DNA of 64,000 bases, taken from positions 62,001 through 126,000 of the forward strand of contig NZ_VCNL01000004.1 of assembly GCF_007671685.1 (NCBI RefSeq), read 5' to 3'. Below the pieces are notes generated by a model that was given only the letters and a program-made list of their open reading frames with translations, searched no databases and was not told where the DNA came from. This document shows positions 1-64,000 of the stretch, in pieces. Source of the stretch: Halorubrum salsamenti (GTDB lineage Archaea > Halobacteriota > Halobacteria > Halobacteriales > Haloferacaceae). The position numbers were made by a program, and so were the translations under genes. Numbering within the stretch: position 1 is the stretch's first letter; each line of letters starts with the position of its first letter.

Positions 1-57
1 TCCGTGCTGACTACAACCGCTGTATCGGACACGCTCTCACCGGTAGGAATTGAATAG
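1..57 (+). CDS. Possible C-terminal tail of a gene cut by the window edge
   Basis: Reading from base 1 gives 18 codons and then TAG at 55-57 (ending ...SPVGIE). The residues are plausible haloarchaeal coding sequence, but the stretch is too short to identify, and nothing upstream is visible. It could equally be chance. No gene is seen between here and about 254. Confidence 0.2.
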   Translation, partial: SVLTTTAVSDTLSPVGIE

Positions 58-263
58 TTGGGCAAGACGCTGCCGTATACAGGGCGTTCACTCAGTACCG
101 GACCACAGCTAGACTGAAGGTGAACCATCGGTTGGGCAGGGTCAACTGGCAGAAAACATTTACTTCAGTATAGACGACAGCTTACGCGTTGTGGATGTAC
201 ACGCGAAAGGTGTGTAGTGTAGAAGTATGATACGTTCACAGAGAGGCAGGAGGGGTGTGCCTC

Positions 264-737
264 GTGACAGGTGACGAGAGTACGATACTGAGTCGTCGAG
301 GCATTGGTGTTGGAGTAGTCGCAGTGGCATCGACTGGGTGTCTCGGTTCTCTCCGGAGTGAACAGGAGTCGGAGTTCGAAGTAGTCTCAGTTTCCGACGA
401 AGGACCGGTTGCTTCTGCGAGTGTCTACGTTGATCCAGGCATCCTTCCGGGATTAGGGTCACTGGTGTTTGCGATACAACTCAGGCAACACGAGTCCGAA
501 TGGCAGGGGTCTAGAATTACGCTAACGCCGCCAGAAGGAAATGATAACTCCAAGACAGGAAGTGGTGAGTCTAAAGAGTACACACCGGATATGAGGGAGG
601 TATCACTAGAAAACGAATTACAAGTACCGGGGAGGTATACGGTCGGCATTGTAACACCGAATCCGATAGAGGGTGGAACTGTATATACACAGTCAGAAAT
701 CGTTGTGAACCGAAAGACAAGTGACGCGGACGCATGA
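264..737 (+). CDS. Putative Tat-exported lipoprotein, unknown function
   Basis: A twin arginine (LSRRGIG) is followed by a short hydrophobic stretch and a lipobox ending in Cys (ASTGC), so the protein should be exported folded and lipid-anchored on the outer face of the membrane. The mature part, roughly 130 residues, is beta-rich in appearance and has no recognised domain. The frame is open from a GTG at 255; the GTG at 264 gives a more usual n-region and is preferred. It stands alone with no clear operon partner. A second lipoprotein of similar size and layout lies at 7195-7728 on the other strand. Confidence 0.6.
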   Translation: MTGDESTILSRRGIGVGVVAVASTGCLGSLRSEQESEFEVVSVSDEGPVASASVYVDPGILPGLGSLVFAIQLRQHESEWQGSRITLTPPEGNDNSKTGSGESKEYTPDMREVSLENELQVPGRYTVGIVTPNPIEGGTVYTQSEIVVNRKTSDADA

Positions 738-813
738 ACTGAATTTGTAGTCGATCTCGTGCTGAACACACCCTCTGTGTTCAGTAAGGCGATTTCATCA
801 AGTCCTGAGTACC

Positions 814-1176
814 TCACTGAGTCCTGGTTCCTGCGGTGTTACTGTACCGCGGGTGGATCCACACCAGCCCGCTGCCATGCGCCTCAACCCATGCTGTTGG
901 GTCGTCGAGCCCGCGTTGTAGTAGTTCTCGCTCGCCGGCGTACACGCCGTGTTTGTCGAATTGAACAGCGACGAGCGACCGGGACGCGGTTTCGTAGTAG
1001 ATTGCTCGCTGAGCCTCGTCATCAATACCGACGAGGTCCCGGCCCTCTTCGTATCTGAATAGGTTCTCTGCCATTTTCGCACTGTGAACTCCTGAGCGTT
1101 GGATTTGTAGCTCCTCAGCTAAATTCACAAATACGTCGTGGCGTCGAATCTGCTCTTCGGAATCTGTCGTCGCCAT
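814..1176 (-). CDS. Hypothetical protein, 120 aa
   Basis: A soluble, acidic 120-residue protein with no signal peptide or membrane segment. The N-terminal half is helical in character and the C-terminal part contains GVYAGERELLQ and VWIHPRY, which look like a compact folded domain. I do not recognise the family. It is a single gene between a lipoprotein gene and a 200-bp gap. Codon use is haloarchaeal and the opposite-strand frames are poor, which favours this strand. Confidence 0.5.
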   Translation of the reverse strand: MATTDSEEQIRRHDVFVNLAEELQIQRSGVHSAKMAENLFRYEEGRDLVGIDDEAQRAIYYETASRSLVAVQFDKHGVYAGERELLQRGLDDPTAWVEAHGSGLVWIHPRYSNTAGTRTQ

Positions 1177-1392
1177 ACCGAATCGAATAGTGACTAGGGT
1201 AAAGGGAGTGAGCCAAGAGGACAGGGTGAAACTGGAAGTATACCAGTTGATGAAGGTTCTGCTGAAATCCCCCCGTCGCTGATAGCTTGGAAATGTTATG
1301 TTGAATTAGGATGCGTATTCCTTACACGTTCGATTAGTCCGTTAGTTCATCCGATCTATTGGGTCTCACCAGCTGATTTATGATAGGAATAG

Positions 1393-1602
1393 ATGCCGCT
1401 GACTACTGGGCAACCGCTCGTCCAGGCAGTGAATCCGTCGTTTATCCGGGATTGGGTTATCAGCCTCGGTGAGTACGTCAAAGAATCTGAGTTAAGTAAC
1501 GCATTTCACACAGAGATGCCGTCGACGAACGGGAACAGCGAGTCCTCAGTCATCACGCTTGACGGGAGTGATCAGTGCTATGTATTACCGAATTTTTATT
1601 GA
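1393..1602 (+). CDS. Small ORF, doubtful gene
   Basis: A 69-codon frame starts with ATG and ends 9 bp before the GTG of the hydrolase gene. The composition is less acidic than genuine neighbours and no motif is visible. It may be a short upstream gene, a leader, or noise; its close spacing to the next gene is the only support. Confidence 0.25.
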   Translation: MPLTTGQPLVQAVNPSFIRDWVISLGEYVKESELSNAFHTEMPSTNGNSESSVITLDGSDQCYVLPNFY

Positions 1603-1611
1603 CAGTAGTTT

Positions 1612-2757
1612 GTGAGTAGTGGTATGGTAGCACTCACCGATAGTGATCGACAGCAGCTTCGAGCTGAGTTTGACCGGCACCTCGATGTTGGTCTACATCA
1701 TGGCGCGCAACTCGCGGTCTACGTTGACGGGGATCTCGTCGTGGATTTCGCCGGCGGGACGACTGGCCCGGATGGCGATGAAACCACCGTAGAAACGCGT
1801 CATCTCGTCTTTTCATGTACGAAACCGTATGCGGGCGTCGGCCTCCATCAACTCATTGAGCAGGGCGAAGCCGCGTACGACGACCCGGTGGTCGATCATT
1901 GGCCCGGGTTCGCCGACAACGGGACACAGAAAGCCGAGATCACCATTCGACAGGTGCTGAGCCACACTGCCGGGATTCCGTACGGTGACTTCGACGACCA
2001 ACCCGAAAAATGGGGAGACTGGGACGCAGTCGTCCAAGCGATGGAAGACATCGATCCGGTATTCGACCCGGGCGAGCAACCCGCGTATCACACGTTCAAC
2101 TACGGCTGGGTCGTCGGTGAACTCATTCACCGGTTGTCCGGGCAGCACGTCGATGAGTACGTCGCCGAACACGTGTTTGACCCGTTAGGAATGGATCGGT
2201 CGTCAATCGGGCTTGACTCGGATGACGACGACGACGTTGCTACGTTATCCGGCTTCGAGATGTACGACCGCTGCCGCGACCCCGGAGAAGGGTTAGGGAT
2301 CCCGGCGTCCGAATCCGCGGACGCGTTTAACAACGAAGCTGTTCGGCGTGCTGTTATCCCGGCGGCAAACGGGATTAGCACTGCGCGAGACATGGCCCAG
2401 TTTTACGCGTGTATGGCCAATGGCGGCGAACTTGATGGCACGCGCCTGCTCGACGAGGAGACCGTTGCCGAGGCAACCCAGACCCACGCTGAAACAGACG
2501 CTGACGGAACGCTCTCCCGACCGGCCCGGTACGCGCTCGGGTTTTGGACTGGCGGATTAGCAAATGACATGTTCGGATCGTTCAGCCGCGAGCGGATGTT
2601 CGGTCATGCCGGACTCGGGAGCATTTTCGGCTGGGGGGACCCGGAACTGAACGTCGGCTTCGCATACGTCACCAACGGCATCCGCGAGGAATCGTGGGAG
2701 CATGCCGCTCGCATCAGTGGAATGTCCGATGCCGTCCGATTAGCACTCCACGAGTAA
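1612..2757 (+). CDS. Serine beta-lactamase-fold hydrolase (class C / EstB type)
   Basis: The protein has the layout of the beta-lactamase/penicillin-binding fold esterases: an SxxK motif (SCTK, near residue 67) supplying the nucleophile serine and general-base lysine, a tyrosine-containing second motif (FNYGW, near residue 164) and an HxG motif (GHAGLG) near the C-terminus replacing KTG. The full length of about 380 residues matches the family. No signal peptide is seen, so it is probably cytoplasmic and an esterase or peptidase rather than a drug-resistance enzyme; the substrate cannot be read from sequence. The start is GTG at 1612, with ATG at 1624 as an alternative. Confidence 0.85.
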   Translation: MSSGMVALTDSDRQQLRAEFDRHLDVGLHHGAQLAVYVDGDLVVDFAGGTTGPDGDETTVETRHLVFSCTKPYAGVGLHQLIEQGEAAYDDPVVDHWPGFADNGTQKAEITIRQVLSHTAGIPYGDFDDQPEKWGDWDAVVQAMEDIDPVFDPGEQPAYHTFNYGWVVGELIHRLSGQHVDEYVAEHVFDPLGMDRSSIGLDSDDDDDVATLSGFEMYDRCRDPGEGLGIPASESADAFNNEAVRRAVIPAANGISTARDMAQFYACMANGGELDGTRLLDEETVAEATQTHAETDADGTLSRPARYALGFWTGGLANDMFGSFSRERMFGHAGLGSIFGWGDPELNVGFAYVTNGIREESWEHAARISGMSDAVRLALHE

Positions 2758-3123
2758 GGGGTTCAACGAGGCCGTGCTCCTGAGTCGGAGGCGGTTCGCC
2801 GCGAACGATGCTGTGACGGAGTCGTGCCGGGCGGCCGAACAGTAGCGTTGTAACGGCGTGGAAGACGAACTCGGTATGCGTTCGCTTGACCGCAGGTGTG
2901 ACGGGGAGTTCGTTGCGAGTGTGTTCGACGTGTTTGCTGGGAAAAAGATTATAATCACACATCGGGTTGGTGTAATTGTAAATCACTACCGGACAGCCCA
3001 GGAACAACGTGGATGCGTAATCTGTGCATCCGTAGTACTTTGAGGGAGAGTCCGGCTTCCTCGTCAGCCGACGGCGCGGTAAACGACGCAACCGGCAACG
3101 CAGTCACAACTACGGATACACCA
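2758..3123. other. Gene-poor stretch of 366 bp
   Basis: Only short frames are present. An A+T-rich patch at about 2940-2985 (containing attataatcacac) is a possible promoter for the gene at 3124. The frame 2858-3043 (61 codons) shows no recognisable feature and is left out. Confidence 0.5.
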
Positions 3124-3597
3124 ATGCCAGACAAACCCATCCGCGAGCAGTTCCAGACCGACTCGCAACGATACGGTAACGAGAAAACAATCGAAGAGAC
3201 GTTCAGTAATCCGTACCATCCGCTGGACAACGAACTGAAAGCTGCGCTTGAGGACACGGCGCTGCTGAGTGGACCGGAAGCCTTCGCGTTCGTGTGGGGG
3301 CCACTCGGGACGTCTCCAGTCATGACGGAAGAGGAGATGGCCGAGCAGTTCGTTCAACGACACGGGTTCGAGAGCCTGTCTGAGTTCAAGGAAGTCGCAG
3401 CCAGGGCTCGGGAAAAGGTCGCTGACGCGATCTGGATTTACGAGTTGATTGACGCGTACCGATTCCCGGACTTCCCGGAAGAGTGCGCCGAATGCGGTCG
3501 GTCACTCGGCGGGATGTGGGTTGAACCAGACGATGGGCCAAGCCCGCTGTGTAGGAACTGTGCCGACATCGATACGGAGAGGCACTTCCCGTCGTAG
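3124..3597 (+). CDS. Hypothetical zinc-ribbon protein
   Basis: From the ATG at 3124 (MPDKPIRE) the protein is 157 residues. Near the C-terminus there are two cysteine pairs, CAEC and, about 20 residues on, CRNC, a classic single zinc ribbon. The rest is acidic and mostly helical. The open frame begins at 3013, but the upstream part is Ser/Thr-rich and unlike a natural N-terminus, so the internal ATG is chosen. No functional assignment is possible. Confidence 0.55.
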   Translation: MPDKPIREQFQTDSQRYGNEKTIEETFSNPYHPLDNELKAALEDTALLSGPEAFAFVWGPLGTSPVMTEEEMAEQFVQRHGFESLSEFKEVAARAREKVADAIWIYELIDAYRFPDFPEECAECGRSLGGMWVEPDDGPSPLCRNCADIDTERHFPS

Positions 3598-3777
3598 GAC
3601 ACTGACGACTCTCGGTAGTAACGCACGGCGAACGCGTTTTTATTCGAGGTGACGGGTGGATGGCTGTTCACCAGTTATTGGAATGCGGTCGGCAGTCGCT
3701 GTTCGCTACTGGCTATTACGATACTCTGGAATATGATTATTCAGAGTATTTTGTCTCGTGCGCGCTGAGTGAGTGGT

Positions 3778-4245
3778 ATGACTGCGTTCGTGAACCGTTC
3801 GGATGAGTTGGATCGGCTTCACAGCCTATTCGAGTCGGGGAACGCGCAGGTCGCTGTCGTGTACGGACGGCGAGGTTCGGAAAACGAGCCTCGTGAAGAA
3901 GACGCTTGAAGATCGGGAGAACGCACCGATCTTCGATATCGGGCAGTAGTGGTATCAGGACCACGAGATTGACGTCGTCGGACTTCCCGACAGCGAGACG
4001 CTCGTCGTCGGCGAGTGTGAGTATTAGGACGCACCGCTCGACTACGGCGCGCTAGCTGTACTTGAACAGCACGTAGAGAAACTCCGGTGACAACCGTCGA
4101 GCGGTGGGACGCGAACCGTCGAATACGCGTTGTCCTCCCGGGGCAGGTTCACGGACAGCGTTCAGGAAGCCGCCGCCGAGCGGAACGATGTATGTCTCTT
4201 CACGATCGACGACGTCGTCGGCGCGCTCACCCAGTGGGCGCGTCG
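3778..4245 (+). pseudogene. Decayed archaeal AAA ATPase with DUF234-like C-terminus
   Basis: The ATG at 3778 begins a typical archaeal ATPase N-terminus (FVNRSDELDRLHSLF). The frame breaks within the Walker A region: VVYGRR is in one frame and FGKTSLVKKTLE follows in another. The whole central portion is missing, and the sequence resumes with the conserved C-terminal part (HEIDVVGLPDSETLVVGE, then LDYGALAVLEQHVEKLR and FTDSVQEAAAERNDVCLF). At least three in-frame stops lie in that C-terminal part, two at or next to Trp positions of the family. Intact members are about 450-470 residues and are common in archaeal mobile regions. This copy cannot be functional. Confidence 0.75.
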
Positions 4246-4257
4246 GGGACGTGTGGT

Positions 4258-4530
4258 TCACTCACCGCCGTCAGTTGGTTCAACGTCGTCCGGGTACGGT
4301 TGCTTCCCCGCATCCGGATCAGGTTCGCCGATGATATCCATGTCATCCTCGTCAGGGTGTCCCTGTGTCGTCTCTTCGATAGCATCCGGGTACGGTTCCT
4401 TCCCCGCGTCCGGGTCAGGCTTGCCAATAATATCCATGTCCTCATCGTCAGGATGGCCTTGTGTCGTCTCTTCGATATTATCCTGGTCCGGTCGCTCTCC
4501 CGCGTTCGGATCTTCGTCGTTGCTTGGCAT
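4258..4530 (-). CDS. Small acidic tandem-repeat protein
   Basis: The 90-residue product is built from about 32-residue repeats. Two near-identical copies share EETTQGHP, then DMDIIG, then PDPDAGK and PYPD, and a third degenerate copy lies at the N-terminus. It is dominated by D, E, P and G with no hydrophobic core, so it is probably disordered. The repeats are also visible as DNA repeats of about 96 bp. It overlaps the tail of the decayed ATPase on the opposite strand. The repeats keep their frame and acidic bias, which supports translation, but no function is known. Confidence 0.5.
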   Translation of the reverse strand: MPSNDEDPNAGERPDQDNIEETTQGHPDDEDMDIIGKPDPDAGKEPYPDAIEETTQGHPDEDDMDIIGEPDPDAGKQPYPDDVEPTDGGE

Positions 4531-4750
4531 GTCTGGTAGGTGGGAGCGGTCAGGTAAGTGTGTGGCCCCAGCCGACGGTTCTGTTGAAATACGCTTGTTC
4601 AGATATCAAGTCGACCGAAACGGTCGGTAGATAGGGGTTGTATACTGACTACTGCCGGAGCTATCAGTTTTCAGATGCTCCCCGCTGCGGGCGGACAGTC
4701 AAGTGCTTACCATAGGCGAGGAGACGAGAATGAAGCTGAAGTGCCGGATA

Positions 4751-5467
4751 TCATCCGAGACCGAATGCGACGACGATGATGTACCCCCAGATATTGTTGA
4801 GTTGATGTACGAGCCATGCGCCACTCAGGTTATCGAAGCGCAGTCGGACTACCGTCGGAACAATTGCCCACGTACACATCGTGATTACCCCTGCGACGCC
4901 GAGTAACGCGACGTGAATAAGCCCGAACGTGAGAATGGTCAGTCCACCGGCTACTACCGGGTGAACGCCCCGCCCAAGCAACGCCCCGAGCACCACACCA
5001 CGGAACAAAACCTCTTCAACGAATGGTGAAACCAATACCGCGCCGAAGATGACTGCTCCGACAACAACTGGATCAGAAAGGGAGTATACGTAGCCACTCA
5101 TCGTGAGTCCCGCAGCTTGGGTCGCCGCGGTTGAACCGAGATACAACGCTGTTCCAATTGGAAAACCGAGCAGCGCCCACGCCAGTTCATCCGTGCTCGG
5201 GCGGTCAAACCGGAACGCAGCCGCTCGCGCTGCCGGGCTAAATAGGAAGTATACACCGGTAACCGTCAACAGGGACGCGAGGCCATAGCTGACATTTTTT
5301 CCAACAACACCATACTCTGCTCCGGGGACGACAACCTGGTAGACCAGCCCGATACCGATAGCTAACGGTACAGGGAGTGCCGCAGCGATGATCCCAACGG
5401 GCAAACGGTCACTAAGTGCTGCCGAGTTACGTTGGAGCCGCCCGTTCAAGATTGCTCTGGGTACCAT
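4751..5467 (-). CDS. CPBP-family intramembrane metalloprotease
   Basis: About 238 residues with six or more hydrophobic segments. The hallmarks of the CPBP (CAAX protease/bacteriocin-processing, Abi) family are all present: EEVLFRG carrying the paired glutamates and arginine, an F-x3-H motif in FGLIHVAL, and a third motif in VHQLNN. These residues form the membrane-embedded metal and water site. The natural substrate in haloarchaea is unknown; relatives process prenylated proteins or bacteriocins. It lies beside a MATE exporter on the same strand, 131 bp apart, so co-transcription is possible but not shown. Confidence 0.85.
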   Translation of the reverse strand: MVPRAILNGRLQRNSAALSDRLPVGIIAAALPVPLAIGIGLVYQVVVPGAEYGVVGKNVSYGLASLLTVTGVYFLFSPAARAAAFRFDRPSTDELAWALLGFPIGTALYLGSTAATQAAGLTMSGYVYSLSDPVVVGAVIFGAVLVSPFVEEVLFRGVVLGALLGRGVHPVVAGGLTILTFGLIHVALLGVAGVITMCTWAIVPTVVRLRFDNLSGAWLVHQLNNIWGYIIVVAFGLG

Positions 5468-5598
5468 GATTCACTCTATCTCAATCTGTTTTGAGTCGTT
5501 TGCTGATGGTGGAGATTCGGTCTATTTTGGCGCGGATTAGAGTCGGTCATCATTTGAAAGTTGTTTGGTTGGTGCGGTAGTATCAACGAGTTTGCTGG

Positions 5599-7017
5599 TT
5601 AATCAGCCGAGGCATTAGCTACGTTGTCAGCTGCGTCGCGGAACAGCGTATCGCGTTGTATGTGGTAGTACCCTGCGAGGATCACCGTGGTTAAGACGTT
5701 TGACCCCGCGATGGCGCCGAATACTGGGATAACTCCGGTCTTCAGGAGCACTGCTGCGATTCCTGCTAATGGAATCTGGATTGCCCAGTACTGGAGTACT
5801 GACGAGCGGAAGCTCACCTCCCCTCGACTAGCACCATTGAATCCGCCTTGTAGAACGTACATCGCGCCGTAGGCCGGATAGCTGAGGGCCAAGAGTCGTA
5901 GGAAATCGACCGCAAGGGAGAACGCTGCGCCGCTAAGTTCCGGTGCGAGTACGTTCGTAATACTACTGGCCATCTCCCACTGGACGATGGCGAGGAGGCC
6001 GAGAACTCCGCCGAGGATCACTACGCCAGCCCGAGTGGTATCAGCGGCACGTTCCGGTTTCCCGGCACCAAGATTCTGGCCGACGACGCTCTGGGTCGCC
6101 GACTGGAACGCTTGCGCGGGGATGGATGCTGCGGAGAAGACGCGTGTGCCGACCGCGTACGCAGCTAATGCGACGGGACCGCCTGTGAAAAACACAATAA
6201 CAACCATCACGAGTTCTGCGACGCGGCGGTTCGCCTGTTGAGCGGCCGGTGCGAATCCGCGGTCATAGAGCGCTCGAAATTCGTCGAGACCGATGCGAGT
6301 CGCCGTCCGGGACAACACTCCTCCGCTACGCCCCTGTAGAACGAACGCGACGGCGAGTACGAGTCCTGTAGCGAATCCGAGTACAGAGGCGAGCGCTGCC
6401 CCGCTGATCCCCATCTCAGGGACCGGCCCGAGACCAAATATCAAGACGGGATCAGCGATGAGGATAGTGGCGACGGTAGCAATACTGATGTACAGGGCAG
6501 CTCGTGAGTCACCCCTAGCCACGAAAGCGGCTTCAATTGCGTCGCTGGTCGCGGCGAACACGAGGCCAAGCGCGAGAATTCGGATGTAAGTCACTGTGAG
6601 ATCGACGACGTCTGCCGGGGTTGGACCGGGACGAATCATAGTTAGGAGTTCGACGAGCGTCGGTGTGGCGAGGACGGCACCGCCGCCGATGACGACACTC
6701 AGAACTGCTCCGAGGACGACACCGTTGAACGTCGCCCGTTGGGCTGCGCCTTCTTTGTCGGCTCCTACGCGCTGCGAAACGAGTATCATCGTCCCGATGT
6801 AGGGGACGCCAATGACGAGGATGAGCAGGAGACTGAATAGCGGCGCGGCGAGACCGACAGCGGCCACTGCGTCACCACCAAGTCGCCCGATCCAGAACAG
6901 ATCGATTACTAGTGATGCCACTTCCACGACGTTCTGAGCCAACAACGGAATCGACATCAACGCCAGAACGCGGTGTATAGGTTTGGAAGTAACCTCGTCA
7001 CTTGACAGTTCGAACAT
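5599..7017 (-). CDS. MATE-family multidrug/Na+ antiporter
   Basis: A 472-residue membrane protein with about twelve hydrophobic segments in two similar halves, the arrangement of MATE exporters. Features typical of the family include IPLLAQNVVEVASLVIDLFWIGRLG at the start of the first half and the matching VAELVMVVIVFFTGG at the start of the second. These proteins expel cationic compounds in exchange for Na+ or H+. The start at 7017 (MFELSSDEV) is preferred over 7065, whose extra 16 residues are unlike the family N-terminus. Confidence 0.88.
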   Translation of the reverse strand: MFELSSDEVTSKPIHRVLALMSIPLLAQNVVEVASLVIDLFWIGRLGGDAVAAVGLAAPLFSLLLILVIGVPYIGTMILVSQRVGADKEGAAQRATFNGVVLGAVLSVVIGGGAVLATPTLVELLTMIRPGPTPADVVDLTVTYIRILALGLVFAATSDAIEAAFVARGDSRAALYISIATVATILIADPVLIFGLGPVPEMGISGAALASVLGFATGLVLAVAFVLQGRSGGVLSRTATRIGLDEFRALYDRGFAPAAQQANRRVAELVMVVIVFFTGGPVALAAYAVGTRVFSAASIPAQAFQSATQSVVGQNLGAGKPERAADTTRAGVVILGGVLGLLAIVQWEMASSITNVLAPELSGAAFSLAVDFLRLLALSYPAYGAMYVLQGGFNGASRGEVSFRSSVLQYWAIQIPLAGIAAVLLKTGVIPVFGAIAGSNVLTTVILAGYYHIQRDTLFRDAADNVANASAD

Positions 7018-7194
7018 AGGGGTAAAACAAGCGATAGAACCACTAATAAGGCCGCTAAAACTCACTTCCGTAATTAAAATGATACCAAGTGTAGCGGGGT
7101 GGGTCCGTGTAAACGGTTAGTACTCACGCGTCGATGTGTACTTCGTATCGAGGTTAAGCGCCGCTGTGAGGTTATCTCACATGCCTCCTGGCGC

Positions 7195-7728
7195 TTATCC
7201 GAGGTGGAACAATGAAAGGCATCGTATCCAACTCGAATTCTCGGGATGAGGGACGCGAATACCCGCTGTGTATGTTCCCGGGCCCACAGTAGCGGTCGCG
7301 TTGCTGAACTCTACTACCTCTCCGAACGTCCACTTCTGGGTTCCACTGGGCGGGAGAGTGAGTCGCCCATTACCGGACGATCGTGCCTCAATTGGCTTCC
7401 ATCCGGCGGTGGATTTCTTCTTGATTTTCCATTGATATGGGTTGAATTCCAGTTCGGTGGATGAGTTATTGTGAAGCGTCAGATCGACTTCGTTTGGTGA
7501 TTCCGCACCTGTAGGATTTGATGGGATTAGATAGACACTTGCAGCTTCCGGATCAACCGTATGTGAGCAGACAGCTGTTTCGGCTTCACTACCGTGCGGT
7601 GGGCACTCGTACTCGGAGGGCTGAATTGATGAGGTGGTCTGCGTTCCTTGATCCGGAGCACTGCCTGAGCAGCCTGCGAATCCGACCATCGAGACACCTG
7701 TAAGAGCGAGCAAATCTCTTCGTTTCAT
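7195..7728 (-). CDS. Tat-exported lipoprotein, unknown function
   Basis: The protein starts MKRRDLLALTGVSMVGFAGC: a minimal twin-arginine signal directly followed by a lipobox, the standard haloarchaeal exported lipoprotein leader. The mature domain of about 155 residues has a beta-sandwich look, with alternating strands (VDLTLHNNSSTELEFNPYQW, TVGPGTYTAGI) that suggest an immunoglobulin-like or intracellular-proteinase-inhibitor-type fold. The function is unknown. It is transcribed divergently from the regulator at 7904. Confidence 0.7.
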   Translation of the reverse strand: MKRRDLLALTGVSMVGFAGCSGSAPDQGTQTTSSIQPSEYECPPHGSEAETAVCSHTVDPEAASVYLIPSNPTGAESPNEVDLTLHNNSSTELEFNPYQWKIKKKSTAGWKPIEARSSGNGRLTLPPSGTQKWTFGEVVEFSNATATVGPGTYTAGIRVPHPENSSWIRCLSLFHLG

Positions 7729-7903
7729 GGTCTACAGAGACCACATTCGGCGGCGGATAAGGGGATTTGTGAGACTGAAACAGTTGTTTAAACGACGAGC
7801 GCAGCAGAGTCATCGATATTTTTGAGCTTATCGAGATCCTTTACTGACTGTTCTACAGAACTCTCCCGAAAAGATAACTCCTGACCCGTCAACCGTACGG
7901 TAT

Positions 7904-8794
7904 ATGCTCGTATCCGACGGGGGGACAGCCGAAACCAGCCTTACGTCACAGGAGGCATTTGCCATACTTGGAAACGAGTACCGTGCGGAGATCATCCGGA
8001 CACTAGGTGACGAACAGGGCACAGAAGGCCCGAGACCGGTTTTATCGTTCTCAGACTTGTATTCGAAGGCCGACGTTGACATCTCCACGAGTCAATTCAA
8101 TTATCACCTCCAAAAGTTGGTCGGCCCGTTCGTCAACAACACTACGGACGGCTATCGACTACGGCATAGGGCGGTGACACTGTACCGGACGATTCTCGCT
8201 GGCACCTACACTAGGGAAGCCTACATTGAGGATTTCAAAGTGGGCGTTGACTGTTATTACTGTGATGCGCCTATTGAGGCACGATACGCCGACCGGCGGT
8301 TTACTATCCTGTGCTCGGAGTGTGGCCGGGAGTACTCCGATACGACGGCTCCACCGAGTATCGACGAGGGTGACCATGAGGCCTTACTGAACCGGATGAA
8401 CCAGTACATCAGACACCGAATTCTAGCGTTCTCGAAGGGTGTCTGCTCGATATGCGCCAACGAACTCCGCACCCAATTCTTGGCCGGGGACGATTTAGCC
8501 GTGCCCGGATCCGAACAATTAGACGTGTTCGTTCACCGGTCATGCGACCATTGCGGTGCCCAGCAGTACATGTCGGTCGGGCTCTCGCTGTTGTACAATT
8601 CCTCGCTTATTGCCTTTTTCCAAGAGCGCGGTCTCGATGTTACGACGACGCCCATCTGGGAATTAGAGTTTGCGATGACTGACCGCTTCGTGGATATTCG
8701 TTCGTCAGACCCGTGGAAAATAGCACTCTGCGTTGAGCAGGGTGGTGATGGGCTGGAACTCGTTGTGGACGACGATCTTACTGTTCTCGATTGA
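7904..8794 (+). CDS. Winged-helix regulator with two zinc ribbons (ArsR-like, DUF7351 type)
   Basis: The N-terminal 85 residues are an ArsR-like winged helix (EAFAILGNEYRAEIIRTL, then STSQFNYHLQKLVGPFV as recognition region). The rest carries two zinc-binding cysteine sets: CYYC with CSEC, and CSIC with CDHC. This architecture occurs in a haloarchaea-specific regulator family; the effector is unknown. A close paralogue with the same layout lies at 16399. Being next to the DsbA/GST operon it is a candidate local regulator, and the cysteine sites could sense metal or redox state; that last point is inference. Confidence 0.8.
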   Translation: MLVSDGGTAETSLTSQEAFAILGNEYRAEIIRTLGDEQGTEGPRPVLSFSDLYSKADVDISTSQFNYHLQKLVGPFVNNTTDGYRLRHRAVTLYRTILAGTYTREAYIEDFKVGVDCYYCDAPIEARYADRRFTILCSECGREYSDTTAPPSIDEGDHEALLNRMNQYIRHRILAFSKGVCSICANELRTQFLAGDDLAVPGSEQLDVFVHRSCDHCGAQQYMSVGLSLLYNSSLIAFFQERGLDVTTTPIWELEFAMTDRFVDIRSSDPWKIALCVEQGGDGLELVVDDDLTVLD

Positions 8795-8888
8795 GGCCCG
8801 TTTCGTCGAGCGATTGTTCGGAAGTGTCCCGTCGTGAGACTGTACTGATGCTCAGCTTGAGTCTAGAAGTAACCCGGTTTCCCGTACT

Positions 8889-8924
8889 AAACCTGATTTA
8901 TTGTACTCTGCCTGAAATATATTC
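8889..8924 (+). promoter_or_regulatory. Shared upstream motif A, copy 1 (before the DsbA operon)
   Basis: This 36-bp stretch matches 13630-13665 at 30 of 36 positions without gaps. Both contain aaacctg at the left and tgcctgaaatatattc at the right. It ends 24 bp before the ATG of the DsbA-like gene. The A+T-rich right part could overlap the promoter, so this is probably an operator or specialised promoter. Confidence 0.65.
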
Positions 8925-8947
8925 CCCGGCGGATTGTAGCCGTTCAT

Positions 8948-9793
8948 ATGTCTTCGACAGACACGGAGCGACCAACGATAACCCAGTTTACCGACCCGAT
9001 GTGTACGTGGTGCTGGGGTTCAGAACCCATCATTCGGCGTCTCCGAACCGTACTCGCAGACCAGGTAGAGTTCAGATACGTCATGGGCGGGTTAGTGGAA
9101 GATTTCGACGAGTTCCACGACGCGGCCAACGACATCGCAGAACCTAGTGATGTTGCGCCACACTGGGAGGAAGCGTCTCGAATTCACGGAATGCCGGTCG
9201 ATACGCAGATCTTCGAGACTGATCCAGCACAGTCGACGTACCCCGCAAGCAAGGCATTCACCGCTGCACGCCAACAGGACACCGAACTGGCGAATCGGTA
9301 TCTGCGCCGCCTTCGTGAGGTGTACGCGACTCAGGTCCGTAACGTCAACCACCGAGAAGAGCAGGTGAAAATCGCGGAGTCGGTCGGCCTTGATGTCGAT
9401 GAGTTCACGACAGCACTGGATAACGGAATTGCTCAAGCAGCATTCGAGCAGGATCTTTCTCGAACCCGCCAAGCGGGAGTTCGGGCGTTCCCGACGTATC
9501 ACATCGAGGGACCAGCCGGTGAAAAGCAGGTATCAGGGTTCCAGATGTTCGAGGAACTGATGACCGCACTGAAGACAGTCGACCCTACCTTGGAACAGTT
9601 ATCCACCCCGTCGGTGCCGAAATTCATCGCCGAATACGAACCCGTTGCGACGCGGGAAGTCGCTGAAGTGTATGAACTCGACGATGGGAAAGCGCGACAG
9701 GTGCTGGAATCGTTCGTCGATGACGGATCTGTTCGCCGTGAAGCCCGTGGAAATGGCTTCTTCTGGTATTCGAATAACGGAGGGGATCGCTGA
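8948..9793 (+). CDS. DsbA-family thioredoxin-fold oxidoreductase with C-terminal helix-turn-helix-like region
   Basis: The CxxC motif sits in the context DPMCTWCWGSEP near residue 19, as in the DsbA/SpxH-like group of predicted disulfide isomerases rather than the FrnE group. The cis-proline signature is seen in VRAFPTYHIEG, near residue 180. There is no signal peptide, so it acts in the cytoplasm. The last 60 residues (REVAEVYELDDGKARQVL, then DGSVRREARGNGFFWY) resemble a small winged helix. It is first in an overlapping operon with the GST-like protein, citrate synthase and AzlCD, and its stop overlaps the next start by one base. Confidence 0.85.
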   Translation: MSSTDTERPTITQFTDPMCTWCWGSEPIIRRLRTVLADQVEFRYVMGGLVEDFDEFHDAANDIAEPSDVAPHWEEASRIHGMPVDTQIFETDPAQSTYPASKAFTAARQQDTELANRYLRRLREVYATQVRNVNHREEQVKIAESVGLDVDEFTTALDNGIAQAAFEQDLSRTRQAGVRAFPTYHIEGPAGEKQVSGFQMFEELMTALKTVDPTLEQLSTPSVPKFIAEYEPVATREVAEVYELDDGKARQVLESFVDDGSVRREARGNGFFWYSNNGGDR

Positions 9794-10770
9794 TGGGACT
9801 GCTCCACAACGGTGAGTGGGAACCCGATGCCACGCGGGACCAGTACGTTCACGACACCTTTGACGAGCATGTCGGGAATTCCGGAGACGCCGAATTTCCC
9901 GCGGAAGCAGGCCGATACCACCTCTACATTTCCCGGGCCTGCCCGTGGGCGCATAGAACGGCGCTCGCCCGGCGTCTACTCGGTCTCGAAGACGTGATCT
10001 CAGTAGACGTCGTCGATCCTGTCCGCCACGAACAGGGCTGGGAGTTCTCGCCGAAGAAGCCGAATTGTACTCCGGACTCGGTACGCGGCCACGACACTCT
10101 CTATGAGGTCTACCAAGAGGCTGCCACCGACTACACCGGCCGAGTGACCGTTCCCATCCTCTACGACCGGGAAACCGACGCTATCGTCCACGAGGAGTCA
10201 GCAGCGATTGCCCGGATGCTCGCCACGGAATTCGGTGATTACGCGTCGAAACCGAGGGATCTCTACCCTGAGTCCCTCCGAGAGGAGATCGACGAGGCTA
10301 TCGAAGACATCCACTCCTCGATCAACAGCGGCGTCTACCGAGCCGGATTCGCCGACTCGCAGGCCGCCTATGAAGAGGCCGTACAGGAGCTCTTTGATGC
10401 GATGTCTCGATGGGACGAGACCCTCTCCACCCGCCGATACGTCGTTGGTGACCAGCTCACCCTTGCAGACGTGTTCCTCTTCCCGACGCTGTATCGGTTC
10501 GACGCTGTCTACCACACTCACTTCAAGTGTAACGTCTGTCAGCTAATCGACTTCGACCACCTCTGGGCCTACGCCCGAGACATCTACCAAACGGATGGGG
10601 TCCCCGAGACCTGTAACATGAACCACGTCAAGGAACACTACTATCGCAGTCACGACGACATCAATCCAACCGGATTCGTCCCGGTAGGACCCGAACTGAA
10701 TTGGGAAACCCCGCATGAACGAGGCGAGTTATCCGACGAGTCTACTGCGATTAACGAGGCAAACACATGA
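9793..10770 (+). CDS. Xi-class glutathione transferase / glutathionyl-hydroquinone reductase-like
   Basis: The length (325 residues) and motifs match the ECM4/YqjG family: a thioredoxin-like N-terminal domain with the catalytic Cys in SRACPWAHRTAL, then an all-helical domain with YVVGDQLTLADVFLFPTLYRFD. Bacterial relatives remove glutathione from glutathionyl-hydroquinones. Haloarchaea are known to use gamma-glutamylcysteine instead of glutathione, so the physiological thiol is probably different. The gene is translationally coupled to the DsbA-like gene upstream and to citrate synthase downstream (4-bp overlap), pointing to a common thiol or quinone task. Confidence 0.88.
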   Translation: MGLLHNGEWEPDATRDQYVHDTFDEHVGNSGDAEFPAEAGRYHLYISRACPWAHRTALARRLLGLEDVISVDVVDPVRHEQGWEFSPKKPNCTPDSVRGHDTLYEVYQEAATDYTGRVTVPILYDRETDAIVHEESAAIARMLATEFGDYASKPRDLYPESLREEIDEAIEDIHSSINSGVYRAGFADSQAAYEEAVQELFDAMSRWDETLSTRRYVVGDQLTLADVFLFPTLYRFDAVYHTHFKCNVCQLIDFDHLWAYARDIYQTDGVPETCNMNHVKEHYYRSHDDINPTGFVPVGPELNWETPHERGELSDESTAINEANT

Positions 10771-11897
10771 CTGATTCGCTCAACCCCGGCCTGGAAGGTG
10801 TCGCTGTTGCGGAAACGCGCCTGAGTCAGATCAACGGTGGACAGGGGAACCTGGCTATTCGAGGGTTCCCAATAGACGAACTCGCCGGTAACGCGCGCTA
10901 CGAGGAGACGGTCTTCCTCCTGCTGAACGGCCGGCTACCGACTTCGACGGAATATGCCGACTTCAGGGATGAACTGTCGTCACACCGACAGATTAGTGAG
11001 GAGGTTCAGGCTGTTCTCCGGCGTGCGGCCCGAGAGGAGAAGCCGGCAATGGATGCCCTCCGGATGGGCGTCGCCGCAGCGAACCTCGGCGTTACAGAGC
11101 AAGATCAAGGTGAAGACGTCCGACGAGTGATCGCGGTTTTTCCCACTATTGTAGCGACGTACTGGCGATACCGTCAGGGAAAGGAACCGGTCACTCCCCG
11201 CGACGACCTGGGACACACGGCAAATTACCTCTATATGCTCACGGGCGAAGAACCGTCCGAAGCCCAAGTTGCCGGGCTCGAAACCTATCTTAATACTGTC
11301 GCCGACCACGGATTGAACGCGTCCACATTCAGCGCACGCGTGGTCGTCTCTACAGGATCGGATCTCGTCTCTGCGGTGACGGCTGCGGTCGGGACGCTCA
11401 AGGGCCCTCTCCACGGGGGTGCACCTGGTCCAGTTTTGGAAATGCTTCGGGAAGTGTATGAAACAGGCGATGCAGAAAGGTATGTCCGCGAAACGTTGGA
11501 CGCTGGAGAGCGCCTGATGGGATTCGGTCACCGCGTGTATCGCGCACGTGACCCGAGGGCAGCTGTACTCGAATCAGCTGCGAAGCGCTTCTACATCGAC
11601 GGCGGCGACGCCGACTTCTTCGATGCTGCTCAAGAGTTCGAGGATATCGCTACTGACCTGTTATCGGAACACATGCCTGATCGGCAGTTAGAGACAAATG
11701 TAGAGTTCTACACCGCCATTCTACTCGACGGCGTCGGTATTCCGAAAGACCTCTTCACGGCCACGTTCGCTATCTCCCGAGTCGGTGGCTGGACGGCTCA
11801 CGCACTGGAACAGATGGATGACAACCGGCTGATCCGGCCTTCGTCTCACTACGTCGGTGACACACAACGGTCGTGGACACCGGTTGCTGAACGGTAA
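10767..11897 (+). CDS. Citrate synthase / 2-methylcitrate synthase family protein
   Basis: A 376-residue member of the dimeric citrate synthase family. Catalytic motifs are visible: GPLHGGAPG with the first active-site His, GFGHRVYRARDPRA with the second His and arginine, and NVEFYTAILL for the region holding the catalytic acid. It condenses acetyl-CoA or propionyl-CoA with a 2-oxoacid. Its place inside a redox operon rather than among TCA genes suggests a second, specialised copy; whether oxaloacetate or another oxoacid is used cannot be told from the sequence. It overlaps the GST-like gene by 4 bp and precedes azlC by 17 bp. Confidence 0.85.
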   Translation: MTDSLNPGLEGVAVAETRLSQINGGQGNLAIRGFPIDELAGNARYEETVFLLLNGRLPTSTEYADFRDELSSHRQISEEVQAVLRRAAREEKPAMDALRMGVAAANLGVTEQDQGEDVRRVIAVFPTIVATYWRYRQGKEPVTPRDDLGHTANYLYMLTGEEPSEAQVAGLETYLNTVADHGLNASTFSARVVVSTGSDLVSAVTAAVGTLKGPLHGGAPGPVLEMLREVYETGDAERYVRETLDAGERLMGFGHRVYRARDPRAAVLESAAKRFYIDGGDADFFDAAQEFEDIATDLLSEHMPDRQLETNVEFYTAILLDGVGIPKDLFTATFAISRVGGWTAHALEQMDDNRLIRPSSHYVGDTQRSWTPVAER

Positions 11898-11914
11898 CGT
11901 GGTGACTATCGAAT

Positions 11915-12676
11915 ATGGCTCAAACGAACACGGAATCAGGTGAAGATTCGTCGGCCGGCGATGAGGACATGTCAGCGGAGACTGAGAGCGAACAGGTAGG
12001 GTTTTCTCGGAACGGTGTCCGGGCTGGCTTCGTCACGTGCGTTCCCGTCGCGCTCGGAGTCGGTGCCTATGGCCTCGTGTTTGGCGTACTCGCGCGTGAG
12101 GCCGGTCTGAGTCTCCTCACTGCCGTGGTAATGAGTGCGACCGTGTTGGCAGGGGCAGCACAACTCATCGCAGTCGGTCTGTGGGACTGGCCGATTCCCG
12201 TCGTCGCCGTCGTCGGAACAACGCTGGTGGTGAACCTCCGTTACCTCCTGATGGGGGCGTCGTTGCGCCCGTGGTTTACGCGGCTCTCGTCTCGACAGGC
12301 GTATATGAGCCTCTTCTTCATGGCGGACGAGAACTGGGCACTCACGATTCAGGACCTCCGTGACGGTAACGGACGCGGAGCGTTTCTACTGGGAAGCGGG
12401 TTGGCAATCTGGGTTTTCTGGGTTGTCTGCACCGCTATTGGCTCGGTCGCTGGCAGCCGCATCGGGAACCCGGAAACCTACGGTCTGAGTTTCATCCTGA
12501 CGGCGATTTTCCTTGCGTTACTGGTCAGCTTCTGGGAGGGGCGAGATTCCCTCATCCCGTGGGTTGTAGCTGCCGTCGTTGCTGTCAGCGTTGATGTAGT
12601 TCTGCCCGGCCGCTGGTATATCTTGGCGGGGGGACTTGCCGCGAGTTTGACCGAGGTGACGCGTAATGTTCGGTGA
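11915..12676 (+). CDS. azlC: AzlC-family membrane protein
   Basis: After an acidic N-terminal tail of about 25 residues come seven or eight hydrophobic segments. The opening GVRAGFVTCVPVALGVGAYG and the NLRYLLMGASL motif are typical of AzlC, the large subunit of branched-chain amino acid or related small-molecule exporters. It needs AzlD, whose gene overlaps by 11 bp. In this operon it may export a thiol- or acid-containing metabolite made by the upstream enzymes, which is inference. Confidence 0.85.
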   Translation: MAQTNTESGEDSSAGDEDMSAETESEQVGFSRNGVRAGFVTCVPVALGVGAYGLVFGVLAREAGLSLLTAVVMSATVLAGAAQLIAVGLWDWPIPVVAVVGTTLVVNLRYLLMGASLRPWFTRLSSRQAYMSLFFMADENWALTIQDLRDGNGRGAFLLGSGLAIWVFWVVCTAIGSVAGSRIGNPETYGLSFILTAIFLALLVSFWEGRDSLIPWVVAAVVAVSVDVVLPGRWYILAGGLAASLTEVTRNVR

Positions 12677-12986
12677 AGTGTCGCTGACAGCGCTCGCAGT
12701 CGTGTCCGGGATGAGTATCGTCACGTACGTGACCAAGGCTGGCGGATTCTGGGCACTGGACCGAGTTGAGCCGTCTGAGTCAGTGCGAGATGGGCTCGAC
12801 GCTCTGCCTGGCGGAATTCTCGTTGCAATACTGGTTGTTCGATTGTTGGAGGGCGGCCTAAGTGAGTGGATGGCCGGAATCGTTGTGGTCGTTGTCGCCC
12901 ATAGGACGGAGAGCGTCTTGCTCGCAATGGTTGTCGGTGTTGGCACGCTCCTCATTGTCCGCGGAAGTGGTGCTAGCTTCGTCTAG
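12666..12986 (+). CDS. azlD: AzlD-family membrane protein
   Basis: A 106-residue hydrophobic protein with about four membrane segments and the AzlD-like sequence MSIVTYVTKAGGFWAL followed by LDALPGGILVAIL. It is the small partner of AzlC in an exporter complex. The start overlaps the end of azlC, as is usual for this pair. It ends the operon: the next gene, ribH-like, is convergent and ends only 7 bp away. Confidence 0.85.
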   Translation: MFGEVSLTALAVVSGMSIVTYVTKAGGFWALDRVEPSESVRDGLDALPGGILVAILVVRLLEGGLSEWMAGIVVVVVAHRTESVLLAMVVGVGTLLIVRGSGASFV

Positions 12987-12992
12987 TGGAGT

Positions 12993-13403
12993 CTACCCTG
13001 GAAGCTCTCTAACAGTATCGACGGCGGCATCAACAGCATTCACCGCGTATTCGATCCGTTCGTGTGCTTCGGCGGAGCTCATATCCGGTCCGATTACGCC
13101 GAACGTCACGGGTGTATCTCGGTCGAGGCTGACGTCGCCGAGTTTGTCAGCCGCAGTGTGGGTAACAACCTGATCGTGGTCTGTGTCACCCGTAACGACC
13201 GCCCCCAACACTGTTACAGCGTCAATTTCGTCGCACCGTGCGAGACGGTCAGCCGCAAGTGGAGTATCGTAGACCCCCGGGACGTAGACTGTTGTAGTGA
13301 TTTCAGCGTCCCGTTCTAATATTCGCTCTTGGGCTCGGTCTTCCATCTCTTCGGCCATTGTTTCGTAGAACTGTGCAATCACTAGTCCAACTGAGGCCAT
13401 CAT
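12993..13403 (-). CDS. ribH: 6,7-dimethyl-8-ribityllumazine synthase (accessory paralogue)
   Basis: The 136-residue protein aligns by eye with haloarchaeal RibH along its length: SVGLVIAQFY at the N-terminus, VPGVYDTPLAADRLAR, GAVVTGDTDHDQVV carrying the catalytic His, and TPVTFGVIGPDMSSAEA. RibH joins the ribityl pyrimidine with dihydroxybutanone phosphate in the penultimate step of riboflavin synthesis. The usual FN pair in the N-terminal motif is FY here, a change at the substrate pocket. It is not beside other riboflavin genes. It may supply flavin locally for the nearby reductases, or bind flavin without making it. Confidence 0.78.
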   Translation of the reverse strand: MMASVGLVIAQFYETMAEEMEDRAQERILERDAEITTTVYVPGVYDTPLAADRLARCDEIDAVTVLGAVVTGDTDHDQVVTHTAADKLGDVSLDRDTPVTFGVIGPDMSSAEAHERIEYAVNAVDAAVDTVRELPG

Positions 13404-13629
13404 AATCGCGGACTTCTCGTACTAACAAATGTGTTATGGTTCCCAGATCTGGGGAGATACGGGCTCTTACCAAATGTCCCGCACGGGAACCAGAGATACT
13501 CGGGCGGCGTATTCGGCTGTTTAGCCGTCATCACGGCCGAAGGTACCTGATGCCTATTACGAAAAATACTCTTCAAGTTGCCTCTGAGCTGGTCCATTAT
13601 TTCGCCACGTTGCCGTGGTTTAGCGCTCG

Positions 13630-13665
13630 AAACCTGGTATAGTGTAACTTGCCTGAAATATATTC
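13630..13665 (+). promoter_or_regulatory. Shared upstream motif A, copy 2 (before the DoxX/MFS genes)
   Basis: The ungapped 36-bp partner of 8889-8924, identical at 30 positions, with the same 20-bp spacing between aaacctg and tgcctgaaatatattc. It lies 30 bp before the ATG at 13695, much like copy 1 before the DsbA gene. The rest of 13404-13694 holds nothing recognisable. Confidence 0.65.
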
Positions 13666-13694
13666 GTCAAGCAGTCGTATCACCTCATGCGACG

Positions 13695-13784
13695 ATGTCA
13701 GCAAACGACAGTCGAACCGCGACGGTTGGAATCGCACGGACGAACAGTAACCCACGAGTCTCCAGTACGGAAGGTGATGCCTGA
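13695..13784 (+). CDS. Small leader-like ORF coupled to the DoxX gene
   Basis: A 29-codon frame starts with ATG 30 bp after motif A, and its TGA overlaps the ATG of the DoxX gene by one base. The product (MSANDSRTATVGIAR...) has no recognised feature. The position relative to motif A, mirroring the DsbA start, suggests it is the first translated frame of the transcript. It could be a leader peptide or a remnant gene. Confidence 0.4.
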   Translation: MSANDSRTATVGIARTNSNPRVSSTEGDA

Positions 13785-14200
13785 TGGTGTTCTCTTCCGC
13801 GATGGCTGGGACGGCGTTCCTCGTAGGTCGAGTGCTGTTCGCACTCGTCATTGGCTACCTCGCGCTGGGTAACTTGCTTGACCTCGAATCCTCGGTCGGC
13901 TACGCCAAAAGCAAGGGAGCTCCGCTGGCAACGATCAGCGTCCCGATAGGAAGCTTCGGCCTGATCGCCGGCGCGCTCGCAATCCTCACCGGGATCTTTC
14001 CCGCTGTCGGCGCACTAGCAGTGATCGCCTTCCTCGTCCCGATCACGGTCATCATGCACGACTTCTGGACCATGGAAGGACAGGACCGGCAGAACGAACA
14101 GATTCACTTCTTGAAAAACATCGGGCTGATCGGGAGCGCGTTAGTCTTCCTCACGCTCTCTCCGATTGCCTGGCCTCTCGCAGTTGGCGTTGGACTCTAA
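13784..14200 (+). CDS. DoxX-family membrane protein
   Basis: A 138-residue protein with four hydrophobic segments and the DoxX-type pattern: GRVLFALVIGYLALGN, then GSFGLIAGALAILTG and a loop with HDFW before the last pair of helices (EQIHFLKNIGLIG). DoxX proteins are linked to thiosulfate/quinone oxidoreduction in Acidianus and to membrane redox and thiol stress complexes in bacteria; the exact reaction here is unknown. It is followed 20 bp later by the MFS gene. Confidence 0.85.
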   Translation: MVFSSAMAGTAFLVGRVLFALVIGYLALGNLLDLESSVGYAKSKGAPLATISVPIGSFGLIAGALAILTGIFPAVGALAVIAFLVPITVIMHDFWTMEGQDRQNEQIHFLKNIGLIGSALVFLTLSPIAWPLAVGVGL

Positions 14201-14220
14201 AATAGAGGGGAATAACCGAG

Positions 14221-15057
14221 ATGTCACCGAGTACTGAGCGATCAGTAGGAGTCCCATGGCGTTCGCCGGTTTTGATCGCCATCCTCGCGGCCACACTAAT
14301 GACACCGATGGACGTGCCGCTAATCAGCTCGGCGCTCCCCGAAATTCGATCCGTATTCGGCGTCTCCGAGTCTCGCGCTGGCCTGTTCGTCACACTGTAC
14401 GCTCTCCCCGGGATACTGCTTGCTCCGGTCATCGGCGCGCTCGCCGACCGCATCGGTCGGCGGTACGTCCTCTCAGGGGCCCTTGCCATCTTCGGGCTCG
14501 CCGGCACCGCCATCGCGTTCACGAGCGATTTCACGGTCGCACTGGCCCTGCGTGTCTTTCAGGGGTTCGCCGCCGGGAGTATCCTCGCAGCCCTTGCGAT
14601 GACCGCGGTCGGCGACCGATACTCTGGCCGGCAACATGACTCCGTCATGGGAATCACGTCGGCTACGCTCTCTCTCGGGACCGCAGCCTATCCCGTGGTT
14701 GGGGGATATCTCGCAGCTCGCGCCTGGAACGCGCCGTTCCTCATGTACGCGTTCACGCTTCCGGTTGCGGGATTGGTTCTATTCGCGTTCGACGATGGCG
14801 AAACGACACCTAGTAGTAATGATCGCGGCTACATCCGTGAGGCCGTCAGTCTCGTTCCGACTCGTCGAGCCTTCACGCTGTACGGCATCATGTTCGTCTC
14901 CTTCACTTTTCTCTTCGGTGGGTTATACACCGCTCTGCCTTTTTATCTCGCTGATGCGTTCGGCTTCACCTCCACAACGATAGGACTCGTTACCAGCACA
15001 GTCCTACTGGTTACAGCAATCGTCTCAACGCAGAACGGCTGTGTTGAATCGCTGTAA
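14221..15057 (+). pseudogene. MFS exporter, 5' part, interrupted by an insertion sequence
   Basis: Codons 1-272 encode the first eight or so membrane segments of a drug-type major facilitator, with the loop signature GALADRIGRRYVL between helices 2 and 3. At 15036 the frame runs into the IS left end and adds six foreign residues before a stop. Removing 15037-15984 (the IS plus one copy of its 8-bp target duplication) joins Asn272 directly to GKLAGRAS in the same frame and restores a normal protein of about 395 residues. The insertion is therefore recent. The truncated product lacks the last four helices and is probably inactive. Confidence 0.9.
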
Positions 15058-15976
15058 GGCGGAGAGATTCACTGTGTGACGAAGCGTTTGATGTTATAGA
15101 CGACACACATCAGCGCGATTTCGCGGAACTCGCGGAACCACGACCGCGCTCGCACGGCGAAGCCGAGCGAGCGCTTCACAGCCGAGTTCACGGTTTCAGT
15201 CATAGAGCGCTGATTGTAGCGTTTATCGTCGATTCTGGCGTTGTGCGCGTGGTCGTACGGTGCGAAGATGCGGTGCTTGATCAGCGGTCTGATCCCGAGC
15301 TCACGCAGACCTTCGCGGAGAGATTGCTTGTCGTAGCCCTTATCGGCCGCAAGAGACCGCAGATCGCCCGCGTTCCGGCGGGCGATCTGCTCAGCGAGGT
15401 CTGCGTCGCTTCCTTCTCGATTCGTTGAGCAGTGAACGTCAATGACGGCCTGCGACGCTGTATCGACGAGTTTCGTGACTTTGAGCTTCTGAACGCGGTA
15501 GCTGATCCGCTGGCAGTAGTGGCGGCTCGCTGGTGAACGGTCGTAGAACGTGGCGTCAATCGCGGCGTGTTCGGAAAGATTGTGCAGCTGCGCCGACTGG
15601 CGCAGCAGCACTCGACAGACGCTCATGCTGATCCGGTCGAACGCCTTACATAACGTGGACGGCGCGGGGAGATCGGCCGCGTTGAGGCCGATCTCCCCCG
15701 TTATTTGTGGCATCTCTTTGAGCAGGTCGATCGTCATACGGTACGATGAATCGAGGTAAATCCGCAGACAGTGAAGGGAAACGAGTGCATAGTCGGCGAA
15801 TCCGCCGCCACCTTCCGGGGCGGCGGATTCGTCTCCATCGCCAGTAACTCTTTGAGCAACCGGCACAACTTCCCCGATGAAGCGGGAGATCTGCGTCATG
15901 AACAACCGCATTCTCCCGCTTCAACTCCTTTGATTTAGCGGCCTACCTCGCTGGTGTATGGCGATTCAACACAGCC
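15037..15976 (-). mobile_element. Complete IS5-family insertion sequence, about 940 bp
   Basis: Both ends carry the perfect 16-bp inverted repeat ggctgtgttgaatcgc (15037-15052 and its complement at 15961-15976). They are flanked by the 8-bp direct repeat cgcagaac (15029-15036 and 15977-15984), the target duplication. It holds a single transposase gene on the minus strand. Length, single ORF and 8-bp duplication fit the ISH1-like haloarchaeal subgroup of IS5. It splits an MFS gene. Confidence 0.93.
15069..15911 (-). CDS. IS5-family transposase
   Basis: A full-length 280-residue DDE transposase. Visible catalytic neighbourhoods are AAIDATFYDRS (first Asp), SLAADKGYDKQSL (second Asp) and the late block with YNQRSMTETVNSAVKRSLG (Glu in the Y-R-E signature). 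The N-terminal third has the DUF4096-like region of IS5 proteins. The reading frame is intact, so the element may still be active. Confidence 0.92.
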   Translation of the reverse strand: MRLFMTQISRFIGEVVPVAQRVTGDGDESAAPEGGGGFADYALVSLHCLRIYLDSSYRMTIDLLKEMPQITGEIGLNAADLPAPSTLCKAFDRISMSVCRVLLRQSAQLHNLSEHAAIDATFYDRSPASRHYCQRISYRVQKLKVTKLVDTASQAVIDVHCSTNREGSDADLAEQIARRNAGDLRSLAADKGYDKQSLREGLRELGIRPLIKHRIFAPYDHAHNARIDDKRYNQRSMTETVNSAVKRSLGFAVRARSWFREFREIALMCVVYNIKRFVTQ

Positions 15977-15984
15977 CGCAGAAC

Positions 15985-16356
15985 GGAAAGCTGGCGGGTA
16001 GAGCTTCGACGACGACTCTGCTTACCGCCGGCTTTTCCCTGTACGCACTCGGCTTTCTCGCCGTCGCCCTCGCAGGTACTTCCCGGCTGCTAATCGGCGG
16101 ACTACTCGTATTCGGTGCCGGGAGTGGTCTCGTCACTCCCACGCTCTTCACCAGGATCAGTGTCCTAGCTCCAGAGGAAGTTCGTGCCGGTGTAATGAGT
16201 CTCCAGACAACGACCATCGGGATTAGCCAAGCTGTTGGCCCCGCATTGTTCGCACTTCTCGGAGGAACAATCGGCTACCAGGGCACGCTCCTTTCAGGGA
16301 GCGCCGGAGCAGCCGTTGGAGCTGCTGTTCTGAGCATCTTTGTATACGATTACTGA
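15985..16356 (+). pseudogene. MFS exporter, 3' part after the insertion
   Basis: This segment continues the frame of the 14221 gene (GKLAGRASTTTLLTAGFSLY...) and encodes the last four membrane helices, ending IFVYDY. An ATG at 15958, partly inside the IS end, opens the same frame and could in principle give a 132-residue fragment, but a half transporter is not expected to work. Confidence 0.88.
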
Positions 16357-16398
16357 TAAGAATAAATATTTATACTGGACTATGAGGATTCGGGACGT

Positions 16399-17325
16399 AT
16401 GGCCAGTGAACAGTCTGACAGAACTCAGGTTGCAACTGACGCTGAATCGGCGTTTATGACCCTGAGCAACAATCTCCGGTTAGAGATTCTGCTCGCGCTG
16501 TGGGACGCCCCAGGTTTTTCGTTATCATTTTCCGAGCTCCGTAAAAAAGTGGGTGAGCGTGACTCGGGCAGCTTCACCTACCATCTCTCAGAGCTACAGG
16601 ATCAATTCGTCGCTAAGACCGACGACGGCTACGAACTACAGTACCCCGGCCACCGCGTTCTCGACGCAATTCAGAGCGGAGTCTTTCACGATCAGGTAAC
16701 GGTCGGGCCGGTCGAGTTAGACGAGGACTGCCGGGAGTGCGGAGAGCAACTGACCTTCGAATACGACACCGATTACATCGCCCGGATTCGTTGTCCAGAT
16801 TGTGGGAACCGGGCGTTAGAGTGGCCGTTCGACCCCGGTGGCATCGCTGACCGCGACAACGACGCCATCGTTGCGGCCTTCGACCGACGAACGGAACTCA
16901 TCTGGTCATGCGCCCTTGACGGGATCTGTCCGTTCTGCGCGGGCCCAGTCGACCGCGAGTTAACCAGTCGCGTCCACGAGCAGGGAGCATGTATCGGTGT
17001 TATCGAGCAACTCGAACGGTACGACGAGTACTTCGCCCGCGACCATCCTGCGGTCGTCGCCGTTGACTGCGAGCGATGTAGTTTCTACAGCTTCATTCCG
17101 GTCGGTGTCGTCCTGCTGACGCGTCCGGCAGTCACTGGCCAGCTTCACGAAGCCGATATCGACGTCCAAGAGACGCCGCTGTGGGATCTTGGGTTCGTGG
17201 TTGACTCTGATGCCGTCACGGTCCAGCAAAGAGACCCGATGTGCGTCGAAGTGTCGATTCCGGATGCGACGGAATCGGTGGCGTTCACTGTCAAAGAGTC
17301 GCTCACTGTCACCACCAAGGATTGA
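16399..17325 (+). CDS. Winged-helix regulator with two zinc ribbons (second paralogue)
   Basis: The layout is that of the protein at 7904: an ArsR-like winged helix (SAFMTLSNNLRLEILLAL, then SFTYHLSELQDQFV) and two cysteine sets, CREC with CPDC and CPFC with CERC. It ends with a similar ETPLWDLGF segment. Between the two regulator genes lie the DsbA-GST-citrate synthase operon and the DoxX/MFS genes. An A+T-rich promoter (ataaatatttatac) precedes it. The two paralogues may bind related sites, although motifs A and B could also belong to other regulators. Confidence 0.8.
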   Translation: MASEQSDRTQVATDAESAFMTLSNNLRLEILLALWDAPGFSLSFSELRKKVGERDSGSFTYHLSELQDQFVAKTDDGYELQYPGHRVLDAIQSGVFHDQVTVGPVELDEDCRECGEQLTFEYDTDYIARIRCPDCGNRALEWPFDPGGIADRDNDAIVAAFDRRTELIWSCALDGICPFCAGPVDRELTSRVHEQGACIGVIEQLERYDEYFARDHPAVVAVDCERCSFYSFIPVGVVLLTRPAVTGQLHEADIDVQETPLWDLGFVVDSDAVTVQQRDPMCVEVSIPDATESVAFTVKESLTVTTKD

Positions 17326-17344
17326 CGATAGGGTGTAAGAAGAA

Positions 17345-17367
17345 TTACTGGAACGGGCTCCACCGAG
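17345..17367 (+). promoter_or_regulatory. Shared upstream motif B, copy 1 (before the ATP-grasp gene)
   Basis: This 23-bp stretch contains the near-palindrome tggaacgggctcca, and matches 19285-19307 closely, with the same ttac on its left and ccgag on its right. It lies 34 bp before the ATG at 17401, and this similarity of spacing to copy 2 (38 bp) argues for that start codon. It is probably an operator for a dimeric regulator. Confidence 0.7.
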
Positions 17368-17400
17368 AAGTTTAGTGATTTTATCGTGTCTCATGAGTCG

Positions 17401-18351
17401 ATGACATATCGGTCCTCGCCCAGAATTGGTCTCGTCACCGGTGAGACAGCTCCAAACTTGACCGAGGATGGTCAAGCATTACAAACGGAGTTAGGTAATC
17501 GCGGCTTCTCCGCGGAGTCAGTTCTCTGGACGGATTCGACAGTAGAGTGGGATAGCTTCGACGTAGTACTCGTCCGTTCCTGCTGGGAGTACCACTCCCA
17601 ACTGGATGCCTTCCAGAACTGGCTAGATCGTATCGAGAACGTGGATGTCGTACTGCTCAACTCGGCCGACACAATCCGATGGAATCACCACAAGTTCTAT
17701 CTCCGCGATCTCGAACAGAGAGGTGTCTCGATTCTCCCGACGACTTGGGTTGAACGGTCCACCGAAATCGATCTCAGAACTGTTCTAGAATACGACGACT
17801 GGCGAGAGGTCGTAGTAAAACCCGCTGTCGGCACCAGCTCGTCCGGAGTCTGGAGGACCTCTCACGACGAAGCCCGAAAGCACCAGCAGCGATTCGAGGA
17901 CATTATTTCGAGCAACGACGTTCTCATTCAGCAGTTCGCCCCCGAAATCGAGGACGGCGAACGGTCTCTCGTCTTCTTCGAAGGTAGTTTCAGCCATGCC
18001 ACCAGACAGCTCCCAGCTGCGGACGATTTCCGCGCTCACCCGAATTACGGCGGGAGCTCAGAACCGTACGAGCCGCCACGTGAAATCGTGGAACAGGCCG
18101 CGGCGGTCCTTGAGGCGGCGGGAAAGGAACTAGGAACCAGCCCGATCGATTTCACGTACGCCCGCGTAGATGGTATCGAACGTGGAGACGAGTTCTTGTT
18201 GATGGAGCTCGAACTCATCGAGCCATACCTGAATCTCGATGCCGGTGAAGACGCCGTCGCTGTATTTACAGATGCCATTGAAGCAGGTGTGGCCCGGCAC
18301 GCGACCGCCCCAGCTGAAAATCACCGTAGCTCTCCACGAACGGACGACTGA
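17401..18351 (+). CDS. ATP-grasp family ligase, glutathione-synthetase-like fold
   Basis: A 316-residue protein with the ATP-grasp pattern: a pre-ATP-grasp region (VVLVRSCWEYH), ATP-binding strands (EVVVKPAVGTSSSGVWR) with a Gly/Ser loop, an FAPEIEDGERSLVFF segment, and a metal-binding end (FLLMELELIEPYLNLDAG). Such enzymes join a carboxylate, activated as acyl phosphate, to an amine or thiol-bearing amino acid. The closest look is to small peptide or metabolite ligases (RimK/DcsG/GshB-like); the substrate is unknown. An upstream GTG at 17386 is an alternative start. The aldo/keto reductase gene follows after 39 bp. Confidence 0.8.
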   Translation: MTYRSSPRIGLVTGETAPNLTEDGQALQTELGNRGFSAESVLWTDSTVEWDSFDVVLVRSCWEYHSQLDAFQNWLDRIENVDVVLLNSADTIRWNHHKFYLRDLEQRGVSILPTTWVERSTEIDLRTVLEYDDWREVVVKPAVGTSSSGVWRTSHDEARKHQQRFEDIISSNDVLIQQFAPEIEDGERSLVFFEGSFSHATRQLPAADDFRAHPNYGGSSEPYEPPREIVEQAAAVLEAAGKELGTSPIDFTYARVDGIERGDEFLLMELELIEPYLNLDAGEDAVAVFTDAIEAGVARHATAPAENHRSSPRTDD

Positions 18352-18390
18352 TCACTCGGTCTCAAGACTGTACGCCATTCTACTGAGATA

Positions 18391-19191
18391 ATGACAGGAG
18401 ACGATATTCCTGATATCGGTATCGGAACGTACGATACTACTTCGGATGTCTGTACCACGAGCGTGGAAGCGGCCCTAAATATCGGCTACGGGCACGTCGA
18501 TACCGCCGAAATGTACGAGAACGAGTGTGCGGTCGGTGAGGCCTTAACCTCAGCAAGCGTCGGGCGTGACGACGTGTTCGTGGCGACGAAGGTTCATTCT
18601 CGTAATCTCGGGTACAACGACGTATTGGAACATGCCCGGGTGAGTTGCGACCGGCTTGGTGTTGACGCTCTTGACTTGCTGTACGTCCATTGGCCGATTC
18701 GTGCGTACGACCCTGAAGAGACTCTTTCGGCATTCGACGAGCTCTACGACTGTGGCGTGATTCGCCACATTGGGCTCTCGAATTTCACCCCTGAATTACT
18801 TGATGAGGCGCGCACATACCTTGACGCTCCGATTTTCGCTCACGAGGTCGAATGTCATCCCTTGCTACAACAGGAGGAACTGCGGGAGTACGCTCAAAAG
18901 CACGACCACTATCTCGTCGCATACTCTCCACTGGCAAAAGGGAAAGTGACTGAAGTCCCCGAATTGATCGATATCGCAGACAAATACGGGGCGACGGCAG
19001 CGCAGGTCAGCCTCGCATGGTTACTATCGAAGGAGAACGTCGTCGCCATTCCGAAGTCCACTTCGGAAACGCATATTCGAGAAAACTACGAGGCCCAGCA
19101 CCTGACGCTCGACGAAGACGACGTCGCACGGATCGACGCGATTGACAGGACAGCACGCCAAGTCGATTTCGACGGAGCTCCGTGGAACTGA
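18391..19191 (+). CDS. Aldo/keto reductase
   Basis: A 266-residue TIM-barrel NADPH-dependent reductase. The catalytic tetrad residues are in HVDTAEMYENE (Asp and Tyr), FVATKVHS (Lys) and LLYVHWPI (His). The cofactor-binding end is seen in VVAIPKSTSETHIREN. It reduces aldehydes or ketones to alcohols; the substrate is not predictable. It follows the ATP-grasp gene closely with no motif B of its own, so the two are probably one transcript. A second AKR gene is at 58687 on the minus strand. Confidence 0.9.
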   Translation: MTGDDIPDIGIGTYDTTSDVCTTSVEAALNIGYGHVDTAEMYENECAVGEALTSASVGRDDVFVATKVHSRNLGYNDVLEHARVSCDRLGVDALDLLYVHWPIRAYDPEETLSAFDELYDCGVIRHIGLSNFTPELLDEARTYLDAPIFAHEVECHPLLQQEELREYAQKHDHYLVAYSPLAKGKVTEVPELIDIADKYGATAAQVSLAWLLSKENVVAIPKSTSETHIRENYEAQHLTLDEDDVARIDAIDRTARQVDFDGAPWN

Positions 19192-19284
19192 AGGTCCACG
19201 GTTCGCTTCTCTGAACTCCACCACAGGAACCTACGGCAGTTTCCCGTTCGCTGACACTGCTAGGAGCGAATATTATAATATATT

Positions 19285-19307
19285 TTACTGGAATGGATTC
19301 CACCGAG
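19285..19307 (+). promoter_or_regulatory. Shared upstream motif B, copy 2 (before the FMN reductase/HxlR genes)
   Basis: The core tggaatggattcca is a perfect inverted repeat with a GG centre. Flanks match copy 1 at 17345-17367. An A+T-rich run (attataatatatttt) lies immediately to the left, a probable promoter. The gene start at 19345 is 38 bp downstream. Confidence 0.72.
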
Positions 19308-19344
19308 CGCTTAATTGGGTTTAGAGTGTGTAATTCGGTAGGGA

Positions 19345-19929
19345 ATGGACATTCACGATCCCAGACATATAGTCGCAGTATGTGGAAGTCAGCGCGACGG
19401 GAGTCGTACCCGTCACGCGCTCGAAGAAGCCCTGTTGGCAGCTGAGTCAAAAGGTGCCACAACCGAACTCGTGGACCTCAGCACATTAGACCTGCCAGTC
19501 TTCGACCCAGATCAGAGCGATGCGGGGGATGCGAGAGAACTCCGCCAAGTCGTGAGAAGTGCTGACGCCGTGTTGCTGGGCTCTCCAGTATACCACGGGT
19601 CGTACTCGTCAGTACTGAAAACCGCGCTCGATTACTGTGGGTTCGACGAGTTTGAGGAAACGACAGTGGGTCTACTGGTCGTCGCCGGCGGAGGCTTCCC
19701 GACGCCCGCGCTAGAGCACCTTCGGTCGGTTGCCCGCACGCTCAACGCCTGGGTACTTCCTCACCAGGTCGCCATCCCAAATGCGCACAGTACCTTCGAA
19801 GCCGGAGAGTTAACCGATGAAGCGCTAGTTGACCGAGTTGAGGCCCTTGGAGTTGACCTCGTTGATTACGCAGGCGTCGAATCGTACCCCGAGAACACAA
19901 CTGCCTGTACTGCCCCCACGGCCGATTAA
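19345..19929 (+). CDS. NAD(P)H-dependent FMN reductase-like flavoprotein
   Basis: The 194-residue protein has the flavodoxin-like fold of the NADPH-dependent FMN/azo/quinone reductase family: AVCGSQRDGSRTRHAL as phosphate-binding loop and LLGSPVYHGSYSSVLKTALDY as the isoalloxazine-binding GSPxYxGSxS signature. It reduces FMN, quinones or similar acceptors. The HxlR regulator gene begins 2 bp after its stop, so they are co-transcribed. It shares motif B with the ATP-grasp gene. Confidence 0.87.
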   Translation: MDIHDPRHIVAVCGSQRDGSRTRHALEEALLAAESKGATTELVDLSTLDLPVFDPDQSDAGDARELRQVVRSADAVLLGSPVYHGSYSSVLKTALDYCGFDEFEETTVGLLVVAGGGFPTPALEHLRSVARTLNAWVLPHQVAIPNAHSTFEAGELTDEALVDRVEALGVDLVDYAGVESYPENTTACTAPTAD

Positions 19930-19931
19930 CA

Positions 19932-20315
19932 ATGTCTGCTGAAACTGAATCCCGACAGAACGAAATCGAGAAACAGAACGCATCGGCATGCCCAGTCATC
20001 CAAGCCATCGACCAGATCGGGACTCCCTGGCGAATGAACATCATCTACGCCCTCAGAGAGGGTGAGAAACGGTTCAACGAACTCAAGCGATCGACCGGAG
20101 CACGCTCGAAGACCCTCTCCGATGCGCTCGACGAACTGGTGGACAACGACATCGTCACCCGACGAATGGAGGAAGACGCCCCGGTCGCGGTCTACTACGG
20201 TCTCACTACAAAGGGAGAGGACCTCCTTGACGTGTTAGCGGAGCTGGATGAATGGGCCAAAGATTGGGGCGAAGTAGCCCCTGAAGGGCCGAAAAACCGT
20301 CTCCACGAGACCTGA
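19932..20315 (+). CDS. HxlR-family winged-helix regulator
   Basis: A 127-residue protein with the HxlR core: a Cys in ASACPVIQAIDQIGTPW, then RMNIIYALREGEKRFNELKR, ARSKTLSDALDELVDNDIV as the DNA-reading helix and AVYYGLTTKGEDLLDVL as wing and dimer helix. HxlR proteins sense aldehydes, quinones or oxidants, often via the N-terminal Cys seen here. They bind as dimers to inverted repeats, which makes motif B a natural target, including autoregulation of its own operon. That pairing is inference. Confidence 0.88.
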   Translation: MSAETESRQNEIEKQNASACPVIQAIDQIGTPWRMNIIYALREGEKRFNELKRSTGARSKTLSDALDELVDNDIVTRRMEEDAPVAVYYGLTTKGEDLLDVLAELDEWAKDWGEVAPEGPKNRLHET

Positions 20316-20330
20316 AATAGATTTATCACG

Positions 20331-20525
20331 ATGACACAAAACCAACTATTGGGGGTTCAACACTACCTCAGCAGGAGCGATCCGGACGTTTCGCTATCGG
20401 GTAGCGGAATGTTCCAATCGATTCGACTGATAGCACGACTCCACTCTATCGGAACCGCTGTCAGAGATCGTATTCCGCAACAGAACAGCCCCGAATCCTT
20501 GGTGGAGCGCTGTTACTCTCGATGA
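20331..20525 (+). CDS. Small ORF before the cupin gene, doubtful
   Basis: A 64-codon frame whose TGA overlaps the ATG of the cupin gene (ATGA arrangement). The product is Ser/Arg-rich, less acidic than true neighbours and without any motif. The overlap suggests translational coupling if it is real; otherwise it is upstream untranslated DNA. Confidence 0.3.
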   Translation: MTQNQLLGVQHYLSRSDPDVSLSGSGMFQSIRLIARLHSIGTAVRDRIPQQNSPESLVERCYSR

Positions 20526-21217
20526 CGATCACAACTGGCCGACCGCTTGGCAAGGACGGTGAACCGGCTGACGCCCCCGCATTAGAATTGGATGCTGACG
20601 GTCCCGCGACACGATTACTTCGAGAGTCCCCGTATCCATTAGCGTCCAGCCCTGCTGCAGAGCTTTGGTCCGTAATTACGCAATATCCCGAGCGAGATGG
20701 ATCCTCAGATCCCGCGATGGTCGTCTGGGCCAGTCCCGACAGTATGGAACTGCCGCCGCATGTTCACCCCTATGATTCTGAGTACTTCCGCACACTACGT
20801 GGAGAAGTGACGCTAGTCGTAGACGATGAGCGCCACCATCTCAGTCCGGGCGAGGACATCACTATAGATCCTGGTCAATCACACTTCTTCCGAAACAACA
20901 CGGACGACTACGTCGCCTTTTACACAGAAACACCTTCGATTCGTCCAATTGAGGTACAGTTCACTTTCTTCGGAATGGATCACGATGGCGTTTTTTCACG
21001 TGATGATTCGTATTCTGAGCCAGATCTCTTCCAAGGACTTCTGATGTCCGAATATCTCCACGAGAGAACACGAATTACTTCGATTCCGTTCCCAGTTCAG
21101 CGAATTCTTTGGGCCACCTTCGGTCGGTTCGCCAAAAGTACTGGGCGAGAAGCAGTCGATACGGCGTATCTGAACAACGAATTTTGGGAAGAGACCGTTG
21201 AACAACCAGAGTTCTAA
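20522..21217 (+). CDS. Cupin-domain protein
   Basis: A 231-residue protein with one cupin barrel at about residues 80-145: PHVHPYDSEYFRTLRGEVTLVV provides the first metal motif (two His and a Glu) and PGQSHFFRNNTD the second. The remaining C-terminal half is helical and not recognised. Cupins of this type are dioxygenases, isomerases or ligand sensors. It lies between the regulator genes and an acyl-CoA dehydrogenase, all on the plus strand, but an 88-bp gap separates it from the latter. Confidence 0.75.
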   Translation: MTITTGRPLGKDGEPADAPALELDADGPATRLLRESPYPLASSPAAELWSVITQYPERDGSSDPAMVVWASPDSMELPPHVHPYDSEYFRTLRGEVTLVVDDERHHLSPGEDITIDPGQSHFFRNNTDDYVAFYTETPSIRPIEVQFTFFGMDHDGVFSRDDSYSEPDLFQGLLMSEYLHERTRITSIPFPVQRILWATFGRFAKSTGREAVDTAYLNNEFWEETVEQPEF

Positions 21218-21305
21218 AACTCATAAAATGACTTCCCGAAGCACCACCCATGTCAAATATGTGGAACTATCGTGGTATTACGATTGAGATAGGTGATTCA
21301 TTCCA

Positions 21306-22472
21306 GTGAAATTCCAACTTACCGAAGATCAACAGCGACTCCGCGATGAAGTCCGTCAGTACGCACAGGACGAAATCAGACCGCAGGCAACCGAACTGGA
21401 CCAAGCTGAGGAACATCCGACAGAGATCCTCAATGAGCTCGGCGAGCGTGGATACACGGGGATCACCATCCCAGAAACATACGGTGGAATGGGTGAAGGG
21501 ATGGTAGAACTCGCGCTTATGACCGAGGAACTCGCTGCGGCACTCATGCCTGTTGCAGGTGCAGTGGCATTACATCTCGGCGTGGCGGAGGTCATCCAGC
21601 GGTTTGGAACCGACGAACAGCGTGATACGTACTTGCCGTCGATGGCCTCCTACGACACCGTCGGTGTCCTCGGAATGAGTGAGCAGAACGCCGGGAGTAA
21701 CAAATTGGAAATGGAGACGACCGCCAAGCGGAAAGGCGACGAGTGGGTTCTGAACGGACACAAGCAGTGGCTCACCAACTTTCAGGATGGCGATTACGTC
21801 CTCACGTACGCGAAAACCGGCCCAGAGGGTGAACGTCCCCACAATATCTCCGCGTTCCTTGTCTCAACCGATAGGTTCGACGTGGAGAAGGTCTGGGATA
21901 CGCTTGGCTCTCAAACGGTGAAATCACCGAGAGGTGCCCTCAAAGATGTTCATGTTCCGGATCGACAGAGGATCGGAGAGGTGGGAGAGGCATACGTCCA
22001 GCGCGGGCAGCTCCAGACGGGAGTGAACGTGCCCGCTCGCGGCGTCGGAATCGCGCGCGCCGCACTCGATGACACGGTCGCGTACACCAGTCAACGAAAG
22101 CAGTTCGACCACTCCATCGGTGACTTTCAGGGTGTTAAGTGGAAGGTTGGCGAGATGGCACAGCGGGTAGATACCGCACGACTGCTGACGCTGCGTGCAG
22201 CGGATTGTGCTGACCGGGGTCACGACACGACCCGAGAGTTCAGCATGGCAAAGGTGTTTGCGACACAGGCAGCCGTAGACAACGCAAACGAAGCAATGCA
22301 ACTTCACGGCGGCATCGGCTACACGACGGAAACACACGTGGAGCGGTATCTCCGAGACGCGCGACTGCTGACGATTGCTGGCGGACCCAACGAAGGACAC
22401 AAGGACACTGTCGCTGCGGCTGTGTACGACGATCATCCAACGTGGGACTCGAACCATGACCGAGACATTTGA
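21306..22472 (+). CDS. Acyl-CoA dehydrogenase
   Basis: A full-length 388-residue FAD enzyme. Signatures: LGMSEQNAGSNKLEMETTAK for the FAD/substrate-binding beta domain and MQLHGGIGYTTETHVERYLRDARL near the C-terminus. It introduces an alpha,beta double bond into an acyl-CoA, passing electrons to ETF. The GTG start at 21306 gives the usual N-terminus FQLTEDQQRLRDEV. Its end overlaps the start of the PLP enzyme gene by 17 bp, so the two are coupled; the pairing of acyl-CoA oxidation with sulfur amino acid breakdown is suggestive of Met or homocysteine catabolism. Confidence 0.9.
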   Translation: MKFQLTEDQQRLRDEVRQYAQDEIRPQATELDQAEEHPTEILNELGERGYTGITIPETYGGMGEGMVELALMTEELAAALMPVAGAVALHLGVAEVIQRFGTDEQRDTYLPSMASYDTVGVLGMSEQNAGSNKLEMETTAKRKGDEWVLNGHKQWLTNFQDGDYVLTYAKTGPEGERPHNISAFLVSTDRFDVEKVWDTLGSQTVKSPRGALKDVHVPDRQRIGEVGEAYVQRGQLQTGVNVPARGVGIARAALDDTVAYTSQRKQFDHSIGDFQGVKWKVGEMAQRVDTARLLTLRAADCADRGHDTTREFSMAKVFATQAAVDNANEAMQLHGGIGYTTETHVERYLRDARLLTIAGGPNEGHKDTVAAAVYDDHPTWDSNHDRDI

Positions 22473-23631
22473 GTTCGCAACTGAAGCGGTTCATCGCGGT
22501 GAAACGGGTGGTGAACAGCAGTATCTCTCGGGGGACGTCGTTTCACCGATTCACTTGGCTACACACCACGAAATGGAGGCTCCTGGGGAGCCGAAAAACG
22601 GATACAAGTATGCCCGGTTCGGAAATCCGACCCGGGACGCATTGGAATCGCGGCTCGCTCACCTCACGGGTGGATCAGAAGCTATTGCGTTCAATTCCGG
22701 GACGGCAGCGATAACGACGACCGCCCTCGCGCTCTGTGACCCGGGCGATCACCTCATAGCGTTCGACGGTGTGTATGGTGGCACGAGGTTGCTTCTTGAT
22801 GACTTATTCGGGGACGTGTTGGGCGTCGAAGTGGAGTACGTGGACGCAAGAAGCCCTGAAACCGTCAAGGAGCACATCAAATCAGATACGGCCCTCTTCT
22901 GGATGGAGTCTCCTACGAATCCGCTGCTGAAGATATGTGATATCGCTGAACTGGCCGACGTCGCTGATGCGCACGAAATCCCGCTATGCGTGGATAACAC
23001 GTTTGCGACGCCGTATTTACAACAACCACTGGAATTGGGTGCCGACGTGGTCGTTCATAGTACGACAAAATACCTAAACGGTCACAGTGACTCGACAGGC
23101 GGTGCCGTCGCCACGGATGATCCGGAGATAGCAGACAGGGTTTCGACGCTACAAGAATACGTCTTCGGGAACACATTATCGCCATTCGACGCTTACCTCG
23201 TGCTACGAGGGGCGAAGACGCTCCCACTGAGGATGGAGCAACACGAAGCGAACGCTCAGACGATCGCGGAGTTCCTCGCTGACCATCCCAAGATACGGGA
23301 AGTTCACTATCCGGGACTCGAATCGCATCCTCAACACAACCTCGCTAGACAACAAATGGACGGATTCGGGGGAATTGTTTCGTTCGAATTGGAAGCTTCG
23401 GAAGCCGAAACTAGGGCCTTCATCGAGGGATTAGACGTATTCACCGTAGCTGTGAGCCTTGGCGGAGTCGAATCCCTCGTTGACCATCCATGGACGATGT
23501 CTGCATCATTTATTTCTCCAGAAGAACGTCGTGCTGCGGGAGTCTCCGACTCGTTAGTCAGAATGCCAGTAGGTATTGAGGATAGTACTGATTTAATTCA
23601 GGATATTAAACAATCAATCTCTCTGTTGTAA
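22456..23631 (+). CDS. Cys/Met-metabolism PLP-dependent enzyme (cystathionine gamma-synthase/lyase or methionine gamma-lyase)
   Basis: A 391-residue fold-type I PLP enzyme. The Schiff-base lysine is in VVVHSTTKYLNGHSDSTGG; YARFGNPTR binds PLP phosphate across the dimer; IAFNSGTAAITT and VDNTFATPYLQQP are further cofactor contacts. Members carry out trans-sulfuration or C-S bond cleavage; which reaction applies cannot be decided by eye. The ATG at 22456 is chosen because it gives the expected N-terminus FATEAVHRGE; the longer frame from 22375 lies entirely in the acyl-CoA dehydrogenase gene. Confidence 0.88.
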   Translation: MTETFEFATEAVHRGETGGEQQYLSGDVVSPIHLATHHEMEAPGEPKNGYKYARFGNPTRDALESRLAHLTGGSEAIAFNSGTAAITTTALALCDPGDHLIAFDGVYGGTRLLLDDLFGDVLGVEVEYVDARSPETVKEHIKSDTALFWMESPTNPLLKICDIAELADVADAHEIPLCVDNTFATPYLQQPLELGADVVVHSTTKYLNGHSDSTGGAVATDDPEIADRVSTLQEYVFGNTLSPFDAYLVLRGAKTLPLRMEQHEANAQTIAEFLADHPKIREVHYPGLESHPQHNLARQQMDGFGGIVSFELEASEAETRAFIEGLDVFTVAVSLGGVESLVDHPWTMSASFISPEERRAAGVSDSLVRMPVGIEDSTDLIQDIKQSISLL

Positions 23632-23700
23632 TGGAATCCTACTGGATGGAAATAGCGATATTGGAAAAATTTGATTGTTTTCCCACGCGTTGTGTGAGGT

Positions 23701-23958
23701 ATGACGACTGAGACTGATGATCGAGGGAGGATTTACCTCTCGAAGGATCTCCGGGATCGTCACGGCGAGCGGTTCCGCGTGGTTGATCTGCCGAGTCGGA
23801 GCGTGCTCGTTCCCGTTGATGACGACCCGCTTCAGGCGGTCCGTGAGAGCGTGGGCCCAGCGTTCGAGGGGAAGGATATTGATGAGTTTCGTGAAGACGC
23901 GCGGGCGGCGAACGCGGAGGAGGCCCGCCGAGAAACCGTGGAGAAGTCTGACATGTGA
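23701..23958 (+). CDS. vapB: AbrB/VapB-type antitoxin
   Basis: An 85-residue protein starting with an AbrB-like swapped-hairpin domain (TDDRGRIYLSKDLRDRHGERFRVVDL) that binds operator DNA, followed by an acidic helical tail (IDEFREDARAANAEEARRE) that would wrap the toxin. Its stop codon overlaps the toxin start (GTG at 23955). This gene order and overlap are standard for VapBC pairs and imply self-repression by the complex. Confidence 0.82.
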   Translation: MTTETDDRGRIYLSKDLRDRHGERFRVVDLPSRSVLVPVDDDPLQAVRESVGPAFEGKDIDEFREDARAANAEEARRETVEKSDM

Positions 23959-24356
23959 CGGCGACGTACGTTGAAACCGATTTTCTCTTCGCCGTGGCGA
24001 AACCCGACGACTGGCTGAGCGAGGAAGTTGAGGCGGTCCTCGCCGAGGAACCCGTCGAAACGTCGCTGCTCGCGTATGCGGAGTTTCTCGTCGCCACGTA
24101 CACGGAATACGACGAGTCCGAGTTTGAGGTGACACCGCTCGTTGCGAACATGCTTGATTTGGTTCCGCTGCCGTCACCGGAAGAAGAGGAACTGCTGCTC
24201 GCGGCGGCAACGTATCTCGATGACCACGATCTCACGCCGTTCGACGCGCTTCACGCGGCACACGCCGCGACGCGCCACGGCGGCGCGCTCATCGGCTCCG
24301 ACCGTGCGTACGACCGACTGTCTGATCTTGACTGTCGGCCGCTCACTCCCGACTAA
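23955..24356 (+). CDS. vapC: PIN-domain toxin (VapC type)
   Basis: A 133-residue PIN nuclease. Acidic active-site residues are apparent in VETDFLFAVAKPDDW (first Asp), SLLAYAEFLV (Glu), FDALHAAHAA (Asp) and IGSDRAYDRL (last Asp). These bind Mg2+/Mn2+ for RNA cleavage, usually of tRNA or rRNA. Translation starts with GTG inside the antitoxin stop. It opens the conflict-gene island. Confidence 0.85.
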   Translation: MTATYVETDFLFAVAKPDDWLSEEVEAVLAEEPVETSLLAYAEFLVATYTEYDESEFEVTPLVANMLDLVPLPSPEEEELLLAAATYLDDHDLTPFDALHAAHAATRHGGALIGSDRAYDRLSDLDCRPLTPD

Positions 24357-24535
24357 CATGCTTTCGACGGCGCGGATCGCGGCGTGCTTGTACCAGTTGG
24401 TGTTGTACGACTGGAGGTGTCCGAGCGGGAGCGGGACGTGGGTGATGCCGCGGCTGTCAGCGTCGGCGACGAAGTAGTGGACGACTTGCCTTGTGGTGAA
24501 GACTGGTAGCGGGGTGTTGTGTATCGGGTGCGAAC
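24357..24535 (-). pseudogene. Possible gene fragment, family not recognised
   Basis: On the minus strand the stretch reads as convincing protein (PLPVFTTRQVVHYFVADAD, then THVPLPLGHLQSYNTNWYKH) but has no proper start or natural end. It abuts the VapC stop codon and continues into unrelated sequence, so it looks like a piece of a larger gene cut at both ends. I do not know the parent family. Confidence 0.35.
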
Positions 24536-24598
24536 AATCTCTCAGATATGCTACGTATTGCACAAGCTATACCCGGGTTTGCTACGCAGCGGTATTAC

Positions 24599-24928
24599 AT
24601 GACGACACTTCGGAGCCGATTGTCGCAGCTCACCGAGCCTGACGCCGAAGCGGCTGAACAGACGCGTGACGCGCTGCTTTCTGAACTCGATGTTCCGACG
24701 GACTGGACAGTGGCTGAAACGGACGTCGAAATCGCGCAGGACGGAACGGGAGACTGGTTTCTCGTGGCGTTCGAGCACCGGTCGGATCGGGAGAAGCGAG
24801 CGTCCGTCTTTCTGCTTGCGGACTCGCACGGGTTACAGGTCTACGTCGAATCTGCTGATACCGATCACTGGAGCGACCCGACGCGAGACGCCATGGAGAT
24901 CTCGGAGACACTTCGCGGCCACGCGTGA
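24599..24928 (+). CDS. Hypothetical protein, 109 aa
   Basis: A small soluble acidic protein (MTTLRSRLSQLTEPDAEAAE...). It has a helical N-terminus followed by beta strands (GDWFLVAFEHRSD, RASVFLLADSHGLQVYV). The ATG at 24599 is preferred to the one at 24548, which adds a non-acidic leader. No motif is recognised. It lies alone between the toxin pair and the convergent CBS-HEPN gene. Confidence 0.5.
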   Translation: MTTLRSRLSQLTEPDAEAAEQTRDALLSELDVPTDWTVAETDVEIAQDGTGDWFLVAFEHRSDREKRASVFLLADSHGLQVYVESADTDHWSDPTRDAMEISETLRGHA

Positions 24929-24995
24929 TCGACGTCGGTCTCACGGGTGAACGCGCTTTCCGGTGCGGTCATTCCTTAGATCACTTCTGATCCCG

Positions 24996-25853
24996 TTACG
25001 GGTCGTTGCTAACGGGTTGAGCCGGTTCGTCTCGCGTGGTCCGCGCGCCTGGGTCGTACCCGGCGTCTTGGAGGTTCGAGAGGACGTCGTTGATGGTTTC
25101 GAGGGTGGTGTACAGGTTTTCCGTGGTGCGGCCGCTGGTGAGGAAGTCGGTGCTGTCCGTGTTTTCGACGAGGAGGTTGGCGTGCGCGACGTCGTTGCGG
25201 AGGTCGGTGATTTCGTGGAGGCGTGAGTCTGCGCTGCCTTTCGTGGTGAATCCGCAGGCCTCCCAGCAGGCTTCGACGTTGGTGACGATGGTTTCGAGCG
25301 TGGAGAACTGCGCGTAGTGGAGTTCGTCGAGCGCGACGTTGGCGGCTTGCGCGTCTTCGTGCCGGGCTTCGATGTCGTCGATTTCGTCTGGGGTGACTGG
25401 CGTGGTTTTCCAGTCCGGCTTCGTGTCGAGGACGAGTTCGCGGAGGTGTTCTTCGAGGTAGGTGATGCGGTCGAACAGGTACATGCGGGCGGGGGCGGTG
25501 TTCAGGTCGGCGCGGGTGAGGATTCCGGTGACGTGGTCGGGGCCGCCGAGGAAGTAGACGGGGGTTTCGATGAGTGCGGACAACACGGCCGTGAACGGCG
25601 TGTCGCCGCTGACCATGTAATCGATGGTAAGTGAGGTGAGGTGGTCGGCGAGCGTGGTGCCGTCGTCGTCGGTCGTGACGTCGTTTTTGTGGATGAATCC
25701 GACGGGACCGTCGTCGGCGTACACGGGGGCTGCGTCGTACCCGTTGTCGGCGAGCCACGCGGCGGCGGTGCTCGGTGGCGTGTCGTGATCGAGGTGTGCG
25801 ACGGAGTGCGTGGCGAGCTCGGCCGCGGTACAGTTGTACAGGTCACGGGGCAT
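24996..25853 (-). CDS. CBS-domain pair fused to a HEPN-like domain
   Basis: Residues 1-125 look like two CBS motifs (AAAWLADNGYDAAPVYADDGPVGFI and a weaker second one ending HVTGILTRADL), which normally bind adenine nucleotides. After a linker of charged helices, residues about 175-262 are all-helical and contain RNDVAH (219-224), the RX4H catalytic signature of HEPN ribonucleases. This suggests a nucleotide-gated RNase. The start at 25853 (MPRDLYNC) is preferred; the frame to 25949 is longer but atypical. It is divergent from the gene at 25973. The assignment is by motif only. Confidence 0.65.
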   Translation of the reverse strand: MPRDLYNCTAAELATHSVAHLDHDTPPSTAAAWLADNGYDAAPVYADDGPVGFIHKNDVTTDDDGTTLADHLTSLTIDYMVSGDTPFTAVLSALIETPVYFLGGPDHVTGILTRADLNTAPARMYLFDRITYLEEHLRELVLDTKPDWKTTPVTPDEIDDIEARHEDAQAANVALDELHYAQFSTLETIVTNVEACWEACGFTTKGSADSRLHEITDLRNDVAHANLLVENTDSTDFLTSGRTTENLYTTLETINDVLSNLQDAGYDPGARTTRDEPAQPVSNDP

Positions 25854-25941
25854 GCGAGTGAGTGTGCCAGCCGTGGTTGTGAAATTACGGGAACAGTCGC
25901 GTGAGGGTGACTGATCGAGACACCCACTCACCGCAAGCTTG

Positions 25942-25987
25942 ATGTTCAAAAAGCATATATTATTACTTGATTATGCTCAAAGGGCAT
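25942..25987. promoter_or_regulatory. Direct repeat around a divergent promoter
   Basis: atgttcaaaaagcat (25942-25956) recurs 31 bp later as atgctcaaagggcat (25973-25987), 12 of 15 bases the same. Between them is an A+T-rich catatattattac, a possible TATA element. The second copy contains the start codon of the plus-strand gene. Binding here could control both the CBS-HEPN gene and its divergent neighbour. Confidence 0.4.
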
Positions 25988-26317
25988 TTCTCGTCGGCGG
26001 GGGCGAGTATCGAGTACGGGGATGCGAAGTGTCTGTTCCCGGTCGGCGAGCTGGATGCGACGGTGCTCCAGTATCGAGATGCCCAACTCGCGCTTGACGG
26101 TGCCGACGGAGCGAGCGTCATCGTCATCGCGCCGACGAGCCTCGCAACGAGTTACCACCTCACCCAACACACGCTGACCGCGATTCACGTCGAGAGCCTC
26201 CCCCGCGCAGTCCGCAGAGAGATCGACGCCGCGATCGATGCGTTCGAACTCATCCAGGTCGGGAAATGGAACAGTGACAGCCGGAACCACTCGCTCGCTG
26301 AATTCGCCGACGCCTGA
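25973..26317 (+). CDS. Hypothetical protein, 114 aa
   Basis: A compact protein with alternating strands and helices (KCLFPVGELDATVLQYRDAQLAL, SVIVIAPTSLATSYHL). No motif is recognised. The ATG at 25973 is chosen over 25967, as it follows the A+T-rich box at leaderless distance. The next gene starts 11 bp after its stop, suggesting an operon. Confidence 0.5.
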   Translation: MLKGHFSSAGASIEYGDAKCLFPVGELDATVLQYRDAQLALDGADGASVIVIAPTSLATSYHLTQHTLTAIHVESLPRAVRREIDAAIDAFELIQVGKWNSDSRNHSLAEFADA

Positions 26318-26328
26318 CCTGTAATTCA

Positions 26329-26598
26329 ATGACCGAGTCATTCGCTGACGAGTACCCGGAAGCGGCCCCGTATATTCAGAAGGCCGTCGACGAGCACGGC
26401 GAAGACTGGGTGTTGGAGCACTACTACGAGCAACTCTACCCGCTCGGGCAAGTGATGGCGATGCCGGAAAAAGAGGAACTCCCGTTCTACGATGCGGACG
26501 AACACGAGACGATGACGGAGGAGGAACGCGTGGAGATGTATCAGGCGTGGGCGGAGTACCGAGAGAATCTCCGCACGGGAACGAAGCCCGGCGAGTGA
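26329..26598 (+). CDS. Hypothetical acidic protein, 89 aa
   Basis: Very acidic and helical (DEYPEAAPYIQKAVDEHGEDWVLEHYYEQL). No domain is recognised. It is 11 bp downstream of the previous gene and 42 bp before the ADP-ribosylglycohydrolase gene, so all three may be co-transcribed. It could be a small partner protein of either neighbour, which is a guess. Confidence 0.5.
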   Translation: MTESFADEYPEAAPYIQKAVDEHGEDWVLEHYYEQLYPLGQVMAMPEKEELPFYDADEHETMTEEERVEMYQAWAEYRENLRTGTKPGE

Positions 26599-26640
26599 CT
26601 GCGGCCCCACATTTTTCGCAGCGGTAGTCGTTGATGACGT

Positions 26641-27549
26641 ATGGACTCAGATCGAGTGCGGGGTGTGCTGCTCGGGTTGGCGTGCGGGGATGCGCTTGGC
26701 CGGCCGGTCGAATTCCAGTCTGCGTCCGCGATTCAACGAGAACACGGGCGACTCGACGAGATGGTCGGGCACGGCACGTGGAACCAGCCGGCGGGGACGA
26801 TCACGGACGACACCGAACAGGCGCTGTGTATCGCGCGGAGTCTCGCCGACCACGAGGAGTTCGACCCGGCGGACGTCGCTGAGCGGTTCGTCGCGTGGTA
26901 CGAGACCGGTCCGTTCGACATCGGCAGGATGACGAGACGATCGCTCGACCGGCTCAAACGCGGTGAAGCGTGGGACGCGGCAGGCCAGCGCGTGTGGGAG
27001 CAAAGCCGGGAAGGGCAGAACGCAGGGAACGGGAGCGTGATGCGGTGTGCGCCGCTCGCCATTCCATACGCGAGTGACTGGGATCGACTTGTGGAAGTGA
27101 GTCGGCAATCCTCGCAGATCACGCACGCTGATCCGCGGTGTACGTACGGGTGTGCGATTCTGAATCTCACACTAGCTGGCCTGCTCGAAGATGCGGACAC
27201 GCCGTTGCAGGATGCCCTCAACTACGTCGGTTCGGACGCGCCTGATGAGCTTGTGACAGCGCTCGAACCACTCGTTCGTGGCGACTCGCCCAGCACGCTG
27301 GAGACGTCGGGATACGTCGTGCATTCGCTGCAGACGGCACTCCACGATGGCTTCGTCGCGGATAGTGCCGAGGACGCCATTGTGACGGCAGTGAATCGCG
27401 GCGGTGATACGGACACGATTGGCGCGATTGCGGGCGCAGTCGCTGGGGCGCGGTTCGGGGCCTCACAGCTTCCGGATCGATGGCTGGGTGCTATCGACGA
27501 GGTCAACGAACTCGAAGGACTGGCAACCCAGCTTACCGACGTAGGGTAA
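26641..27549 (+). CDS. ADP-ribosylglycohydrolase (DraG/ARH family)
   Basis: A 302-residue all-helical hydrolase with both metal-binding motifs of the family: GTITDDTEQALCIA (two Asp and Thr) and VNRGGDTDTIGAIAGAVAGA at the C-terminus. It also has the N-terminal LGLACGDALGRPVEF. It releases ADP-ribose from modified proteins, nucleic acids or small molecules using two Mg2+ or Mn2+ ions. No ADP-ribosyltransferase is recognisable nearby. The gene downstream is Fic/Doc-like, raising the possibility of a modification/demodification pair, although Fic proteins normally transfer nucleotide monophosphates. Confidence 0.9.
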   Translation: MDSDRVRGVLLGLACGDALGRPVEFQSASAIQREHGRLDEMVGHGTWNQPAGTITDDTEQALCIARSLADHEEFDPADVAERFVAWYETGPFDIGRMTRRSLDRLKRGEAWDAAGQRVWEQSREGQNAGNGSVMRCAPLAIPYASDWDRLVEVSRQSSQITHADPRCTYGCAILNLTLAGLLEDADTPLQDALNYVGSDAPDELVTALEPLVRGDSPSTLETSGYVVHSLQTALHDGFVADSAEDAIVTAVNRGGDTDTIGAIAGAVAGARFGASQLPDRWLGAIDEVNELEGLATQLTDVG

Positions 27550-27621
27550 ATCAGGGGATGTGTGTTGGCCAAGCTTTGGATGTAGTGTGTTTTAATTCGG
27601 TCTGTCGCCTACGCTGATGGG

Positions 27622-28470
27622 ATGACTGCCTGTGTCTATTACCATCATCCCGAGGATTCTCAGTATTCTCTCGCGTACGTTACTCAGGACAGGGATGAGA
27701 TAACGACGTCCGGGCGAGATGCAATTATTGAGCAGTACGATCTGGATGAGGAATTCTTCGTACTGTATACGAATCGCGGGGCGAGCGGTACGGTCGAGGA
27801 CCTTGATGACGAATTTGAAGATGTACTCGATGAGATGTCGCCACAGAACCGGACGATTACGGTGCGGTTGCTTCAGATCTTCGAGGAGATCATCGAGGAA
27901 AAGGAACTGGAGGAGGAAGCGATGCTCGATATTTACAAGCAGATCGAATTAGAGCGGATTCCTGACGCTCTTGCACGCGTTGATTGGACCGGTACCGCCA
28001 TCGATGTCGCAGGGCAGCTTATGTCTACACTCATTCTGAAACACGCGCTGCCCAACGCGAATCACCGGACATCGATCAGTATGGCTCAATGGTATCTGGA
28101 GAGCATCGAAACCGGGTTTTCTTTCCCTGACTTTGCGACCGAAGAGTACGACTGGAAGACGTGGGTCAACGAGTACATTACCGAGTCGAAGCGGCTTCTC
28201 ACGGTTCGGCGGAATACGACGGCATTCTCGTTACTCTCTGAGTGGGGGTGTGGCACCGTTATGCGGAAGAATGGCATCGAGATCGTTCTTGCAGAGTATG
28301 ACCTCGATTTTACTCGTTCAGAGGCCTACGCGTACTATGGTGACGTACATACAGAGCTCTGTACGGACTTCCTTATTGAATCTGTTACCCGTGCTGGGCA
28401 CGAGGAACTTATCACTACCGAGGGTATTGGAAAAGCGGAATTCGTCTCGTTCCTCGATGAGGCAGAATAA
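27622..28470 (+). CDS. Fic/Doc-like protein
   Basis: A 282-residue protein. Residues 141-149 read HALPNANHR, which keeps the His, Asn and Arg positions of the Fic/Doc motif (HPFxxGNGR in Fic, HxFxDxNKR in Doc), and lie in a helical context that fits the family (STLILK before, SISMAQWYLES after). Such enzymes transfer a phosphate or nucleotide to a target protein. The N-terminal 110 residues are acidic and helical and may be inhibitory. The remainder is unrecognised. The call rests on a short motif and is moderate. Confidence 0.5.
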   Translation: MTACVYYHHPEDSQYSLAYVTQDRDEITTSGRDAIIEQYDLDEEFFVLYTNRGASGTVEDLDDEFEDVLDEMSPQNRTITVRLLQIFEEIIEEKELEEEAMLDIYKQIELERIPDALARVDWTGTAIDVAGQLMSTLILKHALPNANHRTSISMAQWYLESIETGFSFPDFATEEYDWKTWVNEYITESKRLLTVRRNTTAFSLLSEWGCGTVMRKNGIEIVLAEYDLDFTRSEAYAYYGDVHTELCTDFLIESVTRAGHEELITTEGIGKAEFVSFLDEAE

Positions 28471-28475
28471 CCGCG

Positions 28476-28580
28476 TTAGTCCTGAAGGTCCGCGACGGTG
28501 CGTCCGAGTTCCCGGGCGTGTTCGCTCTGGCTTACGTCGTACCGCTCTTCTATTGAGCGGAGTCGTTCTTGGAACGTCAT
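28476..28580 (-). CDS. Small 34-aa protein, convergent with the Fic/Doc-like gene
   Basis: An ATG at 28580 opens a 34-codon frame (MTFQERLRSIEERYDVSQ...) with an amphipathic, charged helical sequence ending DLQD. It ends 5 bp from the stop of the Fic/Doc-like gene on the other strand. The composition is haloarchaeal. It could be an antitoxin-like small protein, or a remnant; only the sequence quality supports it. Confidence 0.35.
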   Translation of the reverse strand: MTFQERLRSIEERYDVSQSEHARELGRTVADLQD

Positions 28581-28897
28581 TGTTGGACCTCCAGTTGGGT
28601 CTACTGTAAATAAAGCAGTTCCCGGATAAGAACCTTTCCCAGCCGTTCAAGCGAGAACAAGGTGTCGATCGGTTGTGTCGGGAAAGAGCGTCAAGAGTCC
28701 CCTTCCCCGCTCGACGAAGTGATGGAGTTTGTAACCAGATTTAGATTCTGTGTACGTCCAGCGGCCTTTGACATCCTCCCCTCCCTGAAGGACGAGGTTT
28801 TAGCCTTACACCTTCCATAACCCGCCTTTTCTCAAACTATGCCACAATACTGTCTTTATCACTGATCCGGTTTAGAGTCTATGTACGTTGAGCGGCT
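28581..28897. other. Gene-free stretch with repeats and a transposon-end remnant
   Basis: Two copies of a promoter-like sequence lie at 28735-28766 and 28867-28897; both read close to tttagaNtctRtgtacgt followed by agcggc. Between them at about 28768-28805 is an imperfect hairpin (gacatcctcccctccctgaaggacgagg, split here by its loop) resembling the end of haloarchaeal IS200/IS605-type elements. No tnpA or tnpB gene remains. Confidence 0.5.
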
Positions 28898-29731
28898 ATG
28901 GGGTCAACAAACGGCGTAGAGATTCAACGAAAGAGCTTGTCGACGCGCGAGGCGCAGGCGCTGTCACGGCTCGCAAGCGAGAATCGGCAGGTCATCAGTA
29001 TTAGTGACATCGCGGACGCGCTCGACATTCCGCGGAAGTCGGCCAAGGACATGGCGTATGCGCTCAAGGAGAAAGGATGGCTTGAGCGGATCGCGCAGGG
29101 GAAATACCTGATTCTACCGCTCGCTGCAGGTAAAAACGCCGTGTATACCGCACACGAGTTCGTGATCGCGTCAGCACTCGTGGAGCCGATGTACATCGGG
29201 TACTGAAGCGCGTTGAATCACCACGGATTGACAGAGCAGATGTCCCGCACGGTGTACATCGTGACGACAGAGCGCGCTAAGGAGCGTGAAATCCACGGGG
29301 TCACGTACCGTCCGGTGACGATCACGGAGCAGAAGTTCTTCGGGTATCAACCGACTGCGGTCGGGTCGAATCAAGTGAACATATCGAGTATCGAAAAGAC
29401 GCTGGTCGATTGCGCCGACCATCCGGAGTTCTGCGGGGGTATCAGCGAGCTTGCGAAGGCGATGCAGAACGCTGTCGATACGTGCTGTTCGTGGGACCGC
29501 GTCGTCGAGTACCTGCGACAGATTGGGAACGGTGCCGCGACGAAACGACTCGTGTATCTCGCCGATCAGTTGGACATCGATCTTCCGGAGTACCGGGACC
29601 TCGTCGAGGACTTCACGACCGGGTACCCGCTGCTCGACCCGACGAGGGAAGCGACGGGAACCCGGGACAGCACGTACCAACTCCGTCTGAACGTTGACCC
29701 CGAATCGGTTCTGCTTGGTGACTTCTCGTGA
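28898..29731 (+). pseudogene. AbiEi-type antitoxin gene with an in-frame stop
   Basis: The first part (codons 1-102) holds a winged helix (VISISDIADALDIPRKSAKDMAYALKEKGWLERI) and the beginning of the AbiEi domain, stopping with TGA at 29204-29206 in EPMYIGY-stop-SALNHHGL. The frame continues without shift to 29731 with the rest of the domain (VTITEQKFFGYQ, SIEKTLVDCADHPEFCGG). The family has Trp at this point, so a single TGG to TGA change explains the break. AbiEi normally represses its operon and neutralises the AbiEii nucleotidyltransferase. The 3' part could restart at 29213 but would lack the DNA-binding domain. Confidence 0.8.
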
Positions 29732-29859
29732 TCTCCGAAGCGCAACTCCGACGGCTGGCCAGAGAGCTTGATGTCCGACTCGGCTACGCGGAGAAGAACT
29801 ACGTCAATTCGTGGATTCTGTGGGCGATCTTCACGGGTCCCTACGGTGACAAATCATAG
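29728..29859 (+). pseudogene. Truncated AbiEii-type toxin gene
   Basis: GTG at 29728 overlaps the antitoxin stop in the usual way. The 43 residues (ISEAQLRRLARELDVRLGYAEKNY...) match the N-terminus of AbiEii nucleotidyltransferases, but the frame ends at TAG 29857-29859, before the catalytic region that should follow GPYGD. The sequence then switches to an unrelated gene fragment on the other strand. The toxin is dead. Confidence 0.75.
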
Positions 29860-30244
29860 CACGCAACAGCACAGCAAGCGCTGCCTGTCGTGCGACGAGC
29901 GTTTCCGCCGGCACAGTGTCCAACTCATCGAATCCACGCTCGGCAACCCACTCCGCTGTACGACCGCACAGCGCCGCAGACGCCTTCACCGACAACGGCT
30001 CAGCGATCGACTCCGCAACATCAACAATCACCGCCTCAAGCTCCTCAACATCAGCATGCCGCTCTAGCGGCCGTACTACCTCGTCCACATCGCGCCCTAC
30101 ACTGTCCGGCGGATCCGGCATTTTAATCGGCGCGTGCGCAGGAATCTCACTCAAAGTTGAATCGACCCGATCCGGCGTTAGGCACGGGTACAGAGTCGAT
30201 GAGTCGGTTCTCGCAAGCGGCAAGGTAGTGATCGCGTCAGGCAT
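29858..30244 (-). pseudogene. N-terminal fragment of a large gene, possibly a restriction-modification methylase
   Basis: The ATG at 30244 begins a credible haloarchaeal protein (MPDAITTLPLARTDSSTLYP...) that runs to about residue 128 (ARQAALAVLLRA) and then passes into the dead AbiEii gene, stopping at 29831. The QAALxVLL segment resembles the N-terminal part of haloarchaeal Eco57I-type methylases, but I am not certain. An A+T-rich box precedes the start. The same breakpoint truncates this gene and the toxin gene, so a deletion or insertion joined them. Confidence 0.45.
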
Positions 30245-30901
30245 TTGCCTAATTATATAGGGTGAACGTCGTGCTTTTGAACACTTGCCCTGGCGTTCTT
30301 GCCGTGATCTCTGGAAAAGCCCGGTATGACGGGGGGTCCACCGTGAACACGCTCGTACGACGGGACAGCAACGCAGCCCGGCCGAGCCGGAGTACTCCGC
30401 CAAGAATCGTCGCCACCGGGTTAAGTCTCGGTAGATTCCGAGATACCTCGCACGTCTCGCACGGAGTATCGGAGACCCGGCACCGGATTCTGTAGAAATC
30501 ATTGTCTAGCACTCGGGACCCACGAGCACACACCGCTCATCGGGTCCACGGCACCGAGTTCTGTAATTTTCATAGACGCGCACCCCTCCGCCGCAAAAAG
30601 CAACGGTCACCCGCGACCCAGCACGGGATTATGGAGAAATCATAGTACAAAATTCCCGGCCGTGGCCAGCAACGCTGGGCACCACCTGACTGTAACCGAA
30701 CTGCCGACCCCCGCTCGGAACCGATCCCGGCCAGATCACCGCGCACCATCCGATTACACTCATCACTCGCAGGTACACGCCACAGACAGTCTGTAACTTC
30801 GCTCAAAGGCTACTGCCGTTCATACGACGGGACAATCGGTGGAACCACTCGCGTAGCACTCGGACTGCTCTGTGGCAGAGTTTTAAATACAACTGGAAAA
30901 A
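30245..30901. repeat. Gene-free stretch with degenerate direct repeats about 70 bp apart
   Basis: Similar 35-bp units begin near 30479, 30550 and 30620. They share a ggcaccg or gcacggg start, then ttctgtaga or a variant, then aatcatag. Weaker matches occur near 30412 and 30678. The unit-to-unit distance (71 and 70 bp) resembles a repeat-spacer arrangement, but the units are poorly conserved. No cas gene is in the window. The promoter of the integrase (tttaaatacaact) is at about 30882-30895. Confidence 0.4.
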
Positions 30902-30919
30902 ATGCGGTTTGCTTCAGCA

Positions 30920-32440
30920 ATGTCAAGTGAAGAGTTAGAGCCGATGGAGCCTCGGGAAGCGAGGGACGACTACTTACAAGAACGGCAGGAAGACGCGAGC
31001 TTCGAGACCCTCCGAACGATTCGCAAGGGACTCAATCTCTTCGTGGAGTGGTGCGAGGAGAAAGGGATCCGGAACATGAACGAGATCAGCGGCAGGCAGC
31101 TCAACAAGTACAAAAACTGGTGTAAGGACACGAGCGACAACAACACCGTGAGCCTCAACGGTCTCCTCGGAATTCTCCGGCGGTTCCTCGTCTACTGTGT
31201 GCGGGTGGAGGCCGTGGCGTCAGGAACGCCGGACAAGACCCCGATACCGAACGTGCCGGATGACGAGGACGTGAACTACGAGAAGCCGACGGAGCAGGAG
31301 GTCGAGGCGACGCTGGAGTACCTGGAGACGTACGAGCCGGCGTCTCGCCGCCACGTTGAGTACAAGCTCATCGAAGAGATCGGATGCCGTGTCGGCGCGA
31401 TCCGAGCGATCGATATCGGTGATATCGACCTCGAAGAGGGTGTGATCCGATTCCGTCACCGTCCGGAGAAGGATCACCCGGAAGAGAAAGGTACGCCGCT
31501 GAAAAACGAGAGCGACGGCGAACGTCACGTCAACCTCCCAACCGATCTGACGGAACTGATCGGCGACTACCTGGACAATCCCGAACGATACGACGTCACC
31601 GACCGGTTCGGTCGGAAACCGCTGTTCACGACGAAGCACGGCCGTCCATCGACGGACACGATCCGTCGAGACCTGTATAAGCTAACTCGGCCGTGCGTCT
31701 ACGCGGACAACTGCCCGCACGATCGGGACACGGACGCGTGTGACGCGTTCAAAAACGCGAACGCGAGCGAGTGCCCGTCGAGTCACAGCCCGCATCCGCT
31801 TCGCCGGTACTCGATAGAGTCACAGATCGACGGTGGAGTCCCGAAGGACAAGCTGACCGACCGAGTGGACGTCTCGATTCCCGTGTTGAACAAGCACTAT
31901 GACACCCGCAGCAAGGAGCGGAAACGGAAACACCGCCTCAAAATATTCGAGAAACTGTTCGACGGTTACGGAGATCCGGAAAAAACGCTGGACTTGGACC
32001 ACATGCCGGACGACCTAGTCAACGAGAACGAGATGATCGACCCGCAGGTGCTGTTACAGCTCCAGTCGGACGGGACGGACTCGGAGACCGACCCGATGCC
32101 TGATAGCACGACGGACAGCGGAAGCGTCGGAGCTACGAACGCCGGAGAGGAACCGAACGAGGAACCCGAAGAGACGGACGAGGAACAACTGAGTATAGAC
32201 GACTTCGGACGGAGTCCGAAAGCGGTCTTCGGCCCGGGAACGGCGGCGGTCGCGGGCACCGCAGCGCTCGGGTCGAAGACCATCGATCGGTTTCACTCGG
32301 AACTCGAAGCGCTGACGCCCGGCGAGACCGGCGTCACGCCGCCGGGGCCGGAACGCGCCGCCAAGGGAGTCGCCGGGTACGCGCTGTTCGTGGCGATGAT
32401 CGCGGTGAACTTCGCGTTGCTCGGGATCGTTCCCGCCTGA
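30920..32440 (+). CDS. Tyrosine recombinase with C-terminal membrane segment
   Basis: From ATG 30920 (MSSEELEP) the protein is 506 residues. A SAM-like N-terminal core-binding domain (residues about 15-100) precedes the catalytic domain with GCRVGAIRAIDIGDIDL (first Arg), HPLRRYS (HxxR) and NKHYDTRS (Tyr nucleophile). A Cys-rich insert (CVYADNCPHDRDTDACDAF) sits before HxxR. The last 150 residues are an acidic linker and a hydrophobic helix (GYALFVAMIAVNFALLGIV), which would anchor the enzyme at the membrane. It faces a second recombinase gene at 34280. Confidence 0.88.
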   Translation: MSSEELEPMEPREARDDYLQERQEDASFETLRTIRKGLNLFVEWCEEKGIRNMNEISGRQLNKYKNWCKDTSDNNTVSLNGLLGILRRFLVYCVRVEAVASGTPDKTPIPNVPDDEDVNYEKPTEQEVEATLEYLETYEPASRRHVEYKLIEEIGCRVGAIRAIDIGDIDLEEGVIRFRHRPEKDHPEEKGTPLKNESDGERHVNLPTDLTELIGDYLDNPERYDVTDRFGRKPLFTTKHGRPSTDTIRRDLYKLTRPCVYADNCPHDRDTDACDAFKNANASECPSSHSPHPLRRYSIESQIDGGVPKDKLTDRVDVSIPVLNKHYDTRSKERKRKHRLKIFEKLFDGYGDPEKTLDLDHMPDDLVNENEMIDPQVLLQLQSDGTDSETDPMPDSTTDSGSVGATNAGEEPNEEPEETDEEQLSIDDFGRSPKAVFGPGTAAVAGTAALGSKTIDRFHSELEALTPGETGVTPPGPERAAKGVAGYALFVAMIAVNFALLGIVPA

Positions 32441-32501
32441 CCGGCTTAGAGGTCCCGGCACAATTCATATAATGTATGAAGACTACGTGTTGGGTGAGGG
32501 C

Positions 32502-32828
32502 ATGTCCCGAACCACTGCCACCATCCCAGACGATCTCACCGACCTCATGGAGGGGGCGGTTAAAGCGGGCATCTTCGAAAACAAGAGCGACGCCATCCGC
32601 CACGTCCTCCGAGAATACTTCGACGAGAATCAGAACGCCCGGTTCGCCGCCGCAGTATCACTGTATGAAGAGGGAAACATCACCCTTGGAACTGCTGCCC
32701 GCCTCGCTGGCGTCAACCGATTCGAGATGCGAGACATACTGCGGGAAGAGGGTGTTGAGCTGCGGTTCGGTCCTGAAGACATGGCGGCCGCGAGAGACGA
32801 GATCGACGCCGCTCGAAATCTTGAATGA
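32502..32828 (+). CDS. UPF0175-type antitoxin (RHH plus HTH)
   Basis: From ATG 32502 the protein is 108 residues. The start TTATIPDDLTDLMEGAVKAG with KSDAIRHVLREYF is a ribbon-helix-helix-like domain, and SLYEEGNITLGTAARLAGV with FEMRDILREEGVELRFG is the UPF0175 helix-turn-helix. It overlaps the downstream toxin gene by 4 bp (ATGA). Typically it represses its operon and binds the toxin. An earlier start at 32472 is possible but less conserved-looking. Confidence 0.82.
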   Translation: MSRTTATIPDDLTDLMEGAVKAGIFENKSDAIRHVLREYFDENQNARFAAAVSLYEEGNITLGTAARLAGVNRFEMRDILREEGVELRFGPEDMAAARDEIDAARNLE

Positions 32829-33331
32829 CAGGCCCACCCAGCGACGCAACGGTACTCAACACCACTGTCCTTTCGAACTTCGCGCAGGTCGATCACGTCG
32901 AACTGCTACTTGACCTTCCCCGACTCGTGACGGTCAATGCCGTCCAGCGCGAACTCGAAGACGGAGCTGAAACCCACCTGTACATCGAACACGCATTAGC
33001 CGTGCTTGACGACGGGATTCCGGTAATCTCCCCGTCTTCGTCAGCAGAGCAATTGGAAGAGGAACTACTGGAGAAACTCGACCCGGGGGAAGCACAGGCG
33101 TTGGCGGTCGCGGAGGCCGCTGACGGAACGGTTGTTACGGATGATGGCGATGCGCGTGTAACCGCCAACCAGCGTGGGGTCGGGTTGACCGGATCGATCG
33201 GGCTCTTGGTGCGATTCGTCGAAGACGACTACATTACGGCAGCGACAGCAGATGAGTACCTCAAACGCTGGATCGACGAAGCCGGGTTTCGTTCACCTGC
33301 CCGTGACTTCGACGCGTTCCTTGAGGAGTAA
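32825..33331 (+). CDS. PIN-like DUF3368-type toxin
   Basis: A 168-residue protein with the DUF3368/PIN layout: NTTVLSNFAQVDHVELLLDL holding the first conserved polar residues, LDPGEAQALAVAEA with the Glu, and TVVTDDGDARVTANQRGV with the second acidic cluster, then TGSIGLLVRFVEDDYI. The first Asp of canonical PIN domains is Asn here (LNTTVLS). It pairs with the UPF0175 gene, a common archaeal toxin-antitoxin arrangement. RNase activity is inferred from the family. Confidence 0.8.
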   Translation: MTGPPSDATVLNTTVLSNFAQVDHVELLLDLPRLVTVNAVQRELEDGAETHLYIEHALAVLDDGIPVISPSSSAEQLEEELLEKLDPGEAQALAVAEAADGTVVTDDGDARVTANQRGVGLTGSIGLLVRFVEDDYITAATADEYLKRWIDEAGFRSPARDFDAFLEE

Positions 33332-33583
33332 CCCGGTTTAAACAGACCCTGACTGTAGTTGCGGATGCTAAGATTACAGTGCGGAATTCAATCCGGACGG
33401 TCTCTACTGATTCGGATATCCTGGGTCCCTAGCCACCCTGCGCTTCATTACTTGACACTGGCACCCTATTCAGGACGGCCTCAACGAACTGTCAGCGACA
33501 GGGAATTTCAACAGATCCGTGAGTCTTCCTCTAGCGGATAGAACCCGAGTGATGGGTGGGTTTGATCGTCGCTTCGGCGTGAG

Positions 33584-34216
33584 TTATTCTTCGGCGCTCG
33601 CACACGGTCCGCGGAGCGGACAGGAGGGACACGCGGGGGAGCCGACGGTACAGACTTCGGCCGCGAAGTCAAGCATCGCGTGTTGGAAGTCAGCGCTTCG
33701 GGTCGAAGGAGCCAGCGCGTCGGCGAGGACGGCGATCCGGTCCCGGTCCGGCGTCACGTCGAAGAACCGGGACAGCAGCCGTCGGACGTTCGTGTCGACG
33801 GCCGCGATTCCGAGCCCTGTGACGTGTATCAGGACCGACCGGGCCGTGTACTCGCCGACCCCGTGAAGACCCACCAGCTCCGGGTACTCCCGCGGCACGT
33901 CGCCCGAGGGCCGCGCGAGGATCTGCTGTGCGCACCGTCGAAGGTACGCGGCGCGTTTCACGAGCCCGAGCGGTGCGACGAGCGCCTCGATTTCCTCGGT
34001 CGAGGCGGCCGCGACCGTTTCCGGCGTGGGATACCGAGCCGCGAACGGCCGGTACGCGCCCGCAACTGCCTCGGCGGTCGTCCGTTGTAGCAGGATCTCC
34101 GCGAGCAGTATCTCGAACGGTGTCCGGTCGGGCTCTCGCCACGGGAGGTCGTGACGGCCGTGCCGCTCGTGCCAGGCAAGCAGCGGATCCACGAAGCCGT
34201 GCTGCGGGTCGAACAC
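33584..34216 (-). CDS. MutY/mismatch-type HhH-GPD DNA glycosylase with 4Fe-4S cluster
   Basis: A 210-residue base-excision enzyme. ILLAEILLQRT holds the catalytic-acid helix Glu of MutY-like enzymes, ELVGLHGVGEYTARSVLIH is the helix-hairpin-helix, and GIAAVDTNVRRLL has the catalytic Asp. Cysteines CTVGSPACPSCPLRGPC have the C-x6-C-x2-C-x5-C cluster spacing. The HhH has Tyr where EndoIII has Lys, as in MutY and thymine-mismatch glycosylases. The C-terminal 8-oxoG-recognition domain of full MutY is absent, so a thymine-mismatch or adenine role is open. Confidence 0.85.
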   Translation of the reverse strand: MFDPQHGFVDPLLAWHERHGRHDLPWREPDRTPFEILLAEILLQRTTAEAVAGAYRPFAARYPTPETVAAASTEEIEALVAPLGLVKRAAYLRRCAQQILARPSGDVPREYPELVGLHGVGEYTARSVLIHVTGLGIAAVDTNVRRLLSRFFDVTPDRDRIAVLADALAPSTRSADFQHAMLDFAAEVCTVGSPACPSCPLRGPCASAEE

Positions 34217-34279
34217 GCGGCAGTCTCGCCGCGGCTTCGGTGAAAAATGCGAGCGGCGGTGGTTACGACGGTCCTGTCG

Positions 34280-35275
34280 TCAGATGTCGTCCAGGTACCC
34301 GCGCCGCTGCTCCATTTTCACCTCCTCGGACCGCTTGTCGTAATGCTCGTCGAGGACCTTTCGGCTCACGTTCATCCGGTCGCTGACGACGTCGACGGGC
34401 ACGTCGCTGGTGAGGAAGTGCGTGATACTCCCCCGACGGATGGCGTGCGGGCTGACCGCCTCCGGGCACTTCGACTCGCCGCCTTCGCAGTCCGGACAAC
34501 TGACATCCCGGTAGCACGGCGCGGTCACGCGGTACGTGAGCCGTCGGATCGTGTTGCCGTGCATCCTGCCGTGCGCCGTGGTGAACAGCGGTTCCCGCCC
34601 GTGCTCGTCGGTCACGTCCCTCCGATGGGTCCGGATGTACTCCGCGAGCACTTCGGCGACGTCGGGCGTGAGCGCGACGGGGCGCTGACCGCTCTTCCCG
34701 TTCTTCAGCGTCGTCCCCTCGTCGGGCCGGTGGATCAGTTGAACGTAGTTCTCGTCGAGGAAGACGTCGTCCACGTCGAGCGAGTGCGCGGACCCGACGC
34801 GAATCCCCGTCTGCCAGAGCAGCGCCATCACCGCGTGCTCCTTCGACGCGTACTCGTACTTCGACAGGTACTCCAGGATCTCCTGAGCGTCGTCTGCGTC
34901 GAGCGTCTCGTCGCGCTGCCGCTCTTCCGGGCGGACCCGCGGGACCATCACCTTGTCGTACAGGTTCTGCGGCACCGCTTCGATCGACCCGGCCCACTTC
35001 AGGAGCACGCGGAGCGTGGACATCTGCATCCGGAGCGAGAGCTTGTTCAGGTCGCCGTCTTCCTTCCGCCAGAGCCGGTACCGCTGTAGGTCCCGGCCCG
35101 TGAGTTCGTTGAGATTGTCGATCTCCTCCTCGCCGCACCACCGAACGAACGGGTTCAACCGGTATCGGTGGTTTTGAACGGTCGAATCGGTACAGTCGGT
35201 CGCCTTGTGATCCAGGAACAGCTCCTGCGCGGTCCCGGGTTCGATCGGTTCGAGATCGTCTTTGTCCGTGGTCAT
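34280..35275 (-). CDS. Tyrosine recombinase (XerD/phage integrase family)
   Basis: A 331-residue integrase. An N-terminal SAM-like core-binding domain (TAQELFLDHKATDCTDSTVQ...) is followed by the catalytic domain with QTGIRVGSAHSLDVDDV (first Arg), SPHAIRRGSITHFL (HxxR) and DEHYDKRS (Tyr). A Cys pair region (CYRDVSCPDCEGGESKC) precedes HxxR. It resembles the recombinase at 30920 but lacks the membrane tail. The ATG at 35275 is used; a GTG at 35284 is possible. It stands at the edge between low and high G+C DNA. Confidence 0.88.
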   Translation of the reverse strand: MTTDKDDLEPIEPGTAQELFLDHKATDCTDSTVQNHRYRLNPFVRWCGEEEIDNLNELTGRDLQRYRLWRKEDGDLNKLSLRMQMSTLRVLLKWAGSIEAVPQNLYDKVMVPRVRPEERQRDETLDADDAQEILEYLSKYEYASKEHAVMALLWQTGIRVGSAHSLDVDDVFLDENYVQLIHRPDEGTTLKNGKSGQRPVALTPDVAEVLAEYIRTHRRDVTDEHGREPLFTTAHGRMHGNTIRRLTYRVTAPCYRDVSCPDCEGGESKCPEAVSPHAIRRGSITHFLTSDVPVDVVSDRMNVSRKVLDEHYDKRSEEVKMEQRRGYLDDI

Positions 35276-35517
35276 AGTTGTCACGGACCCCCGTCAGGAG
35301 ACGCCTCGACGCCGAAACCGGGAGGGAAGGAACCCCGCGCGGTCCGCGGATTATCCGCCCCAACCCATCCGGTCGCCTCATGATTGTGAAGGAACCCAAC
35401 CACGCGCAGCCGTAGGTTTCACCCTGCTTCTACTTATCGGTAGTCGTCGCATCCGCTCCAGCAGCCGGCAGATCGGCGCAAGAGGTGGTTCGGTGGCACC
35501 GAGTGGGAACGCAGTCC

Positions 35518-36366
35518 TCACGCCTCGCGTTCGAACGAAGGATCGAACAGCCGCGCCGACATCGGCGCCGGGTCGCCGTCGGTGAGGTTGTACGCCGAGA
35601 AGTCGGTGACGCCGGCCTCACGGAGCAGGTCCTCGTCGTAGAAGCTGTTGCCCGTACACTCGGACGGATCGCGCGCCAAGATCTGGAGCACCGCGTCGGA
35701 GACGATCTCCGGGGTGCGCCAGTCGTCCTCGGACCCGAGCCCGAAGTAGCGGGTCGCGCGGGTATCGATAGTCGTCACCGGCCAGAACGTGTTACAGCCG
35801 ACGCCGTCGCCGGCCAGTTCCTCGGCGAGCGACAGCGTGATGAACGACATCCCGAGCTTCGACCACGCGTACGGCGCCTTCCCCGGCGAGCGGTCGGTCA
35901 CGACCGGCGGCGAGTTCGACAGCAGCCACGCCTCGTCGAGCCCCGCGAGGTGGTCGGCGAACGCGTGGGCGACGAGGTGGATCCCGCGGACGTTCACGTC
36001 GGTCAGGAGGTCGAATCGGTCGGCCGGAAGGTCGGCGATATCGGCGAGCTGGATGGCGCTCGCGTTGTTGATGACGACGTCCACCTCGCCGAAGCGATCG
36101 ATCGCCTCCTCAACGACCGCCTCGACGCGGGTCTCATCGCGGAGGTCGAGTTCGAGCGCGAGCGCCTCGGGCCCGCGGTCGCGCACCTCGCGGGCCGTCT
36201 GCTCGATCGAGCCGTCGAGGTCGGAGTCGTCGTCGGTCGTTTTGCCCGTCGAGACGACGTTACAGCCGCGGTCGGCGAGAGCGAGCGCGAGCCGTTTGCC
36301 GATGCCGCGAGTCGTTCCGGTGATGAACGCCGTCGAGCCCGAGAGGTCGGGATCCGCGAGTGCCAT
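35518..36366 (-). CDS. Short-chain dehydrogenase/reductase
   Basis: A 282-residue Rossmann-fold oxidoreductase with the NAD(P) motif TGTTRGIG (TGxxxGIG) at about residue 17, NNAS in VINNASAIQLADI, and the catalytic Ser/Tyr/Lys set with YAWSKLGMSF. The sequence and length resemble the hydroxysteroid dehydrogenase-like (HSDL2-type) SDRs. The substrate is unknown. It is the first gene of the high-G+C core region. Confidence 0.85.
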   Translation of the reverse strand: MALADPDLSGSTAFITGTTRGIGKRLALALADRGCNVVSTGKTTDDDSDLDGSIEQTAREVRDRGPEALALELDLRDETRVEAVVEEAIDRFGEVDVVINNASAIQLADIADLPADRFDLLTDVNVRGIHLVAHAFADHLAGLDEAWLLSNSPPVVTDRSPGKAPYAWSKLGMSFITLSLAEELAGDGVGCNTFWPVTTIDTRATRYFGLGSEDDWRTPEIVSDAVLQILARDPSECTGNSFYDEDLLREAGVTDFSAYNLTDGDPAPMSARLFDPSFEREA

Positions 36367-36543
36367 ACCCCGCGTTCGGCCGACCGAGGGATAATGCTCG
36401 GTGTTCGCGGAGTTCGACGGAGACGTTTCTCGGCGGTTCTGAAAGAGCGAGAACGGTCCGTCCGTGGACGCTGCCCACGTCGGCGCGCCACGTCGGGTCG
36501 ATGGTCCGTCGAGTCGCTGTTCGCGGACGGTCCGTCGCGGGAT

Positions 36544-36822
36544 CTACGTCGTCGAGACGCGCCACGTCGTCGCGCCGGTGTACGACCACTTCTCGATCTC
36601 GAGGTCCTGTACGGAGTCCTGCAACTGCACGATCAGCGCGCCGATCTCCTTCGGCGAGAGCCCCACGTCGTCGGCGATGAACTTCGCCTTGAAGTACGTC
36701 TCGCCGTCGGCCGCTTCCTCGCGCAGGAACGCGGCGAGGCGGTCCGCCTTCGAGGCGGTCGTTTCGGTGGCTTGGTCAGCGGACTGCTCGGTCGTCTGCG
36801 CGGGAGATTGGGTGGTACTCAT
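36544..36822 (-). CDS. Small haloarchaeal winged-helix-like protein
   Basis: From ATG 36822 the product is 92 residues: a Thr/Gln/Ala-rich N-terminal tail, then a compact domain (ADRLAAFLREEAADGETYFKAKFIADDVGL, SPKEIGALIVQLQDSV) that looks like a small winged helix, with ATTWRVS as the last strand. The family is conserved in haloarchaea without known function. Its start overlaps the stop of the upstream membrane protein gene by 4 bp, so they are co-translated. Confidence 0.75.
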   Translation of the reverse strand: MSTTQSPAQTTEQSADQATETTASKADRLAAFLREEAADGETYFKAKFIADDVGLSPKEIGALIVQLQDSVQDLEIEKWSYTGATTWRVSTT

Positions 36823-37091
36823 GCGTGGGAAGGAGTGTTGTCGGGGGAGGCGTTGTGTTCGTGGCCGATCACGACGCAGACCATGTGGACGGCGATGAGC
36901 CCGAGCGCGCTCCACGTCTCGAAGCCCATCGCGCCGTACGCCGCGGGGACGTACGCGAGGGGAAGGACGACCGCCGCCCAGAACGCCGCGGCGCGGACGC
37001 CCGCGATCGCTTTGTTCCGGCAGGCGGTCGATAGGCTGGACCCGATCCGAATCGGGGACCGGGTCGATGAGGGGGACGTTTGGCTTGACAT
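36819..37091 (-). CDS. Small membrane protein
   Basis: From ATG 37091 the product is 90 residues with two hydrophobic helices (VRAAAFWAAVVLPLAYVPAA and ALGLIAVHMVCVVIGH). No functional motif is visible. It is coupled by a 4-bp overlap to the winged-helix-like gene downstream, which suggests a membrane/regulator pair. The ATG at 37118 would add a basic leader. Confidence 0.6.
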   Translation of the reverse strand: MSSQTSPSSTRSPIRIGSSLSTACRNKAIAGVRAAAFWAAVVLPLAYVPAAYGAMGFETWSALGLIAVHMVCVVIGHEHNASPDNTPSHA

Positions 37092-37378
37092 GGGGAACAC
37101 CGTCTTCGCTCGACGCATGGAGCGCCGGTAGCATATAAGGGCCAGAGCGTTGTCCCGTCTTCAGCCGGATTAACGATCGGCGCGGTGATTTTCGGACCGT
37201 TCACCGTTTTCACGCATCGTTTAAAACTCTCTCAGACATTCTTATAATGTTTATAGTACTTTCTAAAGTCGTTATCATCGACCTCGAAGAGAAGCAGCCA
37301 AAACGCGCATGATCGCCGCCGCCCGCGGTTACGGATCCGATTCATCGCGGGCGACCCGTCGCACGCGATCAGAGTCGG

Positions 37379-37894
37379 TCACTCGTTCGTCGCGCGGACG
37401 CGGTCCGCGATCGCCGCGGCGGTCCGATACTCTGCGTCCGAGTACGCGATGACCCGCACGTCCGAGAGCGTCGCGGGATCGTACGCGTCGATCGTCTCGC
37501 AGACGCACCGGGCGCCCGCCTCGAAGTCGAGGCCGGCGGCGCCGGTACCGAGGACCGGCACGACGACCGATTCGCAGCCGAGGTCGTCGGCCTTCGCCAA
37601 CGCGTTTCGAGTCGCCTCGCGGACGGACTCGACCGTCGCGCGGCCGTCCCCGTAGTGCGGCATCGCGGCGGCGTGGATCACGTAGTCGGCGTCGAAGTCG
37701 TACGCGTCGGTGACCGCGACGGCGCCGAGGTCGATCGGCCCCTTCGAGACGGCCTCGTCGTTTATCGGCCCGCCGGCGTTTCGGCGGAGCGCGCCGGCGA
37801 CGCCGCTTCCCATCTGCAGGCTGGTTCCGGCGGCGTTCACGAGCGCGTCCGCGCGCTGTGCGGCGATGTCCCCCTGAACGACGTCGAACTCCAT
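37379..37894 (-). CDS. Macrodomain protein (ADP-ribose/O-acetyl-ADP-ribose hydrolase type)
   Basis: A 171-residue single macrodomain: DVVQGDIAAQRADALVNAAGTSLQMGSGVAGAL supplies the adenine-binding Asp and the NAA loop, and VVPVLGTGAAGLDFEAGA the diphosphate loop. Macrodomains remove or bind ADP-ribose groups. The start at 37894 matches the family. A promoter-like A+T-rich stretch is at about 37220-37280 but belongs to the other side. Confidence 0.88.
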   Translation of the reverse strand: MEFDVVQGDIAAQRADALVNAAGTSLQMGSGVAGALRRNAGGPINDEAVSKGPIDLGAVAVTDAYDFDADYVIHAAAMPHYGDGRATVESVREATRNALAKADDLGCESVVVPVLGTGAAGLDFEAGARCVCETIDAYDPATLSDVRVIAYSDAEYRTAAAIADRVRATNE

Positions 37895-37958
37895 GGCTCG
37901 ATATCGGGCGGCCGGAAAAATAACGTTCACTCCGCGCTGCGCTTGTCCGCGAAGGGTC

Positions 37959-38651
37959 CTACGAGCCGTCGGACTTCTTCTCGTCGACGGTTTTCTCGAC
38001 GGTTTCTTCCACCGTCTCTTCGACCTTTTTGTCGACGGTTTCCTCGACCGTCTCCTCGACCGTTTCGCCGACCGTCTCTTCGACAGTCTCCTCGACCGTC
38101 TCCTCCACCTTCTCGCCGACCGTCTCCTCTACCTTCTCGCCCACGGTCTCCTCGACGGTCTTCTCGACCGTCTCCTCTACCTTCTCGCCCACGGTCTCCT
38201 CGACTTTCTCACCGACGGTCTCTTCGACGGTCTCACCGACCGTCTTCTCGACTTCCTTGCTGACGGTCTCGCCCACGCTCTTCTCGACTTCCTTGCTGAC
38301 GGTTTCACCCACGCTCTTCTCCACCTCTTTGCTGACCGTGTCGCCGACCGTCTTCTCGACTTCCTTGTTGACGGTTTCGCCCACGCTCTTCTCAACCTCT
38401 TTGTTGACGGTTTCGCCCACGCTCTTCTCGACCTCCTTGCCGACCTGATCGGCGACCTCGCGGGTCATCCAGTCGGGGTCGAACCGGGCCATCTTCCAGA
38501 CGACGTGGACGACGTAGGAGGCGAACACACCGATCCCGAACGCCACCCCGATGTCGTTCACGTTGAGCGTCGCGATGAGCACGATCGCCAACGCGATCAG
38601 CGCGCCGTAGGCGATGTCGGTGATCGCGTCGACGCGGGCGGGGCTCACCAT
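37959..38651 (-). CDS. Membrane protein with a long repeat-built coiled coil
   Basis: From ATG 38651 the product is 230 residues. Two hydrophobic helices lie at about residues 11-30 and 33-53. From residue 72 onward there are near-perfect 12-residue repeats of the type KEVEKSVGETVN (about six), then 8-residue repeats of the type EETVGEKV and EETVEETV (about ten), ending EKKSDGS. The charged, Val/Thr-spaced repeats should form a coiled coil or extended beta structure in the cytoplasm. The repeated DNA extends over 37990-38430. A longer upstream frame lies antisense to trm1 and is rejected. Confidence 0.75.
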   Translation of the reverse strand: MVSPARVDAITDIAYGALIALAIVLIATLNVNDIGVAFGIGVFASYVVHVVWKMARFDPDWMTREVADQVGKEVEKSVGETVNKEVEKSVGETVNKEVEKTVGDTVSKEVEKSVGETVSKEVEKSVGETVSKEVEKTVGETVEETVGEKVEETVGEKVEETVEKTVEETVGEKVEETVGEKVEETVEETVEETVGETVEETVEETVDKKVEETVEETVEKTVDEKKSDGS

Positions 38652-38858
38652 GTCCCATCCGCCTCCGAGACCGCGACGCGTCCGCGGGTCGCTCCGCCGC
38701 CGATGTCCGCTCGTCGGCTCGACGTAGTAATCATTCGTGTACGTCCCTTTCCGCGCTGACGGGCTAAAACTCCCGCTTCGCGACGGCGCCGGTCGCACTA
38801 CCGAGCCGCGCGGCGCGCGGAGCGGGGTCCTTTTGTGGCGGATGGCCGAACGCGGGGT

Positions 38859-39986
38859 ATGGACATCGAGGAGGGCGGTCTCACCGTCGCCGTTCCGGAG
38901 GCCCGAGACGGGGCCAGCGAGGGCACCGGCGGCGGGGTCTTCTTCAACCCCACGCAGGAGCTGAACCGCGACGTGACCGTCGCGGTGCTGCGCGCGTACC
39001 GCGACCGCGAGCCGCGCGCGGCGTCGTACCTCGACGCGATGGCGGCCTCGGGAGTCCGGGGCGTCCGCGCCGCCGCCGAGGGGTACGACGTCACCTGCGC
39101 CGACGTGGACCCCGACGCGGTCGACCTCGCGGGCGAGAACCTCGCCGCCAATGACCTCGACGGCGAGACCGTTCACCGCGACGTCAACGCCCTGCTGTAC
39201 GAGAACGTCTTCGACGTCGTCGATCTGGACCCGTACGGGACGCCGATCCCCTTCGCGGACGCCGCGCTGGCGAACGCGCGCAACCTCGTCTGCGTCACCG
39301 CGACCGACACCGCGCCCCTCTGTGGCGCCCACCTCAACAGCGGGATCCGCAAGTACGGCGCGGTCCCGCGCAACACCGACTACCATCCCGAGATGGGGCT
39401 CCGGACGCTGATCTCCGCGCTGGTCCGGACCGCCGCGCGCTACGACAAGGCGGCCCGCCCGATCGTCTCGCACGTCTCGCGCCACTACGCGCGGACCTAC
39501 CTCGAACTGGAGTCGGGCGCGCAGGCGGCCGACGACTGCATCGACGAACTCGGATACGTCGATCACTGCGAGGACTGCCTCTGGCGCGAACCGACCCGCG
39601 GGCTGATCGCGGACCCCGTCGACGCCTGCCCCGTCTGCGGGAGCGACCGCGTGCTCACCGCCGGGCCGATCTGGCTCGGTCCCGTCGCGGACGCCGACTT
39701 CGCCCGCGCGGTCCGCGAGCGCGTCACCGACGACATGGGCGAGGCGAAGCGCGCCCGGAAGCTGCTCGGAACCGTCGCGCGCGAACTCGACACCCCCACG
39801 CACTACGACCAGCACCGCCTGTACAAGGAGTGGGGCGAGCCCGCCATCGGGATGGACGAGTTCGTCGATCGCCTGCGGGGCGCCGGCCACGAGGCGAGCC
39901 GCGCGCACTACCGCGGCACGGCGGTCAAGAGCACGGCGTCGATCCCCGAGATGCGGGCAGCGATCCTCGGCGACGACGCGGCCTGA
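38859..39986 (+). CDS. trm1: tRNA (guanine-26-N2)-dimethyltransferase Trm1
   Basis: A 375-residue class I SAM-dependent methyltransferase that doubly methylates G26 of t[22 protein letters not shown] is the SAM-binding motif [16 protein letters not shown] the DPYG catalytic motif, and [24 protein letters not shown] a Trm1-specific block. A zinc ribbon is present (CEDC and CPVC). The ATG at 38859 matches the family N-terminus ([14 protein letters not shown]). It is divergent from the repeat coiled-coil gene. Confidence 0.95.
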
Positions 39987-40067
39987 CGCCTCGGTTCTCC
40001 CCCCGTTGCTGTCCCCCATTCACCCGTACCCGTCCCGTTTTTGTCTCCGTCGCCCGAACCCGCCATC

Positions 40068-41351
40068 GTGTCTCGCCACTCGATCGCCGCCTTCGGTACG
40101 GCCCGGCGCGTCGTCGACGTCGCGCTCGACCGGCAGGTGACGTTCCTCGCCGCCGCGATCGCCTACTACGCGTTCGTCTCGTTGATTCCCGCGCTCCTGC
40201 TGCTCATCGTCGTCGCGACCGCCGCCTTCGGCGAGGCGATCGCCGTCGAACTGGTTGCGGGGGCCGGGGACTTCCTCACGCCCACCGGCGAGGAGGCCGT
40301 GGCCGACGCGATCTCCTCTGCCGGCGGCCGGACGGGCGCGAGCGTGCTCGGCGTCGGGGTGTTGCTCTGGTCGACGCTGAAGGTGTTCCGCGCGCTCGAC
40401 ACGGCGTTCGCCGAGCTGTACGGCGTCAAGGAGCCCCCGGGCTTCGTCAAACAGCTCACCGACGCCGGCGCGGTCGTTCTCGCCGTCGGCGTCGGGATCG
40501 GCGTGATGGTCGCCGTCGGCGCGTTCGTCGCGGCCGCCGACGCGGTCCCGCTCGTGGAACTCGCGAGCGTCCTCGCGTTACCCGCCTTCCTCGCCGTCGT
40601 CTTCCTCCCGATGTACTACCTCCTCCCCGAACCCGCGATCGGGGTCCGAGAGGCGTTTCCCGGGGCAGTCTTCGCCGCCGTGGGCTGGACGCTGCTCCAG
40701 GCCGGCTTTCAGGTGTACGCCGCGGGCGCCGGGCAGTACCAGGTGTACGGCGTGATCGGCGGAATACTACTACTCGTCACGTGGCTGTACCTCGCCGCCG
40801 TCGTCGTCGTGGTCGGCGGCGTCGTCAACGTCGTTCTGTCGGGACGGGAGAACGCGATCACCGTCCCCGACGACGACGCGGACCGGCAGTTACAACACGG
40901 CCCCGGCCGACCCACGGGTATGAACGGTGAGTCGGACGGCGCGGGCGACGCCGGCGACGAGGAACGCCCGGCGGGGGCGCCGGACGTGGCGGCGCTACAG
41001 GAGGAGGTGAGCCGGCTGCGGGCGGAGTTCGACGCGTTCGAAGGCGACGTCGAGCGACGCACCGTCGACAAGCCGGCCGTCGAGTCGGAGCTGAAGCGGT
41101 ACGTCCGCTCTCGGATGCGTCGCGGTCACGCGCGCGGCTGGGGTCCGTACCTCGTGCTCCTGTACGGCACGGTGCTGATACTCGGCGCGTTCTCGTTCCT
41201 CGACGGGCTCTACGCCATCGCCGCGATGCTCATCCTCGGGCTGTCGACGCTGGGGCTGTACACGCTCTTCATCATCGTCGGTATCGGCCTCAACCTGCTC
41301 GAAACCCCCGGCAAAGCGCTCGATTACGCCCGCGATCGGGGCGACGACTAA
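40068..41351 (+). CDS. YihY/BrkB-family membrane protein with extra C-terminal membrane domain
   Basis: The N-terminal 265 residues are a YihY protein with six hydrophobic segments (FLAAAIAYYAFVSLIPALLLL, LLWSTLKVFRALDTAFAELYGV, QVYGVIGGILLLVTWLYLAA). A soluble linker with a coiled-coil patch (AALQEEVSRLRAEFDAFEGD) leads to a second domain with two or three more membrane helices (GPYLVLLYGTVLILGAFSFL and following). The fusion seems haloarchaeal. Function is unknown. The start is GTG at 40068. The PAP2 gene follows 15 bp downstream. Confidence 0.85.
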   Translation: MSRHSIAAFGTARRVVDVALDRQVTFLAAAIAYYAFVSLIPALLLLIVVATAAFGEAIAVELVAGAGDFLTPTGEEAVADAISSAGGRTGASVLGVGVLLWSTLKVFRALDTAFAELYGVKEPPGFVKQLTDAGAVVLAVGVGIGVMVAVGAFVAAADAVPLVELASVLALPAFLAVVFLPMYYLLPEPAIGVREAFPGAVFAAVGWTLLQAGFQVYAAGAGQYQVYGVIGGILLLVTWLYLAAVVVVVGGVVNVVLSGRENAITVPDDDADRQLQHGPGRPTGMNGESDGAGDAGDEERPAGAPDVAALQEEVSRLRAEFDAFEGDVERRTVDKPAVESELKRYVRSRMRRGHARGWGPYLVLLYGTVLILGAFSFLDGLYAIAAMLILGLSTLGLYTLFIIVGIGLNLLETPGKALDYARDRGDD

Positions 41352-41366
41352 CCGAGTGATCGACGC

Positions 41367-42374
41367 GTGACCGGACTCGTCGCCGCGGAGCGCGGGATCG
41401 GCGAGATCGCTCTCGTCGACGCGGTCCCGGAGTTCGTCGTCGTCGTCTTCGCGGCCGTCACCCACCTCGCGGACCCGTGGTTCCTGTTCGGGCTGTTGGC
41501 GGTCGGTTACTGGTTCGCGAGCGACCGCTTCGCGGCCGCGCCGCGCCGCGCCGGCGCGACGGCGATCGCGGCCGTCACCTGCGCGTACGCCGCCACGGCG
41601 CTCGGAAAGGCGTGGTTCGCGGTCCCCCGCCCGCCCGGGGCGGTCGGCCCCGCGGACGTGCCGACGTGGCTCCCCGGCCTGCTGTCGGCGTGGTACGAGG
41701 CGCAGGTGCTCTCCGACGGCTTCGGCTTCCCGAGCGGTCACGCCACCGGCGGCGCGGCGGCGTACCTCGCATTGGCGCTCGTGTACGACCGGGCGTGGAC
41801 CGCGCGGAAGCGCCTCCTCGCCGCCGTCGCCGTCGCCGTCGCCGTCGCGGCCTCGCGGGTCGTCATCGAGGTCCACTACCTCGTCGACGTGCTCGCGGGG
41901 CTGGCCGTCGGGGGCGGCGTCGTACTCGGCGCGCTGTGGCTCGCGGGCGACCCGCGGATCCGGTGGGGTAGGGGCGGTTCGACGGACGGGGAGGCCGGGT
42001 CCGAGCCGCGCACCGCCACCGCCGCGCTCGATCCCACGCTACCGTTCCTGCTGGCGGCGATCGTCTCGGCCGGCGCGCTGGCCGTCGCCGTCGCGGGCGG
42101 GCACACCGGCGAGGTCGTCGAGGCGGGGATCGGGATCGCCACCGGCGCGGGCGGCGCGATCGGCTGGCGGTTCGTCGACGGCGACGAACCCGCAGTTCCG
42201 GTACGGATCGCGGTCCCCGCGCTCGCCGTCACCGGCGGGCTCTGGGTGGGCGCGTACGCGCTCGCGGGGACGATCGCGGTGACGCTGGCCGCGACGATCG
42301 CCGCCGTGGTCGCCGTCGTCGCGCTACCCGCGCTGCCGGGGCGGATCGAGCGGCTGTCGAGCGCCCGGAACTAA
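41367..42374 (+). CDS. PAP2-family membrane phosphatase
   Basis: A 335-residue multi-span protein with all three acid phosphatase motifs: KAWFAVPRP, GFPSGHATG and SRVVIEVHYLVD. These residues form a His-phosphate intermediate. Substrates in the family include phosphatidic acid and polyprenyl pyrophosphate. A C-terminal hydrophobic region of about 120 residues is an addition of unknown purpose. It starts with GTG just after the YihY fusion gene, so the two are likely co-transcribed. Confidence 0.9.
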   Translation: MTGLVAAERGIGEIALVDAVPEFVVVVFAAVTHLADPWFLFGLLAVGYWFASDRFAAAPRRAGATAIAAVTCAYAATALGKAWFAVPRPPGAVGPADVPTWLPGLLSAWYEAQVLSDGFGFPSGHATGGAAAYLALALVYDRAWTARKRLLAAVAVAVAVAASRVVIEVHYLVDVLAGLAVGGGVVLGALWLAGDPRIRWGRGGSTDGEAGSEPRTATAALDPTLPFLLAAIVSAGALAVAVAGGHTGEVVEAGIGIATGAGGAIGWRFVDGDEPAVPVRIAVPALAVTGGLWVGAYALAGTIAVTLAATIAAVVAVVALPALPGRIERLSSARN

Positions 42375-42777
42375 GCGGATTTGCTGGCGCGTCGCGGTCC
42401 CGCCTCTGTCGGTGACGGGAGTGGGTATTGCAGATCACCGGTCGCGGTTCAGTATTTAAATAGGCGTGAGCGACGGCGACGATCGCTTATCAAGAACGAG
42501 TGCGGTGGCGCGCGCCACCGAGTGGCCGCCACCGGCGGCCACGAGGAGCGCACCGAGCGTACTGCGGCCTCACGCCTGGGGCTTTGGAGACCCTCACCGC
42601 AAAGCCGTCGATCGCTTATAAACAACCGACAGCAACACCACAATCAGACTTATAAACGACCTCCCAAACGACGTGCTATACCCACTCCCGCTATCCGTCA
42701 ACGAGACGTTTTAAAACGCTCCGTGTATCGTCCGGATCTGCCGTCTAGAGAACGCGGCACCGAGGAATGGCGTCGCG
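42375..42777. repeat. Convergent intergenic region with a hairpin-rich element (copy 1)
   Basis: A unit of about 140 bp is bounded by gatcgcttatcaa (42481) and gatcgcttataaa (42610). Inside is a hairpin-forming G+C-rich core at 42500-42548 (ggtggcgcgcgccacc, then tggccgccaccggcggcca). A related unit lies at 53298-53440. Palindromic gttttaaaac is at about 42707. No gene is seen. Confidence 0.55.
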
Positions 42778-44643
42778 CTACTCCAGAACGATCAGCACGT
42801 CACCCATGTCGACGCTGTCGCCCTCGCCGACGTGGACGCTCGCGACGGCGCCGCCGCGCTCGGCGACCACGTCGTTCTCCATCTTCATCGCTTCGAGGAC
42901 GCAGACCACGTCGCCGGCCGCGACCTCGTCGCCTTCGTCGACGTCGACCGAGAGGATCGTCCCCTGCATCTCCGCCTCGATCGCCTCGCCGCCCTCGCCG
43001 ACGTCGACCGCGTCGTCGCCGCCGTCGTCGGACTTCGCCTGTGGGGGCCGCTGCTGGCCGCCGCTGCCGCCGGCGCCGCCCTCCGGCACCTGGATCGCGG
43101 GCGCGCCGCGCTCCTCCAGTTCGACCTCGAAGCGCTTGCCGTTCACCTCGACGGTGAACTCGCGTTCGGACACCTCATCGTCGCCGTCGCTCGCCGACGC
43201 CGACTCGGTGCCCCACTTCTCCTGCGCCTCCGCGACCAGCGCCTCGTCGAGCTCCTCGTCGAGGTACTTCGTGGTGTGAGTGCCGTCGACGAACCGGTCG
43301 TCGTCGAGCATGAGCCGGTGGAACGGGACGACGGTGACGACGCCCTCGAGGTCGTACTCCGCGAGCGCGCGCTTCGACCGCGCGAGACACTCCTCGCGGT
43401 CCGCGCCCCACACGATCAGCTTCGCGATCATCGAGTCGTAGTCGGTCACCAGCTCGTCGCCCTGCCGGAGCGCGTCGTCGACGCGGACGCCGATCCCGCC
43501 CGGCGGGTCGTACGTGTCGAGCCGGCCCTCGTTGGCGGGCTGGAAGTCGTTCGCGGCGTTCTCGGCGTTGATCCGGAACTCGATCGCGTGGCCGTCCAGC
43601 TCCACGTCGTCCTGCGAGACGGAGAGCCCCTCGCCGCTGGCGACCCGGAGCTGCTCTTTGACGATGTCGATCCCCGTCAGCTCCTCCGTGACGGTGTGTT
43701 CGACCTGAATCCGCGTGTTGACTTCGAGGAAGTAGAAGGGCGTGTCCGGCCCGAGCGGCTCCGACGGGTCGCGGTCCACGTCCTCCTCGACGAGGAACTC
43801 GACGGTGCCGGCGTTGGTGTAGTCGGCGGCGGCGACGCCGCGGCGGGCGGCCTCGCCGATCTTCTCGCGCAGCTCGTCGGAAAGCGCGGGGGACGGCCCC
43901 TCCTCGATCACCTTCTGGTGGCGGCGCTGGAGCGAGCAGTCGCGCTCGCCGAGGTGGACGACCTCGGTCTCCCCGTCCTCCCCGTCACCCGCGTCCGCGA
44001 CGATCTGTACCTCGACGTGGCGGGGCGTCTGCAGGTAGCGCTCGAGGTAGACGGAGTCGTTCGAGAAGTACGCCTCGCCCTCGCGTTTGGCGGATGCGAG
44101 CGCCTCTTCGGCCTCGTCGGCGCTCTCGACGACCTTCATCCCGCGGCCGCCGCCGCCGCCCTCGGCCTTGATCGCGACGGGGTAGCCGTGCTCGTCGCCG
44201 AACTCGGTCACCGCCTCGACCTCGGTGACGGGCTCCGTCGTTCCGGGGACGATGGGCACGTCGGCGTCGTCCATCACGCGGCGCGCGTGGGTCTTCTCCC
44301 CGAGTCGCTCCATCGCGTCGCTGGCGGGGCCGACCCACGTGACCCCGTCGGCGGCCTCGACGCGGGCCGCGAAGTCGGCGTTCTCCGCGAGGAAGCCGTA
44401 GCCGGGATGGATCGCGTCGGCGTCGGCCGCCCTCGCGGCCTCGACGACCGCCTCGCCGTCGAGGTACGAGTCGGCGGCGCGGGCCGGCCCCACGTTGTAC
44501 GCCTCGTCGGCGTACCGGACGTGGCCCGCGTGTTTGTCCGCGTCGCTGTAGACGGCGACGGTGTCGACACCCAGCTCCGCACAGGCGCGCATCACCCGAA
44601 CCGCGATCTCTCCGCGGTTCGCGACCAGAACCTTGTCGAACAT
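42778..44643 (-). CDS. pccA: Acyl-CoA carboxylase, biotin carboxylase plus biotin carrier subunit
   Basis: A 621-residue protein. Residues 1-450 are biotin carboxylase: [29 protein letters not shown], an ATP-grasp region with [12 protein letters not shown] and [22 protein letters not shown]. After an acidic linker, residues about 550-621 are the biotin carrier domain with [12 protein letters not shown], whose Lys is biotinylated. It carboxylates biotin with bicarbonate and ATP for acetyl- or propionyl-CoA carboxylation. It is read in the same direction as pccX/pccB but separated from them by a small plus-strand gene. Confidence 0.95.
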
Positions 44644-44783
44644 TCCTGCACGTTGCTTCCACCATAACCCACCTCATTCTATCGGTCCGCAACGACTGTC
44701 GATCACGACGATCGTCGTACTCCGCCGGCGCTCGCCGCGACTCCCCGGGACGGTTAAGAGCCTGCCGACCGCCATATCCGGAC

Positions 44784-45026
44784 ATGCTCTCGGCCGGAAA
44801 CCCCTACGTGTTGCCGTCGGTGCTGGTCGCGGCTGGCGCGTACCTCGCCGCGACGCTGTTGACCGACGCCTCGCTGCTCGTTCGGATCGGCATCCTCGCT
44901 CTCCTCGCGGGGGTCGTCCCGATCGTTCTCAACCGACTCCTCGGCGGCGGATCGGCGGACGGGTGGAGCGGCGAACCGATCGAAGACCCGGGAGACGGCG
45001 ACGTCGACGAGTCGCGCGAGGCGTGA
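44784..45026 (+). CDS. Small membrane protein
   Basis: An 80-residue protein with two hydrophobic helices (YVLPSVLVAAGAYLAATLL and VRIGILALLAGVVPIVLNRL) and an acidic tail (EPIEDPGDGDVDESREA). The family is probably haloarchaeal. It lies between the two carboxylase transcription units on the opposite strand. No function is evident. Confidence 0.6.
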   Translation: MLSAGNPYVLPSVLVAAGAYLAATLLTDASLLVRIGILALLAGVVPIVLNRLLGGGSADGWSGEPIEDPGDGDVDESREA

Positions 45027-45185
45027 CCCGTCGGCTATAGGCCCGGCTACAGATATTGGCCATAGATATATACTCGATCGGGCGTATTCTCCGACGCGCC
45101 CTACGAGGGGGTGCATGGCGGCCGAACCGCTGAGAATCACCCGGACGTACGGGGTTCGCCGCCGGGGGAATGCGCGCGATCCGAC

Positions 45186-45524
45186 TCAGTACCGGTCGGC
45201 GCGACCGGCCGCGGTCCACGGATCGGTCGGCGCGTCGACGGGCACGCGGACGGACCGATTCTGCAGCCGATCGACTCGACCGGCGAACGACCAGCGCTCG
45301 CCCTCCCATCCCGACCCGTCGTCCGCCGCGGCCGCCGCGGCCGCCGCGGCGCGCTCGCCGTCTCGGAGGTGGGCCGCGACCGCGGCGGCGATGGCCGCGG
45401 CCTCCGCGTCGCCGGCGTCGTCCGGGATCGACAGGCGGTCGAGGTCGACGGCGGCGTCGCCGTCGGCGGGCGGGGCGTCGCCGTCGACCGCCGAGCCGTC
45501 CGAGTCGGGTGCGTCGGCCGCCAT
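45186..45524 (-). CDS. pccX: Small acyl-CoA carboxylase subunit (PccX/epsilon-like)
   Basis: From ATG 45524 the product is 112 residues: an acidic, Ala-rich N-terminal part, then [12 protein letters not shown], and a C-terminal end with [17 protein letters not shown]. The end resembles the W-x-AGR motif of small acyl-CoA carboxylase epsilon subunits and of PccX, required for activity of the enzyme in Haloferax mediterranei. Its ATG overlaps the pccB stop by 1 base, so the stoichiometry is set by coupling. Identification rests on the ending and the position. Confidence 0.75.
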
Positions 45525-47068
45525 CAGATCGGGATGTTGCCGTGTTTCTTCTCGGGCGCCTCCGAGCGCTTCCCCTTCAGCATCGTCAGGTCGTCGATCA
45601 GCCGCGCGCGGGTCTCCGCGGGCTCGATCACGTCGTCGACGAAGCCGCGGTCGGCGGCGGTGTACGGGTTCGCGAACTCCTCGCGGTACTCGTCGATGAG
45701 CTCCTGTCGGCGCGCGTCGGGGTCGTCCGCCTCGGCCAGCTCCTCGCGGTAGAGGACGTTGACCGCCCCCTTCGGGCCCATCACCGCGATCTCGGCGGTC
45801 GGCCACGCGTAGTTCACGTCGCCGCCGATGTGTTTCGACGACATCACGCAGTAGGCCCCGCCGTACGCCTTCCGGGTGATAACCGTCAGCAGCGGAACCG
45901 TCGCCTCCGAGAAGGCGTACAGCAGCTTCGCGCCGTGGCGGATGATCCCGTTGTGCTCCTGATCGGTGCCGGGCATGAACCCGGGCACGTCCTCGAAGGT
46001 GAGGATGGGGATGTTGAAGGCGTCACAGAAGCGGACGAACCGCGCGCCCTTCTGGCTCGACTCGATGTCGAGCGTGCCGGCGTTCACCCGGGGGTTGTTG
46101 GCGACGATCCCGATCGAGTGGCCGTCGAGCCGGCCGAAGCCGACGACGACGTTCTTCGCGAAGTTCTCCTGCACCTCGAAGAAGGAGCCCTCGTCGACGA
46201 CGCTGCCGATGACCTCCTTCATGTCGTACGGCTTCCGGGGCGCGTTCGGAACGATGTCGGCCAGCTCCTCGTCGGCGCGCTCGGGGTCGTCCCACGGCTC
46301 GACGCGGGGCGGGTCCTCGACGTTGTTAGCCGGGAGGTACGAGAGCAGCCGCGCGATGTCGTCCAACGCCTCCTCCTCGCTCTCCTCGGCGAAGTGCGCG
46401 ACGCCGGAGGTGGAGGTGTGGGTGACCGCGCCGCCGAGCTCCTCGAAGCTCACCTCCTCGCCCGTGACGGTCTCGATGACGTCCGGGCCGGTGATGAACA
46501 TGTGCGAGGTGTCCTTGACCATGAACGTGAAGTCCGTGATGGCGGGAGAGTAGACTGCGCCCCCCGCACACGGGCCCATGATCGCCGAGATCTGTGGGAT
46601 CACGCCGGACGCCTCCGTGTTGCGCCGGAAGATCTCCGCGAAGCCGCCGAGCGCCCCGACGCCCTCCTGAATGCGGGCACCGGCGGAGTCGTTGAGCCCG
46701 ACCACGGGTGCGCCCACGTCCATCGCCTTATCCATCACCTTGCAGATCTTCTCGGCGAACACCTCGCCGAGCGAGCCGCCGAAGACGGTGAAGTCGTGCG
46801 CGAAGACGAACGTCTTCCGACCGTTCACCTCGCCGTACCCCGTGACGACGCCGTCGCCCGGGATCTGTTGTTCCTCCATGCCGAACTTGTGGTTCCGGTG
46901 GGTGCGGAACCGGTCGAACTCGTGGAACGTCCCGTCGTCGAGGAAGTAGTCGATACGCTCGCGCGCGGTCATCTTTCCCCTCTCGTGTTGGGACTCGATC
47001 CGGTCCTCGCCGCCGCCGAGCGCCGCCCGCTCGCGACGCTCGCGGAGATCCTCGATACGGTCGTCCAT
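45524..47068 (-). CDS. pccB: Propionyl/acetyl-CoA carboxylase carboxyltransferase subunit
   Basis: A 514-residue crotonase-fold carboxyltransferase with N- and C-terminal halves: [15 protein letters not shown] and [17 protein letters not shown] for the acyl-CoA-binding half, [24 protein letters not shown] and [12 protein letters not shown] for the biotin-binding half. It moves CO2 from carboxybiotin to the acyl-CoA. The ATG at 47068 gives the normal [15 protein letters not shown] start. It leads pccX in the transcript. Confidence 0.95.
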
Positions 47069-47249
47069 CGTCACGCCGGACCACCCTGAGTCATTACCTC
47101 GTGGGTTGACGAGCGGCGTCAAAAGGGTTCCCCTATGCGACGTTCTCGACTTCGACGGGCGTCGAAACGCCGCTCAGCGTCGAAAGAGCGTGACGTTGGG
47201 AACCGCCCGCACGGACCCTGTCTCGGGTTCTCACCCGGACAGGCGGTTC

Positions 47250-47345
47250 GACGCTTTTAAACCTCCGATGGACCACTCTCCGATGAGACAGGCTTCGCCT
47301 GTTTCACTGACCCGTAGGAGCGACCTGCGTACTACGGAGGTGAAA
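47250..47345 (+). promoter_or_regulatory. rpl1 operon promoter and mRNA leader (possible L1 autoregulatory site)
   Basis: A TATA-like cttttaaac lies at 47254-47262. About 60-75 nt of leader follow to the ATG at 47346, containing a stem-loop (gacaggcttcgcctgttt) and a Shine-Dalgarno ggaggtg just before the start. In Halobacterium the L1-L10-L12 transcript has a leader of this length with an L1-binding structure resembling 23S rRNA, so the same control is expected here. Confidence 0.6.
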
Positions 47346-47984
47346 ATGGCAGACACAATACAAGAGGCCGTAACCCTCGCACTCGACGATGCGCCCGAGC
47401 GGAACTTCCGCGAGACCGTGGACATCGCGATCAACCTGCGAGATCTCGACCTCAACGATCCGTCGAACCGAATCGACGAGTCCGTCGTGCTGCCGGCTGG
47501 AACGGGGCAGGAGACACAGATCGTCGTCTTCGCGGAGGGCGAAACCGCCGTCCGCGCAGAGGAAGTCGCTGATCAAGTGCTTGACAGCGACGACCTCGAA
47601 GACTTAGGAGACGACGACGACCGCGCAAAGGATCTGGCCGGCGAGACCGACTTCTTCGTCGCAGAGGCCAACCTGATGCAGGACATCGGTCGGTACCTCG
47701 GTACCGTCCTCGGTCCGCGCGGGAAGATGCCTACCCCACTGCAGCCGGACGACGACATCGTCGACACAGTCAACCGGATGAAAAACACCGTGCAGCTCCG
47801 GTCGCGTGACCGGCGCACGTTCCACACCCGCGTCGGTGCCGAGGACATGGGCCCCGACGCGATTTCGGACAACATCGACGTCATCATCCGGCGGCTCGAA
47901 GCGAGCCTCGAGAAGGGGCCGCTCAACATCGACGGGATCTACGTGAAGACCACGATGGGTCCCGCCAAGGAGGTGCCCGTATGA
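47346..47984 (+). CDS. rpl1: Ribosomal protein L1
   Basis: A 212-residue L1 protein of the large subunit stalk region. [19 protein letters not shown] at the N-terminus and [16 protein letters not shown] are signatures. It binds 23S rRNA near the E site and, in archaea, represses its own operon through the mRNA leader. A strong ggaggtg precedes the start. It overlaps the L10 gene by 4 bp (ATGA). Confidence 0.96.
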
Positions 47985-49018
47985 GCTCGGTCCGCAAGAC
48001 CGAGACGATCCCGCAGTGGAAACAGGAGGAGGTCGACGAGCTCGTCGACTTCATCCGGTCGTTCAACTCCGTCGGGATCGTCGGCGTCGCCGGCATCCCG
48101 AGCCGCCAGCTCCAGGCCATGCGCCGCGAGCTGCACGGCTCCGCGGACGTTCGGATGAGCCGCAACACGCTCACCGTCCGCGCGCTCGAAGAGGTGAACG
48201 ACGGCGTCGAAGAGCTGACCCAGTACGTCTCGGGTCAGGTCGCGCTCATCGGCACGAACGACAACCCGTTCGGCCTCTTCAAGCAGCTGGAAGCCTCGAA
48301 GACCCCCGCCCCGATCAACGCGGGCGAGGTCGCCCCTAACGACGTCGTCATCCCCGAGGGTGACACGGGCGTCGACCCGGGGCCGTTCGTCGGCGAGCTC
48401 CAGACGATCGGCGCAGCCGCGCGTATCCAGGACGGCTCGATCATGGTCACCGAGGACTCGAAGGTCCTCGACGAGGGCGAGGTCGTCGACGACGACCTCG
48501 CGAACGTCCTGACCGAGCTCGGCATCGAGCCGAAGGAAGTCGGGCTCGACCTCAAGGGCGTCTACTCCGACGGCGTCCTGTTCGAGCCGGACGAGCTCGA
48601 GATCGACGTCGACGAGTACGAGGCGGACATCCGCTCGGCGGCCGCCGCCGCGCGGAACCTCTCGGTCAACGCGGCGTACCCGACGGCCGCCACCGCCGGC
48701 ACCCTTCTCGCGAAGGCGTCCGGCGAGGCGAAGTCCGTCGGGCTGTTCGCGGAGATCGAGAGCCCGGACGTCGTGCCCGACCTCATCGGGAAGGCCGACG
48801 CCCAGCTCCGCTCGCTCGCGGCCCAGATCGACGACGAGGAGGCGCTTCCCGAGGAGCTGCAGGGCGTCGAAGCCGCCCCGGCTCCCGAGACGGACGACGC
48901 CGACGAGGAGGAACAGGCGGAGGAAGAAGACGACACGGACGACGCTGAGGCGACCGACGACGACGCCGACGACGACGGCGACGACGGCGGCGAAGGTCTC
49001 GGCGAGATGTTCGGATAA
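47981..49018 (+). CDS. rpl10: Ribosomal protein L10 (P0)
   Basis: A 345-residue stalk base protein. The N-terminal RNA-binding domain ([20 protein letters not shown], then [11 protein letters not shown]) is followed by the archaeal insertion domain, helices that bind L12 dimers, and a very acidic tail finishing GEGLGEMFG, the shared stalk terminus that recruits translation factors. It is co-transcribed with rpl1 and rpl12. Confidence 0.96.
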
Positions 49019-49036
49019 CACCACGAGGACACACCA

Positions 49037-49381
49037 ATGGAATACGTTTACGCTGCGCTCATCCTGAACGAGACTGGCGAAGAGATCAACGAAGACAACG
49101 TCACCGGCGTGCTCGAAGCCGCCGGCGTCGACGTCGAGGAGTCCCGCGTCAAGGCGCTCGTCGCCGCGCTGGAGGACGTCGACATCGAGGACGCCATCGA
49201 GACGGCCGCCGCGGCCCCCGCCGCCGGCGCCGCTTCCGGTGGCTCCGCGGACGCCGCGGACGCCGACGAGGCCGACGAGGCCGACGACGAGGCCGACGAG
49301 GAGGAGGCCGCCGAGGAAGCGGCGGACGACGACGAGGAAGACGGCGACGGCGGCGAGGGCCTCGGCGAGCTCTTCGGCTAA
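49037..49381 (+). CDS. rpl12: Ribosomal protein L12 (P1)
   Basis: A 114-residue stalk protein. The N-terminal dimerisation and L10-binding domain ([20 protein letters not shown]) is followed by an Ala-rich hinge and an acidic tail ending GEGLGELFG, nearly identical to the end of L10. It lies 18 bp after rpl10. Several dimers bind one L10. Confidence 0.96.
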
Positions 49382-49508
49382 CGCCGGACGACCACCGAGA
49401 CCCCGACCGCGTCGACCGGCTCTCGAATATCCGATTTTATCGAACCCGATATCCGGAGTGATAACGCCGTCCGCGAGTTTATATACCGATCTCGGAAACC
49501 GAGAGGTG

Positions 49509-49700
49509 ATGAAGATCGTCGACGGCGACAAGGTCGAGTGCGATCGGTGCGAGTCGGTGCTTCCGATCGAGGACGTCTCGCTGCTCGAGAAGGAGACGAA
49601 CCGCGACTACGAGCGGGCGCTGTGCGAGGAGTGTCTGGGCGTCGTCGGAGTGCCGAAGGGCTACACGCTCCGCCGCGACATCAGTCACCTCGCCGGCTGA
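49509..49700 (+). CDS. Small zinc-finger protein, 63 aa
   Basis: ATG at 49509 (MKIVDGDKVECDRCESVL) opens a 63-residue protein with CDRC and CEEC about 30 residues apart, a probable single zinc site. It is acidic and compact, typical of the many haloarchaeal short zinc-finger proteins that may regulate transcription or stabilise complexes. A TATA-like tttatatac lies at about 49478. It overlaps the end of the SWIM gene on the opposite strand by 20 bp. Confidence 0.75.
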   Translation: MKIVDGDKVECDRCESVLPIEDVSLLEKETNRDYERALCEECLGVVGVPKGYTLRRDISHLAG

Positions 49701-50268
49701 GCCGCGAGGCGGGGAACCCGTACCGGGCGCAGTCCGCGACGCTCCGGCCGGGCCGGATCGACTCCGCGTAGACCGCTTCGACGACGGGCTCGTGGGCGCC
49801 GTAGTCGACGTTCGTGGGGTACTCTGCGACGACGCGCCCCTCGTCGGTCCGGTAGGCGTCGGCCCGCTCGGTCGTGACCGCGACGACGACGAGTCGCTTT
49901 CCCGTCTCGCGGTCGCGGACGACGGCGCCCGGCTCGAACGCGTGTCGGTCACAGAGATGCGGGCCGCCGGCGTCGAACGGGACGAACGTCTCCGCGCCGC
50001 AGACCGCGCAGGCGCCGACGCGCTCGTCGGGCGCGGGGACGGATCCCGCGGTCACTTCCATCGCGACGCGGCGGAGGTGCTTACAGCGCGAGCCGCGGAT
50101 CGCGTGGTCGGGGCAGGTGCAGGTGCCGGCGTCGAGCGCGACCACGTAGGTGCCGCCGTCGGTCTCGACGACGTAGCGCCGGTCGCGGAGCGGGCGGACC
50201 GTCATCTCCTCGGCGGCGGCGCGGGCGGATCGGCCGTCACGCTCGTCGTCTTTGCCGGAGGAGACCAT
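49681..50268 (-). CDS. SWIM zinc-finger protein
   Basis: A 195-residue protein. The SWIM motif CxC-xn-CxH is clear: CTCPDHAIRGSRCKHLRRV near residue 50. A second metal set lies in CAVCGAETFVPFD with CDRH. SWIM domains bind DNA or proteins and often accompany recombination or transposase factors; in haloarchaea stand-alone SWIM proteins are common. The start at 50268 is chosen for the acidic N-terminus; a shorter start at MTVRPLRD is also possible. Confidence 0.8.
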   Translation of the reverse strand: MVSSGKDDERDGRSARAAAEEMTVRPLRDRRYVVETDGGTYVVALDAGTCTCPDHAIRGSRCKHLRRVAMEVTAGSVPAPDERVGACAVCGAETFVPFDAGGPHLCDRHAFEPGAVVRDRETGKRLVVVAVTTERADAYRTDEGRVVAEYPTNVDYGAHEPVVEAVYAESIRPGRSVADCARYGFPASRLSRRGD

Positions 50269-50560
50269 AGACGGTGGAGGCGACTCGCTCGACGGTGTCG
50301 GTTGGGGCGTCGAGGACGACCCTCGCGACGGAGTCGGATCGGGGGGTGCTGACGCGGGTGAGTTTCGGGTGTGCGTCATAAGTGACTGCGAGGGGGACCC
50401 TCGCTTCGCGTCGAGATAGGGGACGGAAACGGATAAATTCGCCGCCAAGGCGGGTCAAGGAGCCGATATTCTGTGATGAGGGCGTTCTCGATCGCCGAAT
50501 CCGGCCGACCTCGACGCCCTCATCGAAGTCCTTTTTTAGCGGCGACGGAAACTCGCGGGC

Positions 50561-50779
50561 ATGGAAATCGACGCGGAGCTCCGTCGGCAGATCGCGGTCT
50601 CGCTGGCGGCGGCCGCGGTCTTCGTCGCCGGACTGGTCGGAATCGGGGTCGCGTTCGGCGGTCCCGAGGGACTGCCGGAGACCGGTGCGATCGCCCTCGT
50701 CGCGCTGCTCGCCGCATTCGTACTGTTGATGGCGCTCGTCGGCGCGTACCTCATCCGCGCGAACGGCGACGACGCGTAG
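50561..50779 (+). CDS. Small two-helix membrane protein, 72 aa
   Basis: A short protein (MEIDAELRRQIAVSLAAAAVF...) with two hydrophobic helices separated by a Gly/Pro turn (GVAFGGPEGLPETGA). It ends in an acidic tail, convergent with priL. The sequence is well formed and conserved-looking, but no function is known. Confidence 0.65.
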   Translation: MEIDAELRRQIAVSLAAAAVFVAGLVGIGVAFGGPEGLPETGAIALVALLAAFVLLMALVGAYLIRANGDDA

Positions 50780-50799
50780 AACGGGTCCTCGTCGGACGG

Positions 50800-51969
50800 C
50801 TATTCGCTTTCGGCCTCTCCCGCGGCCGCGTTTTCCTCCCGCCAGTCGGTGACCTCGTCGGCCTCGGCCACGCGTTGCTCGTAGTACGCGAGCGGGTCGA
50901 CGGCGACCTGCATGTGGTCCTCCTCGTTGTGACAGATCCCGTAGTTCGCCAGCGTCTCGCAGGTCGGCGGCGGGTACTGGCTCCCTCGGTCGTCGCTCAG
51001 GTACTCGGTCTGGTACCGGATCCCCTCGGCGTCGAGGCTCGTGTCGGCGCAGAACGCGACCACCTCGTCGGGGCTCATGCCGATTCCGACGAGGAACGCC
51101 ATCAGCGCGAACGACTCCGGCGGGGAGAGGTCCGTGCCGCGCTCGGCCTTCTCGATCAGGTTCCGCATGCAGGGCGGGAACAGCTCGGGCGCGACCACGT
51201 CGACCGGGCCGGCGTAGGTGCGCTCGGAGAGCAGTCGCTTGAGGTCCGCGACGCCGGACTCGAGCTCCGCGGCGATCCCCTCGCCGGCGGCGAGCTCGAA
51301 CGGGAGCCCCTCCCGGACCCGGTCCTCGACGGCGGCTTCGAGCGCGTCCAACAGCTCCTCGCGGGAGACGCGCACCTCGCCGTCGGCGAGCGCGCGGTTG
51401 ACGAGCCGCCACGACTCGCCCCACGATGGCGACGTGAGCCGGAGGTACGGCCCCACGGCGATCCAGTAGTGCTCCGGATCGCGGCCGGGCCCGGAGCCGG
51501 TCCCCGTCGCGGTCGCGCCGCCGGTTCCCGGATTCGGTCGGGGGGACTCCGGCCGCACCGCGTCCGCGAGGTCGAACTCCGCGAGCACGTCGTCCAGCGT
51601 GACGGTCGGGGTCGACACCGACCGCAGCTCGTCGTCGGTCGCGAGGTCCTCGCGGATCCGGTCGATCGCGGTCGCGGCCTCGGCGGCGGCGTACTTCTCG
51701 ATGGCGGGCTGGGAGTCCAAAAGCGAGACGAGGATCCGCGCGATCGGGTAGGAGAGCAGTTCGGCCTGCGCGTCGTACTCCGACTCGGCGGGGAAGGCGC
51801 CGCTCTCGGACGCGACGGTTCCGTCCATCAGGGCGCGTTCCACGCGCTCGCGGGCGCGCTCGACCGCCGGCGCGTCGGCCGCGACGAGCTCCGGAAGCGA
51901 CACCGCGGCGTCGGCGACCGCCTCGCGGGCGGTCGCGAAGAACGGGTACTTGGCGTCGAGCGCGTCCAT
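50800..51969 (-). CDS. priL: DNA primase large subunit PriL
   Basis: A 389-residue PriL. The C-terminal half holds the four cysteines of the 4Fe-4S cluster in their usual context: LFPPCMRNLIEKAERGTDL, VAFCADTS, and TCETLANYGICHN. The N-terminal helical half binds PriS. A haloarchaeal acidic, Gly-rich insert (GTGGATATGTGSGPGRD) divides the halves. It primes replication together with PriS, which is not in the window. The ATG at 51969 matches the family (MDALDAKYPFF). Confidence 0.93.
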   Translation of the reverse strand: MDALDAKYPFFATAREAVADAAVSLPELVAADAPAVERARERVERALMDGTVASESGAFPAESEYDAQAELLSYPIARILVSLLDSQPAIEKYAAAEAATAIDRIREDLATDDELRSVSTPTVTLDDVLAEFDLADAVRPESPRPNPGTGGATATGTGSGPGRDPEHYWIAVGPYLRLTSPSWGESWRLVNRALADGEVRVSREELLDALEAAVEDRVREGLPFELAAGEGIAAELESGVADLKRLLSERTYAGPVDVVAPELFPPCMRNLIEKAERGTDLSPPESFALMAFLVGIGMSPDEVVAFCADTSLDAEGIRYQTEYLSDDRGSQYPPPTCETLANYGICHNEEDHMQVAVDPLAYYEQRVAEADEVTDWREENAAAGEAESE

Positions 51970-52069
51970 GTCCGGGCCGAGGTAGCCACGGGCGGCGAAT
52001 AAGCGGTGCGGTCCGTGTCGAGGATGGGGACGACCCTCCCCGCGGCAGGCGAGCGTGCCGGAGCCGGGC

Positions 52070-52525
52070 TCAGAGCCGTCCCCGGAGATAGCGTCCGAGG
52101 TAGCCGCCGACGATCCCGGACCCGAGGGTGTAGGCGGCGGCGAGTCCGACCACGAAGAGCGCGATGACACCGAACTCCGCGGGCGCCCCGGCGAATCCGA
52201 GGAAGAACAGCAGGAAGACCACGACGGCCGCGAACGGCAGCGTCATCACGACGCCGGCGACCGTGCCCGTCTTGAGCGCGTCCGCCGGCCGACCGCCACA
52301 GAGGTAGCCGGCGACCGCGCCGCCGAGGACGGTAGCGAAGGGGACGAACGACAGCACCGATCCGGCGATCCCGCCGACGAGGCCGTATACGAGCACGTCG
52401 GCCAGATCTGCAGGCGCGTCGTCTCCGGGCGCGAGGAAGTCGTTCGAGTCGGTTCCGTCCGCGTCTGTGGGGGGTGTGTCAGTGGAACCGATGTCGTCAG
52501 TGAGGGACGTGTCGTCGGGGACCAT
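52070..52525 (-). CDS. Membrane protein, DUF5518-like
   Basis: A 151-residue protein with an acidic N-terminal tail of about 40 residues and four hydrophobic helices with Gly zippers (VYGLVGGIAGSVLSFVPFAT, AGVVMTLPFAAVVVFLLFFLG, GIVGGYLGRYLRG). It resembles the haloarchaeal DUF5518 group. It lies just downstream of the DUF1508 gene on the same strand, 7 bp apart, and is probably co-transcribed. Confidence 0.75.
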   Translation of the reverse strand: MVPDDTSLTDDIGSTDTPPTDADGTDSNDFLAPGDDAPADLADVLVYGLVGGIAGSVLSFVPFATVLGGAVAGYLCGGRPADALKTGTVAGVVMTLPFAAVVVFLLFFLGFAGAPAEFGVIALFVVGLAAAYTLGSGIVGGYLGRYLRGRL

Positions 52526-52532
52526 CGTTCGA

Positions 52533-53234
52533 TTACTCCTCCGCTTCCTCCGTCTCCTCCGCTCTTTCCTCGTCGACCGCCTCGTCGTCTCCCGGCTCCT
52601 CGACGGCGGCGCCGGGCGCGTTCGACTTCACGCTGTTGAGCCCCTGTTTCGCCTTCTGCTTGGAGGCGTACCCCTGACCGCCGTCGGCGATGACGTTGCC
52701 GTTGTCGTGGCGGAGCCGCCAGCGGTGTTCGTCCGCCTTGTCCCTGAATATCTCGAAGATCGCGTCGCTGCCACCTTCGTCGGGCGCCACCTCGTCGCGG
52801 GAGACGTCGATCACGTGGGCGCCGGGCGCGTTCCGCTGGACGCTCTCGATGCCGGACGCGGCGTCGCGCTTGTCCGAGTACCCCTCGCCGCCGTCGGCGA
52901 TGATGTTCCCGTTGTCGTGGCGGAACCGCCAGCGCCACTCGTCGGCGCTGTCCGCGTACAGTTCGAAGGTCGCCTTGCTCGCGGCGGCCTCGTCGTCGAT
53001 CTGCCCCTCCGCCTCCGGCCACTCCATCTCGACCTCGAAGTGAACCGTCCCGTCCTCGCGTTCGAGTTCGATCTCGACCTCCTGTTCCGCCGCCGGGTCG
53101 ACCGTCACCGTGCCGGCGTCGTCGACGGGGACCGGCTCTCCGCGGCCGAGCGCCCGCGCGATGCGCCGGAAGTAGGTGGCAAGCGCCTGTCGGCTCCGCG
53201 ACTGCCGCGACTCGTGAACGGTTTCTTCGGGCAT
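52533..53234 (-). CDS. Amphi-Trp domain plus two DUF1508 (YegP) repeats
   Basis: A 233-residue protein. The N-terminal 75 residues have the amphi-Trp pattern (VHESRQSRSRQALATYFRRIARAL, then TVHFEVEMEW). Two similar 55-residue units follow: FELYADSADEWRWRFRHDNGN and FEIFRDKADEHRWRLRHDNGN, each with ADGGxGY. They are DUF1508 domains; the relative HVO_2922 in Haloferax is a structural homologue. An acidic tail ends the protein. Function is unknown. Confidence 0.85.
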   Translation of the reverse strand: MPEETVHESRQSRSRQALATYFRRIARALGRGEPVPVDDAGTVTVDPAAEQEVEIELEREDGTVHFEVEMEWPEAEGQIDDEAAASKATFELYADSADEWRWRFRHDNGNIIADGGEGYSDKRDAASGIESVQRNAPGAHVIDVSRDEVAPDEGGSDAIFEIFRDKADEHRWRLRHDNGNVIADGGQGYASKQKAKQGLNSVKSNAPGAAVEEPGDDEAVDEERAEETEEAEE

Positions 53235-53610
53235 ACGGGGAATACGTCACAGCGAGCGCACAAAACGCTATGGCCGATCCCGGGCGACCACCGGTCATTT
53301 ATAAGCAGATGTGGCGGTGGCGCGTGCCGCCAAGCGGCCGACAGGCCGTGAGGAGGGAGAGACCGAAGGTCTCTCTGAGAGCCGGCGGCTTCGCCGTCGG
53401 CGAGAGCACGCCCGAGGGAGTCGGCCGGCGCTTATAAGCGCCGGCCGACGAGGTTGGGGAGGCGTGAGGTGCTGTGCGATTGCGGACGGACGGGACTCGA
53501 AGGGGCAGTCCCGAGGACGGCGCAGACGTCGCGTTACCGATCACGTCGGTCCACGGCCGATCGACAGCGCGAGTCGCATCTGCGGCTCGCGGATTGCTCG
53601 CCGCAGGAAG
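53235..53610. repeat. Intergenic region with hairpin-rich element (copy 2) and a long palindrome
   Basis: A unit from about 53298 to 53440 is bounded by tttataag and cttataag and contains a hairpin core at 53311-53355 (ggtggcgcgtgccgcc, then cggccgacaggccg). It is related to the unit at 42481-42623. The right boundary is the centre of a perfect 30-bp palindrome at 53420-53449 with ttataa in the middle. No gene is visible in this stretch. Confidence 0.55.
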
Positions 53611-53633
53611 TGGGCTCGGGCGGGTTCGAACCG
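53611..53633 (-). repeat. Copy of the tRNA-Val 3' end (probable attachment-site scar)
   Basis: These 23 bp are identical to 53731-53753, the T-arm, acceptor and discriminator end of the tRNA-Val gene. Both are in the same orientation, 120 bp apart. Such direct duplication of a tRNA 3' end is the signature of tRNA-targeted integration. Confidence 0.75.
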
Positions 53634-53730
53634 AATAAAGACGGTCGTCTCGCTTCGCTCGACGCTGCGTCTTTCAGGGCTCAACCCGCCTCGCCTACAT
53701 TTCTGTGACTCACTTCGTTCGTCCCAGAAA

Positions 53731-53804
53731 TGGGCTCGGGCGGGTTCGAACCGCCGACCTCAGCCTTGTAAAGGCCGCGTCATGACCAGCTAGACCACGA
53801 GCCC
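53731..53804 (-). tRNA. tRNA-Val (anticodon UAC)
   Basis: The minus strand folds as a complete cloverleaf: acceptor gggctcg with cgagccc, D-arm with agctggtc, anticodon stem cggcc/ggctg with the loop tttacaa giving anticodon TAC, and a T-arm ggcgg/ccgcc with ttcgaac. The discriminator is A. It has no encoded CCA, no intron. It reads Val GUA codons. Confidence 0.93.
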
Positions 53805-53865
53805 GCAAGGGTTCAAACCCGCCGGGAGCGGAAAACGGTTTCTTTCTGCGGTGCGAGGATCGACC

Positions 53866-54345
53866 GTGAACCGCCGTCTCCTCGCGGTCGCCGGCGCCTC
53901 CGTCGCGCTCATCCTCCTGCTCGCCGCCGCGGTCGCGGCGAACCCGACCCTGCTGATCGCCGGCTACGACACCGCGACCGTCGAGGCGATCGACGGCGAG
54001 ACCGGCGAGTCGCTCGCGACCGTCGAGGCGCGCGTCGCCGACGGCCTCGCGAAGCAGTACGTCGGTCTCTCCGAAACCGACGAACTCGCCGCCGACGAGG
54101 GAATGCTGTTCGTCCACGACGAGACGGGCGAACACGCCTACGTGATGCGAGACATGGCGTTCGGGCTCGACATCGTCTTCGTCGCGCCGAACGGCACTGT
54201 CACCGAGATCCGCGAGGCGGAACCCGACTCGCGCCCGTACACCCGATACCGCGGCACGGGGCGGTACGTCCTCGAAGTGCCGCGCGGGTGGAGCGAGCGC
54301 AACGGCGTCGAACCCGGCGACCGACTCGTCTTCGATCTGGACTGA
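53866..54345 (+). CDS. DUF192-family exported protein
   Basis: A 159-residue protein with an N-terminal hydrophobic segment (LLAVAGASVALILLLAAAVAA) acting as signal anchor, followed by a DUF192 domain (ARVADGLAKQYVGLSETDEL, GMLFVHDETGEHAYVMRDM, LDIVFVAPNGTV and VPRGWSERNGVEPGD). The family is widespread and uncharacterised. GTG at 53866 is the likely start. The SHOCT gene follows 63 bp later. Confidence 0.85.
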   Translation: MNRRLLAVAGASVALILLLAAAVAANPTLLIAGYDTATVEAIDGETGESLATVEARVADGLAKQYVGLSETDELAADEGMLFVHDETGEHAYVMRDMAFGLDIVFVAPNGTVTEIREAEPDSRPYTRYRGTGRYVLEVPRGWSERNGVEPGDRLVFDLD

Positions 54346-54408
54346 CCGCCGCCGAAACGCACCTCCCGCGACGAAACCGATTTGCCCCTCGCGGGCGTCG
54401 GTCAAGCT

Positions 54409-54822
54409 ATGACCGATCTCCCCCGCCGGATCGCGTGGAACGTTCGCCACCGCTGGCGGCGGATGTTCGCGATCCTCGTCGTCGGCGTCGGCGTCGCCGC
54501 CCCCCTCGTCACCGGGCTCTGGTGGTCGCTCCCCCTCGTCTGGTTCTTCGGCCTGTTCGTCGCGTTACCCGTCCTCCACACGCTGACGAAGCCGGTGCCC
54601 GACGAGGACGGCGACGGCAACGACGCCCCGGACGACCCCGCGCTCCGCGCGCTCCGCGAGCGCTACGCCCGCGGCGAGATCGACGAGCGCGAGTTCGAGC
54701 GCAAGCTCGACCGACTGCTGGAGACCGAGGACGCGGAGACCGCCGACCGCGGCGACGCCGAGGACATCGCGGACCGCGTCCGCGACGGGCTCCGGCGCGA
54801 AGTCGAGCGCGTCCGCGAATAA
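54409..54822 (+). CDS. Two-helix membrane protein with SHOCT domain
   Basis: From ATG 54409 the product is 137 residues. Two hydrophobic helices (FAILVVGVGVAAPLVTGL and LPLVWFFGLFVALPVLHTL) precede a SHOCT motif (ALRALRERYARGEIDEREFERKLDRLLE), a short C-terminal domain thought to oligomerise proteins, and a charged tail. It is common in haloarchaea; its function is unknown. Confidence 0.85.
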   Translation: MTDLPRRIAWNVRHRWRRMFAILVVGVGVAAPLVTGLWWSLPLVWFFGLFVALPVLHTLTKPVPDEDGDGNDAPDDPALRALRERYARGEIDEREFERKLDRLLETEDAETADRGDAEDIADRVRDGLRREVERVRE

Positions 54823-55665
54823 GCCCACAGGTCGGACACCGCTTCGGCGTGTTCCGTGGATCTTGCGGGTCGCCACACCGCTACTCATACTTCCGTTACC
54901 GATGGGTGAACCCGGCTCCGATCGCCTAAACTATACTTTTCAAATACTGTTTCGTTTTTCGATATATTCGGTGCTGATCGGGTTCGATCGACGGTCCATA
55001 ACTGGGTCTCAAGCGTGATCCACAGCCGAAAGTCGATCGGAAACGGAATCACGTTGCGGGTGACGAAACCGTTATTCAGCCTGTCGAAAAACGACACAGA
55101 CAGTGCTCTACTGCCGATCTGCGTCAAACTATTTGCTGGACATACCGCTTGAAACGACAGGCTTCGCAATTCACCCGGATCGGCAAGAATAAACGTATAT
55201 ATGACTATATTATGTGAAAATCTACAAAAATACGGTACAAATGGTCGTGTGTCCATTAGTAGGGACAGATCACCACTTCGTCGATTCACTCACAAATGCG
55301 GCTTGGGTTTAGATATAAACGACACGGAGATCGAGACGTTGATAATCATATTCTATAATATATCTCTTAGAACCACTCAACTTTCAGACTACTTTTTAAC
55401 ACCGGCCAGAAACCGCTAGCGAGTGGCTCAGACCGTTCCGCTTTCGCCGGACTCGGCGTGGCTGAACACTATCGGCAACGCGACCCAGCGACAGAAACCG
55501 ATGGCCACCGCGAAATCATCCGCGGGAAATCATCTCGGGCCGCGTCGGCGATACCTCGGCCTGTTCCCCTGCGTGGCCGCGGCAGTTCGACCCCACAGGT
55601 GGTCTTCGACCCGTTCGTAGCCGGCGCTCGTGTCGTCGTGAGGATCGGTACGGTGGGAGCCGATC
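54823..55665. other. Gene-free, partly A+T-rich stretch of 843 bp
   Basis: Between about 54930 and 55400 the A+T content is much higher than on either side and frames are short and unlike proteins. From 55420 to 55467 is an imperfect 48-bp direct repeat of 59663-59710. The remainder to 55665 has no recognisable gene. The stretch separates core chromosomal genes from the sugar block. Confidence 0.5.
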
Positions 55666-56595
55666 TCAGACGAAGCTCGGGCCGTCGACCGACTCGCCTT
55701 CGGCCTCGCGCCAGGAGTGTTCGGGCTCCCAGTCGAGGACGTCGCGGGCGTTCTTATAATCGATCGCCGACTGATCGCCCTCCAAGTCGACCTCGGACGG
55801 GAGGTCGCCGTAAGTGGCTTCGACGGCGTCGGCGGTGTCCACGCCGAGCAGATTCTCCTTCGCGACGGCCATGAACGGCTCGTGTCCGTCGAAGTCGACC
55901 TCCATCGCGCGCTCGGTCAACGAGACCACGTCGCGAATGTCGACGTAAGAGAAGAAGTTGCCGGCCGCGTTGTGGAAGCTGACGCCGAAGTCGTCGTCGA
56001 GGCTCGCGGTCTCCATGTCGAAGTGCTCCCGGATCGTCGCCGCGTCGTAGTTTCCGGGGTAGTTGATCCACGACGGGCGGATCGAGGCGACAGACACGTC
56101 GTGACGCCGGGTCACCATCTTCGCGATCTCCTCGCCGGTGACCTTCGAGGTCCCGTACGGGTCCTCGGGTCGCGTCGGATGGTCAGTGTCGATCGGGAAG
56201 TAGTCCGGGAGGAAGGAGGGCTCCGCGAAGACGGTTCCGTACACCGTCTCGCTGGAGGCCCAGATCACGTCCGCACCGGCGCTGCCCGCGCCTGACAGGA
56301 CGTTGTACGTGCTGATAGTGTTGTTCTCGTAGACGCGTGCGCCCCCGTGCCCCAGTGGGTTCGGATAGGCCGCGTAGTGGATGACGTAGTCGGGGTCGAA
56401 CTCCGAGATCAGTTCCCAGGTCTGTCCCTGCTCCGTCAAGTCCGCCGCACGGAAGTCGACGTTCGCGGGCCCTGCGGCCGGGTCGCTCGGCCGTTGAAAG
56501 TCGATGCTCCGCACGTCCCAACCCTGCTCTGCGAGTGAGGAGACAATCCAACTCGCCGCACCGCCCAGGCCGCCAGTAACGACTGCTCGTGACAT
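55666..56595 (-). CDS. NAD-dependent epimerase/dehydratase (extended SDR)
   Basis: A 309-residue Rossmann-fold protein. AVVTGGLGGAASWIVSSLAEQG is the GxxGxxG cofactor loop, YVIHYAAYP the strand-4 motif, and YGTSKVTGEEIAKM has the catalytic Tyr and Lys, with Ser in IWASSETVYG. It probably oxidises or epimerises a sugar or sugar acid (uronate dehydrogenase or UDP-sugar epimerase type). ATG at 56595 is the start. It is divergent from the SDR at 56793. Confidence 0.85.
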   Translation of the reverse strand: MSRAVVTGGLGGAASWIVSSLAEQGWDVRSIDFQRPSDPAAGPANVDFRAADLTEQGQTWELISEFDPDYVIHYAAYPNPLGHGGARVYENNTISTYNVLSGAGSAGADVIWASSETVYGTVFAEPSFLPDYFPIDTDHPTRPEDPYGTSKVTGEEIAKMVTRRHDVSVASIRPSWINYPGNYDAATIREHFDMETASLDDDFGVSFHNAAGNFFSYVDIRDVVSLTERAMEVDFDGHEPFMAVAKENLLGVDTADAVEATYGDLPSEVDLEGDQSAIDYKNARDVLDWEPEHSWREAEGESVDGPSFV

Positions 56596-56792
56596 TCGGT
56601 CAGAAGGACGGAACCACCGAGTATATATGTTCTGTTGCTGAGCAGAGAACGGGACCCGCATCCCAGAGAAATGCTCCGATCCCGGCCGGTCGCCGCTCAT
56701 CGTCGCCTGGGGTCACCGTGAGGAGCCGATACTCCTCCGGCTCTCTGGCAGCCAGGGGAAACACATACGGTTACACGGTCCACAGAACGGGT

Positions 56793-57554
56793 ATGGCAGA
56801 ACGACCGAGTCAGCGGACGGACCCACTTGACGGACAGGCGGCAGTCGTGACCGGTGCGAGTTCCGGGATCGGCGCTGAGATCGCGCGCGTCCTCGCCGAG
56901 GACGGCGCGAACGTGGCGATCGCGGCCCGACGCACGGAGAAACTGGAGTCGGTCGCCGAGACCATCAGATCGGAGACGGACGCCGCAGTCGAGGTCGTCA
57001 CGACTGACGTGACCGACTCCGACGCCGTTGCGGCGCTCGTCGAGGCCACGGTCGAACGCTTCGGCCGACTCGATATCGCGGTGTGTAACGCCGGCCTCGC
57101 GGTCGACGAGCCGGTCGCCGAACTGACCGACGAGGAGTACGGTCTGATGCGCGGCGTCAACATCGACGGGATGTTCTACACCGCGCGCGAGGCGATCCCC
57201 CACCTGAAAGAGACGGCTGGACACCTCGTGTTTATGGGGAGCATGTCGGGGAACCATCCGCGGCCGGCCAACCCGGTCTACGCCGCGACGAAGTGGTGGA
57301 CGCGCGGCTTCGCGATCAGTCTCCAGGCCAGCCTCGGCGAGGACGACGTCGCGGTCTCCTCGATCAACCCGACCGAGGTCCGCACGGAGTTCGGCTCCGA
57401 AAGCGGGACACCCTCGAAGGAGGCGTTCGAGCCCGGCGAAGTCACCGAACCCATCGAGGTGGCTGACGCCGTGGCCTACGCCGTCCGTCAGGAGTCGCCA
57501 AACTCGATCACGTCGCTGGACCTCTACCGGCGCGACAAGATATCGCACTTCTGA
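56793..57554 (+). CDS. Short-chain dehydrogenase/reductase
   Basis: A 253-residue classical SDR. VTGASSGIGAEIARVLAE is the cofactor motif, CNAGLAVDEPV the NAG motif, MGSMSG the catalytic Ser and YAATKWWTRGF the catalytic Tyr and Lys. It converts an alcohol/ketone pair with NAD(P). It is set between sugar-related genes, pointing to a sugar or polyol substrate. ATG at 56793 is selected because the upstream frame is low-quality. Confidence 0.88.
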   Translation: MAERPSQRTDPLDGQAAVVTGASSGIGAEIARVLAEDGANVAIAARRTEKLESVAETIRSETDAAVEVVTTDVTDSDAVAALVEATVERFGRLDIAVCNAGLAVDEPVAELTDEEYGLMRGVNIDGMFYTAREAIPHLKETAGHLVFMGSMSGNHPRPANPVYAATKWWTRGFAISLQASLGEDDVAVSSINPTEVRTEFGSESGTPSKEAFEPGEVTEPIEVADAVAYAVRQESPNSITSLDLYRRDKISHF

Positions 57555-57591
57555 GCCGGCAGCGAAAATCCGATTCGACGCGTCTTGGGCC

Positions 57592-58572
57592 TCAGTCGTC
57601 GAGCGAGACGGGGTTGCTGTCCGCGGCGCTCTGGAAGACGGCGTCAAGGACCCGAGCGTGGTTCACGCTCTCCTCCCGGTCGATACGCGGCGTCTCGCCG
57701 CGTTCGACGCGGTCCGCGAAGTGCTCAACCTCCAGCCGGTAGTGGTCGGCGGGCCCGAACGTCTCCGTGACCTCCCGGCCGTCGACGCCGTAGGTCAGGG
57801 AGGTCTCCCCCTCGACATCGACGTCGAAGGTCGGCTCGGCCTTCAGCCAGCCGTCGGTCGTCTCGACCCGGTAGTACTGGGTGAGCGGCGTCTCGAAGCC
57901 CGATTGGACGCGAGCGCTGGCACCGGAGTCGTACTCGAGAACACCGGCCATCTCGGTGTCGACGCCGCAGTCGCGGCCGTCGTGGGTGCGGGCGTAGACG
58001 CGGTCGGGTTCGCCGAGGAACATGCGCGCGGCACCGATAGCGTAGGTTCCCACGTCGTACACCGACCCGCCATCGAGGTCGGGATCGAGGCGGATGTCCT
58101 CGGCACCGTCGGGCATGCGGAAGGTGAACGCCGACGTGACCGCACGGATGTCGCCCAGTTCCTCCTCGACAACTTCGACCGCACGCTCCGTGAGCGGGTG
58201 GAAGCGGTACATGAACGCTTCCATGAGCGTAACGCCGCGCTCCTCGCAGTAGTCGAAGACCGCCTCGGTCTCTTCGGCGCTCCCCGTCAGAGGCTTCTCA
58301 CAGAGAACGTGGAGGCCCGCGTCGGCGGCGGCGCGGATCCACTCCGCGTGGAGGCCGTTCGGGAGCGGAATGTACACGGCGTCGAGCCCGGCGTCATCGA
58401 GCATCGAGTCGTACCCTTCGTAGGCGGCGTCGACGCCGAACCGGTCGGCCAGCGCGGCCGCAGACCCTCCGTCGCGTGACGCGACGGCCGCCACCTCGTG
58501 GTCGCTCGCGGCGATAGCCGGGATGACCGATTCAACGCCGATGTTCGCAGTGCTAATAATCCCAAATCGCAT
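57592..58572 (-). CDS. Gfo/Idh/MocA-family sugar oxidoreductase
   Basis: A 326-residue enzyme with an N-terminal Rossmann domain (MRFGIISTANIGVESVIPAI) and the CEKPL motif (VLCEKPLTGS) typical of the family, followed by the alpha/beta C-terminal domain (LMEAFMYRFHPLTERA, DLDGGSVYDVGTYAI). Members oxidise pyranoses such as glucose, xylose or inositol with NAD(P); the haloarchaeal xylose dehydrogenase belongs here. The neighbouring oxidoreductases and dehydratase support sugar catabolism. Confidence 0.9.
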   Translation of the reverse strand: MRFGIISTANIGVESVIPAIAASDHEVAAVASRDGGSAAALADRFGVDAAYEGYDSMLDDAGLDAVYIPLPNGLHAEWIRAAADAGLHVLCEKPLTGSAEETEAVFDYCEERGVTLMEAFMYRFHPLTERAVEVVEEELGDIRAVTSAFTFRMPDGAEDIRLDPDLDGGSVYDVGTYAIGAARMFLGEPDRVYARTHDGRDCGVDTEMAGVLEYDSGASARVQSGFETPLTQYYRVETTDGWLKAEPTFDVDVEGETSLTYGVDGREVTETFGPADHYRLEVEHFADRVERGETPRIDREESVNHARVLDAVFQSAADSNPVSLDD

Positions 58573-58686
58573 ACTCGGGTAGATACCCGGGAACAGTATA
58601 AAGACCGTGGTCAGCCCGGAGGAATTCAGAAAGGGATCGACCGAATCGCAGACTGGCGCGCGAGCCGACGGGCGCCGTCCGCTCCC

Positions 58687-59496
58687 CTACCGCCAGGGCG
58701 CGCCCTCGCGGTCGACGAACCGTTTTCGCGCTTCGACGGCGTCGATGCGTTCGACGTCCTCCGGATCGAGTTCCAGATCGACGGAGCCGAGATTGTCCGC
58801 TAAGTGGTCCCTCCCGGTCGCCTTCGGCACGGCGACCACGTTGTCGGGGTGAGTGACCCACGCGAGACAGGCCTGCGCCGGCGAGACACCGTGTTTCTCT
58901 GCCACGGCCGTGACCGCGGGCAGATCGAGCGCCTCGCCGCGACCGAGCGGTGAGTAAGCGACGAGATAGTAGTCGTGTTCCTGCGCGTGGGCGACGAGGT
59001 CGCCGCGCGGCAACATCGGATGGCGTTCGACCTGGTTCGCGAACAGCGGCACGTCGAGCGCGTCACGGGCCTCGGCGAGCAGCTCGACGTCGAAGTTCGA
59101 GACGCCGACGTGGCGGGCGAGTCCGTCGTCGACGAGGTCATCGAACGCCGACAGCGTCTCCGCGGCGTCGTAGTTGCCGACCGGCCAGTGGACGTAGACG
59201 AGGTCGAGCGCGTCTACGCCGAGGAGCGAGAGGCTCTCCTCGATGCCGTCGTACACTTCGTCGTAGGCGAGTCCCTCGGCCATCGGGTGGAGTTTCGACG
59301 CGAGGAAGACCGCTTCGCGAGGCACGTCGGCGGCGTCGATCCCCTCACCGACGGCCGCTTCGTTCTCGTAGAAACGCGCCGTGTCGACGTGTCGATACCC
59401 CATTTCAAGGGCCGCAGCGACGGTTTCGGCGCACTGTTCGGGGTCGTCGTTCTGCCAGGTGCCGAGTCCGACTGACGGGAGCGGTTCGAGCGTCAT
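58687..59496 (-). CDS. Aldo/keto reductase
   Basis: A 269-residue AKR with HVDTARFYENEAAVGEGI (Asp, Tyr), FLASKLHPM (Lys) and LVYVHWPV (His). It resembles the AKR at 18391 in layout and ends similarly (VDREGAPW). It would reduce sugars or sugar-derived aldehydes. It is on the same strand as the Gfo/Idh gene, 114 bp upstream of it, probably part of the same unit. Confidence 0.9.
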   Translation of the reverse strand: MTLEPLPSVGLGTWQNDDPEQCAETVAAALEMGYRHVDTARFYENEAAVGEGIDAADVPREAVFLASKLHPMAEGLAYDEVYDGIEESLSLLGVDALDLVYVHWPVGNYDAAETLSAFDDLVDDGLARHVGVSNFDVELLAEARDALDVPLFANQVERHPMLPRGDLVAHAQEHDYYLVAYSPLGRGEALDLPAVTAVAEKHGVSPAQACLAWVTHPDNVVAVPKATGRDHLADNLGSVDLELDPEDVERIDAVEARKRFVDREGAPWR

Positions 59497-60508
59497 GGCT
59501 CTATACAGTCGCTGTCCCGTGGTAGTTCATTCGGTTCCTGATGTCAACGGTACGTGCTGACTCTGGACCCGGTCGAACGTCCGACTCTGGACCCGGTCGA
59601 ACGTCCCTCTCGTGAGGGAACCACTCGGGACCGTTCAACAACGCCGAAGCAGGAACTGCAAACGAGTGGCTCGGATCGTTCGCTTTCACGCGGACTCAGC
59701 GTATCTGAACGCGGTCGTTCCGATACCCAGAACACACGTGGACCCGACAGACGAAGCACGGTCGTATAGACGCCATATCTCAGGCCCGAACGGCCGTGAA
59801 ACCGCTCACGTCGGTCGAGGGGGTGATGCGGCGGAGCGGCTCCGGCGTCACGGCGAGTCCTGAAGACCGGCACCGGAATCAGCTCGGATCGAAATTCCAT
59901 GGATCCGCGGGTCGATACGCAAGTCGATGCCGCTTCGGGCGCGGTACTCGGCGCAGAGAGCGTATCCTCCCTCGCGAGCCGCGTCAGCAACGGGGCCCTT
60001 CACGGAGAGCCCTCCGAACGGGTTCTCGGCGCGGCCAACGCCGTTGGATTCAACGCCAACGTAGCACAGTGTTCTGTCCTCCAGAATGGTCGTTTGCGAT
60101 CGCGGATACGCTCGTCTCGACTCGACCGGTCCGCTCGGGGTATCGTCCTCGTGGCTCGTCTAGCCCTCGATAAACGATCATTACATAGTACGCTGACAAA
60201 CTATTTACCGTGAATATCTCTTTATTTTCCATTTTGAATTACGTTGCTACTATTGTAATTTCTACAGACAACGTGTCGGATCGTGTTCTCTAACTCAGAA
60301 TCTGGCGTGATAGAGGAAGACAACCGTATCGGTCAGCAGAGCCGAGCGGATGACCGCGGGTCACGGGTGTCGCGGGGTGGACGGACACCGAGGACGCTTT
60401 CGGCGGGGCGTCGTGGATAGCCGGCGATTGGACCGACCGAGAACGGGTGGACAGCCGAAAGCGAAACGCAACGCGGAGACACCGGGGTGAGAGGCGGACG
60501 GCCGTGTG
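59497..60508. other. Gene-poor stretch of about 1 kb with repeats and possible remnants
   Basis: It holds a perfect tandem 24-bp repeat at 59559-59582 and 59583-59606, the second copy of the 48-bp direct repeat (59663-59710), and a minus-strand frame at about 60100-59865 reading like a protein end (VGRAENPFGGLSVKGPVADA, then RSGIDLRIDPRIHGISI) with no start. That frame could be the 3' end of a lost gene. A+T-rich DNA lies at 60180-60290. Nothing else is identified. Confidence 0.45.
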
Positions 60509-61684
60509 TTACCGGCGCTGGACCTCGCGTTTCTCCCAGTCTTTCTCGAAGAGGTTGATCGTGTGGACGCTGTCTTCGGTGTAGGCGTGCTCTTCGACCA
60601 CGTCGTGGTCGAGTTCGATCCCGTAGCCGGGGCCCTCTGGGATCTGGACGTAGCCGTCCTCGACCTCGAGCGGGTCCACCAGCAGGTTGTCGACCCAGTC
60701 GACGTCGTACGTTTGGAACATCTCTTGGATCCGGAAGTTCGGGATGGACGTACAGAAGTGGGAGTAGATCGCGCCTGCAACGGGACCTTGCGGGTTGTGC
60801 GGGGCGATGTCGACGTGGTCGGCCTCCGCGAGGCCGGCGATCTTTTTGCCTTCGGTGATTCCGCCCGTGTTCATGAGGTCGGGCTGGAACACGTCGATGT
60901 CCGTCCGGGTGACCAGCTCGAAGAAGTCGTGTTTGGTCATGTGGCGTTCGCCGGTCGCCACCGGGATCGGGGACTTGCGAGCGACCTCCGCGAGGCTGTT
61001 GATCGAGTCGGGCGGGCACGGCTCCTCGAACCACGTCGGGTCGAACTCGTCCAGCTCGCGCGCGATCTCGACGGCCTGTCCGGCGGAGAAGCGGCCGTGA
61101 CATTCGATAAGCAGATCGACGTCAGGGCCGACGGCCTCGCGAACCGCTCCAACGATGTCGACGGCATGGTTCTGCTCTTTGCGGGTCATGGACTGCCAGG
61201 CGGTGCCGAACGGGTCGAACTTCATGGCGTCGTAGCCGTCGTCGACGACGCGTTCAGCGGCGCGGGCGAAGCCTTCGGGCTCACCTTGGGTGTCGGTGTA
61301 CCACCCGTTGGCGTACGCTCGGAGTTCGTCGCCGTGGACCCGTCCGCCGAGAAGGTCGTAGACGGGCTTCTCGAGGAGTTTGCCTTTGATGTCCCAACAG
61401 GCCATGTCGACGGCCGAGCAGACGGTGGTGTTAATGATATTTTTCGAGAACCACTCGTCGCGGTACATTTCGAGCCAGAGTTTCTCGGTGTCGAAGGGGT
61501 CCTTGCCGATGAAGAAGTCGGACATCTCTTCGATGGCGGCCGCGACGGTCCGCGGCTTGTCGTGTGTGGTGGCCTCGGCGAGCCCGGTGACACCGGCGTC
61601 CGTCTCCAGTTCGACGAACACCCAGGGTTTCCACGGGTTCGCGACGAGGTATGTCTCTACACCGGTGATTTGCACGTCCGTCAT
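60509..61684 (-). CDS. Enolase-superfamily sugar-acid dehydratase (mandelate racemase/muconate lactonising type)
   Basis: A 391-residue TIM-barrel enzyme. Metal ligands and acid/base residues of the superfamily are seen in VDLLIECHGRFSAG (first ligand, with the His of dehydratases), TWFEEPCPP (second), ATGERHMTK (third), and IAPHNPQGP (catalytic His). This pattern is that of galactonate/gluconate/xylonate-type dehydratases, which remove water from aldonates to 2-keto-3-deoxy acids. The first ligand is Glu rather than Asp, which may matter. It is divergent from the ABC transporter genes. Confidence 0.87.
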   Translation of the reverse strand: MTDVQITGVETYLVANPWKPWVFVELETDAGVTGLAEATTHDKPRTVAAAIEEMSDFFIGKDPFDTEKLWLEMYRDEWFSKNIINTTVCSAVDMACWDIKGKLLEKPVYDLLGGRVHGDELRAYANGWYTDTQGEPEGFARAAERVVDDGYDAMKFDPFGTAWQSMTRKEQNHAVDIVGAVREAVGPDVDLLIECHGRFSAGQAVEIARELDEFDPTWFEEPCPPDSINSLAEVARKSPIPVATGERHMTKHDFFELVTRTDIDVFQPDLMNTGGITEGKKIAGLAEADHVDIAPHNPQGPVAGAIYSHFCTSIPNFRIQEMFQTYDVDWVDNLLVDPLEVEDGYVQIPEGPGYGIELDHDVVEEHAYTEDSVHTINLFEKDWEKREVQRR

Positions 61685-61799
61685 ACAGGCTACATCCCCG
61701 ATACTACGATATTAAACCTATCGGACCCTGCCGTCTCGTCGTCCCGGCTGCCCGAACCAAATCAAATAAATATATGAGGGGAGAGGATCATGAAATACC

Positions 61800-62948
61800 A
61801 TGGCAAACCTCTCGTTACGAGACGCGACGAAGACATTCAACGACGACGGCGACCAGATCGTCGCGGTGGACAATCTGAACTTGGAGATCAAAGACGGTGA
61901 GTTCTTGGTCCTCGTCGGCCCGTCGGGCTGCGGGAAGTCGACGACGCTCCGGATGGTCGCCGGATTGGAGACGCCGACCAGCGGGGAGATCGCCCTCGGC
62001 GACGAACCGATCCATTGGCAGACGCCGCAGGAACGCGACATCGCGATGGTGTTCCAGTCGTACGCACTGTACCCGCATATGACCGTGTACGAGAACATGG
62101 CGTTCGGACTGGAGGAATCGAGCGATCTCCCGGACGACGAGATCGACGATCGGGTCCACACGGCCGCGGAGACGCTCGGGATCACCGATCTCTTGAACCG
62201 CAAACCCGGCGAACTCTCGGGCGGGCAACAACAACGCGTCGCGCTGGGCCGCGCTATCGTCCGCGATCCGAAGGTGTTCCTGCTCGACGAGCCGCTCGCG
62301 AACCTCGACGCGAAGCTGCGTGCGGAGATGCGGACGGAGCTCCAACAGCTCCAAGAGGAGTTGGGGACCACAACCATCTACGTGACTCACGACCAGACCG
62401 AAGCGATGACGATGTCCGATCGGATCGCGATCCTGGACGGCGGAACGCTCCAGCAGGTCGGGACGCCGATGCAATGTTACCACGAACCCGCGAACCTGTT
62501 CGTCGCCGGGTTCATTGGGGAACCGTCGATGAACTTCTTCGACGTGACGTTGGAGGACGGCGTCCTCGTCGGTGACGGGTTCGAATATCCGCTTTCCGAG
62601 GAGGCGCTCGCGAGCGTCGAGGGAACGACCGAGTTGGTGTTGGGCATTCGGCCGGAGAACATCGAGATCGGCGATGACGCCTCCGATCTGAACGATTTTC
62701 CGGGAGTTATCGACGTGATCGAACCGCACGGCAACGAGAACGCCGTCCACCTCCGCTTCGCCGAGGCCGCCACGGAGGAGACCTTCACGTCGACCATCGA
62801 CGGGATGCGACACTTCACCGGTGGACAGAACGTCAGCGTGTCGTTCCCCGAGGACGCGATCCACCTGTTCGACGCGAGGACCGGCGAGGCGGTTCGGAAC
62901 CGTATCGTCGAGGAGGTCGAGCAGGTCCAAGAGATCGGGACAAGGTAG
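61800..62948 (+). CDS. Carbohydrate ABC transporter ATPase (UgpC/MsmK type)
   Basis: A 382-residue ABC protein. Walker A GPSGCGKST, Q-loop VFQSYALYPHMTV, signature LSGGQQQR, Walker B VFLLDEPLANLDAKLR and H-loop YVTHDQTEAMTM are all intact. The 130-residue C-terminus is the TOBE/regulatory domain with GIRPENIEIGDD. Two copies would power a sugar importer. A probable promoter (aaataaatatatg) is at about 61760. The substrate-binding protein follows at 63113. Confidence 0.93.
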   Translation: MANLSLRDATKTFNDDGDQIVAVDNLNLEIKDGEFLVLVGPSGCGKSTTLRMVAGLETPTSGEIALGDEPIHWQTPQERDIAMVFQSYALYPHMTVYENMAFGLEESSDLPDDEIDDRVHTAAETLGITDLLNRKPGELSGGQQQRVALGRAIVRDPKVFLLDEPLANLDAKLRAEMRTELQQLQEELGTTTIYVTHDQTEAMTMSDRIAILDGGTLQQVGTPMQCYHEPANLFVAGFIGEPSMNFFDVTLEDGVLVGDGFEYPLSEEALASVEGTTELVLGIRPENIEIGDDASDLNDFPGVIDVIEPHGNENAVHLRFAEAATEETFTSTIDGMRHFTGGQNVSVSFPEDAIHLFDARTGEAVRNRIVEEVEQVQEIGTR

Positions 62949-63112
62949 AGACGACCGATCGCTCGGACGGCGGCTGGGGACGGAGGGGAGTACAGGGCGA
63001 GAGGGAGTACAGGGCGAGAGGGAGTACAGAGGGGCGGATCGATCGTTTCTCACACGATCGATCGGTGTGAAAAACAAAATTATTATATGTGATGAATACA
63101 AGTATCTATGGT
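62949..63112. repeat. Tandem repeat and promoter region before the binding-protein gene
   Basis: A 17-bp unit starting agtacagggcgagaggg repeats at 62989-63005 and 63006-63022, with a partial third copy to 63030. An A+T-rich run (aacaaaattattatatg) at about 63073-63090 is a promoter candidate, suggesting the binding-protein gene has its own transcription. Confidence 0.55.
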
Positions 63113-64000
63113 ATGCCTGAACAAGGTAACTCGGAGAGGAACGGCGACTACCTGACACGGCGGAAAATGATCGGTACCGGAGCGGCCGGCGTCGGCGTGA
63201 TGCTCGCCGGTTGTAGCGGGGGCGGCGACGGTTCCGACGGCTCCAACGGGTCCGACGGTTCCGACGGCTCTGACGGCTCCAACGGGTCCGACGGCTCCGA
63301 CGGGTCCGACGGGGAAGTGACGGACAACCCGATGGAAGCGCTCCACGGATGGACCGGCGGCGACGGAGCCGAAGCCGCCGCGGAGATCGTCACGATGTTC
63401 GAGGAGCGCTACCCCGACTACGAACATCAGATCGAACCGGTCGGCGGCGACGCGAACGTGAACCTCAACGCGACGGTCGCTCGGCGGCTCGCGAACCGGA
63501 ACCCGCCGGACGCGTTCGCCGGCTGGCCCGGCCTCAACATGGCCCAGTACGGCGGCACGCTGGACAGCCTGACGGAGATCTACGAGGAGAACGGCTGGGA
63601 GGACGTGATGGTTCCCAAGGCGCTCGAGGCGTGCCAGATGAACGACGAGTACCGTGCCGTTCCGCTCGGGTCCCATCGACTGAACAACCTCTTTTACAAC
63701 GTCAGCGTCCTCGAAGAGGCCGGCGTCAATCCCGACGACATCACCGACTGGGACTCGTTCACCACCGCGCGCCAGGCCATCGCCGACGAGACTGACTACA
63801 TCCCGGTGACGACGACGACGATCGCGCCGTGGACGGTCCTCCAGTACTGGGCGCAGATCATGTTGGGTACCGAGGGACAGGAGCCCTACGAGGCGTGGCT
63901 CGCGGGGGACGGCAACAAGGACGCGCTCGTCCGCGCGCTCGAGAAGACGCAGGACTTCGTCCAGACCCACACAAACGAGGACCGAGCGACGCTCAGCTTC
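63113..64000 (+). CDS. ABC sugar-binding lipoprotein, cut by the window end
   Basis: ATG at 63113 opens a frame that has no stop before base 64000 (296 codons seen). LTRRKMIGTGAAGVGVMLAGC is a twin-arginine signal with lipobox split across residues 14-34. A low-complexity linker made of Gly/Ser/Asp repeats (DGSDGSNGSDGSDG) precedes the mature domain, which resembles family 1 solute-binding proteins (AAAEIVTMFEERYPDYEHQI, PPDAFAGWPGLNMAQYGG, GSHRLNNLFYNVSVLEEAGV). It would deliver sugars to the importer powered by the upstream ATPase. Confidence 0.9.
   Translation, partial: MPEQGNSERNGDYLTRRKMIGTGAAGVGVMLAGCSGGGDGSDGSNGSDGSDGSDGSNGSDGSDGSDGEVTDNPMEALHGWTGGDGAEAAAEIVTMFEERYPDYEHQIEPVGGDANVNLNATVARRLANRNPPDAFAGWPGLNMAQYGGTLDSLTEIYEENGWEDVMVPKALEACQMNDEYRAVPLGSHRLNNLFYNVSVLEEAGVNPDDITDWDSFTTARQAIADETDYIPVTTTTIAPWTVLQYWAQIMLGTEGQEPYEAWLAGDGNKDALVRALEKTQDFVQTHTNEDRATLSF

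Follow-up and report, generated by a model that had tools for sequence, protein, structure and literature searches.

A haloarchaeal CBS-HEPN protein, a predicted nucleotide-gated ribonuclease, and its divergently encoded partner u116

The locus analyzed here raises two connected questions, namely whether a haloarchaeal protein in which two CBS domains precede a HEPN-type helical bundle could function as a nucleotide-gated ribonuclease, as an earlier note on this DNA proposed, and whether such a protein would act alone. The gene resides in the window, that is, the entire stretch of 64,000 nucleotides that was analyzed, and is present as a single copy in its genome (haloarchaeal, 3.67 Mb draft, contig 16). 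The fusion itself has been described before. Proteins that join CBS to HEPN were already reported in 2013, with the proposal that they are RNases responsive to nucleotides (PMC3710099). DS-11, which consists of a single CBS-HEPN protein, followed in 2026 and was shown to defend E. coli against phage (PMC13092281), so that the hypothesis of the earlier note has direct precedent. The defense conferred by DS-11 is abolished by Y157A, a mutation in the CBS part at a predicted adenine contact, or by mutations of the HEPN catalytic residues, and the activating ligand of DS-11 is undiscovered (PMC13092281). What is new, also relative to the earlier note, is the setting of the CBS-HEPN gene with an obligate partner, its divergent neighbor u116. 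The features of the protein are the following.

24996-25853, minus strand: CBS-CBS-HEPN protein, 285 aa, with the putative RNase motif R219/N220/H224, E134xxxR138 and G110xxT113xxD116
25500-25823, minus strand: tandem CBS pair, residues ~11-118 (Pfam CBS at 11-59; strands and helices of the model; Foldseek matches)
25065-25496, minus strand: HEPN-type helical bundle, residues ~120-263 (model helices; HEPN-clan profile matches)
25182-25199, minus strand: codons of R219-N-D-V-A-H224 (ORF translation)

The 285-aa minus-strand open reading frame (24996-25853) and the two N-terminal CBS motifs previously read from it are borne out. CBS1 (residues 11-59) scores above the Pfam CBS cut-off (PF00571, E=3e-6); CBS2 (~76-118, with GILTRAD at 110-116) falls under the Pfam threshold but is clear in the model and in the alignment. 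The ligand motif G-h-h-T/S-x-x-D is present as G110-I-L-T113-R-A-D116, a classical nucleotide-binding signature of CBS repeats, and the corresponding T position of CBS1 is occupied by H55. Conservation of the motifs was counted over 40 homologues, with the lowest identity to the query at 18%. T113 and D116 are each retained in 39/40, and Y100, kept in 36/40, is a candidate counterpart of Y157 in DS-11. The C-terminal RX4H motif that the earlier note reported is indeed R219-N-D-V-A-H224, correctly numbered there; R219 and H224 are identical in all 40 homologues and, given that several of these are only 18-21% identical to the query, the motif is not a chance occurrence. Position 220 is N in 39 of the 40 and D in the other, and the second HEPN motif described in PMC3710099, Ex3[KR], is represented by E134 (36/40) and R138 (35/40).

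Profile searches with the 40 homologues matched several separate families of the Pfam HEPN clan, namely RiboL-PSP (24/40), Swt1 (13/40), and DUF4145, Apea and Abi_2 (3 homologues each), as well as the PADLOC profiles Csx1/Csm6 (16/40) and PDC-M34B (33/40). The Pfam E-values for single HEPN families are weak (best 1.3e-3 among the relatives), and the window protein itself scores 12.8 bits against RiboL-PSP-HEPN, below the curated cut-off of 28.4; this failure is not decisive because HEPN families are very diverged, as described in the part of the 2013 paper considered here (PMC3710099). Structure prediction, one of the checks suggested earlier, gave an AlphaFold2 model with pLDDT 88.7 and pTM 0.83 in which the CBS pair precedes a bundle of long helices (120-144, 155-170, 183-192, 205-223 and 244-263). 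R219 falls in the terminal turns of helix 205-223, and H224 comes immediately after the helix, as in a HEPN bundle; this agreement is judged by secondary structure rather than by a fold match. In Foldseek, the model matched CBS pairs of known structure, some of them with bound ATP or AMP, with E down to 3e-6, and a phmmer search of the HEPN part alone against the PDB gave no match. The best 50 Foldseek matches listed are all CBS folds, with no HEPN fold among them, and the HEPN call is therefore based on the motif, the helix order and the profiles. Taken with the precedents, these sequence and model data make the CBS-HEPN fusion, and the idea that it is a predicted nucleotide-gated RNase, well supported; the argument from a repeat-marked promoter, which accompanied that idea in the earlier note, fails, as detailed below.

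The fusions of Anantharaman et al. 2013 (CBS-HEPN and CBS-HD-HEPN) share the domain combination and the nucleotide-sensing RNase logic, but the examples named in the part of that paper considered here are bacterial and come with no description of a partner gene, whereas the present clade is haloarchaeal and has u116 (PMC3710099). DS-11 (NCBIfam NF053863) is likewise a single CBS-then-HEPN polypeptide of similar length (model 305 aa) but is a single-gene system, in contrast to the present clade with its obligate divergent u116. Membership of the window protein in DS-11 is rejected, with 19.4 bits against an equivalog cut-off of 260. Weak matches to NF053863 appear in 36/40 relatives (best 1.2e-7), but the profile also picks up generic CBS proteins in 13/14 control genomes, so that such a match by itself proves little. 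No true DS-11 protein for direct alignment was recovered from 369 genomes, but the controls gave nothing either, so that this negative carries no weight. Csm6/Csx1 (CARF-HEPN, type III CRISPR) similarly join a nucleotide sensor to a HEPN RNase, in agreement with the PADLOC matches, although their sensor is CARF rather than CBS; no cyclase or type III locus adjoining CBS-HEPN was identified. Bacterial CBS-HEPN proteins of ~290-340 aa from Nitrospirota, Lysobacter and Actinomycetes (L173-L176) have the same architecture at 27-30% identity, and share the TRADLN(K/T) motif of CBS2 and R(N/D)xLxH. The phage records and viral contigs searched contain no CBS-HEPN homologue, and a viral origin is accordingly rejected.

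The genes divergent from CBS-HEPN, and the region between, are these.

25854-25972, no strand: intergenic region of 119 bp between CBS-HEPN and u116, with an inverted repeat that is not supported as conserved
25973-26317, plus strand: u116, 114 aa, fold not recognized, conserved SLxE[FY] tail, divergent to CBS-HEPN
26329-26598, plus strand: u89, 89 aa, uncharacterized; often adjoins u116 in closer relatives
26641-27549, plus strand: ADP-ribosylglycohydrolase, accessory (Pfam PF03747, E=1e-80); often comes third, behind u116 and u89

The u116 protein is 114 aa long (116 aa when begun at an upstream TTG) and shows no Pfam family, no sequence match to a solved structure and no fold match; its structure model reaches a pLDDT of only 76, and no DNA-binding fold was recognized in it. 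In a sample of 391 genomes of the class, 38 carry a CBS-HEPN of this clade, and u116 is present in all 38 of them (0/38 without it); another 25 genomes possess u116 in the absence of the clade CBS-HEPN. Fisher's test for this co-occurrence gives 3e-36, with shared ancestry ignored. The divergent start codons are 67-124 bp apart in 60/69 loci, a partly redundant count given that the loci come from two overlapping sets, and the layout is maintained down to ~30% u116 identity. Several pairs are split by insertions of ~2.1 kb (L042), ~8 kb (L035/L147) and ~12.5 kb (L143). The L042 insert, between 6880 and 9001, carries a cystathionine gamma-synthase-like gene related to the one at window positions 22447-23631; the L035 insert, between 950 and 9001, lies inside the divergent region of the pair. 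At four loci (L061, L065, L169, L170), u116 has diverged past single-sequence detection, and the only followed-up locus without a nearby u116 is a 31%-identical outlier (L172). Distances within the CBS-HEPN family correlate with those within the u116 family (r=0.92, and 0.80 for the close clade alone, calculated with no species-tree control), as expected for a unit that travels together. In the phylum sample, to which the search was confined, u116 was not found outside the order, and it is not near the distant haloarchaeal CBS-HEPN proteins.

Retention of the two genes is asymmetric. Truncated or frameshifted CBS-HEPN genes are found at the expected divergent position beside u116 at six loci (L111, L127, L137, L138, L139, L140). 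The SLxE[FY] tail of u116 is predicted to be disordered and yet is conserved, which suggests a binding peptide; it is kept in 24 of the 25 genomes without CBS-HEPN, and hence u116 has some role of its own. An effector always accompanied by its partner, together with a partner that can persist once the effector is lost, is the pattern expected of a toxin and its inhibitor, so the retention is antitoxin-like and u116 may be an inhibitor. As in type II toxin-antitoxin systems, the effector is never without the partner and the partner is sometimes alone; unlike in those systems, the genes are divergent rather than co-directional, and a shared operator repeat is unsupported. The repeat in question, GTGAGTG/CACTCAC with 7-nt arms 60 nt apart, does exist in the intergenic region, and a similar one is seen in 26 distinct relatives, but 479 of 2000 arm re-pairings covary at least as well. 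A conserved promoter operator is thus rejected, and the repeat-marked divergent promoter of the earlier note is not supported.

The order u116, u89, ADP-ribosylglycohydrolase is frequent, with or without CBS-HEPN, but the latter two genes are missing from most diverged pairs, which leaves CBS-HEPN and u116 as the core. The other flanking genes differ from locus to locus; in the window, they include the following.

23955-24356: PIN toxin
24548-24928, plus strand: d126, a small uncharacterized protein
27622-28470, plus strand: Doc/Fic-like protein with the motif H-A-L-P-N-A-N-H-R-T (NCBIfam DOC_P1, E=2e-4, below cut-off)
28898-29206 and 29213-29731, plus strand: AbiEi antitoxin split in two ORFs

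The toxin-antitoxin neighbors on which the island argument of the earlier note relied are thereby confirmed in the PIN toxin, the Doc-like protein and the AbiEi pieces; for the modification genes also mentioned there, the closest candidate is the ADP-ribosylglycohydrolase. General enrichment of the surroundings in defense genes was considered and dropped, the PADLOC tally by per-family counts for 140 neighbors being not clearly different from that for 130 genes of control regions. At L031, the AbiEi counterpart is undivided and precedes an AbiEii toxin gene. The d126 gene is also found near the pair at L031, L032, L047, L048 and L080, in varying orientation.

A specific linkage is apparent with a Cas7-like gene. 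Of the 10 genomes that encode both, 6 have CBS-HEPN no more than 15 kb from this gene, against ~1% expected per genome; the resulting p=1e-10 is optimistic because the test was prompted by the observed linkage and drew on overlapping loci. The Cas7-like gene (E=0.09 against Pfam RAMP) heads a cluster of uncharacterized proteins, an RNase-H-fold exonuclease and an HNH protein. This cluster is found at nine loci (L033, L034, L035, L039, L042, L044, L062, L063, L064), 0.8-4.6 kb from CBS-HEPN. It resembles the description of HRAMP, a haloarchaeal CRISPR derivative (PMC8730458), and is identified with it by resemblance only. In the genome that contains the window, the Cas7-like gene is on a different contig from CBS-HEPN, and the cluster is considered a neighbor, outside the CBS-HEPN module.

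The reading that we prefer, with a probability slightly above one half (about 0.55), is that CBS-HEPN is a haloarchaeal nucleotide-gated RNase defense effector with u116 as its cognate control partner. Under this scheme, binding of an adenine-type nucleotide to the tandem CBS module would turn RNA cutting by a HEPN dimer on or off, and during infection the cleavage would arrest growth or degrade the viral RNA. The u116 protein, probably by direct binding, would keep the RNase silent, most likely as an antitoxin-like inhibitor or as a sensor. In favor of this reading are the motif conservation, the HEPN-clan and PADLOC profile matches, the structure model, the DS-11 precedent, the constant pairing with u116, its asymmetric retention, the correlated distances and the proximity to the Cas7-like gene. 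Against it speak the weak E-values of single HEPN families, the Foldseek matches confined to CBS folds among the best 50, the u116 tail kept in genomes without CBS-HEPN, the absence of homologues from the phage records and viral contigs searched, and the PADLOC tally of neighbors. A bolder version, in which u116 is a new, structurally unrecognized inhibitor or infection sensor of an adenine-nucleotide-gated HEPN RNase and the divergent two-gene module cooperates with the HRAMP-like cluster, is speculative and, in our estimate, rather unlikely.

The main competing explanation holds that CBS-HEPN is a stand-alone nucleotide-gated RNase like DS-11, with u116 being only a linked transcription regulator or a passenger of the island. 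DS-11 does work as one protein, distant haloarchaeal CBS-HEPN proteins lack a nearby u116, and u116 persists without CBS-HEPN; a partner found in 38 of 38 genomes, a divergent layout fixed to ~30% u116 identity, pairs that are still together after large insertions, and the lack of a recognized DNA-binding fold in u116 all argue the other way, so we regard this explanation as possible but not probable.

Two other explanations have lower probability. Patchy distribution (38/391 sampled genomes), many plasmid copies, pseudogenized copies, changing neighbors and the linkage to the Cas7-like cluster make it improbable that the protein is a housekeeping or stress regulator, that is, an energy-charge-responsive RNase that tunes RNA turnover and is unrelated to viruses, even though CBS pairs commonly sense AMP/ATP. 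The 2013 proposal, as worded in the part of that paper considered here (PMC3710099), also speaks for such a regulator. A regulatory role for the C-terminal helices, as a bundle that is catalytically inactive or not of the HEPN type, would agree with the weak single-family HEPN scores and with the best 50 Foldseek matches listed; it is very improbable in view of the invariant R and H, the N/D after R and the Ex3R motif across very diverged sequences, and of the matches to several separate HEPN families.

On the preferred reading, a nucleotide-gated effector with a control partner, the archaeal branch with its obligate, separable partner would constitute a second CBS-HEPN system beside DS-11, which to our knowledge is the one tested example of CBS-HEPN immunity. 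The u116 protein provides a handle on the question of control, that is, what keeps the RNase off and which infection signal frees it. No experiment on the haloarchaeal clade came up in our literature search, and the pair gives archaeal virology, a field in which RNase effectors of this type have rarely been tested, a concrete target.

Some haloarchaeal relatives, of ~480-500 aa, carry a methyltransferase-like N-terminus, with a weak Eco57I match and an N/DPP motif that lacks its usual aromatic residue, before CBS-CBS-HEPN. These methyltransferase-like-CBS-CBS-HEPN fusions are located as follows.

L068, 8272-9780; L069, 8299-9735; L071, 8176-9660
L072, 8995-10464; L073, 8251-9702; L079, 8926-10362

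The fusions at L072, L073 and L079 are adjacent to a large helicase and to a protein whose DrmE_C (DISARM) match falls below threshold.

Follow-up and report, generated by a model that had tools for sequence, protein, structure and literature searches.

The window analyzed here is a 64,000-nucleotide stretch of the Halorubrum salsamenti genome (contig NZ_VCNL01000004.1, positions 62,001 to 126,000). The gene of interest lies on its minus strand and encodes a small membrane protein with a repetitive tail. The gene, its parts and selected genes near it are listed below by window position.

37959..38651, minus strand: whole gene (230 residues plus stop) for a two-helix membrane protein with a tetrad-repeat tail, based on translation and homologues; divergent from a TRM-family tRNA methyltransferase gene.
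38466..38651, minus strand: conserved N-terminal domain, residues 1-62, based on column identity and an AF2 block with pLDDT 73-86.
38562..38618, minus strand: hydrophobic (membrane) helix 1, about residues 12-30, based on 19-residue hydropathy windows above 1.6 and an AF2 helix at 4-28.
38496..38552, minus strand: hydrophobic (membrane) helix 2, about residues 34-52, based on hydropathy windows starting at 33-34 and an AF2 helix at 31-56.
38463..38498, minus strand: near-invariant motif WKMARFDPDWMT, residues 52-63, at the membrane exit of helix 2, based on an alignment of 32 members.
37986..38465, minus strand: tetrad array of 40 xxxV units, residues 63-222 (V66 to V222), based on valine phase; mostly helical in AF2 at low confidence.
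38226..38441, minus strand: tetrads in triplets (GKEV EKSV GETV type, 12 residues), residues 71-142, based on Tandem Repeats Finder and valine phase.
37986..38225, minus strand: tetrads in doublets or single (EETV / GEKV type), residues 143-222, based on Tandem Repeats Finder and valine phase.
38859-39986, plus strand: TRM-family tRNA methyltransferase gene (Pfam E 5e-86), divergent from the repeat gene.
37379-37930, minus strand: macro-domain gene (Pfam E 7e-26), just downstream of the repeat gene on the same strand.
34280-35284, minus strand: phage-integrase-family gene (Pfam E 3e-12).

Two hydrophobic segments near the N-terminus of the 230-residue open reading frame agree with the pair of membrane helices proposed in a preliminary description of this DNA, and hydropathy and AF2 concur in placing both helices within residues 4-56. 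Residues R6, K53 and R56 lie on one side of the membrane and the short interhelix loop contains no K or R, an arrangement that by the positive-inside rule would place the tail in the cytoplasm. Across 32 diverse aligned members, mean column identity is 74% over residues 1-72, and W52, K53, M54, R56, F57, D58, P59, D60, W61, M62 and T63 are invariant, with A55 nearly so. Position 60 is E or N in some family members outside this alignment. The membrane domain is identical to that of the H. persicum homologue (L037), and the Halorubrum loci covered in full among the best 80 of 123 matches in a scan of GTDB genome contigs show 83-100% identity over the first 83 residues. A second Halorubrum lineage of 10 genomes (L209-L218) carries a diverged version with 50-58% identity to the window protein's first 83 residues. 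The tail of this version contains a DRRPR segment close to its start, and the gene has no PiT permease gene nearby. Separately, an ending of the form VQxQVEAVxERVDRRPREDEVEE after the tetrad array is conserved in L084, L085 and most other members of the A4 alignment.

Among the best 80 of the 123 GTDB-contig matches, the TRM gene is a neighbor in 28 loci, all Halorubrum-type, and it is divergent in 28 of the 29 loci of that type; the other locus has only 46 bases upstream. A macro-domain homologue is found in only 5 of the same 80 loci.

The tail comprises about 160 residues of repeats, as initially described, and ends at about residue 222. Its regularity is above chance: all 40 tail valines fall in one phase of 4, compared with a maximum of 21 in 20,000 shuffles. 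The tetrad letters in the window protein are mostly E/G, E/K, T and V. Tandem Repeats Finder reports periods of 36 bp at 38243-38444, 12 bp at 37979-38252 and 72 bp at 38045-38270, and the 12- and 8-residue units are multiples of the 4-residue tetrad. The switch of period that had been described midway along the array is a change in higher-order grouping only, from KEV-EKSV-GETV triplets to EETV-GEKV doublets, while the valine period of 4 never slips.

Such an array could in principle be a recent, unstable expansion with no function, particularly as the arrays are tandem and close relatives differ in length. The codons argue against this. When the six 12-residue units are compared, 66 of the 87 base differences lie at third codon positions, and the 780 pairs among the 40 valine codons show 365 differences at position 3 and none at positions 1-2. 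Because third positions have diverged while the protein pattern has been kept, the array is, judging by its codons, not a fresh copy and is maintained as protein. The pattern is also class-wide, with 4,967 of 5,444 valine gaps being exactly 4 in 152 distinct relatives (6 of 158 distinct proteins were dropped). Recent slippage without function is rejected on these two grounds and is scarcely credible as an explanation. The preliminary description had named a lack of homologues with the same repeat type as the mark of a recent, roleless expansion; the family instead spans the Halobacteria. Its expectation that the array grows and shrinks is borne out: lengths range from 115 to 362 residues among the 152 distinct relatives (partial proteins included), with array length changing mostly in tetrads and the protein pattern kept as silent sites diverge.

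Family members are present in 206 of the 292 class genomes, which makes about 70% of the haloarchaea examined, in 41 of 294 genomes of the phylum, each of them in the same order, and in 50 of 52 genomes of the window's genus. The GTDB-contig scan returned 123 stretches with a relative, and the best 80 of these all have haloarchaeal titles. Eight plasmid records also contain a relative, all haloarchaeal. No relative turned up when viral contigs were scanned with the domain alignment, and a phage origin was rejected on that basis. The family is unnamed and has been seen only in haloarchaea, phyla beyond the window's own being covered by the GTDB-contig scan alone, which reaches close relatives.

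In Pfam and NCBIfam, no match to the window protein reaches its curated cut-off, and the membrane domain carries no family name. Nearly all of the weaker matches fall in the low-complexity tail. The sole match that extends well into the membrane domain is to NCBIfam DrpB/YedR (residues 38-96), which was rejected at 13 bits against a cut-off of 50. Membership in DUF445 was likewise rejected, as the match scores 29.1 bits against a Pfam gathering threshold of 33.8 and covers residues 59-220, which is the repetitive tail. Two matches to the tail of relative L107 do exceed their cut-offs and were treated as effects of composition: Cornifin, a eukaryotic skin protein (38.0 versus 34.8), and CdrL_M (31 versus 27, with 26 of 77 positions covered). 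A search of the literature, largely its open-access part, returned no recognizable account of this family.

Outside Halorubrum, the gene is typically found beside a permease of the PiT/PHO4 family. Neighbor genes for this analysis were chosen by GC3, as clustering of all open reading frames was swamped by antisense shadow frames. A PiT gene lies within 5 kb in 41 of the 51 non-Halorubrum loci among the best 80 of 123 GTDB-contig matches, and one lies within the same distance in 50 of 60 regions from 58 genomes in the class search. These 60 regions were picked from the listed best class matches before their neighbors were known; none comes from the genus, only two come from family f4, and six duplicate loci of the first set. 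After merging, a CysP-like PiT/PHO4 permease adjoins the gene in 88 of 105 distinct non-Halorubrum regions, with some of the misses on short contigs (L063, L081, L095) and others not. The second commonest neighbor family in the class-search set reaches 8 of 60 regions. With 4 PHO4 genes across the 3.67 Mb of the window's genome, about 1% of 10 kb stretches taken at random would be expected to contain one. Among the 50 linked regions, the permease is directly downstream on the same strand in 33 (-5 to +101 bp between match ends), divergent at 130-339 bp in 15 and convergent only in 2. The permease is closest to type A in 38 of 41 permease-bearing loci of the first set and in 46 of 50 of the class-search set. 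In two plasmid records, the repeat protein and its permease neighbor carry the annotations 'hypothetical protein' and 'inorganic phosphate transporter', respectively. No PiT gene was found near any of the 29 Halorubrum-type loci among the best 80 of 123 matches (a few with short flanks, and one from a Halobacteriales MAG) or near the 10 loci of the diverged Halorubrum group, for a Halorubrum-type total of 0 of 39.

As an observation on copy number, some genomes have a second family copy within about 5 kb (L084 4070-4549; L089 9052-9255; L104 9647-9832; L207 9643). These copies, too, have PiT permeases and often UspA genes as neighbors, as would be expected had the pair and its permease been duplicated together.

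The gene is also co-inherited with one permease clade. The A3 model of linked permeases was run on the same 292 class genomes, and a strong PiT match (E ≤ 1e-170, a threshold picked after the values had been seen) is present in 196 of 206 genomes with the gene versus 12 of 86 without it; at E ≤ 1e-180 the counts are 192 of 206 versus 11 of 86. The Fisher p-value of 7e-45 is descriptive only, as the genomes are related and it overstates their independence. The comparison within genera is more telling. Sixteen genera include genomes with and without the gene, and in nine of these (g6, g9, g17, g30, g39, g49, g63, g65, g69) the strong match tracks the gene perfectly, for example in 4 of 4 genomes with the gene versus 0 of 4 without it in g39, 1 of 1 versus 0 of 13 in g6 and 4 of 4 versus 0 of 2 in g30. 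Three genera are mixed, with a strong match in 1 of 3 gene-less genomes in g2 and 1 of 2 in each of g44 and g45. Genera g25, g61 and g74 are exceptions in which the permease stays without the gene, and g59 has neither. Six loci were retrieved from the 12 exceptional genomes with the permease clade and no gene, and none has a copy of the gene within 3 kb of the permease copy inspected. The converse case, the gene without a strong clade match, is seen in 10 of 206 genomes.

A phylogenetic tree groups the 11 partnered type-A permeases as monophyletic with support of 1.000, apart from 17 distinct unpartnered PiT sequences taken from 12 chosen genomes without the gene. The window's genome has one permease of the partnered clade (C12:831393-832556), which is about 75% identical to the closest linked ones and is located on another contig.

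The linked permeases tested belong to PHO4 by Pfam (E 3e-41 and 6e-38). In NCBIfam they match the CysP sulfate permease best; the three permeases scored reach 136-160 bits, short of the equivalog cut-off of 400, and by these scores the linked permease is CysP-like only. The two GAND aspartates of the solved structure of TmPiT (6l85) align to T and N in one permease, and T and N are invariant at these positions in ten A3 rows; unpartnered haloarchaeal PiT paralogues likewise lack the GAND aspartates. PMC5840216 describes both aspartates as indispensable for phosphate transport, notes that G and N replace them in B. subtilis CysP, and gives sulfate:H+ symport as the predicted mechanism of CysP. 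Given the best match to CysP, the T and N at the aspartate positions and these statements of PMC5840216, the partner permeases are more likely to carry sulfate or a similar oxyanion than phosphate. The likeness to CysP and PiT (PHO4) is confined to the permeases, which are PHO4 members closest to CysP with both signature aspartates replaced, whereas the repeat protein itself is not a transporter. A small two-helix subunit with a repeat tail is not known to us for either CysP or PiT, and none appeared in the literature searched. DUF47/PhoU-like Pit accessory proteins are also encoded beside PiT transporters, but DUF47 is a soluble helical bundle without a membrane hairpin or tetrad repeats, and it is absent from the Pfam matches of the window protein and the locus proteins tested. 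The acidic C-terminal loop of the permease was considered as a specific docking site and rejected, as unpartnered paralogues also have it in varied form.

Single-chain AF2 models were made for the window protein, from a 59-row alignment, and for a 156-residue relative, from 20 rows. In both, most of the tail is predicted to be helical, with low confidence (pLDDT blocks of 40-68, compared with 72-86 for the hairpin). The tail is probably a long acidic helix. In an alpha-helix, residues spaced 4 apart form a stripe that drifts by about 40 degrees with each unit and comes full circle after about 36 residues, so over that distance the hydrophobic stripe would face every direction. No solved structure provides a template for the tail; the weak matches are the acidic tail of ribosomal protein L17 (two sequences), a VgrG chain and ribosomal eS1.

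The VgrG match raises the question of a beta-helix like the octad needle of T4 gp5/VgrG, which is also valine-rich and built in multiples of 8 residues. The matches are weak (Gp5_trimer_C at E 0.0023 and 18.5 bits, or 23.8 bits in L107, and the VgrG chain at E 0.039), and both Gp5_trimer_C scores fall below the curated cut-off of 30.9. The gp5 octad consensus places a glycine two residues after the valine, a feature found in only 50 of 4,967 tetrads. Three-residue gaps, of which 104 of 150 relatives have at least one, are odd-numbered and suit a helix rather than a strand, and AF2 predicts the tail as helical with no strand. The beta-helix was rejected for its missing glycine, the missed cut-off and the lack of AF2 strand, and is very improbable. 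A tail that forms an oligomerizing coiled coil or fiber-like stalk, with the permease link being secondary, has more in its favor: AF2 gives low-confidence helix over most of the tail, and the 3-residue gaps lower the mean period to 3.7-3.9 in many relatives, with 34 of 150 below 3.9. As in right-handed coiled coils (hendecad 11/3, pentadecad 15/4, YadA 19/5), the stripe drifts in the same sense and the chain is probably helical. However, PMC4786415 gives a hydrophobic period of about 3.3-3.9 for coiled coils, expects an upper limit near 3.9 with 4.0 outside the accessible range, and cites 3.8 as the most extreme spacing. The 40 valines of the window protein, all spaced exactly 4, lie beyond that range (about 3.33-3.9), and mean spacing is at least 3.9 in 116 of 150 relatives, of which 46 are at exactly 4.0. 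From its spacing, the tail would be either not a classical coiled coil or something new, and an ordinary oligomerizing stalk is unlikely. A helix with spacing of 4.0 could still associate in a non-classical manner. A more speculative reading, which we hold to be equally unlikely as it stands, has the tail form a regular assembly in which each turn about the axis takes exactly four residues, over as many as 66 consecutive hydrophobic positions (the longest unbroken run in 150 relatives). Such an assembly would go beyond the coiled-coil limit, as a helical supercoil or a new fold, and would serve as a length-tolerant cytoplasmic arm that clusters or gates a CysP-like permease at molar salt.

The reading that we favor, with moderate confidence, is that the protein is a dedicated auxiliary subunit of one haloarchaeal clade of CysP-like PiT (PHO4) anion permeases that probably carry sulfate or a similar oxyanion. 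The highly conserved two-helix hairpin and the WKMARFDPDWMT motif would form the membrane part of the protein and would also dock on the permease. The acidic, probably helical cytoplasmic tail would then be a multivalent arm that tolerates changes in length, rather than a ruler of fixed length, since a drifting stripe would present sticky faces all round each helix. Such an arm may cluster permeases or regulate them, in either direction. The preliminary description had offered a spacer, a filament or a scaffold; permease linkage and co-inheritance point to a transporter partner and away from a free filament or spacer, and leave room for a scaffold or arm.

Linkage to and co-inheritance with a single transporter clade are expected of an auxiliary subunit, and both are found (88 of 105 regions; 196 of 206 versus 12 of 86 genomes), yet 0 of 39 Halorubrum-type loci are linked. 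Also against a subunit are the 12 of 86 gene-less genomes that have the permease clade and the 10 of 206 with the gene and no strong match. The annotation of the neighbor as a phosphate transporter and a CysP score far below the cut-off weaken the case for sulfate or a similar oxyanion. An alternative is that the protein is co-regulated with the permease but has a separate role of its own, such as that of an envelope or stress protein, with the operon reflecting a shared nutrient or salt signal and no complex. The UspA-type stress proteins and DASS-like transporter near many Natrialba/Natrinema-type loci are in keeping with this, as is the unlinked state of the pair in Halorubrum. Co-regulation does not account for a gene that tracks one permease clade and not its paralogues, or for both genes being kept after they became unlinked in Halorubrum, and we regard it as rather doubtful.

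The subunit reading provides a functional lead with a testable partner for an unnamed family, and suggests that the PiT permeases of one clade operate together with a subunit of this kind. Independently of the permease, the family supplies natural sequences with a strict period of 4.0, some about 260 residues long, that allow a direct test of the stated upper limit on helical supercoiling. Alternatively, such sequences may adopt another fold, perhaps only at high salt.

Elsewhere in the window, Tandem Repeats Finder reports a 96-bp tandem repeat at 4289-4512 (2.3 copies, 82% match). A 27-bp array of 3.2 copies at 63226-63312 lies close to a perfect 17-bp repeat of 2.6 copies at 62986-63029.
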